From: Diprion similis
Taxonomy: Eukaryota; Arthropoda; Insecta; Hymenoptera; Diprionidae
DNA: 64,000 nucleotides
Reading direction: 5' to 3'
Assembly: GCF_021155765.1 (NCBI RefSeq)
Contig: NC_060114.1
Location: 10,383,001 to 10,447,000 of the forward strand
A model generated the notes under the pieces. It made no database searches. It was not told the origin of the DNA and saw only the letters and a list, made by a program, of their open reading frames with translations. This document shows, piece by piece, positions 1-64,000 of this stretch. How positions within the stretch are numbered: position 1 is the first letter of the stretch; every line of letters begins with the position of its first letter. The position numbers were made by a program, and so were the translations under genes.

Positions 1-3000
1 TTATCTTGAAGAATGAAATAAATTTTTCGCAAACTTACTGGAATCCTGTGAAAACTCACAAGATTTTTAAAATGATCTAAAATTCATTCATATTACATGA
101 AATTTTCTGAAATCATTCGAAATCTCTGTTCCCCTAAAATTCAAAAATCTGGTGTAAACTGAGAAGGGTGGTCAACTTCAAGTTACAGAAATGTAAAAAA
201 GTTTTCACAATTTCGTAGTCCAGCGATAATTTTCCATTCCGAAGAGAAAATGGCTTGAAAGTTCCAAAAGTTGACACATTATAAGACTAAATGCTTCGAA
301 AAAAATGTACCTGAACAGTTTGGATTTAAAAAAAAATGCGTTCTGCATTTCGCAAGTAAGGGTGCTACAAAATGTTAGTTTTATCGTTGAAATGCGGTTG
401 ACTTATCATTTTTCATATAACACAAACTACAGTGTGGCTGGACGGTCCAGCAGCAGATGGCCATCAACGAAGCTGCGTGACAAGGACTTTATCGAGCGTA
501 TAACGGCAGTGAAAGCTTCATGGAAGCAGGAATAAATGCATGACCATGACTGTCAGTTTGAAAAGGCGGAAACCAGGCTGCTCACCCACCCAAAATCAAC
601 CCACACACGCAAAAATCCACGCATATAGGCGTGCTTTAAATAAATTGGTCTGAAACAATTAATCGTGGGACAAAAATTCAGTAAAAGGTGAGCGTATCGA
701 CTTAGACTGACGAAGTCCCCGAACACTTTTCCCAAGGGTCTCATCTCGACCTTGAGGGACCGCTAACTCGGAAATCGAGAAATAAATTTTATATCCTCGA
801 AATTGAATTCACTGTTTTTCCATCAACTTTTATTTCCTACTGTTTCACAGATTTCTTTCCCCACAATTTCCGGAGTTATAAAAAGGTTCTTACACTCAAG
901 TCCCTCTTTGGGAGTTCTAAGCTTTTGATCATGAGGGATGAAATAAGATACTTATAAATCAAATTATACAGATGTAGTTACCAGAATTCATCGATTTACT
1001 AATCGATTCGTACCACATGATGGAATCACTGAAACTCATCATCAAATTTTTGGACTTCCTGCATGAAAAAATATAGCTAGTTTTTTTTTATATCCATGAA
1101 ATCATGTAGGTACCAACGTATAGTCTGAATCGATTTTCATTCAACCCATGGCAATTCAACAGTAACCTTTCTATGATTGCAGTAATTCGCTTAGTCATGC
1201 CCCTACGCATAGTGCTGTGATAATATGATGTGATTTATCCCCAGAGCTCACGCGATCGAGAAAAGCAATATTTCTCAACCATGCCGTACGGTGAGAATTC
1301 AAAAGTCCAAACACTGTGACGCAGCATGATCGCAAAAAGTTAAAATTTCTGTACCACTTATGATCACTCGTCACTCATCACGACAGACGATTTGAAGTCA
1401 ACTCAGCGCCTATTTTAGGACAGAAATAATTTTGAAGTCGTACTGATTAAAGCTGACGATTAAATACAGGGACTCGAATGTTGTCGCTAAAAAAATTTAT
1501 ACCAATATATGTTTCTTCGAATGCATCATCTAATATAAAAGGTTACGAGAGTCACTCAGGATTCAACTATTGTTTGCTACGAAAGATGAACAGGAAAATA
1601 CAAAAGCTGTAAACGGTATGTCAAGCGCTGATCCGTTCGGTGTAGCGCATGATTAATTGATGCAGGTAACGATTCAGTAGACCTTGTTATTTTTCTAGAT
1701 CAATGGAAAATTCCATCGAGCGTGGCGTTGAGTCAATGGACCGCTTTCAATAAAACGTGACAGGAATTCTGAAACAAACCAGAGTGTGTTTCGTCATCAA
1801 CAGCTTTTATATTACACGGTTCCATACGCAGGATATGAATAATCTGAACGAAATAAAAGCGTTTGCGATAACACGTTTGAAAAATAACAAGCTGCAGGGA
1901 AAGAATATTTTTTTTACAATTTCTGTGCAGTTGCTGTTGCGACTTGAAAACTTTATCAAACATCTTTTTCAGAGCATATCGCGGAGAGGTGCGTTAAACT
2001 TTTTTCTTTTCATAAACAAAGGCGGAAAGAAGGAAGAAAAAGAATTGCGTTTTTTTTCTCTCTTACGCATACAAAAGTTTTAATTAATCGAGACCACGTC
2101 CACCTTTTCACAGTTTGTTGGTTTTTTTTTTTTTTTTTTTTTATAACCATTTGCGTTTTCTTGTAAACAGAAAAATATCCTCCAGCTTCGCATCCATGGG
2201 TTTATCCATTTTTAAAAACGTAAGCATACATTAACTAGTTTGCACTCGCCAAAAATATGCTGAGGAGAACTCTGACGATGGATCTAATAGGAATTTCCCA
2301 GATACTTTTAGAAAGGAATTGAAGGAAACTTAGAAACTGAAAGTAGATTTAATGAAACATCATCAGAAATTTTTCAAAGATTTTCAGAAAGCTTTTAAAG
2401 AAAACTTAGAAACATAACTAATTCACAGAGAAAAAATAACCACGTTTATAGGCGAACGGAATATTCAAAATGCAAGAACCGAAACCTTTCAGAATCGTCG
2501 ATATATCTTAGATTGAAATTTGGCTCGGATGAGACTTTTTTCAACACATTTCGTGTTTTTTTAGACTTCCAGGAACGTGTTTATTAATTACTCAAAAAAA
2601 AAAAAAAAACAGATCGATTTGGAAGATATATTAACGATTGTAAAAAGTCCTAGTTTTTTGTATTTCGAATAATCTGTTTGCCTTGAATCAAGTATATATA
2701 TTCAACAGATATGAAAAATTCAGTACCTCTTCAAATAATTTCGAGTAATAGCGAGAATAAACCGTGACGAATGTTCCTATTCGAGAAGAAAAAAACTTGA
2801 TAAAAAAAGCCGTAAAATGTTAATTGATTGAAAAAAGTTGCACTTTGCGTTCTCCTCGCTCATCTCGAAAATTCGCATATCGACCGAAGTCCGTTCCACC
2901 AACCCCTGCACTGATCGTGGAGACGTGTCGCGTGCAGGTATTTTTATCGTCAAAAGTATGAAGGCATAAGCGCACTTGCCTTTTCCACTCGGCGCAAACA

Positions 3001-5480
3001 CGAACGGCACGGTAGTAAGGGTAGTTATTTCTCGGGGTTTACGCGTATTACAGTTGACGCGATAAGGCAGACGTGCGGGAAAGCGCCGCGCCGGAGCACA
3101 ATAGCCAACGAGGATGTAAACGTGGACGCGGATGAGTCTCGGGGAAATTAGCCAACTTGAGACAGCAGTAACGGAACGGGACCCAGATATCAGGACTCCT
3201 AAGCTGTTATGCGCCCGGCGTCACATTCACCACAACGAACTTCCAAACTCGCTTACCCAAATTTACATTCCCGCTACTGTTATTGTAATATTATCATCGT
3301 CCCTTATCTCTGGCCCCGCCCTCCCTCCCGCCTTCACACAAACGTAACGCCCTACATCTCAAACTCTGTTATCCGCATTCAAGTTTCAGATGCATAACCA
3401 GCACGTGGGAGGACACGGTTATCGATTAAAGTCGAAAGCTTGAGCATCGAGAGGAAACGATCGACAAAATAACTCTGTGAAATAGGATGGAGGGAGGTAC
3501 TTGAGGAAATACTCAGTTTTCGAGGACTTTTTTTTTTTTTTTTTTTCATTTTAACCATAGAAAATAAAAATTATTTTCAGATGTCAGGTGAAAGAATTTT
3601 TTTTTTCAATTTTCAAAAATTTTAAATAATACTCAATAGTGTTTATAGAAGTCATTTTTGACTATTTATTTATACATTTTTTTTATGAAATTTTAAGGGT
3701 ACCTCATTTTGTCATTCTACCCCTTTTTGCCCACCCCTTTTCTATGAATAGAAAAGTATCACGTTACACGCATTTTTTAGTTTCTTTCTTTTTCTTTTTT
3801 AGAAAATATTATTTCCTTCGCACGAGTTCATCGATATTTTACATAATTTTGAATATACTTCCTACCTCGACAATTTGTGGTGAGACGCTGCGTTCATTAC
3901 AGAGATGTTTTAGTTATTTGCATGATTTTATGACTCACTGACGAGTTTCCGGTTGGGTTATTCGAAAACAATTAATTATACGACGGTGGCACGTGAAATA
4001 CTCACGCGCTATAAGATAACAGACGTCTAGATAAGAACTGAATTCATTCTAGTGTGAAGTTATGTTGAGGTAAATTGGGTCACGAATTTGCACTTCGCTA
4101 CGTCACGTTCGACAACAAACACTTTTCAACGTACCTGAGCTAATCCGATTAAAAAAGCTCGTCCTTTCCGTGTCATGTATCCAACCTGATAGAATTACCC
4201 TCCAATTAACTTCGTCCCGCGAACCAACACGTGTGATGGAAGAATTTTACCGTTCCTGTAAAGGGTGTTGTAATTTTTTTTTTTTTTTTTTTTTTTTTGT
4301 ACACAGAGTCTCTCCCTGCTCGGTATACTTATTCACAACATTTTTAATACCGAAATCGTGACAATTCCATTACAATTTCACCCCAAAGACGTATACCATT
4401 ACTTTTCAGATAACGTTTAACAAAAACGGATAATAAGAAATTAATTTTTAATAAAATCGGCTTAATGAAACATAAATGTTATCACTGAGAAACGCGACTG
4501 AGCGAAAGATGTGAGAAAAAATTCAGCACCATTCGTTTCCGAAAAACGTATCTTTCGATTAACTGAAGCTGGGCAAGAAGTTCACTTCTGGCAGTCAAGA
4601 AATGACACATTTGTGCAATTTCTGCTTTGCAATTGTCAACAGTTACGTTGCTTCAAATGGATTTTGACTATTAAAATTTTTTTCACTGTCTGAAGTAGAT
4701 ACTTTTCGAATTAAATATAACTTAACCAACTTCAGTAGCAGATTCTACCAGTTTTTCACAGTTGTTTGATTTTAAAACTTTTTTTTTTTTTTTTGATACC
4801 ATATTTTCTAGGCATATCCGTTAATACAAACTGCAGTCTAGCAAAGTAGATAATAATCGCAGAGAAAAGATCGAACGGACTATAACGAAAAACTATAACG
4901 TAGTGGCTTATTTACCCAACTTTAGAACTTTTCTGTTGTTGAAAGTAGAAGTAAAAGGAAAAAATAATAGAGAGGGTAAAAGAAAAGCAAAACCACAACC
5001 TCTGAACCCCCGTATGCAATGAAGATATGATGCAACAATAGAGATCACGAGCTGGAACTCACCACCGTGTGCATATGATACATAGCGTTAATAATGCCGG
5101 CAATCTTTTCAGGCCAAAAGTTAGTGCGGATATGGAGAAAACCGCGGGTCGAGAATGCGGCGTAGCGATCCATAATGTAAGCTCAACTTTTATTATGCTT
5201 TGGCGTGCCTATTATTCATGGAACAACCTGCGGCGGATCGGCTTATTTATTCTTAATACAAAACTCTCCAACGAGCCTTATCACTCATCATACGGCATCC
5301 ATGCTCCTTGGTTTCATAACAACTCAACAGTATAACGGACTGTTGGAAATTGTGACAAATAAATTTGTTCCCCACTTCGGGAGGCTTCAAACCAAACTAC
5401 GTTATTTTCAATTTAGTTATAATAATTTGATGAATTTTTTGAGACGTTTAAACGCCGTCGGTTAATATTTCTAGCAATGG
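1..5480. other. Gene-free AT-rich stretch
   Basis: I see no supported gene. The open frames are short, overlap on both strands, and lack recognisable domains or convincing splice sites. The stretch contains long homopolymer runs (T-runs near 2119-2142, 3530-3546 and 4268-4288; an A-run near 2598-2613). 2,990-3,400 is richer in GC than its surroundings and might be a promoter or CpG-containing exon, but nothing specific could be assigned. Confidence 0.5.
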
Positions 5481-5482
5481 CG

Positions 5483-6053
5483 TCAGATGGTATTGTTTTC
5501 AAAACCGTTTAAATAAATAATTTTTACTTCACAGTCAAACGGTTCGATTGAACCCAAAGTAACTTGACCCGGTACTTTGAATGATGAGCAAAGAACGAGG
5601 ATTGCTCCAAATTTCTCTTGGAACGATAACTGTATTCCGTCAGCATCGAGGCACGAAAGCGGTAGGCCCTGATCTCCTGATAACGCCTTGACGCGGCTTC
5701 CAATTTCTCGAACAATTGGTGACAGCGGTGGGATGTCAATCCTGAGGCTCCAAGGGAACGGCGCAGTTCCTCTGACAGACCGCAAAAGGCTAATACAGTA
5801 CTTCGCATGCAGCTTGTTACCGCGCGGAGGACGTGCCAGGATGGAATATTGTCTTGATAAAGACGTCTCCGAGGAGAGAGCGGTGATATACAAGCTCGGT
5901 GCGATAACTCGAGGGACTACCATATCTATCTATCGTGGGAATACTGTGAACACGACCACCGAGGCGTCCTGCAGTTGTCAAAGCCGGTCTGATCAGTTTT
6001 CGAGATTCAATTTCCAATCGTGAAGTTGCAGAGGAAAACTTTTGCAATAACAA
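5483..6053. other. GC-richer patch with overlapping open frames, unassigned
   Basis: Compared with its AT-rich surroundings this patch has higher GC and open frames on both strands: 146 codons on the minus strand (5483-5923), 78 on the minus strand (5817-6053) and 111 on the plus strand (5688-6023). None resembles a family I recognise, and I could not choose a strand or splice sites. It could be an exon or UTR of an unidentified gene, or chance open frames in GC-rich sequence. Confidence 0.2.
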
Positions 6054-9000
6054 TACCTACCCACGTAGTGTGAAGGTTCGTTCGTGAAACGCGTTCCGGG
6101 ATACGAGATTCCGCTGCAGTGTCTCGTATACTTAAAATACTTTACTGCCACTCTGCTTCCCAATCACTTCGAACCACCTCTGATAACAGGAGCCGAAGCT
6201 AAGCTAGAAGCATTCCAATTCGCCGGATAAACAGCGCCGCAAATCCTGTCACATAAAACGAGAACGCACGTTCAGTTCAATAAAATTTCACACGGTAAGC
6301 CACATAGTTGCAGACTGCCTCGCAGCACTGTATAGATCACATAGTATAAAGCTTAATCTTCAGTCAGCATAACCAGACGAAAAATCGATTCCAAAAGGTC
6401 TTTGGAATATTTCAATTCAACAGTGTTTTTAAAATATTTAGAGTATTTTTTTTAAACTGTTCACGGAGATTTACATTTTCATCATTTTTAAAAAAAGAAC
6501 GCTTATTCTAGATGAACGTATTGCAGAATTCAATATCCTCATTATTCGAGAAAACTTTAACGTTCAAATTTTGCGTTGAAAGACCGAATTTGTAATTATT
6601 TGCCGAAAGATTAAGTTTAGAATCTTCAGAAGATCACCATAATAAAATGTTACATTTACAATAGGCTCAGAGTTACTCAAAACAGTGCATCTGTGGCATT
6701 TATTAAAAAAATCTCGTTTCAGAATGGATGATATAAAAATGTTCAAATATAATTTTAAGATTTTTTGCAATATGATGCAATTATACAACCTGCACTGTAA
6801 ATAAAATTCATTACAAATTAAGATTTAAATGATGTCACCAATCACTAGCTACCATCAAGATGCTTAATTAAACAGAATTCTGGCACTCCAGGATTCACAA
6901 TAATTCTTCATAGAAAAAAGCATCGGAAAAAACTCGAGGTCCACATGGATTATAAATAATTTAATTATTCAGATGTGCGGTCAGAGTTTTGAATAATAAC
7001 GGTTCAATAATAGCTCAGTTAAAACGAGGAGGAAAACACAGATTCAAGAATAATTCTGTATCGATTCCGACGATATTCTACATTGAGTACGTAGTGTATC
7101 AAATTTTTTAGAATTTCCAGATTTTCTACAAATTTTTAGAGAAATTGTAACGTTTCATACAATTTAAAAAAAAAATATTTCCGCACAAAATAGTAGGTAC
7201 ATGTACACAGTTTCTCATAGAAACTTGTAGATGTTCCTGTTTTTGAAAAAAATTTCAATTTTTTTAATAAAAAATGTACAAGAAAATTAACAATTATTTA
7301 TGAACCACTACGCATATTCACAACCTTGTACGAAATAATACGAAATGTTCGAACGTCCGTAGAAATTTGTAGTAGTGAAAATTTTCATCCGGTCAATAAT
7401 CTTTTTTACTAATATCAGCTTGCCAAACAAGATAAAGCGTTCACCTAAAGCAGACACCGTAACGCAACATCGTGTAGCTTTGCGAAGCGCATGAACTATT
7501 CGCAGCCCTCATCCTCCCTGCAAAATCGAGCACACATAAACCCTCCAGGGGGTTCCGTTGAGTCGTGGTTTGTTTGGGCGCTCCGAGAAGGTACAAGGTA
7601 TGCATACACGTGTACACAAGTAGGTATTCTGCGAGCCCAACTACGGATGTGTGTATAAATTTCCACAGTGTCGAAATGAGGGCAGCAAGGTGGTGAGTAA
7701 TATCGGAGAGCAGATATTACGGGGCGAAGGATTTACCCGGAAAATAGCGCGCCCCCAGTTTCGCCGATGATAAATCGGGCTCAACTATCTAACCGTCGCA
7801 AATGACGTCGTTGCAGCCCAGCGACGACCCCTTCTCGCGAAAGAAATTTAAGGCTCTAAAACCTTATCTGTCTCCCACTACCCGCCGTTTCAATACGTAC
7901 CTACTTCAACCTGCTGGCCACCGAGTCGGCTCCATTCAGAACGGGGGTCATTTGAACCAGAAACTTTTTTGCACTAACCCACGTTACGACTCATCCCTGC
8001 AGGAATTTCCTGAGTGGGTCCTACCGCCTCACCAAAAAACTTTGGGGACAGAGATTTGTGCCTTTTGTTTCTGGCGAGCATATTTTCAAAGATTTTAGCG
8101 GTACTGAGACTGGAATCATACCATTATACTAATTACACAGACACGTAAGCGAAAAGTGTTTCCTCCGATGGACCAACCTTACAATACTTGAAACTTGCGC
8201 ATCGAAAAATCTTACAATGTTCGAGATCGACAAACGAATGTTTCAAATAGGATTACTTAAAATCTGGGGATGATGGAGCAATTTTGACACCAGATTCGAA
8301 TTCAGCATGTCCAAAAACACGTGGTTACGATGGTCTAGTCCGTCGGACAAGACACTTTTCGTTATGTGCTGGTGTCATTGCCATTTCATAGAACTTAATT
8401 TGTAACCAATAAAATTGCACGGATTATTCTGAAGAAGTCAGTATCGCCATTGAGATTCATGAGATTCTGACCCCTATAAATTGTTGCAAAATATACGTTG
8501 TGACAGATTTGAAAACGAAAGATCAGCAATAGAACATATTATACTACCACGCACTAAGGCTTGGGAGTAGCTCTAGAAAACCAGAGACGTCAAGACACGA
8601 GGCTTCGTAATTCCCACCCGAGAATAAGCGTCCGTGTATAGGACCGATCATTAATCAAAAGTACCATTAATTACGAGGGTTAACCATCAATTGGACGCGT
8701 GAACCTACCATAAATTCTTGAGAATATTCGCGAGGGATTTTTTGTCAAAATCTATTTTCTGCAACGGTACGAAGCACATTGAGCTCGGCTATGTTAGACG
8801 GGGTATTATACCCTTCTAGAGTGACGTGAAAGCCGTTATAACACAAGGTCTCATCTGCAAAAAATACACACCGCAGTTTATGTACGCAACAAGTTTACTC
8901 GCCTGCAATGTATCGCCTGATGTACTCCACAGGGCTAATGTAAGTGGGAACAGGGCCAAGTGTCTTTTGTCTTGGGACTGCTACAGTTTTCGAAGAAAGT

Positions 9001-11830
9001 CTTCGGCATGACGTATTAAACCATTTGAGATACCGCACGTGTGAGAAGCCTCAATTCAACTCACAGCTTGGACTCAAAACTTGTTAATTCATTTTTTGTT
9101 CCCGTTTTCGTCAAATTAAAGTTTTTGTACCATTGTTTTTTTTTTTTTTTTTTGTCGATAAGACTTGATCAGGAATCTACCACCTTCATACACCTGTCAC
9201 CACTGTCAAAAAGTTTGTCTCTGTCCAACTGTAAGGCTTGCTGAATGAGGAAAATATTCAAATAATCGTTTTGATCAAATCTTTATTTCCTCTATTGGTA
9301 TGCATCGGGTGAAAGTCTCGCGATCAGGTTAATGATCAAACTTGCTCACGCCGTAAGCTGCACCCCTCGTGAAGTAGGAAATTCGTACGTCTTAAGCTTT
9401 GGAATACATCAGACTCAGCATCTCCGAGGAAAATGCAGACTATCTGTTTCTACTAATTGGACACGATGTACATGACGTACCGTTATTGTGTCAACAATTC
9501 CTAAACTCACTCTGTTTTTTATAACTGAAAAAGTGATTGGAAGATAAAAGATGTTACGAAGCGGGAACCACAAATTGTGTTGGAATAAAATTTCGGTCAG
9601 TACTTGATCTCGAAACTGAGTCAATCATTTTTATCATATTATCAAATCACCATGTTTTGATCACCATGTACCGAAATACGTTAGATGAATTCAAATTAAC
9701 CAACTCGTGATGTGTACCTGAGTGCACACTAACCGTAATCGTATCGCGATGGGCATGGTCTACTCTTGATGACAAAGTTGGTTCAAACGATGCTGTTGTC
9801 CAGTGCATCCGAATTACAGAATTCTAAACTTCACCCCAAAAATGGAGCAAAAACTGGCAAACAAGGTCGGTAGTTGGAATACGCTGGGTGAACCACCCTT
9901 GACGTTATATTGAGTCGTGCACAGAAACGTATCTCCCACTTCGAAGGGTTTCCCAGCTCCGGAGGGAACCAAGAGGGACAAAAAAGCGTGTCGCAGGTTA
10001 CTGAGAGAGCTGGAATTTCCGTTTGAATATCTCGACCCGATGCTGCTTACACGTAGAGATATATAAATATATCCGCTTACGCACGCAATTGGAATTGTTA
10101 TGTCGGTATATTTTACAGTCGACTGCACGGATTCGTATCTACGGTGAAGCATCAGAATCAACGAATTCAATTTTGTAACTATGAGTGATTGCGTTCGCTT
10201 CGTATAATTCAACTCACATGAATTTTTCGTTGCCTTGGATTTATCACCCTACGACATCATCGATGATTACGAATCCGTCAAGCTTCGAAGAGAGAAGTAA
10301 GTTAGGAAAAAGTGTCTTTCAAAGTCCAATGAAATGTTTGTCCAAGAACTCGAAGACATCCATGTAAAAAATATTCAAAATAATCTAACTTGATCCAATG
10401 TGAGTAATGAAATATCGTGAAAATCGTTAATTCATCAAAAATCAACCTTACTGACTCAAATAAACACCTTTGGTTCATCGCGCAATAACTTCAACTTTTT
10501 CGAAATATTAAAATTTCAGTGAGTCATGATTTTTTTGAGTAGAATGATCCATTTTTCGGTATTTTGTTATTTTATAAATTTCTTTTTCATATATTCAAAA
10601 TTTCATTTTGCTGAATATGACTAATTTGCCTTATTTCAATCTACATCTCCGTTTCTATGCAACGATTTTTTAAGTGAAATCTCTATTGGGTGAAAAGTAC
10701 TAATTGCCTCGATGGAGATTCCTCGCAGCGTTCAGTTTCTCTGAGAGGATTAGTTCTCCTAATCGTGCCAAATGATCAAGTTACATAGAAGATGAATAGT
10801 TGAGCTACGGTGATGTAACGATCAAATTCGAGCTCCCTAAGAGGTTAAAGTGCGGGTAAAAATAGAGGGAGCTTCGACAAGTAAGAAAATTCAACACTAA
10901 AGCGTGTAAGAAAATTTGATCATCGTTTCTTGGTCCATAAATCTAAAGTTATCACGTATCTAGGTACCTGTGCCGAGGCACCACCGTAAGCCCCATGCCT
11001 TATACCGGTAGCACAATCTCAGGGGGGTGGAAGGGGGGGATGGAGCGATATCTCTGGATGTTGTACAACAACACAGAAGAACCCGGGGAAAAGTGGGTAG
11101 CGTTTTCTGAAAGGGAAGGAAGAGAGCCTGTGTGCCGTACTCGATATCTTTATGCCAATCTGTCCGCATATGCGAAGAACATGTAAATACGACGCCTCGC
11201 AAGTGGCGTGGCAGGCAGACTGGAGGAGGTGCTCTTTCCTCTATGATACAGACGTCCTTTGACTGCGCCCAACAAAAATGTCGGAAGATCCAAGGTAATG
11301 TAATAAAACCAAATACTCTCATGGATCAGATATATTATGGTTCCCAGGATTTCACCCCTCTCTTCTTTTCTCTCTCTCTCGCACAAAAAAATATAAAAAT
11401 CCTATCCCTCCGCTCCCACTTTATGGACGACATAAAAGTATCTTTAATCAGACACAGCGCCACGCAGGCTGCACGACATGTTCGGCTATATAACTTTTCT
11501 CTCTATCTACTCTTTCGCAATTCATCAAAATATCTGTCCAACTCTTCGCCCACCAATGTGGGGTCGTAGTTGCTGTTTTACCTTCTTTGAACGCGTGTAC
11601 GCGTCGGGTTACACGTATTCCTTCGGCATAGACACGCCGCCATTAGTATCGCGTTCCCGTATCAGTTTGACGACACCCTTGAACAAGAACGGGTCTGGCA
11701 ACCTAGACGTCCGATGCTTACGATGTTTTTTGACTCGCGAAATTCTCAACTGTATTTACATCACATTTCACTGCTTTACAGTTTTAACAGGAAATGTTGC
11801 TTTTATTCTTTCTAAGAATCTCTGTCCAAG
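6054..11830. other. Gene-free stretch
   Basis: No coding region, RNA gene or mobile element could be supported. A short perfect inverted repeat (8-bp arms, 6101-6108 and 6122-6129) is present but unremarkable. Open frames near 7802-8098 (98 codons) and 10960-11570 are short, have no recognised motif and occur on both strands at once. Confidence 0.45.
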
Positions 11831-12017
11831 GGTTTTTGGAGTCGCTGATTACGAATCTGAAATCAGATTTTGAAAGTTCAGTGTAACCAATCCAATCAGC
11901 GACCACGAAAACCCCTGCATAGAGTTTATTGACCGGTTTTTCGTCCACCATATTGAATCCACCGTCTTGAATTTTTGAAGTTTGACTTCAGATCCGTAAT
12001 CAGCGACCCCAAAAACC
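11831..12017. mobile_element. Short inverted-repeat element (MITE-like), 187 bp
   Basis: The two ends form an imperfect terminal inverted repeat of about 45 bp. The left end starts GGTTTTTGGAGTCGCTGATT, and the right end read on the other strand starts GGTTTTTGGGGTCGCTGATT. Similarity continues for about 25 bp more. No ORF lies between the arms, so it would be a non-autonomous DNA element or a palindromic interspersed repeat. No clear target-site duplication was found. Confidence 0.6.
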
Positions 12018-12853
12018 ACAGAATACTATCTCGTCATAAAAGCTGACTCGGTACAATAATTAGTGACTCAAAGGGTTCATCTTGTCTCAGCACGTAGGAG
12101 TAGACACTAACTATGAAGTGTGGGGTAATCATTCCGAGAGTTAATGTATCGTTATAACGGGTCGAGCAGCCATTGCAGCTACCGAAATCCGACACGAAAA
12201 GCCGGGTGAGAGAGTAAGCATTTATATTTCCAAGCAGGAACGAGCGTAAGGGGAAAATAAAGTAGTTACGGTCAGGCTATAAGAATTAGAGACGGGGTAG
12301 AATTCTGATAATTTTCGCAGTTTACTGCCTTCCCTTTACAACGCACCGTGCCACCCTGCATGTATACCGGCCACGCTTCTTCCCTTGGGGACACTATAGG
12401 CCCAAGAGCTTGCAGGGATGAGACAAGATGGCTACTCGAGTCCTGTTCTCGCCTGGAAGGAAAGGAGCCACGCAGTGCCACTTCCGAGGGATGACCCGCT
12501 GAGCCCCAAGCGGTCCTGCAGAGTAATTTCGTCGAGGAAGCTGCAAGCTCAACCCAACTCGCAACTTCAAAAGCCGTCCGAAGTTGTTCCCCAATTTATT
12601 TTTCCTCCTGCCGCACCATCAATTTTCGAATCAAGTATGTCATGAAGTTGTATCGCAAAGTTGACGGCACCATTAGTAGCACATCGTGCACAAAAAGAAT
12701 TTTCCAACCGTCAAGTTTAAATGATCTATATTGTTAACGACGGACATTTTTTCACATCTGCATCTTCTGCATCTCGTTCCGCATATTTATATCGAAAGTT
12801 CATCGAAACTTCCTAAGAATACCGGGATTGACGATAAGCACGCTTATTGGCCG
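12018..12853. other. Gene-free stretch with a GC-richer centre
   Basis: About 12,300-12,640 is richer in GC and open in three frames (66-75 codons), but the frames share no similarity with a family I recognise and lie on both strands. I cannot support a gene. Confidence 0.3.
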
Positions 12854-12943
12854 TTCCATAAGTTCCTAATAGATGACGGTGTGAGTTGATCTATTGAGTT
12901 CCATAAGATTTTAATAGATGGAGGGGTCAATTAACCTATTGAC
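12854..12943. repeat. Tandem duplication of a 45-bp unit
   Basis: Two adjacent 45-bp units (12854-12898 and 12899-12943) both begin TTCCATAAG, contain TAATAGATG at the same offset, and end CTATTGA plus one base. They differ at several internal positions, so the duplication is not recent. It lies in non-coding sequence. Confidence 0.7.
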
Positions 12944-13595
12944 ATCTGTATTAACCCTCGAATGGTAACGTGTTTTTCGGCACTCTTGAATGGTAACGGT
13001 GAGTAACTCGTGCCTGGCGCTTTGAAAAGTGTCCAAAGTGGTGCCAAAAATGTCTCAAAAATTCATGGAATCTCATCAACTATCCTAGAATACGGACCAA
13101 TCACGACGTTGATGATTTGATCATTTGTTTAAACAATATAATCATACAAACAAAGAAAAACGTGAAGAAGCTAGCAAGGGGAGACGGTTAACATGACCAG
13201 ATGCCTTAAAATTGATGATTGACTCAAACTAATGCTAGAGGAGTCGACAGCCCGCAGCTTTGCCGTGTTGATCTCGCTCGAAAGCTACTTTGGGACTCGC
13301 TGATCCAGCGCTCCGAAATTACGTTGTTCTCGCTCGAAGTTCGGATCCATACTGCCTCAACCCCCATCTCCGATTTCTGGCTCTCGCTCGAGCGCCTTTT
13401 CAAGCTCCCCTCTATTTTCCATTCTCTCTACTTCTCTCCCTCTTTCGTAAGACGACTCTAGACAAATTTGACAAGAAGGGATTATCTTTTCGCAGTTGTA
13501 TAACGTGAATTGACATTTGTCGGTAATAACTCGGATTTAAGTAAACAAATTACAAGAACTCGTTAATCAATCCATTCATTTTCAGTCTGTCTCAG
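12944..13595. other. Gene-free stretch with repeated CTCGCTCGA motif
   Basis: No gene is supported. Between about 13,268 and 13,395 the motif CTCGCTCGA occurs three times, with a fourth partial copy (CTCGCTGA). Two 72-80 codon open frames cross this patch, but their composition follows the repeat and they have no domain. The patch could be a GAGA-like regulatory element. Confidence 0.25.
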
Positions 13596-13723
13596 ATAAA
13601 ATTCACATCATCATACCAGATAATCTAGAAAAATTGCACTTCCTCTAAGACAAAAAAAAATCAGGTTTCGAGGGTGTGCAATTCGTCTAGTCTGCCTGGT
13701 ATTATGATGTGATTTTTTTTACA
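13596..13723. ncRNA. Pre-miRNA-like hairpin (candidate)
   Basis: Two arms (about 13603-13640 and 13674-13713) pair as an imperfect stem of about 38 bp around a loop of about 36 nt. By eye about 30 of 38 positions match, and G:U pairs would add more. The arms start TTCACATCATCATACCAG and, read on the opposite strand, ATCACATCATAATACCAG. Size and mismatch level fit an animal pre-miRNA, but I do not recognise the mature sequence. A tiny palindromic MITE remnant would look the same, and the strand cannot be chosen. Confidence 0.35.
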
Positions 13724-16700
13724 GATAGTAGCACTAATTCCCACTAAAACTTAGCGGTTACAAATTTTTTTTCAACATATTACCCTTACAATAAAATATT
13801 ATGTACTGAGAATGTGTCCGTAACACGTGTACTTGAAATGGGAAAATCTAGCCAGTTTGTAGCACCGATTAGATTTGAGATACGGAACTGAAAAAATTTT
13901 GCAGTTGTTTTTGAGTTATTTGAAATTGATTTGGAGAGTAATCCGGGAAAAATTCGTCAAAATCATACGAAAGAAGGGAACCCTAATATATAGAATGTAA
14001 TATCTTCAGTGATCGAAAACGAATTATATGCAACAAAATGTTGGAAGTTTGAACTCAAGTTTCAATTTTCTCACATCGTGACAATAGACTTGAACCGGCA
14101 ATTCGTCAAAGGGTGGTACTGCAGCTTGACTGCAGCTTCAGTGAACCCGGTGCATTAGTCACGTTGCATTGATAATGACGATGGCCTGCGGCAACGATTA
14201 GTATGTACAACTCTCGTCGGATTGGCGCCACCTCTCGGAATACAACGCCTGAAATATTTTATGCAAACAATTTACCCGGGCCACCGCATAAAACGAAATA
14301 CAGTTACAAATTTAGCATCGAGATATTTGCCAAACAAATGACCTAAATTTCAAAGAATCAATGACATTACAGCTGTGGATTGTTAAATCGAATACACAAA
14401 CGAGTTAAATTGAACGGAATAATAATTGTAACACGTGCGAAAGTAAATTTTAAGCATGGTATTAGGTTGGAATAAAATACGGGACGTATAAACTTCAAGG
14501 TTCAATATATTCATGGGTATATCACAACAATCAGCATGCAACAATTATAAATCACAGTTTGTTTTTTTTTCAACTTTTTTGATATTTTTTGGTTTTTCAC
14601 AACATCCTCACCAATATTCAGTATATGTATATATAATATACATATGTATATATATATTGTATATACGCATATTGCATTGTTATATAACATACAAAAATCT
14701 TCGAGAATTCCTTATATATACGTATCATATGTGTGGGTACGTGTATATGATGCTTCAAGTGTATGAGCGTGATATGATTATGATATACATATGTAAACAA
14801 TATCGAAGTATACACGCACATGGTATATATCTGATTATCTATACGAATTTGTGCATTTGCATACTTTCGTCAATTTAGTATGCTGTGAAATTCGACGCAC
14901 GTAGAGCCGCGATACGGTTTTCATTAAATATATAATATATATCTATACGATATAAGTATTACGTAATATCTATATTACATAATTCATACATAATACACAT
15001 TGATCACAGCTTTTTATGTTTTTCTCATTATTTTTCTTCTCCACCTCTCTTTGTATGTATGTTGAGTGATTTTCATCTAAAATTTTTAACATCTTTATGT
15101 ATAAATATACGCATATTTTGTATAATATGTATGATTATTTGAAATTGGCATAAATTAGCTTATGCCGTATGAGTTAATTACTTACATATTATTATAGTAG
15201 ACGATCTTATCGTAAAGAAAAAAACATCTATTTCGTTATATTCTTTGTAAGCAACAAAAGGTTGCTTCAATTCTTCCGTAGATTATAATATCTTCTTAGT
15301 TTTCCAGTGATTGTCAACTTCAGTATATCTCGTAGTTCCTAGATTTCATTATAGTAGCTAGTGAACTTCGTTCGTTCACAATATCGATTTGTATTGCTCG
15401 ATCGTGTTGATTTTTTTTCATACCTGAAAGCCAGGTTCATTATAAAAACGTAATTATATTTTCCACAATTTTATCAAATTCGTGTCAATTTTTTCTAACC
15501 ATACTTGACTTTTGAAATTTCAACACAAATTCGAAACGAAAAACTCACCATCAAAACTGTACTTTCTCTGTACTTTCTGTGTACAAAGATTAAAAGAATT
15601 GTCAATGTTATTGAATTTTTCATATCATCCCTTGAATCCGAGTAAACCTCGTATTTCCTATGAAACCCTGATACAATTCCTGTTTATTTTGAATTCTCAA
15701 AGAAGTGAGAAGAAGTGAGTATTATAGTTGATGCTCGTCGAGTTGAGCTGGATCATTCTGTATTCGCCTAGTTTTTATCCAGTTTTTTTTTTCATTCTCA
15801 TTTAATTTTCTCCTTTTATAGATCACAATCTTATTATGGGGCTTAATTCTAGCTTATTATCTCCATCAATTTCATAACTACAGTCAATATAATTGATCAA
15901 AATATAAATTCTACCATTCCAGGTATCTAAAAAATATTCAGATAATTGCGTTGATCGAATCGTCAACACGTGAAATTTTTGTAGGCCAAGAATCTGTATG
16001 CGTAAAAGTAATGCGTGATGTTAATTTGTTTGTTTGTTTTTTTTCTTCTTCTAACAAACAAATTTTACTCAGAATTCGAAGCCCGATACAAAGTTGCAAG
16101 ATTTTTCAACTATTTAGAATACCAACAAATCACAAATACAGATTGTCTTTAAATGATCTGAACAGTGACAAGTAAAATAAGAAAAGCTTGAAAGTTCTAA
16201 ATAATTCCAACTCAACAACGTACTGATTGTTTATTTTTAATGACCTTTTAACAAGTTGACAACGACAACGTATTTACTACAATCGTATCACTCATCGAAC
16301 GTACGTGTACAACATCGAATCAGTAATCGTTGAGAAATGCATAACTTGTGCATCGACCAATTTTATTGTTCCTTCTCCTCCGATGGAACATTAAATTACC
16401 GTATACACATATTTATATATACATTAAATCGTTCAACACCTAACTATAAAAACAGCAATTACTTAAATGCTCCCCGTTAGATTAAAAAATTGATTGTCTC
16501 AATTGAGTTAAACAATGTACATCTAGAATATAAATCTAGACGTATCTTTACTGCTAAAGCCTCTCTCAATATCTGCAGCATTCATATAATTGTAGATGTG
16601 TCATGATTTTATTTCCTTTTTTTACTCAAGTCACCGCGACGATAGAAATTTATTCCAGATGGTGAGCTCGGCATCGTTCATGTTTCGTTTCCTAACTGGA

Positions 16701-16943
16701 ACTACGCATTTCCTGAAAACACAATTCGGAACGTAAAGATTAATAAGGAAACGAGAAAAATTTGTAACTTTTTCACAGTTCTTTTTTTTTTAAGTGTAGT
16801 GAAAATGAGGCAGTTTCAACTTTTTAGCAAAATTGTTTTTAAAACACTTTTTTCAACATAAGTGAAAAGAGACTTCAAAAAAAAAAAAAGATTGGATTCA
16901 AACGACAACAGGAAATATTTTCATATGGACAGTTCAAAAAAAT
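13724..16943. other. Non-coding, AT-rich stretch downstream of the TMEM200-like gene
   Basis: No gene is supported. It includes TA-rich simple sequence at about 14,620-14,670 and 14,925-15,000, whose 121- and 67-codon open frames are translated microsatellite. A match to the CTCF core (GGCGCCACCT) lies at 14224-14233. The part next to 16,944 (back to about 16.2 kb) is the likely 3' UTR of the minus-strand gene; its polyadenylation site was not fixed. Confidence 0.4.
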
Positions 16944-19900
16944 TCAAATAACCAAATTACCGTCTCCTTGTTTATCCGCTTTCGAATCCAAGGTAGTATC
17001 ACCTTCCTCATCGGGGGCATCAATGTCATCACCGGAAGTTTCAACGTCCACTTCGGTCAAATTTTCGAGTTCCGGTTCCTCTAGCAAAGCGTCAGTCTCG
17101 TTCGGTCCATCAACCGGAAGTCCATTTCCCTCAATATCTACGGTGTGACTGTCGTCCGAAACGTCACCGCGACTCCCGTCCGTGTCGAAAGAGGCGTTAG
17201 TAGCAAAGTATTTCAGCTCATAAGCGGCGAGTACGTCTGGAGCAGGTTGGTTCTGGGTATTCAAAGAAAACCTGCTGCACTGCGAGTCGCTCCTGTGCTT
17301 GTCGAAGGACCTCCGTCTGTTATCGTCCGACCTAGAGTGATAAAGCTGCCGACCATGCCGATGACGCCTGAATGGTAATTCCCCGGTGTCGGACCGCGGG
17401 CGAAATTCCACCTCCAATGTTCCGCTGGACAAGTGATCGGCGGTACACTTATCCATCGAGCACTTCCGATAGTCCTTCTTCCGTATGTCGGGAGACTTCC
17501 GGCAGTCCAAGCTTGCCTTTCTGTACCCAACCGGAGTTCTCTCGGTCTTTCTCACCTCGCCACCGACCCGATCTAGCGACATTTTTAGGAAATTCGGTGA
17601 CGAGATCTTCCTGAAATCCTTCGGGCTTCGCCGGAACTCAAGCTCCTCCAGCACCCGGAGGTCGACGGAGTTCCGCTTCCGAGAAACAAAGTCGTCCGGG
17701 TACTTCGCGAAGCTCTGGTACTTCCCCGCGTGCCCGCCGGCCGCCCCTTTGCGCAGCTCCATCTGCAAGTCGTCGTCGTCGATCCTCGTTTGTCTGAGCA
17801 GCTGATGGCGCTGAGCAGTGTCCGACCGGTCTTTTATCTTCAGAGTAACTGGGCCTCCCTTGTTCGGCATGTGGAGATCCATCGCCATCGATACCTGGCT
17901 CTCAGATGTCTTGTACTCGAGGCTCTCCTTGCTCATCTGCGGATTGTAAGCCGCGTTATCGACCGACATCGCGTGCCGCTTGAGTAGCTCGGCGTTCAGC
18001 AGCGCGCAGCCCGTGTACCGACTGGGCTTCTTGCGCGGCGAGTTTTTTACCGCAAGATTCGGGGCGCTCGGGCTCTTCTTTATCGGCTGAGGGTTGTTCT
18101 TCTCCTCCAAGTTCTTCGAGAACTGCATCAGCTCTGCCGTTAACTGCTTTCTCGAGACCTCGTGCGTCGACGGACTCGGGCTTCTGTGCACGCGGAACAG
18201 ACCCAGCTGGTGGTCCCACCGCGTTGTTTGACACGACGTTGACCTTCGACTTCGCTGCTTGTTGCTCTTGCACGGCGTGTTCTGGTTGAAACGAAAACGA
18301 GCCGGCACCACTTTCGCCGCGCTGTCTCGTGCCTCGAATGTCATCACGCAGGCCGCCACGACGATGAAACCTTGAAAATTTTTGGTTTTTCATTATTTTC
18401 AATTTCTCCATTTCACACTTTGGAATTTTTCATGATGAAGATTTTGATTTAAACTGATTTTAATTTTGCCCAATACTTCAAGTATCACGTGAAAGATATG
18501 CGCCGATTGCTAATGAAGTGAAACAGTCTGGAGTTACGATGCTCGAATTTTAAACTGAAATTTTCCTGTAATTTTTCCATTATTTCAATGTTTATTCCAG
18601 AAACAAGAAACTATAAATTAATTCCGTTAGACATAATATCTATATCAATTTTAATGATGAAATCAAAGAAATGTTTTTATTAATATTTCACGAACCACAG
18701 CCAATGATAAGATTTGAATCGTCACCAATTCAGATAGCAGTTATTTTCGAATGTAATTAAAGACAAGAATGCTAAAAATGCAGATCTAGAATGACCGGAA
18801 AAATCAGTTCTACTGTTCCAATATCACGAATCGAGATAGGAAAAAAATATTTTCACGATACTCGAATCACATTTTAGATTGATAAACCGTCCCACAAGAT
18901 ATTCATCTATGTAGCAGTCGTTCAAAAAGTGTGAACAATTTCATCCACTAAAGTGTTAAAAACTGGCAAACAGACGTCAATGACTAATAAATGTCAATGT
19001 TGAGACAAACTACGCGATCTAGTCATGCCGGCTTAAAATATTAGCTTTTATGCTTTCCATCTGTGTAGCCTCCATAGCTCAGGGGTTAGAGCACTGGTCT
19101 TGTAAACCAGGGGTCGAGAGTTCAAATCTCTCTGGGGGCAGACTCTTTTGTCTTTTTTTTTTTTGGTAGTTATAGAGTTTTGTGCACTCTGTTAGTCTTC
19201 TGATTTATATTATTAACATAAAACACAGGTTTCGAAATTCCTTCACCCGATAAAATACACGTTTCGATTATCATTGCGCACAACGCTGACGCTGTTCTAC
19301 ACGTAACTAAAGGGAACTTGCGCTCAACGGACACACTACACGCTGTTATAGATGTGTACATACATACATGGCATCGGATTTTAACCGTTTGAATACACGA
19401 TTACACGATACAATATGCCGTTATCGCGAATTGTATGCTGGCGGGAAAGTCTAGATAGTTTTGAAACGTCGTCGACGTCTGTTGCAGAAGTTATATGTCT
19501 GTTCTATTTCGATATAATAGGAGAAGAACAAAGCTGTCATCGATTAGACGGATTGAGAATCGAGTATTATGTATTGGAATTGTCACTCTGCAACGTAACA
19601 TCTGGTGGGAAAAATTAAACTAATGCAACCAGGCTGACAGCTGACTGTTGATAGTATAGTCTTTTTTCGCGTTTGAATAATAGAACAGGTATATTACTGA
19701 CTATGATTGATTAATTTATGTGACATGAGTGATTTGAAAGCCCGAGAATTACGATTTTCCTCTATTGAAATCAAAAACTTAGGTTATGTGGTGATAAAAT
19801 GGAGCCGACAACCAGGCTCTGACGTCGTGAGGAGATTTGCTGATATTATTATGCCGTGTTCCATTCTGTATTGTTTTGACTAGCTTCTAAAACATCAATG

Positions 19901-22900
19901 CTACACAGAAGAAAACACATCAAAGAAAACATTCAGACAACCATTACAGTTTTACAGTCCAGATAGCTTCAGCCGTTAATTAATCACTCTGATGTTTTCT
20001 CTGACTTTTTTTTTAACGTAATTCGTTACTCCTTTACTTTTTATTATCACTCTCGTCGTTGGAATGTTACATATTGTGTGAATAAAGGAACTCTTGACTT
20101 TACCTCCGACTCCCATTACGATCGGTCCAGCGTAGCTCAGATTGTTTAAATGAAAGCCTCGAGACTCATTTTTCACCCGGACCGTCAAGTTGCCTCGAAT
20201 TTCTTGCGCCATTGAGAGCTGATCAGCGTAATAACCTGCAAAAAATTGGTGTATGAAGAACAGTAATTGATTTTTAGGGATATTTATTCGGCTCAAAACA
20301 GCTGTGCTCACGCTTACTGCGTGTGTAGGGTGTAGGTAGATGTATAATAATACTTGTTGCATTCTCGAACGTTCTAAAATTGGTGTTTAATATGAAACTA
20401 TTTAACAAATGAAAATTTTTTCACTAAGAGAAAAAGCGACCGATCAAGATTCCGGAAAATGTTCACAAAAAACATTTTCACACGGAATTTTAGATTCTAA
20501 AATGAAGGGGTTCGAGTTCTCCAACAAAAAAAACCAAGTCTGTCGATACATTCGATTCAAGAAAACTTCATTATAGGTGAAACCGTTTATGTATTTCCTT
20601 ATAGAGAGAATATACGGCGAATATCTAATATAATTAGCGTGTAAGCAAAAGCGCTGCATAATATCAATTTTCGTATGAAACCTACGGCCATGTTGGATTC
20701 AAGTATATATATATAAAATCACGGTGACGATGAAATGCAAAATGTAGATATATGTGTAATGTAATAAGCTGTGATAAGCCTTACCGATCGTGGCCATGCA
20801 GGCACCCAAAAGCATCAGCAAAAGTCCGATGCCGAGAGCTTTGCAAGCGTGCCATAAGCAGCGCGTCGTTACTTTTCCTCTAACGACCTGGCAAATTGAA
20901 TATCAATGCCGTTTAAGGAATAGGTTTACATAAAAAGCATGTGCGTTGCGCCAAAAATTTATATACCTTGTAATTACGCAATCGTGCATACTGATTTATA
21001 AAACGATGATTGAACCAATATTAGAAACAATAATATTTCTACAGATACAGATTAATTTTGAACTATGATTAAATGCAAATGATACAAATCATTGATCGTA
21101 ATAAATTTCATCTGACCCATAAATAGCTCTTTAATGAATGTCAATCAGGATTTAATTGACGATTTAATTTTAATTACTGGATTTAACTACAGAATAGGAT
21201 TTCGTAGATAATTGATTTCATCAAGAGTAATGAGAGAAGCTGCACATCACTAATTTCGCAGTCAATGAATGAATACGTTATATTTATCTCTGCAATATAA
21301 TATATATATAAGTCTGAGATGTTCGCTAGAATTCGTTGGATCATGAACTGCGACTAATAAACGACTAGTTGTTCAACGGAAATTGAACATGAATAACCGT
21401 TGAAATATTCAGATTATTATACACTGAGCCCTCCCAGTTTTCATCCCTTCTAGGTATAACAAGCTAAAATAAACGTCATTTAAATATTAGATCTCGCCCT
21501 CCTGAATCTAATTGTAAACGGATCTGTCGGCTCGTGGGATGTTAAATTATTTAAATTATCAAAACGATTCACAGAAGTACTAATGCAATAACCTAATGTT
21601 TTCCTTTAATTAACTCTAGTTTTTTAGTACCGTTTTATCGATATGACGGTTATTGCCACTATAGATTGTATTATTTTGATTACAGCCTCTATTTTAATTT
21701 TCTAAAAACGTGGAAAAAACATGAAATAATTTTGAGATGATCGGGGTTTAACACTACATGATCGAGTTGGCGTGGAATACCCCATACATAAATTATCTGC
21801 TCTGCTGAATATCATCAAATATTGTCTTAATAACTTATCAGAACTGATGCTATCAACAACGCCCACCAATTCATGACATTATACAGTTTTCTCGTTTTTG
21901 ATTATTAAAACTGTCAGTTCTCGAATAATTCAATTACAGCTAATATATGTAACGATTTTTGCAAACACTGAATCAAAAATATAAATATTTAAGCGAAAAT
22001 GAGTAGCGGCGCGCAGAGGCTCGCGCATTTTAGACATTCAGGGAAAATCGACCTGAGCGTTCAAAACGAAAGTCCCGCGAGCTAAGTCTTGCTTCTTTCT
22101 CGCCTTCTTAAGGACTCGAGCCTTTGTTACGTGCAGTACTTGATCCGCTTTTCCAGCCGTCTAACCGCGAACACTCGTGAAATTCCAAGCCTGCTGTACG
22201 TGTGTAGATAATACCTACACACCTACATACATTGATAACGGCCATCAAATCTCATGCGCGCGAAATTGCCGCGAACGCTTTAGCATGCTCGGCTTTTTCC
22301 ATCTTCAATTTTTCGTTTTTCTCTCGTTTTATGTCAAGCTTTTTTTATACCTCGCCGAGAGTGCTCTTCTCATTTTTTGTCTTGTCGGTAGATTAGGTAT
22401 CGTGCTACCCTGGCTTAAGCATTCCAAGTCAAGTTATCCTAACCTCACTTTCTCTCCTTCTCTCTCTCTCGGTCTTTCTATATTTTACATGTAAGTCCTA
22501 ATAACTTTTCCTCAATTTGTTTTCCCACCGTTTCAACTTTTTTTCAACTGTTTTTGAGTACTCTTCAAACTACTTCAAATAAATTTAAATTATTTTCAAA
22601 ACATGCTCAACTGTTTTCGCCTCTTCTTTCTGTACCACTGTGTACCACTCCACACTGTTTCGACACATTCCCAATATTATTGGAAATGCTCTAAATCAGT
22701 TTAAACTATTTACATTTGCTTGTATAACATGATATTATACGAAACATCGGTTCAAATCGTTTGTCCATAATTGAACCAAGTAAAGAACTTTCTAATATTT
22801 TGTTTAACTCCGTATAAATTCTGTTGAAATTGTTATTACCTAACCTATAATATTTATCCGTTAGTCATCGTTCCAATCATTTTTTTTTAAATATAATGTG

Positions 22901-23756
22901 CATTACCATAAGATAGATATTATTTCGGTTGAAATTTCAGTGGGTTATTGTATTCACGATATTATTTGCAACTATTTATAACAACTTTCCAATTTTTCTC
23001 CGCTAATTGCAAAAATGTTTAAAAGACTGTCAAGAATTCAAGAAAAGGTTATTTTTACTGCGATAAATAATCCCAAGCTATTTCCTGATCGTTTCACTAA
23101 CGACTTTCCAGCTGGCTAAAAACTATTTCAAGTATCTTATAACCAAATCAAACTACTTTTTTATTATAACTATACTATCAACCATATTATTTATACCAAT
23201 GGATTTTTTAACGCCACCCTAACTCCAATGTTGATTTTAAATGTTTCCGACTGCTGCTTTAAACCGTTTTTCACAGTTCTGCATATATCAAACTATTTTC
23301 AGTCACTTTAAACTTATATCTTTTGATCATTGCACTAACCGATTTTGCAATACTCTAGCTTTCATCTAAGTTGATTCTATCAGCATTTGATCAAGAAGAA
23401 CTCGAAATCGGCTCATTCCTGAGTAGTTCCTATAACGATGTACAAATATTTTCACCAAATTTTCACTTACTGAAACCTAAAGTTGGCGTCTGCATAATAC
23501 AATAACTATTTCAGTAGTCACCATGTTAAGAAAACTTAAAAGTATAATGTATTGTCCAATTATTTTTAACTGATTCTCATTATTTTGTAATCGCGTTGCA
23601 ACGACTACATCTGCATATAAATATTCACGACTATGTACACCTGTATGTATATTACAAGAATACTGTAAATTCCTTCTTTACCTGTACGTTCCAATGCGCC
23701 CCCGGAGCGCAGGCTCTTCTTTGGGTTCCCTGCCAATGAACTCCTCCTTGGGGCAT
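16944..23756 (-). CDS. TMEM200-like two-pass transmembrane protein, 4 coding exons, 578 aa
   Basis: Coding exons in transcript order are 23756-23682, 20887-20785, 20235-20104 and 18370-16944. All introns have GT-AG ends with consistent phases (0, 1, 1), giving 578 residues. Residues 26-114 carry the recognisable core: a VVRGK stretch, a first membrane segment (about 41-60), a 35-residue loop with three N-glycosylation sequons (N75, N82, N91), then the AGPIVMGVGG motif leading into a second membrane segment (about 96-114). This arrangement and the GP-V/I-MG motif match vertebrate TMEM200 proteins. The 460-residue tail is disordered, rich in Arg/Ser/Asp, acidic near the end, and stops in LVI, which could bind a class II PDZ domain. 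The ATG chosen follows an acceptor-like TTATTTCAG by 9 nt, so a 5' UTR exon lies upstream; a further coding exon is possible because that short stretch is open. The function is unknown to me. Confidence 0.82.
19068..19140 (+). tRNA. tRNA-Thr (anticodon TGT)
   Basis: The 73-nt sequence folds into a full cloverleaf. The acceptor stem GCCTCCA pairs with TGGGGGC (one G:U pair) and the discriminator base is A. The D arm is TAGCTCAGGGGTTAGAGCA. The anticodon stem CTGGT/ACCAG encloses CTTGTAA, so the anticodon is TGT, reading ACA (Thr). The T arm is GAGAG-TTCAAAT-CTCTC. Internal A- and B-box promoters are intact, and T-runs follow from 19146. It lies on the plus strand inside the last intron of the minus-strand TMEM200-like gene. 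Confidence 0.96.
22500..23480. repeat. Degenerate pyrimidine-rich repeat-like tract in intron 1
   Basis: In the first coding intron of the TMEM200-like gene, words such as CAAACTATTT, TTTCAACT and AAACTACTT recur at irregular spacing, as if a short satellite had decayed. No exact period is visible. The tract has no ORF. This may be only low-complexity sequence. Confidence 0.25.
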
Positions 23757-23765
23757 TGTTAGAGT

Positions 23766-26700
23766 CTGAAATAACGATGCACTTGAACCTGCTCTCCACA
23801 CAATTTTCCATAACTCGTTACCATGCTAGATACACAATTCTCCGAATCTGTTTTACCTCTGAAACGAGAATAGCTCGATCAGGGCTGCCAGAGTCAATCA
23901 AGCCGAGTGTACACAATCAGACCAACTAAGGATACACAGAGAGGAATTTGTAGTTTTGTTTAACGAACAATTATTAATGATTGTCATATGTTACCATAAA
24001 CGAAGTACACATACAAAATGGAAATGAATTTTGTAGCTGTAGATAAAGAATCAATGTATGGTTTATGGTCGATGTATGGTACTTTCTCGTAAACATTGTG
24101 ATAAGTTAATTTTAGTGCAGAAATGAATTTTGAGGTTTCAATTTACTGAAAACAGATTCAATGTCTCAATAACCAAAAAATGTAAAGTATAAGACACAAA
24201 AAAAAGCTTTTTTCTTGAGTTTGTATTTAAATAAATAAATTTTAATTTTATACATCTAATGATAACCCAAACCTTCATTCATCACTTGTAAAGTTTACTT
24301 TGGTCTATTTCACGTTCATTAACGAGTCCTAGAAGTTTTTAGTTCACAGCTAATATAGGTACCTATTCAGAAGAACAAGCAAAAACGTTTGAAACTTGTT
24401 TAATTGTTATTCACAATAAAAATTTGAGAGAACAAATCATTTTTCTTAAAATCTGAAATATCGTTTTGGTTTCTACAAAAGCAAGCTTTATCTAATAAAA
24501 CTATTTTTTCTATGATTAGTTATGCAGAAGAAATCAAAATTTGACTTCTAGAGAACCCTGCAGACTCAGAATTCGTATTACCCGGTGTAATCAAAGTAAA
24601 TAATTACTTGTGCCAGATTTTCTTCCAAGTCGATCAATATTTGAACAGTCCCTCGTAACGATGCCCATTTTACTAGAAATATTTTCTAGGAACTATGCTA
24701 GGAATGAAATCTTTCTCAGTCAACAGACACGTACATCCACTCTCTGGAGTCCAGATCGCCCCAGCATCGGGGGATCGGCGCCAAAACTGATGGAAATATC
24801 GTGTTCGCTGTTTACTCGGCTGTTTACCTGCTATAATCCAGAGTCGTATAATCGCTAGATCAGAAGTCGTAAAGCCGAGTGTAAACCGGGCATTGTATAA
24901 AAGTTCGCGAGACAAGTGGAGTCAAAGCTTTGGTACGATGGGTTCGAAACGCAAAGATCTTATCGTTTTCCCGGGCAGGTTTAGCTGACACACCTCGAAC
25001 GAAGAACAAATGTTTCGGTTAATAATAACCGACGAGCTATGGTCGATCTATCTTCTCTCTTTTATATTCGTCTATTCGGTCTATTTTTTCCTAGGCGATT
25101 TGCTACGGCTGTTATATGGCCGTTTGCCGAGATTCTTTAACATCGATGATTATCGACACAGCCTCGATTCATCATGTCCGAAATTAACAACGCTGTATTG
25201 TTTTATCGGATTTAGTGCGAAGCGGATGTTCTCGTTACATCCGATCCCTACTTTATTACTCCCTGGTGAAAATTTTACCGGAAAATGTCTGAGTGTTTTT
25301 CTAATACACTGTGTAAATCGTTTTCTTGAAAAATTTACCGCACTTATGGTCAAATAATTAAGTTTTACATTTTTTCGTAAAAATTATTATTTTTCAAAAG
25401 TCTACAGTTTCCTGCATTTTCCGTTTTTTCTTTTTACTTCAATTTTTCAACTAGCTTCTGGTATGTTTCTGTAATCTTATGTGAAATTTTAACAGATTTT
25501 TTTTCCACAAATAGCTTTGTTCTTCTGCACTTAGTTTTTCTGCACAGTTTCTGAAAAACTTTCTGCTTTAGTTTTCTAACGTGATATCGTTAAGCTGATA
25601 ATTTTAATACGTTTAGATTTCTCTCAAAATATCCAGTTCATTTTAAAACCATAACTAGAGCTCGTTTTAACAGAATTTGCGTCTTCTTCAGGCATGCAAA
25701 GAAAGAAAAACTGAAACCAATTGATTATTAAATTTAATTACAACTTAAATAAATGACATTTACTAGGTTATCGTAAATTTATTCAAACCAAAATAATGCT
25801 CATAGATTAAATTTGTTGTTTTTTCTTTGAACAATAATTATTAATGCAAATTTTATTTCCAGCATTCAGGAACAACAAAATATTGCAAGAATTTAGAAAA
25901 ATGAAAAGCAAATAAGCCTGAGAATAGAAATTTAATTGGCGAAGTTCTCGGACGAATTCATGAAGCCTAAATTCGCTACAAAGAACTTCGACTAATGTAT
26001 TCGCGATATTTCTCAATAGAGTCTCAATTCTCTAATAAATACATCAAATTATGCCGAGCTCAAAATCCTTTTTTGGAATTGGTCAGAGTAATTAACGACG
26101 CCGCATTTTCGCCAAGCAGTTCGTACTCGAAGGTGGCATAGAATTTTGTTTTTAAATACCATTGTTTACTAGTAACATTGCATTCATATAAATCGTAAAA
26201 AATAAAGATTCCTAGATAAAAGTTGACAGTATATTGAGATGATCTTACCTCTGAATTACTCTTCCCCTTGAATTTTGATACTTGTTGCAATTAAAGATTA
26301 CTATCACATGTCACGAGTCGAAGATTTATTACTCATTCAACATGAAAAGGAGGCTTTTTCTCTGTAAGGATAATTTCATGTCAATGGCGATCGAGGTTTT
26401 CATTGTCAAATTTAGTGAGAGAAAATTGTTAGGCACCACTACAAATTGATGTGCCATTAATCACACTCACATGTATTCTATGTATTAGGCAAATTGACGA
26501 AATATAACGGGTGATTTTAAAGAAAGGAAGAATAAATTGCACTGAAATTTACATATTTTAGTTTATTCATTCACGCTGTCTCTGGTTAAATTCTATTCAA
26601 TAATTCACCGCATTTACTCACAGTTTACTTCAGAATCGTTGAGCACAATGATTTATAAATCAAGCAAAGTCCACCGGTGAGCACGCATGAATTACTGTCC

Positions 26701-28587
26701 GCCACACCGTGGTTCCGAAAATCATGTGTCATTACACAATTATTGTTTGTTAAACAAGAAAGTTACACGGTTATGTAATTTAACGTGTCGGTTCGTTTTT
26801 TTTACACGAATTTTACAAAAATAGAATATCTCGGGATCGTTGAGTTTGTTAATAAACACGAAGATCAATCCGGTTACGATAATGTAAACGCAAAAACCGC
26901 ATCAAACGATGTAAACACTTGGCTAGATAACAGGATCCACATTAAATGATCAATCCAGCGCGTAGTGAAAAATGGATTATTTTTATATACCCTGAACTGT
27001 TAACACGTCGGATAAACACCTCACACATTGATTTTATGCTTTTTCTTATACACGCGAGTATTATTTTTTTTTTTTTTTTTAATTGTTTTTTATCTTGTTC
27101 TTGTTCTTCTTCTTCTCGACCAACGTTTTCAACCAGACTTTGGCAATTTGGGTGCGGCTGTGCTGATGAAATTGATGAACAAAAGGGATGACGGTGCACT
27201 GAATATTTGCGTTCCTTCGGGCTCTGAAGACTGGGAACCTGGATATGTTGTTCGAGGGAGTGTCTCCCTCGTCACCTGTTGGTTCGCCTACCCGGTCAGG
27301 ACAACCGGAGAGGAATCACGCAGCTCTGCGCATACGCAAACGCAGATCAATGTGTTATATTCCATGCTTGATGCTTCGAATATACTTTCTCATGGACCAC
27401 AATACCGCGTGCAGCTGGAGAATCACTACTGGTCCATAATCGCCAATTGCAGACGAATAACTGGATAGATGCATGTTTTAAGAAAGGTGAATACAACCGT
27501 TGACGGAAAATAGTTTTTAAAACAAAATATGTTAAATTTTCTTAAAAATATTGAACTATCGACGAACATAATTAATCTATTGCAGATCAATTGACATGTT
27601 GTTAAAGATCTGATCGAACTTTTAGGTGCACTGATTTCGTTGCGCCAAAAATTGTCTACCCAAAATTCACTGGAAAATGTTTGTAAATTGAAATTTTACT
27701 GAAAATTTTAACCCCGTTTTTTTAATTTTTTATGACTTTGTTTCTTGGATTTCTCTACTACAAATTTTTCAAGTTTCCAAACTTCACCGTGATTTTAAAA
27801 ATTCCCATTATCTGCAAAGTGATTTGCATTTGTTACCAAAGGTAGGCTAAAAATTTTGAAAACTTTTTTACGCAACAATGTTTACCCTTGAAATATAATC
27901 TACATAGATTTGTGGAGAAAAATGTTGACCAGTTGTTCTCTTTTTTTTGAGTCAGTATTATATGTACATTATATTTATAACCCGAGGTACAGAGTGAAAG
28001 AAAATTTATGAAATTTTCAGCGAGACCACGCTGTAAGTCAAAAGTTTGGAAAACCGTAGAATTCTAACGCTTATAGATAGTAGAACTGATTAAAATATTG
28101 ATTGGTCCCATTTTTTAGTTTGTAAGTAATTCGTGAGGCGAATTGTAATGCCGTTGCACTCACAATCAGTCATTCATGATAGCCTGATACTATTTGAATA
28201 ACACGACTGAAGCTCTTTGTGACAATTTAGAGTGAAGTTCAGTAATCCAAAATCATAAAAATAAACTATCTTCTATCTTCTAGAATTGCGTAATTGCAGC
28301 AACTTTGAGCCATCAAAGAAGAGAATCAAAATTCATATCACACCAATTTGTCGATCAGATTGGTGAGCTGCAGAGCTGCGGACAACCAGAGTCGATATCC
28401 ATCAATCGGGTATTTTCGTAATTGGAAAATATGCAACGCATGGATACGTTGAATACGTTGCTATTCAAAGCATGCTGTCATACCTCCTCGTATCTGAAGC
28501 CGGTATCCAATACTCGTAAAAGCACTTGCATGATAAGCGCCGATGCTTTTGCTGTCACCGTAAATGGACAGAGGCTAGATGATGCTA
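23766..28587. other. Gene-poor stretch upstream of the TMEM200-like gene
   Basis: No gene is confidently supported. The promoter and 5' UTR exon(s) of the TMEM200-like gene should lie at the left edge; a donor-like CAGAG|GTAAAA occurs on the minus strand near 23,855. A GC-richer patch at about 27,120-27,470 is open for 146 codons on the plus strand but shows no known domain. The rest is AT-rich with decayed, overlapping short frames. Confidence 0.35.
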
Positions 28588-29461
28588 TACAGGGTGTCTC
28601 ATTTTAATCAACCCCGTCAAATATTTCGAAAACCAATTAAGTTTAAATGAAAAATATTTCATACAAAAGTTGTAAGGTTCAAATATTTCCCCCAAGTAGA
28701 CACGCCAAGGACCAGACGATGGTCAACTTGCCTCTTTTTTTAATGGATCCTTATTTTTTTTCGTTGGCATCTGAAAGGGTATCAAATTCGACTGGTCAAT
28801 TTACTTATCCGGAAGGTTCCGGTCGCACTTGGTTCACGAGTTTTGCACGTTAAGCAGGATTCTTGGAAGAAAATACAAATATTCAGGAAAAAAGATAAAA
28901 GAGGCTGCAGCGAGAACGTTCGCGTTGCGGCCCCTGTAAGATGCACGCCTCTGCGAATCCTTCTTAACATCCAAATCTCATGAACCAAGTACGACGGGAA
29001 CCTTCCGTAGCAACTTGACCGGCTCGTATCTCATTACCGGTTGAGTTTAGGCGGTAATTAAGGTCTTTTGTATGCAGGGCCTTTCTGACGCAGTATTTGA
29101 TGCCCTTGCAGATGACGATGAAAAAAATTTACCGTTCCGGACACGTGCGAGTAAGACTTGCACCCTGATGGTTCCATACAGACTGATTATTTTTTTATTT
29201 TTGTCTGATATAGCTACAAATTAACTATTTTTCGACTTTTTTCTTTAATTGGTACGGGAGATAGCCTATAATTTTGATTTGATCAAAACATGTGACGTAA
29301 ACGGCCGTATCTTTTGATTGCGTTGACTTATCGTTGGAAGCTGGAATTTTTCTGTCTTCTGTCCTACTTTGACCCTTACAACTTTTGTCCGAAAAATTTT
29401 TCACTCGTGCTTTTGATTCTCGAGATACTTGACTTGATTGATTAAAATGAGACACGCTGTA
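28588..29461. mobile_element. Non-autonomous DNA transposon with long TIRs, 874 bp
   Basis: The left end (TACAGGGTGTCTCATTTTAA) is repeated inverted at the right end (TACAGCGTGTCTCATTTTAA read on the other strand), with one mismatch in the first 24 bp. The inverted similarity continues for about 95 bp at roughly three quarters identity. Both ends are flanked by TA (28586-28587 and 29462-29463), as expected for Tc1/mariner-type insertion. No transposase is encoded, so it would depend on a related autonomous element. Confidence 0.75.
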
Positions 29462-29463
29462 TA

Positions 29464-30600
29464 CGAGCACCGTCCTAAACATCGATTAACAATTCGTCGA
29501 ACACCGTGTACCTAATGAAAAATCTTGACACTTGTGCATGGGTGTCTTTCGCATTAATGTCTATATATCTACTATACATGCGTGTACCATACATGTATGA
29601 GGCATTCCACTCCAATTTGACTAGGATCTGACCCCTCACCCTCTTGTATTTGGTCCACGATTTTTTATGTCGTTGTTCCAACTCTAAAAATCATTACAAT
29701 TTATTTCAGGTTCTTTCTACCCCCTATGATGAGCCCACAGCTCCTTAAATGATGATATTTTGACAGTTTTGCGATATTTTTATAAATTATGAAAAAAAGA
29801 CACAAACTCTGTCACCAAAACCAAAATATTCCAACCATAATCGAAGTGGGCAGGTAAAATGGTATATAATTCTCAATTAATTTTTCATTAATTACCCATT
29901 TTTTTCGTGTCAACTTCTTTTACTCTGGAATTTTAGCGCATGCGCGTTAGACCATTCGAACGTGAGCTACTCACTCTGTATATCGTATGTCATATCCGAA
30001 TACGCGCCTCATTGCACAATTTATGATGGTCCACCTATTAGGGCACATGTGTATACATATTGTCTATGTTATAGGCATATAATATATGTATACAATAGCT
30101 AAAATAGTAAGCCAAAGACGCTTCTGGTTAACATCTCGACTCTTGGTAGAAAAAGATGTACAATTCGAAAAGGAAAGGCCCCACCTGGACAATGTCAAAC
30201 TTCTGCACAGCTCAGATCTGATCACTGATCCACGTGCCTTGATGTCAGTTGAAACTAATTGTAAATGGGGAACTGTGCAGTTACTGTAGCATTAATTGTT
30301 ACAATAGTCTTTTGAAATCTGTCAAGGATTATTGTTTTACAAAGATGCTTGAGAAATCAGGTATAAAGTTTATTTTCTGAGATCGATAGGAAGAATCGTC
30401 TTTATCAATATTTTGTTCGTATTGACCTGCACGATTTGATTTGAGGATATTAGATTCAATTTAGTATCAAAGATCTTAACCGTCCTTCAAGTGTTCTTTT
30501 TTTTCAAAGAATTCATAGACATTTCAGGTTTTAAAATTTTTCTTTCATGAAGCTAAAGATTTCGCAAACTTATTGAACTGTCTCACAAAGTAGAAGTTTC
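29464..30600. other. Gene-free stretch
   Basis: No coding region, RNA gene or element could be supported between the DNA transposon and the first 5S rRNA gene. Confidence 0.4.
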
Positions 30601-30608
30601 CCTCCTGC

Positions 30609-30728
30609 GGCAACGGCCATACCACGTTGAAAGCACCGGTTCTCGTCCGATCACCGAAGTTAAGCAACATTGGGCGCGGTCAGTACTTGGATGGGTGACC
30701 GCTTGGGAACACCGCGTGCCGTTGGCAT
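30609..30728 (+). rRNA. 5S rRNA, plus-strand copy 1
   Basis: The 120-nt sequence starts GGCAACGGCCATACCACG and ends GCCGTTGGCAT, with complementary termini (helix I) and the conserved GTTCTCGTCCGATCACCGAA and GGTGACCGCTTGGGAACACC blocks. A T-run follows directly (RNA polymerase III terminator). The spacer upstream of this first copy is diverged from the array consensus. Confidence 0.96.
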
Positions 30729-30804
30729 CTTTTTTTTCCCAAAGATGGATCCAACATTTGGCACCATTTTTAGGGATATGAAAATGCAGAGATTCCTCTC
30801 CTAC

Positions 30805-30924
30805 GGCAACGGCCATACCACGTTGAAAGCACCGGTTCTCGTCCGATCACCGAAGTTAAGCAACATTGGGCGCGGTCAGTACTTGGATGGGTGACCGCTT
30901 GGGAACACCGCGTGCCGTTGGCAT
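30805..30924 (+). rRNA. 5S rRNA, plus-strand copy 2
   Basis: It is identical by eye to copy 1 and starts exactly 196 bp later. A T-run at 30926-30933 is the terminator. The repeat spacer fades into unrelated sequence at about 30,973. Confidence 0.96.
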
Positions 30925-30973
30925 CTTTTTTTTCCCAGAGACGGATCCAACATTTGGCACCATTTTTAAGGAT

Positions 30974-33000
30974 CCTACAAATGACGACACGACATCGACT
31001 ACCGTTTCTGATACTATACAATCGAACCCAACAATGATCGTGACGATACTCGTTCGGGACTTTGAGGGGAACCCAGAAAAGAGAATAATTGGCAGACCCA
31101 GCCGAAGTGACGATATTTTCATAAGCCAGTAAAATTCGATTCTAGTTAATTGGACTCTGAAAGAGCGGGGGAACTGTAAAGGAACGACGTAAATATCCAA
31201 CATCCTTACGCAGTAATACCGCGACTTACGCAAACTTGAAGTCACGCGGCTTCTGATTCCTTTGTTTAGCAACATTGTTGTTCGCTATTTTTGGTGTTTC
31301 TCTTCTTGGGATTCGCATTTGACGCATTTCGCGCGAATTCAATGCGCACGATTACGACTCGACAGTCAATGAAAGTTGAAATTGGTTTGTCGTACGTTTT
31401 CTGAAAATTCGAAGAATGTATGCAAAGCCGTACCCCGAGGTACACGACGAATATACATTTTTTGACTTACACGTATATTCTGATTCGGCGTAAGTCAAGA
31501 TCCGACAAAAAAATCACAAAAGTATCACCCGCATCTTTATGGTAGATTAGAGATTTCCTCCGATTCGACGAGACAATGATAATCGCGATCAAGTAGGTCC
31601 TATTGGGATCCACGAAATCGGTGTTGATCGAAAATCACTCCATCTTCGGATCGTGCGGCGTGCTTCTTTCCGGAAATAAGTCTTGGTTATCAAACTCTGA
31701 ACGCCGCGTTCTTCCTCCGCTGGAAATGAAACTTGATCTCGTTTTATTTCCGCTGGTGACCCAGGATACGTTACCGCAGCCTTTATTGCAGTTTTCCATG
31801 CGAAACCACCGCAAGAGATAAAATAAGATAAGCCTATTTCTCAAGATGTTCTCGTGGCCTGTGTCATCGTTGGTATTTCGACCGACGAAGCAAAAGTGGA
31901 ACTTTAATCAAAAATATTAAGTGCTTTGGATTTGCTTGGAAATTTCCCGATGAGAAGTTCACAGTATCGTAATCACCGGAAGGATCAAGAATCATCCGCG
32001 ATTAACATGAGAAAAAAAATTTCCCATCAATTTCCACATAATCTCCATCATATTTATGCAGTAATACTGAACTTATTGTGGACCATTGTATTCCAATTGA
32101 TACGTAACGTGATGCTGGTGTTTGAAATGTCAATTCATTCGTTGAAATCAAAGCGGAAGTTTTCAATGTCATTGAGCGCAATAAGCGCGCATATATTGTC
32201 ATTCGATGGTACAAAAACGATAACGACACAACTTTGACGTCATTCCTACGCGAGCGCAGACTTCAATGAAAGGTCTTCCTTCCGTTACCGCGGTTTGCCA
32301 TATTTCACGTATTTGTGATGAGCAGACTCATAATAATCAACATACAGCAACTCAGGGCATAATTTTATGTTATATTATCAGTATTATTTGAACGTAGAGA
32401 AATCGTTATTATTTAACAATAAGCCAAGTACGAGGGGTATTCTCTATTCATGTAATGATAACAATGATTGATACACAGTATATTTATAATTACTTTGAAT
32501 GTATATCGCATGACAGATTCTTCTTCAACTCACTGTATGTATATTCTAATGCTTGTGCAATTCCCTATGACTCATGCTGCAAACTCACGCTTAGCGTATA
32601 AAAAAACTAATTTTCCTCCTTTATGCACGAACAATTAGTTATTCATTGAATCACGACAGACTCATTTCTCTAAAAAAACCCTCCTCTGCCGTTGTTGCAC
32701 ATTTATATTTTTCCTTATTGCTGACTATAACATTTTTTTTCAGAGAGCATCGCCCTATCTGTTCGCGATGCCACCAGGAACAACCCAAGAAACTAATAAT
32801 TCAAAAACTTGTCCACTTCACAACGCATGGTTTATAGTTTGCTCGTATGAAAAAGCTCCACTTTCATCAATCCCAATAGTTATACTGTTTCCAATACATT
32901 TTTACAGTTAACCAATACATAATTTTTCTCATCAAACGCCTGAGTATTAAAGCTTGATATTCTATATGACAAAAGAGCACCGCGATCAGAGCCTTACATA
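30974..33000. other. Unassigned sequence between the two opposed 5S arrays
   Basis: This fills most of the gap between plus-strand and minus-strand 5S genes. Short open frames at 31603-31821 and 31926-32237 have no recognised domain. I cannot support a gene. Confidence 0.35.
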
Positions 33001-33641
33001 CGTCTAGCAGCGCCAAAAATGCGCTAGAAAATTTTTTTTAGTAAGGATAACAATAGAAATTAATAAAAATAAATAATACACATTGTTTATTGGTAACTTT
33101 ATAAAAAAATGTATTTCATTCTGTTTTTACTAAAATTACTATTTAAAAAATTACGTGATCCACAACACTAAGAAAAAAAAGCTGCTCCACGGTCGACATT
33201 ATATCTCCAGTAAATATTGATCGAACTGTATGATTTTAAGAAATCGATTTCAAATAAAGTTGAAGTGATAGCATGTCAAGTCGGAATTTTGAATTTCGAA
33301 AAATTCACCAATTCATGGCAGTTTAAAAAAAAGTATGCGTTTTACGTCATAAATTTTACACTTCAATTATTTTTATAAAATTTAAAAATCAAAATAAGAA
33401 AAATTCGGATCGACATACTATAACTACCGACCGATATAATGCCGACTGTGGAGCAATTTTTTTCTTCGTGTTGTAAGATCACGTGATTTCTTTCGTAGTA
33501 ATTTTTGTAAAAATGAAGTGAAATAAATTTTTTCTTAAAGTTTAAATACCAATAAAAATGCATACCATTTATTTTCGTTAATTTCTATTGTTATCTCTAC
33601 TAAAAAAAATTTCTTGCAGCATATTTTTGCGTTGCTAGACG
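33001..33641. mobile_element. Foldback element, 641-bp near-complete palindrome
   Basis: The element starts CGTCTAGCAGCG and ends with its inverted counterpart. The outer 75 bp are strongly matched (for example TTTTTTTTAGTA followed by ATAACAATAGAAATTAA in both arms). Weaker inverted similarity continues through both halves to the centre, including shared AATTAC-ACGTGATC, GCTGCTCCAC/TTGCTCCAC and CATTATAT landmarks. It has no ORF. As RNA it would fold into one long hairpin of about 300 bp. No target-site duplication was clear. Confidence 0.75.
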
Positions 33642-34051
33642 AATGTGAAGCCCTAACTGTCTCGAGGGTCTCGAACACTTCTGGTCGTCACCATATCCAG
33701 AGCTCGACTGACAAATCTGAAACCCAGCGCGCTACGTTTCTGCCCGATTGTAGCGCCCCCGACTCCAGTGGCTAATCCAAGAAACTTTTGACAGATGATA
33801 CAGGGTCTGCTACTCTTACACACCTCCCACATAATTCAACTCAAACCTCTATCTATAGGTACCGTAACAAAGATATTTAATTGCAATTACCGACCTGGCA
33901 GTTACAATTGGGTCAGTAATTGCAATAGCGGATACAACGGGGTCAGTAATTGCAAAAAGACCGCCGGTTCAGCCGGTTAAGTTTATAAATTTGTAAATGA
34001 GTGAATAAATAAATAAATGAATAGCTAAACAAATAAACAGTTAATTCAAGT
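33642..34051. other. Gap between foldback element and 5S array, with short internal repeats
   Basis: GGTCAGTAATTGCAA occurs twice (about 33911 and 33940), and an inverted relative (TGCAATTACCGACC) lies at about 33882. A (TAAA)-rich simple repeat precedes the truncated 5S copy at about 34,000-34,020. No gene is seen. Confidence 0.5.
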
Positions 34052-34114
34052 AATGTTGCTTAACTTCGGTGATCGGACGAGAACCGGTGCATTCAACATG
34101 GTATGGCCGTTGTC
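34052..34114 (-). pseudogene. Truncated, mutated 5S rRNA copy at array edge
   Basis: Only about the first 63 nt (5' half) of a 5S gene are present. The 3' half is replaced by A/T-rich non-5S sequence. By eye it carries at least three substitutions relative to the intact copies, and the internal promoter is incomplete. It is a dead boundary copy. Confidence 0.9.
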
Positions 34115-34190
34115 GAAGGTGAGGGATCTCTGCTTTCTCAGATCCTCAAAAATGGTGCCAAAAGTTGGATCTCTCTTTGGGAAAAAAAAG

Positions 34191-34310
34191 ATGCCAACGG
34201 CACGCGGTGTTCCCAAGCGGTCACCCATCCAAGTACTGACCGCGCCCAATGTTGCTTAACTTCGGTGATCGGACGAGAACCGGTGCTTTCAACGTGGTAT
34301 GGCCGTTGCC
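34191..34310 (-). rRNA. 5S rRNA, minus-strand copy 2
   Basis: A full 120-nt 5S gene on the minus strand, identical by eye to the plus-strand copies. An A-run at 34183-34190 is a T-run terminator on the coding strand. Confidence 0.96.
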
Positions 34311-34386
34311 GAAGGAGACGAATTTCTGCATATTCATATCCTTAAAAATGGTACCAAATGTTGGATCCGTCTTTGGGAAAAAAAAG

Positions 34387-34506
34387 ATGCCAACGGCACG
34401 CGGTGTTCCCAAGCGGTCACCCATCCAAGTACTGACCGCGCCCAATGTTGCTTAACTTCGGTGATCGGACGAGAACCGGTGCTTTCAACGTGGTATGGCC
34501 GTTGCC
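34387..34506 (-). rRNA. 5S rRNA, minus-strand copy 3
   Basis: A full 120-nt gene, 196 bp from its neighbour and identical by eye to copy 2, with a T-run terminator on the coding strand. Confidence 0.96.
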
Positions 34507-34582
34507 GAAGGAGAGGGATCTCTGCTTTCTCAGATCCTCAAAAATGGTGCCAAAAGTTGGATCTCTCTTTGGGAAAAAAAAG

Positions 34583-34702
34583 ATGCCAACGGCACGCGGT
34601 GTTCCCAAGCGGTCACCCATCCAAGTACTGACCGCGCCCAATGTTGCTTAACTTCGGTGATCGGACGAGAACCGGTGCTTTCAACGTGGTATGGCCGTTG
34701 CC
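34583..34702 (-). rRNA. 5S rRNA, minus-strand copy 4
   Basis: A full 120-nt gene in the 196-bp register, identical by eye to copy 2, with a T-run terminator on the coding strand. Confidence 0.96.
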
Positions 34703-34778
34703 GAAGGAGAGGGATCTCTGCTTTCTCAGATCCTCAAAAATGGTGCCAAAAGTTGGATCTCTCTTTGGGAAAAAAAAG

Positions 34779-34874
34779 ATGCCAACGGCACGCGGTGTTC
34801 CCAAGCGGTCACCCATCCAAGTACTGACCGCGCCCAATGTTGCTTAACTTCGGTGATCGGACGAGAACCGGTGC
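34779..34874 (-). pseudogene. 5S rRNA copy 5, 3' part (nt 25-120), split by retrotransposon
   Basis: This is the downstream part of the interrupted 5S gene. It keeps the whole internal control region and the T-run terminator but begins at nt 25, directly after the retrotransposon poly(A) tail. Its missing 5' part is at 40733-40770. Confidence 0.95.
34861..34874 (-). repeat. Target-site duplication, 3' copy
   Basis: On the 5S sense strand this reads GCACCGGTTCTCGT (5S nt 25-38). It abuts the poly(A) tail of the retrotransposon and is repeated exactly at 40733-40746. It could be up to 17 bp long because the three A residues before it are indistinguishable from the tail. Confidence 0.93.
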
Positions 34875-35292
34875 TTTTTTTTTTTTTTTTTTTTTTTTTA
34901 AAGAAGTTTATTCGTAGGAAGCCATTCAATACAATATTCACATGTACCTTACAAATGTAGAGTAATATTAAACACGGAAAAACCTCGAAAACGTGTTATC
35001 ACTATGGAATTAAGATTAGGTCGCTGTGGCTCGCAGGTGCGAGCACTAACCGACTAACTTTTCGTGTACTCAAATAAATTTGTACTTTTCATACGATCAG
35101 TGTGAAAGTGTTTATCCTCCGAGGTAGCAGAGCACGTTCATTCAGACTTTTTACGGTTGGATCAGGAAAAAGGCCGGAAAATCTGATCGATCCTTATTTC
35201 TTATTCTTTCTTAACCTAACCTTAACTCTATATTTACACTTACATGATTATAATTAGTTAAGTTGAGACTAGATTTTTTTTTTTTTTTCTAC

Positions 35293-38200
35293 TTAGGGTT
35301 TTTTATCCAACCACCAGAAAGTTTTGATATTTTGTCTGTGTTCATCGGTTCTATCTTTCGTCGGGAGAGAGGGGTTAAACCTTATCAACGTATTGTCTCT
35401 ATCTTCGCAGTTTAGGTTTGGGTCGTACTGAATTTTCTTGTCGTGATTGCCTCTGAACACGTGGTAGATGGTTGGGATATTATTTTTATCTTGGATGTAG
35501 CCTTCGCTGTCGAGGTAAAGGAAAGTCTCCGGCGGTATGAATCCTGATTCTAACGTTTTCTTGAAGTACATAGGATTCGGGAGGGTCGGTCCCGAGATAA
35601 GACTGTTACTCCTAATCTTAGCTGCATTCGCGAAATGCCGTCTGATCAGTTTTAGTACGAAGCAGTCGATTCGGTGCACCTTTGCATCTTCGTATATTTT
35701 TAGATTGCTAATCAATCTAACATATGCCGACGATGCCGACCTCCATTTACCTAGACAGGCTCTTAAGCATTTTCTTTCAAAGATCCTTATTTTTTCCATC
35801 ATTCCACAGCTTATGTTAAACCAGATTTGGCATCCGTAAGTAATAATAGGTCTAATTAATACTAGATAACAGAGTACTTTTATTCGCGGTTCCAGGTATC
35901 GACAGTAGAACAGCCGGTTCGCCATGTTAAATGCATTTTTAGCTTTGCCTAGTTGGATGTTGATGTGCGTGTTAAATTTCAATTGGAAGTCAATGTTTAT
36001 TCCTAGGTATTTAACCGCGGTCTTGTGCGGAACTTGCGAACCTGCGTTATCACTGTCGGATATCTGGAACGTTTTCCAATTTCTGCGCGCATCTTTCGTT
36101 AGATGTGTAAGGTTCGGCCGGAATAGAACTGTTTCACATTTTGTGGTGTTAATCTTAAGCTTCCATGAATGATAGTAATCTATTACTTTTCTAAACAAGT
36201 TTTCCAATTTAAGCTTCATCTGTGAAGGCTTTTTGCCCGTTACATATATTAATAGGTCATCCGCAAACGCAATGGCCTTCTTTGTGGGTTCCGTATTCAA
36301 TTCAAACAGGCTTAGAATGTCACTATTAAAGACGTTGAACAGTATAGGTGAATTTACTGTGCCTTGCTGCAGGCCGTTTTCGATTGTAAATGTTTTAGTC
36401 GATGAGTTGTTCCCATCTGTAACTATGAATTTTTTATCGTGAAGCATGACCCATAACATTTTAATCAATTCTTTTGGGAATCTTTTTTTTATTAGCTTGT
36501 ACAACAGCCCATCGAGCCAGACGGTGTCAAATGCTTTTTCTAGGTCGATAAAGCAGGCAGCTACGCATTCGTTGTTGTTGAGTGACCAGCATATGTCCGA
36601 AGTGAACTTGTTTACGGCGTGCAGCGTGGAGTGCCTGTGTCTAAAGCCAAATTGCGTTTCCGGAATTACCTCATTCTGGTCACAAAATTGTGTCAGGGAT
36701 GTGTTAATGACTGATTCGAATATTTTACTGATGTTAGGTAGCAGGCTTATCGGCCTGTAACTCGTGGGGTTGGTACTATCTTTGTCTTTTTTCAGTAGCG
36801 CGATCACCTTGGCTGTTTTCCAGCTGGTAGGGAAATACGTATTATTCAGTGCATTGTTAAATAGAATACAGTAGCTTTTTATCATCTTTTCAGGAAGATG
36901 TTTTAAGACGATGTTTGGTACGTTGTCATATCCAGCTGATTTTTGTTGCTAAGGCTTCTGAATATCTTGAGCAGTTCTGCGTGTGAAGTGAAGTAGGCGG
37001 AGGGGATATCGCATCTAGGGCCGAAAGCTGGATTTCGCTCTGTGAAAGTGGTAAGTGTTTTTCCTTGTATATGATCGCTCATGATTTCGTTTTTTAAGTC
37101 ATTAGCCGTTTTAGTTATTAACCGTGTTAACTGTTCTTTACCCAAGTTATCATTTTGAATGTTTGTGGCTGCAAAATGCGCCCCTATCACGTTCAGTTTA
37201 TCCGTTTGATTAGTAATGACATATTTACGGTCTACACCTATTTTTTGAGCCTCAGGAGGTAATCCTGCCTCGGTTAGTAGTTGTCTTTTTTCTTGAGGAA
37301 TGGTTAGAGTCGGGATTTGCGTTGATCCGCGAGGTCTGAACAGCCTATTTATTTGCGGGAATAATTGGTCCGGCTTGTCCGATGCTATATTTTGAATTTT
37401 CTTTTCCCAGTGCTCGTTTATAGATTTCTTTAGTTTTTCGTTGATCTTTTTTCTGGTGATCTTTAATAAGTCTTTTAACATATTCAATCTAACTAAATTG
37501 CCTATCGGGTTTGCTTTGTGTAGTCTATTGATTTGATTAATAATGAAGGTTTTATGCTTGAGTAGCTCTTTAATTTCGTGAGTGGTGTATGCGGTTAACG
37601 TGTTTTTTGACTTGGCTTTTGGCACCTTTTTAGCTATGGCGTTTGTAATAGTATTCTCTAATTCATTTAGAAATTGGTCTATCTCGCGGTTCGTTAGATT
37701 CTTAGCATGCGGGATATTCGTGTCTTCTGTATTTTCAAGGTATTTTTGAAAAGCATCCCATTTGGTCTTAGCAAAGTTGAATTTAATGCGTGGCTGTTTT
37801 TTTTCCAAACAAAAGGGTAGGCCAGAGATGAAAGAGACGGTGACTTTTATTGCGTTGTGGTCGCTGTCGTACGGCAGTGACTCGATCTTTTTATTATCAA
37901 CGACGTTATGAAATGTTAACCTTTGATCCGCGATGCATACGTCTAAGAATGAGTTCCCTCTGGGATACGAAGGTACGGAAGAGCAAAATAGCTTCGATCT
38001 CAGATCGATCTCATTCTCAGCCACCCATTTGTTCAGAGCTACTCCTCTAGGGTTGTTGATGGCGTTCAACCATGAAGTGTGCTTAGCGTTTAGATCCCCG
38101 GCTAGTATGTACAGATTCCTAGGTTCGTTTAGTCTTAGTTCTTCGCATAACCTCGTTAGCTCTGGGATGAGTTCCGTTTTGCCATTACCCGCTGCATACC

Positions 38201-38558
38201 CCGAAATAATGTATAGGTTGTAGTTCCGGTTTATCTTTACTTTGATAACCGATGCTTCTAGGGTTTGAGCACTTGATAAGCAAGCAGGATTTATTTCTTG
38301 GAATTTAATTTCGTTCTTAACGAGTATGGCTGTTCCACCACCCTGAATAGCATTAGGACGATCGTTTCTGATAATTGTATAGTTTTCTATGTTAACTTTG
38401 TACTTTTTGCTCAACTTAGTTTCACCCAACAGCACAAAATCCGGGTTTTGGTTTTCAATGAGGTGTTTTAGGTTCATCCTCCTTTGAATTGCTATCAATG
38501 AGTTTACGTTTATTGATATAATATTGAGTTTATCCAGAGTCAGGTTGTTTTCACTCAT
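35293..38558 (-). pseudogene. Retrotransposon ORF2: endonuclease-reverse transcriptase, one frameshift
   Basis: ORF2 starts with an ATG overlapping the ORF1 stop by 8 nt (ATGAGTGA), suggesting stop-restart translation. Residues 1-235 form an APE-type endonuclease with N17, E46, the GDLNAKH motif (D155, N157) and SDHN (D233, H234), all intact; this nicks target DNA. The reverse transcriptase follows, with SYRPISLLP, a GFRHRHST block, an AFDTVW motif and catalytic FADD, then a C-terminal region ending in a WW-containing tail. The frame runs to a stop at 36903 after 551 codons and resumes in another frame down to 35293. The shift lies at or near an A5 run at about 36940-36945, consistent with a single-base indel or sequencing error. 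The product would prime reverse transcription at the nicked target. Confidence 0.92.
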
Positions 38559-40533
38559 TGTTGATTGGCAGGGCTATGATTTGGGTAAATAGCTCGAATA
38601 ATTTTTGGATATTCTGCGCGTTTGTTGACACCGCTTCCTGGATTTTCTGCAGTTGGGCACTGATTCCGTTCAAGCTTGGGGTGTTTATATTTTGAAAATC
38701 AGTTATGGAAGAGGTGGCTGCGCTGTTCTGATTTCTATTATCATGGCTTATCTCTAGATTATGGTTTTGGTTAGCATGCTGGTTATTAGACGCTATGTTT
38801 ATTGCGGCTACCTCACTGTATGATATCTTAGGGTCTACGCTATTTGCTATTTTATTTATCTTTGCTAATCTATTTTTTTCGTTCACTTCTAGTTTCTTTT
38901 TTATGCTTAGGTTATACTCGACTAGTTTCGGGCAACCGCGGTAAGACGCTGGGTGCCCGTACTCTTTACAGTGGACACAATATATCAAGGATTTATCGGT
39001 TAGGCCGTCGTCTTTTTGGATCTTGCACTCGCCTGGTCCGTGAGTTTCTTTGCATTTAACGCATCGGTAGCCTAGGTTACAGTTCGCCGCTACATGCCCT
39101 ATTCGTTGGCAACGTTTGCATTGTATTTTATCCTTTTTTTTCAAAGCTTCCCATTTCACCGATTGATAAAGTATCTTAGAGATGTTGCCTAGTTTAGAGA
39201 GATTGCTGTCAGCTGAGAGTTTTACCAGAAACATCGGCAGTGTTTTGTTAGATTTTTTTGCGTTTAGCGTTACGAAGTTAGACACACTTAGAAATTTTAG
39301 GTCGTCAACATTGCTGGATTTGAGGTTTTCCAATATATCTGCGGGGGAAAATCCTCCGTCAATACCTTTGAGCACTACGGTTTTAGTTTTATCCTCGTAA
39401 GGTGTAAACGTGAAAAAATCTAGCTTTCTTTCTCTCATTATCTTACAAACTTTTTTGTATTCTGACAGTGATTCAACCGAGATTATATGTTTATTGTGTC
39501 TGATTCGTTTGATATGGAAGTCTTTGAAGCCCAATGTGCAAGTCATAAAATTAGATAATACTAGCGCAGACTGGTTTAAAGCTATAATGGGTGGGGGTTT
39601 GTTAATTTTTTTACGTTTCTGAACCGAATGTGGACTGTCGTTGACACTGGTCTGCTGATCGTGGGGTTGTCGTGTCCGTTGATTTGTTTTATCGCTGGTG
39701 CGGCGATCGTCTGAAGTGTGTGAAGCCCCCACTGTGTCCGTATCGTCTTGGTCAGCTGCTGCTCCGGTGTTAGAGGATGTGGATGCTTGGTCAAGGCCGA
39801 GATGCCCAGGGAAGTTTGGTACTTCCACATAACTCGTACCATCATCGATGGTGTTGATCAATAGATCGATATTTTGATTTTTTTCTTTCGGCCTTGCTGT
39901 TCCTCCTTGAGGCGTATAGATCTGCGGTACCGAGTCTCTATTTACTCTGTTCCAGGATGCGATTTCGGATGACAGATTTGCATTGAGTTTCTTGAGCTCT
40001 TCTATTTCTTGTAGTGCATTCATTAATTTAAGCTCAAGGTTTGCTGGGGTAGTAATTTTGATGCTTGCCGACTGCGTGGCTTCCGTTTGTGGGTTGGTGA
40101 TCTCTAGGTGATGGGCGAGATTTTTGTGGCTTTGGCGTTCATTCTCTGAACCCGGGCTTTCGGCTTCTGTCGCAGGTTTGTTTTGTTCGCGAGGTGCGAC
40201 AGTTGATGTTTCTTGCGTTTTCATTGTGGTTGGTTTTTTTCTTACAACGAGATTCGGTTTGATTGAGTACCTCGAGTTCTTTGGTTTTTTTTCCAGCTGC
40301 GTGATTTTTCTTGCTTGCGGCGTTAATTGGCATAGTCCAGACGGTTTTGTCATTTTTTCGGAAGGGAGAGTGTTGTCGCTCAGCGACTCGTCAGTAATCT
40401 CATCTTCTTCCTTGTTTAAGCCAGGTTGAACTGAACACTCACCCGATATGTCGGAAATTTTCCTTTTGTTTGCGCCCAAACTTTTATGCGGCGGTAGCAT
40501 GGCTTTTAAGGGTTTTTTTTGGACCCTGTGCAT
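38551..40533 (-). CDS. Retrotransposon ORF1: gag-like nucleic-acid-binding protein, 660 aa
   Basis: ORF1 is uninterrupted at 660 residues. The first 300 are low-complexity and polar (Gln/Ser/Thr/Asp) with a possible short coiled coil at about 166-190. Residues about 310-470 match the PRE_C2HC-type region found ahead of the zinc knuckles in Jockey-clade gag proteins. Three CCHC knuckles follow (C472-C475-H480-C485, C491-C494-H498-C503, C519-C522-H527-C534), which bind the element RNA. The ATG at 40533 is the first in frame. The stop is shared with the ORF2 start through an 8-nt overlap. Confidence 0.92.
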   Translation of the reverse strand: MHRVQKKPLKAMLPPHKSLGANKRKISDISGECSVQPGLNKEEDEITDESLSDNTLPSEKMTKPSGLCQLTPQARKITQLEKKPKNSRYSIKPNLVVRKKPTTMKTQETSTVAPREQNKPATEAESPGSENERQSHKNLAHHLEITNPQTEATQSASIKITTPANLELKLMNALQEIEELKKLNANLSSEIASWNRVNRDSVPQIYTPQGGTARPKEKNQNIDLLINTIDDGTSYVEVPNFPGHLGLDQASTSSNTGAAADQDDTDTVGASHTSDDRRTSDKTNQRTRQPHDQQTSVNDSPHSVQKRKKINKPPPIIALNQSALVLSNFMTCTLGFKDFHIKRIRHNKHIISVESLSEYKKVCKIMRERKLDFFTFTPYEDKTKTVVLKGIDGGFSPADILENLKSSNVDDLKFLSVSNFVTLNAKKSNKTLPMFLVKLSADSNLSKLGNISKILYQSVKWEALKKKDKIQCKRCQRIGHVAANCNLGYRCVKCKETHGPGECKIQKDDGLTDKSLIYCVHCKEYGHPASYRGCPKLVEYNLSIKKKLEVNEKNRLAKINKIANSVDPKISYSEVAAINIASNNQHANQNHNLEISHDNRNQNSAATSSITDFQNINTPSLNGISAQLQKIQEAVSTNAQNIQKLFELFTQIIALPINNE

Positions 40534-40732
40534 TGGGGGCGGTGGGGTAGTACCCCGTGCCCCACTTTAGCGGTAATTGAGGGCTTGCAGCGCTTTTGGG
40601 CCCTGTACACGGTAACAAATGACTCAAGTTAAATATTTCGCTATGTTCAGGTTGGGTATCACCGAAATGGTAAGTTGGGCCTTACCCACCCGCTAAGCAC
40701 ATCCTCACCGGACGAGAGGTAAGAGGCAACTC
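40534..40732 (-). promoter_or_regulatory. Retrotransposon 5' UTR (probable internal promoter)
   Basis: About 199 bp lie between the 5S junction and the ORF1 ATG. Jockey-clade elements carry their promoter inside the transcribed 5' UTR, so promoter activity here is inferred from family knowledge. The first 35 bp contain TCTCGTCCG, which also occurs in the 5S gene just beside the insertion site. Confidence 0.6.
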
Positions 40733-40770
40733 ACGAGAACCGGTGCTTTCAACGTGGTATGGCCGTTGCC
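40733..40770 (-). pseudogene. 5S rRNA copy 5, 5' part (nt 1-38), split by retrotransposon
   Basis: The first 38 nt of the interrupted 5S gene sit upstream of the element on the minus strand. The last 14 (40733-40746) are the 5' copy of the target-site duplication. With 34779-34874 it accounts for the complete 120-nt gene. Confidence 0.95.
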
Positions 40771-40846
40771 GAAGGAGACGGATCTCTGCTTCCAGAGATT
40801 CTTAAAAATGGTGCCAAATGTTGGATCCATCTCTGGGAAAAAAAAG

Positions 40847-40966
40847 ATGCCAACGGCACGCGGTGTTCCCAAGCGGTCACCCATCCAAGTACTGACCGCG
40901 CCCAATGTTGCTTAACTTCGGTGATCGGACGAGAACCGGTGCTTTCAACGTGGTATGGCCGTTGCC
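40847..40966 (-). rRNA. 5S rRNA, minus-strand copy 6
   Basis: A full 120-nt gene with complementary ends and the internal promoter, and a T-run terminator on the coding strand. It is the first intact copy beyond the retrotransposon. Confidence 0.96.
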
Positions 40967-41042
40967 GAAGGAGAGGAATCTCTGCATATTGATATCCCTA
41001 AAAATGGTGCCAAATGTTGGATCCAACTTTGGGTAAAAAAAG

Positions 41043-41162
41043 ATGCCAACGGCACGCGGTGTTCCCAAGCGGTCACCCATCCAAGTACTGACCGCGCCCA
41101 ATGTTGCTTAACTTCGGTGATCGGACGAGAACCGGTGCTTTCAACGTGGTATGGCCGTTGCC
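41043..41162 (-). rRNA. 5S rRNA, minus-strand copy 7
   Basis: A full 120-nt gene in register, with a T-run terminator (TTTTTTT on the coding strand). Confidence 0.96.
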
Positions 41163-41238
41163 GAAGGAGAGGAATCTCTGCATATTGATATCCCTAAAAA
41201 TGGTGCCAAATGTTGGATCCAACTTTGGGTAAAAAAAG

Positions 41239-41358
41239 ATGCCAACGGCACGCGGTGTTCCCAAGCGGTCACCCATCCAAGTACTGACCGCGCCCAATGT
41301 TGCTTAACTTCGGTGATCGGACGAGAACCGGTGCTTTCAACGTGGTATGGCCGTTGCC
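41239..41358 (-). rRNA. 5S rRNA, minus-strand copy 8
   Basis: A full 120-nt gene. Its repeat unit is identical by eye to those of copies 7 and 9, spacer included. Confidence 0.96.
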
Positions 41359-41434
41359 GAAGGAGAGGAATCTCTGCATATTGATATCCCTAAAAATGGT
41401 GCCAAATGTTGGATCCAACTTTGGGTAAAAAAAG

Positions 41435-41554
41435 ATGCCAACGGCACGCGGTGTTCCCAAGCGGTCACCCATCCAAGTACTGACCGCGCCCAATGTTGCT
41501 TAACTTCGGTGATCGGACGAGAACCGGTGCTTTCAACGTGGTATGGCCGTTGCC
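41435..41554 (-). rRNA. 5S rRNA, minus-strand copy 9
   Basis: A full 120-nt gene. The spacer type changes between this copy and copy 10. Confidence 0.96.
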
Positions 41555-41630
41555 GAAGGAGAGGGATCTCTGCTTCCAGAGATCCTTAAAAATGGTGCCA
41601 AATGTTGGATCCATCTTTGGAAAAAAAAAG

Positions 41631-41750
41631 ATGCCAACGGCACGCGGTGTTCCCAAGCGGTCACCCATCCAAGTACTGACCGCGCCCAATGTTGCTTAAC
41701 TTCGGTGATCGGACGAGAACCGGTGCTTTCAACGTGGTATGGCCGTTGCC
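41631..41750 (-). rRNA. 5S rRNA, minus-strand copy 10
   Basis: A full 120-nt gene with the TTCCAGAGATCC spacer type and a nine-T terminator run. Confidence 0.96.
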
Positions 41751-41826
41751 GAAGGAGAGGGATCTCTGCTTCCAGAGATCCTTAAAAATGGTGCCAAATG
41801 TTGGATCCATCTTTGGAAAAAAAAAG

Positions 41827-41946
41827 ATGCCAACGGCACGCGGTGTTCCCAAGCGGTCACCCATCCAAGTACTGACCGCGCCCAATGTTGCTTAACTTCG
41901 GTGATCGGACGAGAACCGGTGCTTTCAACGTGGTATGGCCGTTGCC
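41827..41946 (-). rRNA. 5S rRNA, minus-strand copy 11 (array end)
   Basis: A full 120-nt gene, the outermost copy of the right block. Only the first ~25 bp of the upstream spacer remain before unique sequence. Confidence 0.96.
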
Positions 41947-41972
41947 GAAAGAGATGAATCTCTGCTTTTTCA

Positions 41973-43606
41973 AATTGTTTAGCAGTTGAACAAAATCACT
42001 AATGAGATCTCACTTGAAAATAATAGACTTATTTTGTCTTCCCTTAAACGACAGAGCGGGATGAATATCCACCCCCACGTGTTTCTTGTTCATAAATTCG
42101 ATATCAGAGAAATAGTGGGACTCGCAAGTATATGAATCATATAGGATCAATTTGTGGTCCGTCTGTCTGTCCATCTGCCAAGACCCTTCTTCTCCGGAAC
42201 AGGTGTAGGTATCAAGTTAAAATTAATTCCAAATATCAAGGCCTATGGTTTATAAGATGTGTAAAAAATTCAATCTTCTAAGTTAACGTAATTAAAAGAT
42301 ACGGACATTTATGTCACATCTTTATGTCAAACTGATTCATCAAAACCAATAAAGTTCTTCCCGTTGAGCTAGAATTATGAAGTTTGGAGAGAAGTAAGGT
42401 CTCACAGCACAAGTAGAGAAAAGAAGTCCGAAAAAAGTTCATTTGCAATTATATCACATATAAAAAAATAATGATAATTAAGTTTGTACGGAACCCTCAG
42501 GACCTGAATTCTACTACTTACCGTTATCCGGTTTTTAATAATATAGAGAATCGAACATAGCAAAGTCAGACGTTTAAGTAATGAAAATTCCTCTTGAATA
42601 CCAAACAGTGCTGAGAATAACAGCAAGATCGTCATTAATGAATAAAAAATTCATATCTCTTTATTTACTTATATTGTCAATGAAATGACTGTAAAATGTT
42701 GTTTTCGAAGTCTATTTTTCTGCTTGCGAGGTATAATGGGTTATTTAATCACTGTGATTTTTTCTTCCCTTCCGCAATTATATAATCGGTCGTAAACTGT
42801 GTAAATTATATAGCTGTAAAGGATACATATGTATTCATCAAGTATATAGCGTAATAATATCTGTAATATGGGCATTTCAGCAACAAACAAAAATTATCAC
42901 ACGACCACAAAACGCTACTGGGGAACGACAGACTGGAGTGTATGTACATACATACATTCACACCACGCGAATAACTCAGTAGCTTAGTTTAAGTTTGTGG
43001 TCGATATAAGATTAAAAAAGGAAATGGCATTGGAGAAAATTTTGACAAGCTGGTTAGAAAAGTAAAGACCAATATGTCAAATCGTAGTGAGATTATTGAA
43101 AAAAAGAACGGGAACAAGAGGTGAAATTTTGAAGATGACTTCAACAAAAAGCCGATCGTTCTACACTACTTACCGTGTTGCGTTAGGTTGCCGGCAGTAA
43201 GGCGCATTTTAGAATTACACGCACATTCAAATGTCACACTGTGATCACTTCCCGAGATTAGTAAACTTTTAGATTTTCCAATCTTTATCTATTTAAATTC
43301 GATGTCTACGTAAAAGTACGCTTTACGCAGTTTTGTCAATACGGGAAGTACATTTGATATATGAAAATAAGTCGATAAACGTCACAGGGAACAATATTTT
43401 ATTCGTTACGTGATGAATTTTAATCACGGACCAGCAGTGGCTAAATTTTATTGACAACGACACGAATACGATTGTGTTAACAGCAATTTTATACTAAAAC
43501 ATAAATAATTTCAATACATAACTTACTTACATACACAATTGGTAACTAGAGTTTCCGCTATGGCGTTGGAATTGATCAAGTTAGAAATGAATGAGAATAT
43601 TATTGA
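41973..43606. other. Gene-free stretch, including the probable 3' UTR of the first iPLA2 gene
   Basis: No gene is supported at 41,973-43,380. AATAAA on the minus strand (TTTATT at about 43,398) is a possible polyadenylation signal for the phospholipase gene that ends at 43,607. The GTCTGTCTGTCC stretch near 42,164 resembles words common in arthropod repeats, but no element ends were found. Confidence 0.4.
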
Positions 43607-46600
43607 CTAATGACAACCTAAAACAGCTGCTAACTCTTTTACCTGATCCCGATTTGCATGCATGAATGCCTTTGCTTCCCAAATCATGTTGACCAGCTTC
43701 TCATCACTTCGCTCATCCATCGGAATTTCATCCGACATTTGAGGACTAAATCTGTAATACGGAACGCCAATCATGGAACACCAGGTTCTCGCGCGATCTA
43801 CAACACGACCGTCACTCGCCGTAGCTTGATCTACCAGAAGAGTTCCCAATGCAGACATTCCCATGGCAAGTTTCGCCGTATCCCAAAGACTCTCAGGCCT
43901 GAAGACGTCAATTTCTCTCAACTGCGATACCGGTATGAGCCCAGTCCCCAGAGAGACGACCAAGGAAATAGGTTTCACTTCATCCTCTCTGCCCATGGCT
44001 CGCAATGCCAAATTGTACTCGTGTATTTCCGTCATCGCATCTAGTGTTGGGTTGTTCGCTATCAATCCTCCATCAAGAAATCGCCCAAAAGCTCTGAAGT
44101 ACGATGGTGCTGCTCCCGTCGCTCTAGCAGCTCGCCAGACAAGCTGGCGATCCGGTGGAAATGTTTCCTTGAACTTTCCACTGGGTGGAATGCCAAGCAC
44201 AACACTTGGAGAATCGTAATTTCGAAACAAGTGCAGATCTACAGGCTTTCTGTCTGCCAAAACGCCAGTTATCATCAATTTAGGGTGTTCGATATCAGAC
44301 ATCAATGTGTGAGTGCCCAGTGCTGCCTTCAGAATGTTCTCTAGTCCCTCACTGGAGTAGGGCCTCGGACCCACGAACGCGTTTTCCTTCATCCGGAAAT
44401 ACAAAGCTTGACATTCCTTCAAAGTCTTACCGGTCGCCAAGCCCAGTGCCAATATTCCGCCCGTCGAAGTGCCCGCGATCCAATCAAAGCAGTGAATCAC
44501 TGGCTTGTTAAGGACTGACTCAATTTCTAATAAGGTTTGTACCAAAACCAGCCCCCTTATACCTCCGCCATCCAGACAAAGCAAACGTCCACCTTCCACC
44601 TTTCTTTTCTTCTGTGTGGACAGTTCCTCCATCCCAGCAACATACAGCATCTGATCTAAAATTGTTCTAGGAACTGAGGTTGGGGGCTCAGGCGGCGCTT
44701 CTCCGTCAAAGTTTTCAAGGTGTTTACAGCCTATGTGGCATCCTTCCATATCCGGAGGACACCGCTGTGCTCCAACAGCATGGAGAATGTAAAGTACTTT
44801 CCTTCCGTCGGCATTGGCTTCAATGGGAGTGAGATGTCGCGGAGTTTCCCCCTTGTAATTCGCTGCATCTATGTCTGCTCCAAAACCAAGCAGAGCCTGA
44901 ACTATAAACGGCGTAGCCTGGCTGACGGCCAGATGCAAAGGAGTGTTTCCCTCATTATCGAGGATGTTTACAGACGCCATGTGGCTCAACAGAGCCACGG
45001 TACAGTTCAATCTCTTCCGCATTACCATGATATGCAGCGCGGTTCTACCATCGAAATTCAGAGCGTCAATATCACAGTTCGTTTCTATCAGGGCGTCTAT
45101 TACCTCTCGACTGCAGGACCAATGTAAAGGAGTTCCACCAAACTTCATGTCCTGAGAATGCAGAGCGTTTGGTTTGTCATGCAAAAAGTCACCGACATAT
45201 CCAGGACTCGTTGGCTGACCTGCACTGGCGGGAATATTTACGTCTGCTCCAATCAGTAACAAAGCTTTTACGCACTCTGGTTTATCGGAGAGGCAAGCAA
45301 CATGCATCGGAGTGTGCCCGTTGCCGTTTCTACTGTTGAGGCTATTCGGTAAACCAGCGCCGAGTGCAAGAATTATATCCTTGGTTGAATTGGCGGCGTA
45401 ATGATAAACCGTGTTGGCATTGTGGTCTAAATGCTCAAGGGAACTTTGGGCTGCTACCAACATTTGAACAATTCTCAAGTTGTTCGTTTGAACCGCTACC
45501 TGAAGCGGCGACATTCCTGTTGCTGGGTCGCTGCTGTTAAGGTGGCTGTTCACTGCTGTATGGTGCAACGCGTCGTACAACGAAAGGTGGGCTGCCAGAT
45601 GAGCGAGGGTCCATGTTGGATGCTCCGTAAGGACGTCGCACAGTCGACGAATTCCATTTGTGTTGCACAACTAACGAATAGAACCATAAGCAAGATTTAT
45701 TGTTAGATTATCGTAAAAGAACATTGCATCGTTTCAATACCAGAATGTATAAGTAATAAAATTGTTCAATTTTTATTTTAACCCAATTCGATAACTAAAA
45801 AAGTTAGAAAGGATCTCACAAAAGCACTTGCAGAATAAAAGAACTATTCAACGTTAAACTGTTGCTTAAGAATAAGAGTTTGGATCATTTCACACAAAAA
45901 TGTATAAATAATCATTAAAATCCTTGTAAGGCTTAACCCAGAGTCTTGACACCTGGGAAAGTTTGTGTTGAAAAATGCAGAAAAAATTATAAAATTGTTG
46001 GAGCAGATGTTTATTATGATAAATTAGCCAAACCCTCACCTCTCTAGAGATTTGTACGAGAATGGGAACCTTGTCTTTATAGACAGTGAAGATGTTCTCT
46101 GCTGGCTCCAAAGTATCCGACCGAAGGAGACTGAAAATTAAAAAAATTAAATATTACATGTATTTTGCATCATGGATTTTATTTCTGATTAACTTAGCAG
46201 ATATTTTTTACAAAGGTATAGTTAAAATGGTAATTACTGATATAATAGTCTGCTTGTAATTTTTCCTTATCCATCCTAACATCCATATCGAAATGAAAAA
46301 TGATACTCGCATAACAGAATATCGTATATTGAACCAAATTACTCAATGCTTATAAAAACCACAAAAAATTTGTAATACATCATTCATAGCTTTGGTAGAT
46401 GTTTTTCAGTACCAATTTCAATTTATTTACCTTTAATGTAGCTCTGTAATCTAACTGCAAATCAATACTGATTAGTTTTGTGAGATAATTCCAAGGCAAT
46501 TTAAGCACAGAATTTGTAGCGCATCGACGATCACGTATGGCTGATTGAATTTGAGCGTAAGCCGCACGTGACATTGCGAATGTGAATTATAAAAGATTGA

Positions 46601-46917
46601 ACAGAAATGAAAAAAAACTTACGCGTATTTTTTGAATCGTTACAATTTCAATAAAAGAAATATTGTTTCGCGTACTAGCGACTCACAAACCTATAGGCCT
46701 GATGTAGGGTCTCGGTGCAAGGTCTGTGCAGAACAATTTCAAACTTCTCTTTATTCCGGTTGTCTGGACCATATAAAACGATTCCATCCTCTCGACAGCG
46801 TATTGTGCGGTTTCCATACTGCTCAGGTTTAACTTCCAAGACTTTATTGGGGGGAATTTCTGATCCAAGAATATTGCGAAGGACTAGGCTGCTGGCTATG
46901 GCTTCTAGCCATGCCAT
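43607..46917 (-). CDS. iPLA2-VIA: Calcium-independent phospholipase A2 (group VI, PLA2G6-like), paralogue A, 793 aa
   Basis: Three coding exons (46917-46691, 46130-46040, 45670-43607; intron phases 2 and 0, GT-AG) give 793 residues, close to the usual ~800. The enzyme hydrolyses the sn-2 acyl bond of glycerophospholipids without Ca2+ and acts in membrane remodelling and mitochondrial upkeep. About seven ankyrin repeats occupy residues ~155-395, with the repeat signatures TPMHVAC, TPLHWSC, TALHIMV and TPLHLAV. The patatin domain follows, with the DGGGIRG glycine-rich loop (~473-479), the GTSTG nucleophile elbow (Ser508) and the DGG motif (Asp639), i.e. a complete Ser-Asp dyad. The Pro-rich insert of the long human isoform is absent. 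A second, divergent copy lies at 50374-53118. The start is [10 protein letters not shown], matching the paralogue's MDWLGNLTND. Confidence 0.94.
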
Positions 46918-47419
46918 TTTTGTGATAAATATTAGAAAATGAAACTAATTGTACTGCCGCGGCATCAGCTTATTGCAGGTTATGTTCTGGTGACTGGTGT
47001 CTTCGGCTGACGAAGTTTCGCTGAATTGCTACGGTTCATCATTCATCTTCCTATCTTTACTCTCGATTCATAAAAACAGTTTCGATCGTTCCAAAGTTCA
47101 ACTCCAGGGAGTGATTGTTTCCCGCATTTTAATTACAATAATCTTACAGACACCGAGATACGTTAATTGCGACGCGAGCGTAACATCGATCGACCTGACT
47201 TTGGATTTAACCTTTGTGCTTATGTGCATTGTGCATCGGCATAGCTCATCCTGAGTCTGTTGGACATGATGCAACACGTGAGAACCTGAAGTGACGGTCG
47301 TTTGTCTTTTGGTTTTGACAGTTCTTTGATTTACTTAGAGAACCAACTTCACTTCGATGGTTCGATTTCAACGCAGCCTCGAGTGGGGGTTTCCCCACTT
47401 ACGTGTGTTGTGTAGGGCG
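46918..47419. other. Upstream region of paralogue A
   Basis: This should hold the 5' UTR and promoter of the minus-strand phospholipase gene. No TATA box or other specific element is clear. Short open frames here have no domain. Confidence 0.35.
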
Positions 47420-47968
47420 TACAGGCTGGTCAATAAGTGATGAAACTTTAACAAGAATAATTAATTGTACGCCGTGAATGCAGTCTGTAACTTGAAAAGA
47501 CGAAACTTTACAAACTTTTGAGAATTATTTACAAGGTGTATGTACGTACAATTTTTTCTCAAGTAGCCAAGGTCGAAATCTAATTCTTTTAATTTAATTA
47601 CAAACAGGTTATAATAGTTTTTGTAAATCAATTTACCGATGGTTCTTGATAATATTTACATCATATTGTTCTATTTTAATCAGACATAATTATAAAAATC
47701 AAATTACTCACAATCATTAAGTTGACAATTCGTAAGTAATGTGGGCAGCATTTTTTTATTCGAGTGAAAAGCTGCAGAACTCGATATGTTATTATTTGAA
47801 GGGGATGCGTGGAGAGTTTTCTTCGTATCAAATCTGTTTACAACTATAAAAAATTCGGTATATTCTATTCTGCTTAGAATTTGCGGTAATTCGGTTAATT
47901 TATACGTGTACCTGTAGCTGTTACGCCTTCGCATAATTTGTGATCTTAAATTTTTTGACCAGACTGTA
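47420..47968. mobile_element. Possible short-TIR DNA element, 549 bp
   Basis: The left end TACAGGCTGGTCAATAA matches the inverted right end TACAGTCTGGTCAAAAAA at 15 of the first 17 positions. The ends carry TA, as in mariner-type elements. Similarity does not extend far inward and no ORF is present. A chance match cannot be excluded. Confidence 0.4.
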
Positions 47969-49480
47969 TAATATGTTTGATAGTCACGTAATTCTATTGA
48001 GCGTGTAATACCTCAAGCCACAGCATATCTGTTCTCGTTACTCTTCTAACTTCCTTTTATTACCGGAATTAAACCATTTCCTACTAAATCACTTATACGT
48101 CAAACCACCGACTGTCATGACCTATATGCATGATTTGTCACATCGTATCGTTAATGAAATTGTCTATTATAAAATGAATATATGAAAATATCGAAACAGC
48201 ATATTATAGTAGAACATATTATTGTAATTGCTGCTGAGAAATAAACTTCAGTGTGTATTACATATTCTTTCAATTATAAACCTCCTGCGATTACACTGAA
48301 AGAGAAAAAACATCGCATCTCTGTTTCAGTATTTGATTTTTGTAATGTATTTAACGATTTTATTGGAAAAAATTAGAAATTTTTAATTTTAACGCATGTC
48401 AATTCACACCGAATAGATATCCAATATACCATGAATATTATTCATGCGATTGCCTGCTAATTTTTGTACTGTTAGGCAAGAGCTCTAGGATTTTTCCAAC
48501 GGTAGTATTTTTATGCACCAGCAGAAAGAATAGCCGATTTCCACAAACGTTACAAAGAAACTCTTTCGAAAAAATGGACTGTTTCGAAACTTCTCTTTTC
48601 ATAAAAGTTCACAAGTGAACCGCAGATTGTGATATTTGTTTTACCATACACACGACATACATAAGTTGATTATAAAGTAATTTCCAATTAAAGATGACGT
48701 TCATTAATGTTTCTTTGTATTTACATTCATTATAAAAAGTTTAATCTCAACGCGCTTATATATAATCTTCAACTTATTTTTGTCAGGTTTAGCCGTCATT
48801 CTCCTAAATTTTTAATAGATCGAATGAAATTTACTTTCCAACTCAACAATTCACAAATTCTTGTTTAATCATTTTGATTAGCAAAAAAAAGATGCAGTGC
48901 AAAATTGGTCAGAGCAAATAACTATCAATGCATATATCTGAACAAGCAATTTGCAATATGAGAACTATTCTGCAGATAATCTAAATTTCTTGAGGTGCGA
49001 TATACCGACAAGTTCCACTAAACCCAGTGGATTCTCCTCGAATACATATAATGTAGGAATATACGAGTAGATACAAGAATAGCCCGCGAACGTAATATTG
49101 ACAATGTAGTTATACTTTCTCCATATGTGCGCACAAGTAATGATATTCGAGCTCACGAAATATTATATGATCAACTCGCACGCAAAGGCAACGCTGAATA
49201 TGTGTACAAATTATGCACGACTGGCGAAGAATTTTGGTAATGTCAGGGCCCCGAAAATATTATGATTATAGAAAAATTTGTTCGACAAAAAATCAACTGT
49301 AACAGCTGGTATTCCAAATATCATTTATGTATGCACCAATTTACTAGATTACCTATAATTCAAGGATGGGAATTTCCTGAAAATTCAAGTTCATGACGTG
49401 TCTGTGAAACTTTGTGTGTGTCAATGGCTGGGTGACATAATAAACATTGAACTTTGTTCTTGTAATAACCAGTGTGGTGG
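47969..49480. other. Gene-free AT-rich stretch between the two phospholipase genes
   Basis: No gene or element was recognised. Confidence 0.4.
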
Positions 49481-49786
49481 CAATAGCAGGCAATAGTGAC
49501 TAAACGGATATCTCCAGTGACCATAGGAGTCAAGACTGGTCAAACCCGAATGCTGACAGATAAATGTTATATAAGCGAATGCGCGACGGTCGACGTTTCA
49601 TTTCTAGCAGTTGTAGGCAATCACACGGTTTTCTCTGCTCCGCGGTCGGCTCAACACGACACGACACGCGAAATCGTTGTTCAGGTTCAGTGTGAAGTAA
49701 GCAGCAAAGCAGCTCCAAAGTGAACCGTCGACGCAACGCCAGCTGCCAATAAATAATAATCCGTGGCAAGGCAATCCAAAGGCAAG
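49481..49786 (+). promoter_or_regulatory. Promoter and non-coding first exon of paralogue B
   Basis: This patch is richer in GC than its surroundings. An insect initiator-like TCAGT lies at 49687-49691. A strong donor (GGCAAG|GTGAGT) follows at 49786/49787, and an acceptor (TTGTTGACAG) at 50343 leads into the exon holding the ATG at 50374. The first exon has no ATG in frame with the protein, so it would be 5' UTR. The exact start site is inferred. Confidence 0.55.
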
Positions 49787-50212
49787 GTGAGTGCTCAAGT
49801 ATAGTAAACGTGTAGGTACTGACTAACGATAAGCAAATATCAATATAAGCGGTATAGAGTAAAGTTATCAAGCAACACGAAGCAAGTAGACTATTGTTGG
49901 TATTTTCGATGTATTTGCATTCTCTGTTATATTCATTGATGACTAAAATTAATTTTAAAGAATGTTGCGAACAAAGAAAGTAAGCTAGACAAAGTAATAG
50001 AAGCTATATTTGCAATTATCATGAATAAAGGAAATTGCTTCAAATATTTATCAATTTGTTTTATTGCTCATAAGTGAAATGAATGATTTAACTTGCGGCT
50101 GATTCAGTTACAGCTGAATGTTCACATATGAGTAATTTTAAAATCATATCGGTGGTTGATTATAATTATCAACTTGAGATTATTAATTCAAATGTGATTG
50201 CGAACTTGGTTG

Positions 50213-50290
50213 AAGTTAGTAATGTTAACGTAGTAAAATGTAGAAGAATAATCGATATTTTGCAACTTTGAAATGACTTCGAAGGCATGC
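50213..50290 (+). mobile_element. One-ended fragment of the GAAGTTAGTAACGTTA MITE family
   Basis: The sequence from about 50,216 starts GAAGTTAGTAATGTTAACGT and aligns for about 60 bp with the left end of the full copy at 55595-55797. The opposite end was not found. It lies in the 5' UTR intron of paralogue B. Confidence 0.5.
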
Positions 50291-50373
50291 GAAATATGAG
50301 GTCCCAACCCCTGTAATAAAACCTCTTATTTTATTGTTGACAGAATTTTCGTGATTAAAAATTGTTAAGAAAG

Positions 50374-53118
50374 ATGGACTGGCTGGGGAATTTGACCAAC
50401 GATTCCGCGGTTCTTCGTAATATATTAGGGCTGGATGCTAAGCCGAATAAAGTCTTGGAAGTTAAACCTGAACAATATGAAAATCGCACAGTATTGTCTC
50501 GACAAGGGAAGATCTATTTGTATGGACCGGACAACCAGCAGAAGGAAAAGTATGAAATAGTTCTGTGTGGATCTTGCACCAAAAACCCTGACCAGCTTTA
50601 CAGGTTCGTTTGGTATTAATACTGAAATTATTGTTAATTATAGTGCACGAACTAAAACCTAATCTTTCCTCTTAATGTTTTCAGTATCTTTCGGTCAAAT
50701 ACTTTGGAACCTGCAGAGAAGCTCTTTGCAGTCTTCAAAGACAAGGTTCCGGTTCTGGTTCAAATCTCTAAAGATGTAAGAGTGATCTTATATGATCTGT
50801 TTATTTATCATGAGCGCATATTTACTTCTCATTTTTTTTCACTCCACAAACATCATTCTTTAAATACCTCCTCTTTTGTTTATTTTATTTTTTATAGAGT
50901 ACAGTTTCATTTAGTAAAAAGAGCAATATGCCGAAAAGAGAAAAAAAAGTAATTCTGTGTTCTTCTCTGATCATTTGTGTGAATATTTTTCCTCTTTCTT
51001 GTAAATGTGTATCAAACGAACGTTGAATGTTTATTTTCTTTGTTTCACAATTAGCTGTGCAGCACAAGTGGAATCGGTAAGCTGTGCGACCTCCTGACAA
51101 ATCATCCGACATGGACATTGGCTCACTTAGCGGCCCATCTTTTGCTTTATGACGCATTTGTCTACGCAGCCGTAAATAGCCATGTAAACACCAGTGATCA
51201 GACATCCGGAGTATCGCCTCTTCAAATCGCAATCAAAGCAAACAACTTGAAGATGGTTCAGTTGCTCTTAGCAGCCAAAAGTTCCCTCGATCATTTGGAC
51301 CACAATGCAAACACTGTCTATCATTATGCGGTGCATGCAAGTTCAGAGATAATTATGGCCCTTGGTCCAAGTGCTCAGAACAGCCTCAACGCCAGAAACA
51401 GCAGCGGATACACACCTCTGCACGTTGCCTGCCATGCCAATAAACCAGAGTCTGTTAAGGCTCTGCTTTTAATTGGGGCCGATGTGAATATTCCCCCAGT
51501 GGAGGGTAAACCAAAAACACCTGGCTACGTGGGTGAATTCCTACGCGACAAGCCAGATGCCCTAAATTCGAATGAAATGAAATATGGTGGATCTCCGTTA
51601 CACTGGTCCACGAGTAGAGAAACGATCAATGCCTTGATAGAACAGAATTGCGACGTCGACCTTGTCAACTTTGATGGAAGAACCGCCCTGCACATTATGG
51701 TATTGAAAAACAAACTAGAGTGCGTCGTTGCTCTGCTGACACAAATGGCGTCTGTTGATATCGTTGATAAGGATGGAAATACTCCATTGCATCACGCCGT
51801 AGTTCACGCTAGTCCAGCCATAGTTCAAGCACTCATTGGATTCGGTGCAGACATCAATGTAGCAAATCACAAAGGCGAAACACCTAGGCATCTCGTTAAC
51901 ATAAAGGACAACACTGAAGGGAAGAAGGTCCTTTATATCCTACATGCCGTTGGAGCACAGCGATGTTCTCCTGAGATGGAAGGATGCCACATAGGCTGCG
52001 GTTACAACGAAAACTTCAATGGCGAAGCGCCGCCTGAGCCTTCCTCAGCAGCTTCTAGAGCGGTCTTGGATCAAGTTCTATATACTGCGAGTGCAAAGAA
52101 CCAGGCTTTGAAGGGCGAGTGTAGACTCGACGGTGGACGTCTGTTGTGCCTCGATGGTGGCGGCATTCGTGGGCTAGTCTTGGTACAAATCCTTTTGGAA
52201 ATCGAGTCTGTGATCAAAAAACCAATTGTTGAATGTTTCGACTGGATTGCTGGGACTTCAACAGGTGGTATTTTAGCCTTAGGTCTAGCAGTTGGCAAGA
52301 GTTTGAAGGAGTGCATAGGGATATACTTTGATGTAAAGGACAAAGCTTTTGTAGGCAAAAGACCCTACGACAGTGAAGGCCTGGAGACCATTTTGAAAAA
52401 TGCAGTCGGTACTGAAACAGTAATGGCTCAAATTAAGCACCCAAAATTGATGATAACTGGAGTGTTGGCAGACAGAATGCCAGTGGATCTGCATTTGTTT
52501 AGAAATTATGAATCTCCAAACACTCTGCTCGGAGTTCCGCCTAGCGGAAAGTTCATGGAGACACACCCGCCAGAGCGTCAGCTTGTTTGGCGAGCTGCTA
52601 GAGCCACGGGAGCAGCTCCTTCGTACTTCAGAGCGTTCGGAAAGTTTCTTGATGGAGGATTAATCGCGAATAATCCTACACTGGATGCTTTGACAGAAAT
52701 AAATGAGTACAATCTGGCACTTGAAGCTGTCGGAAGAACAGACGAAGTGAAACCTGTTTCTCTTGTCGTCTCGCTGGGTACTGGTCTCATTCCAGTACAA
52801 GAGCTTAAGAACATCGACGTCTTTATACCAGAAAGTCTTTGGGACACACCGAAAGTTGCTAAAGGCTTGAGTGCGTTGGGAGCTCTGTTGGTCGATCAAG
52901 CCACAGCAAGTGATGGTCGCCTTGTCGATCGTGCAAAATCATGGTGCTCGATGATCGGCGTTCCTTATTTCCGATTCAATCCTCAAATGTCGGAGGAAAT
53001 ATCGATGGATGAAAAGAGCGACGAGAAGATTGTTCAAATGATGTGGGAAGTCAAGGCATTCATGCACGCTCATCAAAATGAAGTAAAGAAACTGGCTGCT
53101 ATATTTGAGGATCAGTGA
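50374..53118 (+). CDS. iPLA2-VIA: Calcium-independent phospholipase A2 (group VI, PLA2G6-like), paralogue B, 794 aa
   Basis: Three coding exons (50374-50603, 50685-50775, 51055-53118; phases 2 and 0) give 794 residues. Exons 2 and 3 have exactly the same lengths as in paralogue A (91 and 2064 nt). Domains are the same: ankyrin repeats (signatures TPLHVAC, SPLHWST, TALHIMV, TPLHHAV) and a patatin domain with DGGGIRG, GTSTG (Ser about 509) and DGG (Asp about 640), so the Ser-Asp dyad is complete and activity is expected. The start ATG (MDWLGN) is preceded by an in-frame TTG that I did not use. The gene lies head to head with paralogue A, whose start is 3.46 kb away, which suggests an inverted duplication. 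The two proteins differ at many sites, so the duplication is not recent. Which copy is the orthologue of the single Drosophila gene cannot be decided here. Confidence 0.94.
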
Positions 53119-54343
53119 AGATTATTTGTCCCACTAGACAGAGATCTTTTAAATGTTGATTCTACTCAGAATGCATCTCATGCAACAAGCTTAATTGAAC
53201 GAGAGATCACATTACTTAATTTCCGTCCTAACTACTAAAATTAAATTAAAAAACATTGCTTAAATTCCTAGATAACATATTACCCTTTAACTCACTGTTA
53301 ATTTTCATAGTTATCGTTTTTACACAACTTTACTGAGCAGCCTAAGTGACCTTATCGATTTTAACATGTGAAAAATAACTTTAAACTGTCTTATTATTCA
53401 TTTGAAACTTTTTTTTTGTAAAATTTTTTGAGAGCCTTTGATAACTTTTGAAGCCGACTTGGTCGTATTATCAATATTGAAACTCGGTTCTGAAGAATTT
53501 TAATCCAATATAATAATTGACCGTATTTGTTTTCTAGTCCTATTTCATAAGAACAGTGTCATTTAATCCATAATAATGAAATTCACTAGAGATCGAGAGA
53601 AAAGTAAGCACCTAACGCAATACTGGTAGTTGAAATTTTTGTCAATCAGAGACTGTGAAAATTAGTTTTTTTAAAGTTTCACGACATTGCCGTTTTCTGC
53701 AAAGTCACAAACAGTTTTCATGTGGCAATTATAGGTTTACAATCATTTTGGAGAGTGTATATGTGTCATCAATGTTCATAATAATCCTTCAACGGTTTAG
53801 ACAAAGTTCCAAGCATGTAGGAATCCGTTATATAAATACATTTTGCTATGATATTAGCTGCGATGAAAATGCAATATTTCTCCGTACTGCAATTTTTCAC
53901 AACATATAAATAGACTTTTTCTGTAATAAGATAACTTATTGATTTTCATTCTGTTACAAATGCCCAAGAATGTCATAATTGAGGGTGATGAAATGATAAA
54001 TACATTATTATGTACCAGACTGACGTCCTATAAACCGTTCAGAAACCGTGATACATACGAGCAAGTACAATTAGCGATTAAGTGTAAGTGTAAGAAATCA
54101 ACATAATGAAAAGTTGAAAAGGCTTTTTTATTAACTGTATTCTAAGTCAATAATTTAAGCAATCAATTATATTTACTAAAGTTCACTAACAATTGTATGT
54201 TTTGAAGAAATTTTTATCAAAAAACTCCACTATACCGTGAATAAATTTTATGAAAATACAAAGGCAAACATTTTTTAAATGAATTATACTCGAGCCCCAT
54301 AATAAGTTATTCACATTATAGACATTTGTAACGTAATGATGTT
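53119..54343. other. 3' UTR of paralogue B and gene-free stretch
   Basis: ATTAAA-type signals at about 53,240-53,250 could end the phospholipase transcript. Beyond that no gene is supported. Confidence 0.4.
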
Positions 54344-54448
54344 TCGATTATCGATGTTTTTCTCTCGGGAACATCGATTTTTTTTGATCGATTTTTTTTT
54401 AAAGTCAATACATCGATAGTCGACGAAAAATATTCAACTATCGACGTC
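54344..54448. repeat. Cluster of ATCGAT / TATCGA motifs
   Basis: Within 105 bp the words TTATCGATG, ACATCGATT, TGATCGATT, ACATCGATAG and CTATCGACG occur, partly as inverted pairs. They match CGATA (BEAF-32) and resemble TATCGATA (DREF) sites known in Drosophila. They could also be subterminal repeats of a decayed DNA transposon. Confidence 0.45.
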
Positions 54449-55594
54449 GTCAAGTCGGGAGTAAATTAAATTTCTGTGCCAATATCTGTCGGTAATTTAT
54501 CTGTAAAAAATTGAATACACATTACTAAGTTTGATAATAAATCTGTATTTTCTACTAAGATTCGCGCTGTTAATTAGAATATTTAATTAATTTGATTTTA
54601 CTCAATTTAATTTATACTAAATTCTCATATCTTATACTTGTTTTTACTAATGACGATAACTCAAATTCAACTCAGTTCAAACGGAAAAAAGCCGAATTTG
54701 CCCAGAAGAAACTTTTAGTAAGCGAAATAAAATAACGATGGAGCAATTACGCTATTTGTAATGGAATATTCACCATTACATATTATTTTTTTTTCATATG
54801 TAACTTGTAATGGAGCTCTTATCGATTGCACATTACTTTTTCTATTTGTGCGACTTTTTAATTTTTCAAAATTTGGAAAAAAAAATTTTACCGATTGGTT
54901 ATCATCCACAGAAATTGGCCAAATTTTCACAGTTACATACAGTTTCACAGAAAAGAAAGTTCAGAAGAAAAGTTGTAGACTTGATTGCCTGCTATCAAAT
55001 CCTTCGCAGACAAAAATCATTTAGCGTTGTTGGTTTGACTGTGAATTGCAAAGTAGGACGAAACTCGATTCGTTCGTTTATTGCACGCAGGTCGGTGAAT
55101 CATTTTAAATCGCCTCTTTATGGAGCTTTGGCATGTATAGTCGAACTTGGTCAAGTTCAAATTAAGCGCCTAGCAGCCATAACTAGGAAGGACTCACTTA
55201 GCCCAGCAGCCGACACGCCGGGACTGAGCGTGGAGTCTTGACTTGTTTTGACTTGTGTTTCGACGACTCAAGAGCGCACGTTTCTCCCGTTGTATAGACA
55301 CAAGAGTGTGAATGTGTGGAAGTAAAAAGTTTTGTAGAAAAACCAAGAGGAGAATAAGAGGTACGGTGAAAATCTACATTCTATGTAATTTCCTCCATTC
55401 ATCTCCGATCCTCCACCGACTTATTTGCAAACTTCGATTGCCGGGAGCCTCGAAAACAGAAAAGTACTTTCCCGGCGTCCAATAGTACGATTATACGTAG
55501 ATATATTTAGTTAATTCTGTAGACAGGCACCAATTTGTAAAAAAAATGAATTTCGTGTTTATTAGCTGTCGCGATTTTGAATTTTGATGAGGCT
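54449..55594. other. Gene-free stretch
   Basis: Open frames of 77-143 codons near 54,715-55,241 overlap on both strands and lack domains. The patch at about 55,200-55,340 is GC-richer, but no promoter or exon could be fixed. Confidence 0.35.
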
Positions 55595-55797
55595 GAAGTT
55601 AGTAACGTTAACGTAACGAAATATCGGGGAAAAATCATTACTGCGCAATTTTAAAAAAACTTTCAATTAGGAGTTGGTTTTTCGAAACGTGAGTATATCT
55701 TATTCATCAAGGATTACTAGATTTTAGACATTCCTAAAGATGCGAAGTAACGATTTTTCCTAAACGCTCATCGCTGCGGTAACGTTGCCATAACTTC
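55595..55797. mobile_element. MITE, 203 bp, family with GAAGTTAGTAACGTTA ends (copy 1)
   Basis: The left end GAAGTTAGTAACGTTAACGT is repeated imperfectly inverted at the right end (GAAGTTATGGCAACGTTACC on the other strand). The inverted match continues for about 60 bp through GGAAAAATC.TTACT. No ORF is present. A second copy lies at 56753-56951. Confidence 0.65.
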
Positions 55798-56609
55798 ATC
55801 CTAATAAATTTTGCATTACAGAATTTTCCATCAAAATCGGTCCGTCCTCTATATTATCTTGTAGGCCGATGATCCGTACAGCGTGAAAAAAAGTCGAGGT
55901 GGTAGTTTTCACCATTTCCTTTCACGATCTTTCGCAAGAACACGATTTTTCTTGCCAAAAATCAGGTTTAACCCGGAAATAAAAATTTTGCTAATAAGCA
56001 AATGGAAAGAACTTCGTCAGTTTTCAAGTTACCGAAAATATCCTCAAAGGATCTGACAAGTCTTCCTGAGACGCTTTTTTCGGCTAAAAATCACCCCCAA
56101 CCTTCACTTCAACCAGAAACACAGACAGACTTACCTATTAATTCGCCGCCACGTTACAACACCTCTTTCAATGTCCGGATCTTCCAGCTCTTTCAAAGCG
56201 CGGCGTCAGTCGCTTCCGAGCAGCCGGAATGAAGCTACGCAAATCGTAATATGAGTCGAGAATTCGGATGGCTATACGTACAGGCTTTGACTATTCGGGA
56301 CATGGCCGAGCACCGATAACTTACGGTCCTTACGGTTAAAAAAAACGGCTGAATAACGTGATTCGATCAGTGTGTGAATAATATTCGAACGGCATGTAAC
56401 AGCGTATGACCGACAAAAGAGTCGAGTTGCTGAAACAAAAACAGTCGAGGACATCGAAGGTGAGTTATTTGGTGCAACTTCAGATTGTAGCGATTTCGAT
56501 TCTCGAGTCTCTGCGTCGAGTGTCGTTTGTTATTGTTTGTGCGACTGATTTTCGGTAAGTGCGTAGTTGCATTGCTTGCACGTTTAACTTAATTAGTCTG
56601 TTTAGGCAG
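55798..56609. other. Unassigned stretch with possible first non-coding exon
   Basis: A 76-codon open frame at 56002-56232 has no known domain. Donor-like sites at 56460 (CGAAG|GTGAGT) and near 56554 (TTTCG|GTAAGTG) could end first exons of the spliced transcript described downstream. No TATA box was recognised. Confidence 0.35.
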
Positions 56610-58526
56610 TCAGCTACAACACGAAAAGTGTAAATGAGATTGAAATCGAATTCGTTGTCATTTTCTTTCTAACATTCTGAAAGAACGGACCTTGCGTAAG
56701 GTGACCTTCGTGCGTTTTGTGTCTCGGATTTCGGTTCGCGGATCACGAAATTGAAATTGGTGACGTTTCGTAACGAAACATTGTGGAAAAATGATTATTT
56801 TCTTAATTTTACAATGGTTTTGAAGGAACTAATATTTCGGAAGGTGAGTGTGTTTTGTTTTATTACAGTCTGATGAATTTAAAAAAATTTCTAAATGCCG
56901 AAATAACGGTTTTTCCTCAGCATGAATCGTTACTATAACGTTACTAACTTCACTATGATCACGGATCGCGTCTCTCACGTGGATACACGTTTTTGAAATG
57001 AAAATTTTATTGCGTCGTTGATTTTGGCGTTGTTTTTATGTGAGAAAAAACTGTACGCAATTACATCCGTTTCCGAATTTCTTCCTGGGGATCGATCGAT
57101 AGAAGGATCCTTCATTTCGAAATCCTTTATTACCGTTGAACAAAAGTTAACGCGTCACGGTGTTATTATTCGTTTGGAAATTTCGAGTGAGAATCGAAAT
57201 CGTCAACTGTTATTGATTTCTGATACACACCTGTTGTGTCTTGGCTAACTATTTGTGAATTTTGAATTCTGTTCAAATCGTTGTTAAAGATACGTTAAGT
57301 ATACTAATAAAATATTGTGTTATCTTACTTGATTGCAGAAAGAGACCGTAACAAAGTTGATTGGCATTAGTGATTACCTAGATTGAAAGGCTCTGTCAAT
57401 AAATATTGGAAGACGTCACTCGGCAGCGGAACTGATGAATTTATTACATTTAAACAACAGGTATAAAACAATCCCAATCAATTTTGACCTATTCATGTAA
57501 TCGATAACATTTTCCACAACTTGACATAACGCATTACTTATAAACCTGAGTATATGGATGTTGAATTAGATCAGATATTAAAAAAATGTTATAGTTTTGT
57601 TCTTCACCTGGTTACAGAATCGAATTACTGCAGGAATGAAAGAAGTTAGCAAGTATAGACATTGAGTGACCCTGGGAATATCTGTTGGAAAACAAAATGC
57701 AGAAGCTGAACAGCTCGCAAATTTGTGGAATACTAGAAAACAGGTATACGTTTGAGATTATTCTTGGTTATACCTTTGGGCTAGTTTCAATCGGAGAAAT
57801 TTGTCGGTTGGCTAAAATTGATTGGTATTCACTTCTTCATTATATTTGCAAAAAATAACGGTAATTTTTCAACGTTTGTATATTAATTTTGCAAAACAAA
57901 TACTAACAAAGTATTTTTTTTTTCAACCTGTTAACAGCAGCACACTGTATTGCAGCACTATCAACCACATTTAGCGATGATCCAAATGACGTAATCCAAT
58001 CAATCGACCTCTGACAACAAAGTAAAAATGAAACCACCCGCTATGCAGTGAATAAAACTGAAAGGTACACTTTCTATATGATTTTAATTACTATGTCTCG
58101 TTTGATCGTGCATGATTTTAGCTGCTCAATAATTTTATGCATTTATTCAATATATTCTGTTCTTATTTTATGAGCCTGTTATTATTTTATTATATTCTCA
58201 TTGCAGTGTGAAAAGTGTTAAAAGTGTGAAAAGTGTGTGACCACCGTACAACCTTAGAAGCCACGAGAACTACTTCATATATATATGTAAAGTGTGGAGC
58301 AGCCCGGAGGAGGTAAGAAAACTTATTTCAATCATTGTTTGAAAATTCAATGTACTGCATTTGAAACCAAATTTTTGTCATTGCGTAACATGCAGAAAAC
58401 AAATATGGAAGCAGACAACAGTAATAATGGAAAACTCAGTTTGCTAAATTAATTCGAGCTTCCTTTTCGTTTTTTCAGAGTTGAGCAGAGACATCCGAGT
58501 AACTTCTCCATTACTCGGCAACGTTG
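56610..58526 (+). ncRNA. Putative multi-exon non-coding transcript
   Basis: A chain of good acceptor-donor pairs defines likely exons at 56610-56843, 57339-57460, 57618-57743, 57938-58064, 58207-58312 and 58479-58526, preceded by a possible first exon ending at 56459. Each has a pyrimidine-rich AG acceptor (for example TGATTGCAG, GTTTTTTCAG) and a GT donor (GGTGAGT, GAG|GTAAG). The exons are interrupted by stops in all frames that I checked, and splicing them did not show a long ORF. It may be a lncRNA or the 5' UTR of a gene to the right. The inference rests on splice signals only. Confidence 0.4.
56753..56951. mobile_element. MITE, about 200 bp, GAAGTTAGTAACGTTA family (copy 2)
   Basis: The right end (inverted) reads GAAGTTAGTAACGTTATAGT, and the left end reads GAAATTGGTGACGTTTCGTA; both are followed by GGAAAAA about 30 bp inward. 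The inverted similarity may extend about 15 bp further out on both sides. The element overlaps the end of a predicted exon and supplies its GTGAGT donor. Confidence 0.55.
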
Positions 58527-60342
58527 GTGAGTTTGCACGTGTTTAGGTTACGGGTATTAATTCCCTGGGTCTCCTTTGTCACGTGGCGTGGCGGTAAAAA
58601 TTGTTACAAAAATCTTCAATTTCTTAGCTGCATGGATAGGCTCATTCGCGATCTCAACGGTGCTTGACTTTTAGTCGATGCATTTTCTTTTTTTCCTTTC
58701 TTATCAGAGTTGACCTATCTTATCACAGTCACTCAAAGTTAGAAATTTTGCACGTTGCTGAAAGTGGAATGAGCATCGCGACAGGTTACCATCACTTACT
58801 CAGCATTCGCGAAAACAGATTGTGTTTAGCTACAGATTATATAATTACAATGACGTCGTTTAAGTGGTGGATAAACCTGAGGTTTAAACATATTCCAACG
58901 ATTCTTTAATTGATAGCGTTTCAAAGTCTGGCATAACGTAACGTAATCAGCTTGCATGATATATCTTGAATCATTTTCAATTCTTTAATGCCCAGAAACT
59001 ATCGAACAGCCACAGGCTTAGCTCGCTTAGAAAAATGCTGATAAGCATGCAGGATGTTTTTAATCCATCTTACAAAAGGTTGATGTACCGATAGTCCGCC
59101 AGCAATCACTAAAACAATCCTCTCGCTGACTATGGTACAAAAACGTTTTGCTCCCCACAGGTAATCAATGAAAAAGTAAGTCACAGTGACCACGGCGCAA
59201 ATGAAGAAGAACGATGTGTGTTGGAAAGAATGGAGAATCGTTTAGAGCGAATATAGGTAATCGGGTAGGTAGGTGGTCGTTGTGGGATCCGTCGCGGGGT
59301 TTGATGTGGATGTGCGTGTTAATCTCTTTTCAACAATTCCGTTGGGTGGGTCCGTTGGGACTCAGGCGAGGGTAGGAAGGTCGCGATGCACCGCGATGTT
59401 ATTAACTTTTGTAATCCACAGCGTCAAATGATCACAGTGATTTTTATCCAGAAACACGTGAAAGACTCGTGAATAAAAGAGTCTCCGAACTATTAGTAAG
59501 CTTTCAAATTTTAACCAGCTTCAATTTCCCATTTCTTGTCACTTTGCTATCATTTTCCAGTCGTTATTGGATTTGATTATTTAGTCATTATCTATCATTA
59601 TTTCACTGAATTGATCTCTGTGATCGTCTGAATGGGCAAAATGCATCTCTGGACCATCTATCGCGTTCCGTGGTACGCTAGATCGGGAGAGATGCTGAGC
59701 TCGAAGACTTCGCGTCGAAGAGGACCGCCGACCGTCACGCCACACAATAATGCATGCCCTCCAACCTCCCTCCCGGACTTGACTCGCATCTTGGAACAAC
59801 AATTCGCATCGCAATGTGTCGGATTCAAAAAGACGCAGATGCGAATTGGTTTTCTACAGAATTTTGCGACAAGTCCTAAACATTTAAGATTTTTTGACGG
59901 ATCAATCGGCCGCGCCTTTTGCGCGTTGACTTCATACTTTTTGTTTCTGAGAGAAACCTCGGCATTTGCAAGCCGGCGGTCAATTCACGGGGTTAAAAAT
60001 CGTAGAGTGTATAGCGGTAGTGAAGAATCTTGTCGGAAGTATTTATAAAACATATCTGAGGTATGCAAAAATATTTGTTATTAATTGTATTGTCTTTTGT
60101 TTCAGGGCCATGAACTAATTTTTTTTTAAGTATAACGAAAAATATTTAATCATTACTCAAACAAAATACATATTTATATCAATAATTCCAGGGGGAAAAT
60201 GGATTTTGATTCAAAATACTTATAATTTATTCTCTAATCATAAAAGTAATAGAGTAGAAGACTGTTTTCATGAATGTAGACGTAAGACTCGACATAGTTT
60301 TTGTCGGTGCAGGCACTTTTTCCATTGTGCTAATAGTAACTT
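58527..60342. other. Gene-free stretch
   Basis: The 138-codon frame at 59632-60048 has no recognised domain and a partner frame on the other strand. A GC-richer patch at about 59,240-59,400 and 59,630-59,800 could be exonic, but no splice model was convincing. Confidence 0.35.
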
Positions 60343-60680
60343 CGACTGTTTTAGCTAATCAAATATTTTTTTTAGATTGAGCTAATGAAACCTTTTGTCT
60401 GTTTCATTTAATGAAACTTTTTGTCTATTTCATCCAACCGAACTTTTTAACTGTTTCAGCTTACCAAACCTTTTGTCTGTTTCAGTTAACCAAACTTTTT
60501 AACTGTTTCATTTAATCATACCTTTTGTTTGTTCTAGCTAATGAAACCTTTTGTCTGTTCCAGATAATGAAATTTTTTCTCTATTTCATCTAACCGGACT
60601 TTTTAACTGTTTCAGCGCTAACAAAACTTTTCAGCTGTTTCAGCTAATCAAACTTTTCGTATTTCCGATGAAACTTTTTT
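60343..60680. repeat. Minisatellite with a unit of about 31 bp
   Basis: About ten degenerate units follow the pattern AAACTTTTTAACTGTTTCAG with a variable CTAATC/TTAACC link. Two subtypes alternate, one with CCTTTTGTCTGTTTCA and one with CTTTTTAACTGTTTCA, which suggests a ~62-bp higher-order repeat over part of the array. No coding potential was seen. Confidence 0.8.
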
Positions 60681-61646
60681 AACCAACATCCGAAGCGATT
60701 TCTGCTACGATTTTCCATAGCACATCCCAATTCAATTGTTGCAAGAGTTATCAACGGTCTGTTGAAAATTATGAGGATTGTAAACGAAATTTATTTCGAT
60801 GTTGGTAACAAAAGTAACGTCGAATTCCCGCTGCTGCTTTCTCTTTTTAATTATACGCACCTTCGGTCAGCGCCGCGCAGTCTATCTCTATAAGTCTGTG
60901 GTAAAAACTCCGTGGTTGAGTCAATGGTTCCCAGATACGTCTTTATCGTGAGAAATAAAAAAATCTCGGATTGTTCATTGGAAGTGTAAACAAGTGGAGA
61001 ACATGAAGTAGCGAGAAGAAAATTACATAAAATGGTCTCAGTTTTTCGAGGTGAGTAAATATTCTGAATCATTTTCATTACTCCAAAATCGTGAAAAGAT
61101 GCCTCCTTATACGTTTATCAAAATCCAAAATAAAAATGAAAATCAATTGATCATACATCTATGAATCTGTCGAAATAATTTTCTTCATACTTAAAATCTA
61201 ATACCTTTGATAATAGGTTTTTTATTTTTTTGTAAGTTATAAAATATTCTTCTAATAAGTAACGAATACCGTGACAATTTTTATGACGTCATGGGGCTTC
61301 GAGATCTTAAGAGTCTCTCTGATTTTAAACGTAACACGCAATTCACACGACTAACACGCGCCTTGCAAAGCCACAAAAAAAAATTAGGCTTGTAACTCGC
61401 GACTAATAATTTCTTCTCGTTCACTACACAGCAAACGAAAACGAATTGAATAGAACTCAGTACGTCTGAAAAAGGGAATGAATTCGAATTGAAGCGAATT
61501 AAACAGCCTCAAGCCAATTGTTTTAATTCCTGTCAATTCCCTTTCTGCCGAACTGGCTAATTCGATTTGGTTTACTGGGAGAGTGATCATGAAACCTATG
61601 CTATTAATCATGAACTGGTGAGGCGGTTGCGACGACATTGTTACGC
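60681..61646. other. Region downstream of the receptor kinase gene
   Basis: It includes the probable 3' UTR of the minus-strand kinase gene. The rest has no supported gene; open frames here are short and overlap on both strands. Confidence 0.4.
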
Positions 61647-63860
61647 TCAAACTTGGGTGTCTTCGTAGGTTGTAGGTTCATCGCCGTGCGTTTCGATCTC
61701 TCTCTCACGCTTCCAGGCGCCGGCGTACATCTCGGTGTAAGGATTGCCCAATTCCAGGTAATACTGAAACGTATTTCCGTGATGAGTAAGGGATAACTGA
61801 TCACGGTGAATGTGTGGTAGACTTTTTGGGCTATCAATGCAGCTGTGAATCGTGCATCGATAAGCTAACACGATCACACGTCAGTTCGTATATGGCACAG
61901 GGCGAAATATACTTCCCAGAAACATCTCGCTTACCAATTTCACGTGCTCGTCTATCAGATCACCAACCTTCCAGGCAAGCGAATCAAACGAAGGTCGTTC
62001 CGATGGTTCCTCTTTCCAGCAACGTGACATTATGTCGTATCTTGAAAAGAAAACGAATTAGAAAGAACATAAAAAATTTAACAGAATTGAGAAACAAACA
62101 TCCGGCGGAACGAAATAATCGCTGGACACTCACAAACTCTGAGGCGCGTATTTCGGTCGCTCCATACGATAACCGTCGGCCAGAGTTTGGCACATGTCAT
62201 GCGGTCGTATGCCGTAATAGGGAGTATTGCCAAGTGAGAAAAGTTCCCACAAAACGATTCCGTACGACCAAACATCCGATTTCGTTGAAAACACCCGATC
62301 TCTGAGTGACTCGATCGCCATCCACTTCACCGGAAGGGGACCCCCTTCGTTGTTCGTCAAGTTCTCTTCGTCACGGAGGGACTTCGACAGCCCGAAGTCG
62401 CAGATTTTCACAACGTTATTGTCCGAGAGGAGAATGTTTCTCGCCGCCAAGTCTCCGTGCAATACCTGATACAAAATTCGTGAGTGACTCACATCGTGGG
62501 GAGAAGTTGCACGAATCGTGACTCTTGATGCACATTGTGACAAATCCAAATTCTAGACTCTCACCGACCTTTTTCGCACTGAGATACTGCATGCCGCGTG
62601 AAACTTGCCAAGCCCAACACACCAAGTCTTGCGTACGTATCGGATCTGTATGTATCCCTGCGTAATCGCCCGGGTATTTCGATCGCAGCTTTGGTTCGTC
62701 CGATTTCGGTTCAGTGCTCACGCTGTCCACTGTCACGCCTGGAAAGCTGAGATCGCTGTCGTCACTGGAAGCTTCTATTTGCTGTCTGAAATTTGATAGT
62801 AATGGTCAATCGTGCACAGTAATATTTGGGAGTTGGAGAGTGCCGCTTCGTGTTCCTCCTCCGTCCCCAGCCACTTCCCAACTGCCGAATATTACTTTTC
62901 TAGATTCTTTGACCTCCGGATTTTCATTACACTGTGGCCCTTATCCTTCACTGTTGGGAAGGGGGAAAAATAATACAACGATTGGAATCTACGACCTCAT
63001 CATTTACTATCGCTTTGTACGAACACACACTGATGTTGTGTTATACGAGTAACTCAACCAGTTGGGTCCGACGACCACAGTAGAAGTGAGGAAATCCTCA
63101 CGGAATAAAATATTCCGTTGGACTAGTAGATTGTTGGGTCAACGTAGGAACCGCAAGAATTTCAGCTGAAATAGCAAAGGTATTGCATACGAAGCAAAAT
63201 TGGCTTCCAAACGTGGCAAACTTGTTAGTTCAACTCGCATGATTCTAAGTGTCGAAACAAATTTTTTAGCTGTTTCTACATCATACTCAAATTGGCGGCT
63301 CGAGTGAATTATTTTTTTCCATGCCGCATTCTGATGAATATTCTTCTCTCTTTTCTTCCATCAGGCAAAGCAACTTACCCCTCATCGTTGGCTTCGATCT
63401 CAACTTCATCCCGGTTTTGATCACGGATCTCTCCGGTATCCGCATCCAATTGATTCACAAAATGACGTCGGTGACGCAACAAGTAGTCGTGTAGATTCCC
63501 GAATCGGCAGAATTCTACGATGACGAACAGTTGGCCTGTCCGCACATTCATGGAAACATGGTTTACATCATTACTGTCACATTAGCTCAGCAGTAGAATC
63601 TGAGGATATTTTCTGTATCACTTCAGACGACCCACCGTACTCTAGATTTTTCGTGCAAGCACCGAGAAGACAGACGAGGTTCAAATGTTCTTCGAGGTAG
63701 CAGAGGATCCTGAGTTCGCGAAGAAGGGACATCATGCAGTCCAGACTGGCTGTGGCTCGGACCGTCTTGACAGCGACTGTCGTCTCTACTTCCCGACTGC
63801 GGATGGTTTGCGCCTGTCCTTTTCTCACCACTCCGAATGCCCCACTTCCCAGTATGTCGC
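61647..63860 (-). CDS. Pvr: Receptor tyrosine kinase, PDGF/VEGF-receptor (Pvr) type, C-terminal part
   Basis: Six coding exons (63860-63636, 63535-63379, 62785-62569, 62465-62134, 62040-61935, 61763-61647) encode the last 383 residues; the ligand-binding region and membrane segment lie beyond the right edge. The kinase domain shows the Gly-rich loop GSGAFG, the VAVK lysine, LLGAC, FVIVEFCRFGNLHDYL (hinge), a catalytic loop written HGDLAARN, the DFG motif (ICDFGLS), PVKWMAIESL and SDVWSYGIVLWE. An insert of about 75 residues splits the domain after LLRHRR, as in PDGFR/VEGFR-family kinases. It would phosphorylate itself and signal to cell migration, haemocyte survival or tracheal growth (family knowledge). 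The catalytic Arg of HRD is Gly. Phases agree for all introns; the donor after exon 3 (AAG|GTCGGT) is weak. The tail is short, with Tyr residues that may be docking sites. Confidence 0.88.
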
Positions 63861-64000
63861 CTGAAGAATAAACTCAACGCACAATCACTCGCCGCTGGAT
63901 GTCAGAGTATCAAAGGGCAAACACGTGTCGATTTCAATATTTTATACTATCTTCAGTTACGATATACTTGAGGGACGTTCGGTTTGGCAAATTCAATCGA

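Follow-up and report, generated by a model that had tools for sequence, protein, structure and literature searches.

The window analysed here, a stretch of 64,000 nucleotides of the Diprion similis genome (GCF_021155765.1, contig NC_060114.1, positions 10,383,001 to 10,447,000), contains two blocks of 5S rRNA genes with opposite orientation: a plus-strand pair at 30609-30923 and, about 3 kb away, a longer minus-strand array of tandem repeats with a unit of 196 bp (Table 1). Besides one interrupted gene, Rfam searches of the window identified 11 complete, uninterrupted 5S genes, all identical in sequence, and one truncated copy. A first-pass annotation of this DNA had counted 11 further copies including the truncated one; the number had to be corrected, while the statement that these copies carry no insertions was upheld. 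The truncated copy, located at the array edge (34032-34114, minus strand), is diverged and passes into unrelated A/T-rich sequence after approximately nt 63. The spacers within 34115-41827 are of several sequence types, grouped in runs, and the types flanking the inserted element differ between its two sides.

Other features of the window are a lone tRNA-Thr (TGT) gene at 19068-19140 (plus strand) and a palindromic transposon-like element at 28586-29463, in which the 51-nt arms of the terminal inverted repeats are 84% complementary and further inverted repeats are nested. In the central loop of the palindromic element, Rfam matched CPEB3_ribozyme at 28890-28964 on the plus strand (35.6 bits, the cut-off being 35), with a helix P2 that by eye seems broken. 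Two mutually similar open frames of 687 aa are found in opposite orientation at 43607-45670 (minus strand) and 51055-53118 (plus strand); we take them to resemble ankyrin-repeat, patatin-type phospholipases.

Table 1. Features of the interrupted 5S rRNA gene, its array and the inserted element (positions in the window).
Feature	Position	Strand	Remarks
5S array receiving the element	34032..41946	-	9 complete genes, one truncated, one interrupted
Interrupted 5S gene, 3' fragment (nt 25-119)	34780..34874	-	identical to nt 25-119 of the array gene
Target-site duplication, 3'-side copy	34861..34874	-	5S nt 25-38
Whole non-LTR retrotransposon	34875..40732	-	5,858 bp with its 25-nt poly(A) tail, which lies at the low-coordinate (3') end
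ORF2 second frame, reverse transcriptase and C-terminal part	35293..36948	-	RVT_1, E 2.8e-40 (above Pfam cut-off)
ORF2 first frame, APE-type endonuclease	36903..38558	-	Exo_endo_phos_2, E 6.9e-14 (above Pfam cut-off)
ORF1	38551..40533	-	660 aa, open; three zinc-knuckle motifs at residues 472, 491 and 519
Target-site duplication, 5'-side copy	40733..40746	-	5S nt 25-38; to 40749 if 17 bp
Interrupted 5S gene, 5' fragment (nt 1-38)	40733..40770	-	from junction reading

The interrupted 5S gene hosts a non-LTR retrotransposon with a poly(A) tail of 25 uninterrupted A's, in the same orientation as the gene itself. Both junctions were read, so that the insertion, its site, its orientation and the duplication at its ends were observed directly. 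When the flanks were joined in silico, by excising the element together with one repeat copy, an intact 5S gene of 119 nt was obtained; the region of the 3' fragment also gave an Rfam 5S match (34790-34885, 52.3 bits). The target-site duplication is perfect and is 14 bp long (5S nt 25-38), or 17 bp long (5S nt 22-38) if the A's common to tail and target are counted: 5S nt 22-24 read AAA and run into the poly(A) tail without a break. The extent of the element, its two junctions, its tail and the orientation shared with the 5S gene had been proposed in the first-pass annotation, and all were borne out; the 14-bp duplication proposed there was also found, 17 bp being the alternative reading.

The insertion of a LINE into a 5S gene is real and, because the tail is clean and the duplication perfect, it is probably recent. 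An artefact of assembly that fused the element to 5S repeats is very improbable: assembly of tandem 5S arrays is difficult, and spacer types do change from one side of the element to the other, but the perfect duplication, the clean tail and a whole 5S gene that can be restored are marks of retrotransposition and not of a chimera.

The element starts with a 5' UTR of 199 nt followed by an open ORF1, both as previously described. Matches of ORF1 to zf-CCHC and PRE_C2HC were both below the Pfam cut-offs (E 0.031 for PRE_C2HC). ORF1 and ORF2 share 8 nt where the first ends and the second starts. ORF2, which had been reported as complete, proved to be frameshifted: its endonuclease frame stops at 36903, its reverse transcriptase (RT) frame is open from 36948, and the break lies within or close to an A5 run at 36940-36944. 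With the endonuclease and RT halves of ORF2 in different frames, the assembled copy falls short of being fully intact; the shift may be a mutation or a homopolymer error. Downstream from the RT frame there are 418 nt, tail included. The C-terminal 252 aa of this frame matched no Pfam family at E up to 10, and structure predictions from the single sequences were poor (mean pLDDT 40.1 and 33.5). The catalytic motifs were chosen by eye from the same sequence and do not count as independent evidence.

The RT and APE-type endonuclease domains, observed directly, identify the element as a LINE of the APE type, as do the 14-17 bp duplication and the 3' tail of 25 A's. Pfam gave no RNase H match in the RT frame, in line with the absence of this domain that characterizes the Jockey clade, and the RT motifs presumably resemble those of Jockey RTs. 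In searches by sequence among solved structures, the best matches of the RT were LINE-1 (E 1.1e-11), another RNA-directed DNA polymerase (E 1.2e-11) and then R2. For the endonuclease, the best PDB match was a bacterial-type exodeoxyribonuclease (E 0.0018), followed by LINE-1 endonucleases at E 0.044 or higher; the 14 PDB sequences matching it at E up to 10 included none from R1 or TRAS1. A type I ORF1, as described in PMC4120745, consists of one or more RRMs followed by CCHC knuckles and occurs in other clades besides Jockey. Compared with this layout, the present ORF1 has three knuckle motifs and the sub-threshold PRE_C2HC and zf-CCHC matches, and its predicted models are too poor for RRMs to be recognized. 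The first-pass description of a Jockey-like LINE in a 5S gene is well supported in its anatomy (ORF1 knuckles, APE-type endonuclease, RT, tail and duplication), while the Jockey label, as judged from sequence, is probable.

The first 30 nt of the element have a 9-mer in common with 5S nt 33-41. The same alignment score against the whole 5S gene was reached by 64 of 1,166 element windows of the same size and by 218 of 2,000 shuffles, and nine identical letters were found in 2 of 292 sampled windows, one of them the element's first; against 5S nt 18-45 alone, the least ordinary of these counts, the score was reached by 27 of 1,943 overlapping windows. After these several looks, a 5S-derived 5' end was rejected as chance. 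Rfam gave no match to a 5' ribozyme at E up to 1 within 40000-40800, and the predicted folds of the element ends were ordinary (the 5' end was equalled by 27 and the 3' end by 38 of 200 shuffles).

Relatives were searched for in other collections. None was found in viral_contigs by protein, by junction pattern or by two degenerate RT patterns, a result that says little because the bare 5S target likewise gives 0 there. In genome_contigs, the junction pattern found none, and the protein search gave 8 pattern matches, none of which was confirmed. By tblastn, 2 of 50,697 phage records matched at less than 30% identity and 45 of 72,556 plasmid records at less than 60%; among the best 20 of these 45, 14 carry a group II intron RT annotation.

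The element was compared with known systems. R1 is also an APE-type LINE in an arthropod rRNA gene and produces a 14-bp duplication, but it targets 28S rRNA genes, at another site. Insect Jockey-clade LINEs have in common with the present element an ORF1 with three CCHC motifs, an APE endonuclease, an RT, no RNase H match and a poly(A) tail; unlike it, they as a rule lack sequence specificity, most having no fixed target. Mutsu, by contrast with the insect elements, is a fish element and belongs to the Tx1 clade. Mutsu, of zebrafish, is described as a two-ORF non-LTR element of approximately 5.5 kb that targets 5S genes (PMC11202950, PMC3706591).

The share of the window taken up by 5S genes bears on the chance of such a landing. 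Of the 58,142 bp that lie outside the element, 5S gene intervals occupy 1,509 (2.6%), and they hold 13 of the 2,944 A/T runs of at least three (0.44%) and none of the 1,196 runs of at least four found there. Twelve of the 13 are the AAA at nt 22-24 (in the 11 complete genes and the interrupted one), which is the sole A/T run of three within a complete 5S gene; the thirteenth belongs to the truncated copy, in its degenerate end. A T7-T9 run and a T5 run were present in all 10 minus-strand spacers examined, and the element is nonetheless within the gene. For any given insertion, a landing in a 5S gene by chance is unlikely; it keeps some weight here because the case was selected for its oddity.

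A non-specific Jockey-like LINE could have landed by chance at the only TTT primer site of the gene, the redundancy of the array making the insertion harmless, so that it was retained. The generic APE endonuclease and poly(A) tail are what such an element would have, and a generic T-priming LINE would arrive at nt 22-24 anyway, so that the exact nucleotide of insertion weighs little alone. The window contains a single copy of the element (tblastn gave nothing else below E 0.7), and its 11 complete 5S genes are empty, both of which count against targeting. Set against the small share of bases and A/T runs that 5S genes occupy, these points leave a chance landing with somewhat less than an even chance.

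Further evidence comes from the beetle genus Tribolium. In T. freemani, one type of 5S array is described as regularly interrupted by segments of approximately 5 kb that are Jockey-like elements; these are mostly associated with 5S genes, and the copies elsewhere are slightly more divergent (PMC11202950, 2024). According to the same source, 32 of 113 T. freemani 5S copies are without 30 bp at the gene start, occur exclusively in the Jockey-like arrays and are termed pseudogenes by the authors. T. castaneum also has short 5S copies, with 30 bases missing at the end, yet without Jockey-like elements (PMC11202950). The association of Jockey-like elements with 5S arrays is already known from T. 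freemani. The elements there share with ours, in so far as the published description goes, a similar size, the Jockey-like label and a location in insect 5S arrays with 5'-short 5S copies alongside; unlike the present array, those of T. freemani also contain satellite DNA.

An insertion at about nt 24 leaves a 5S gene minus its first 24 nt, and for this reason the short T. freemani copies may be 5S fragments produced by insertion at about the same site, a reading that is ours and not that paper's; short copies could also have become numerous if a single inserted unit was amplified. Of the two insect cases, only the present element allowed us to read the junctions base by base. To our knowledge, it is the second known insect case of Jockey-like elements in 5S arrays, after T. 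freemani. Among the matches listed in our literature search, which covered mainly freely accessible papers, no report of such elements in insect 5S arrays appeared besides PMC11202950.

The T. freemani case speaks against a chance landing and makes a 5S-associated Jockey-like lineage more credible; the first-pass annotation had raised a distinct 5S-targeting lineage on the condition that the family always enters at 5S nt 24/25. Our preferred reading, to which we give a probability of roughly 0.55, is that the family of the D. similis element prefers 5S genes at the insertion site, a habit like that of the T. freemani Jockey-like elements. The wider proposal that one Jockey-lineage family recognises 5S at about nt 24 in at least two insect lineages, with the 32 short T. 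freemani copies as its 3' flanks, is put forward tentatively.

Elements of this class are established to insert by target-primed reverse transcription: the bottom strand is nicked, synthesis is primed on the element RNA, and cleavage of the top strand downstream results in the duplication (PMC2881922). By this route a young Jockey-like LINE would have entered the 5S gene. From the junctions we infer a bottom-strand nick by its APE-type endonuclease, placed after the TTT that faces 5S nt 22-24 or no more than 3 bases off. The T-ended primer may then have paired with the poly(A) tail and begun cDNA synthesis, and a cut of the top strand after nt 38 would generate the duplication of 14-17 bp. Both the clade and the target preference in this scheme keep the strengths given above.

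The insertion lies, we assume, upstream of the 5S internal promoter. Since it would part the 5S start from that promoter, the interrupted gene very probably cannot make normal 5S RNA, and it would retain the promoter downstream from the poly(A) tract. A 5S-specific Jockey-like lineage, if true, would represent a further origin of the target habit, with another target, and would extend target-sequence specificity to a clade other than the early-branched, Tx1 and R1 groups, in which most reported cases are found. Such a lineage would account for the odd T. freemani 5S 'pseudogenes' as well, and its endonuclease, with a conserved small RNA gene as target, would be open to testing.
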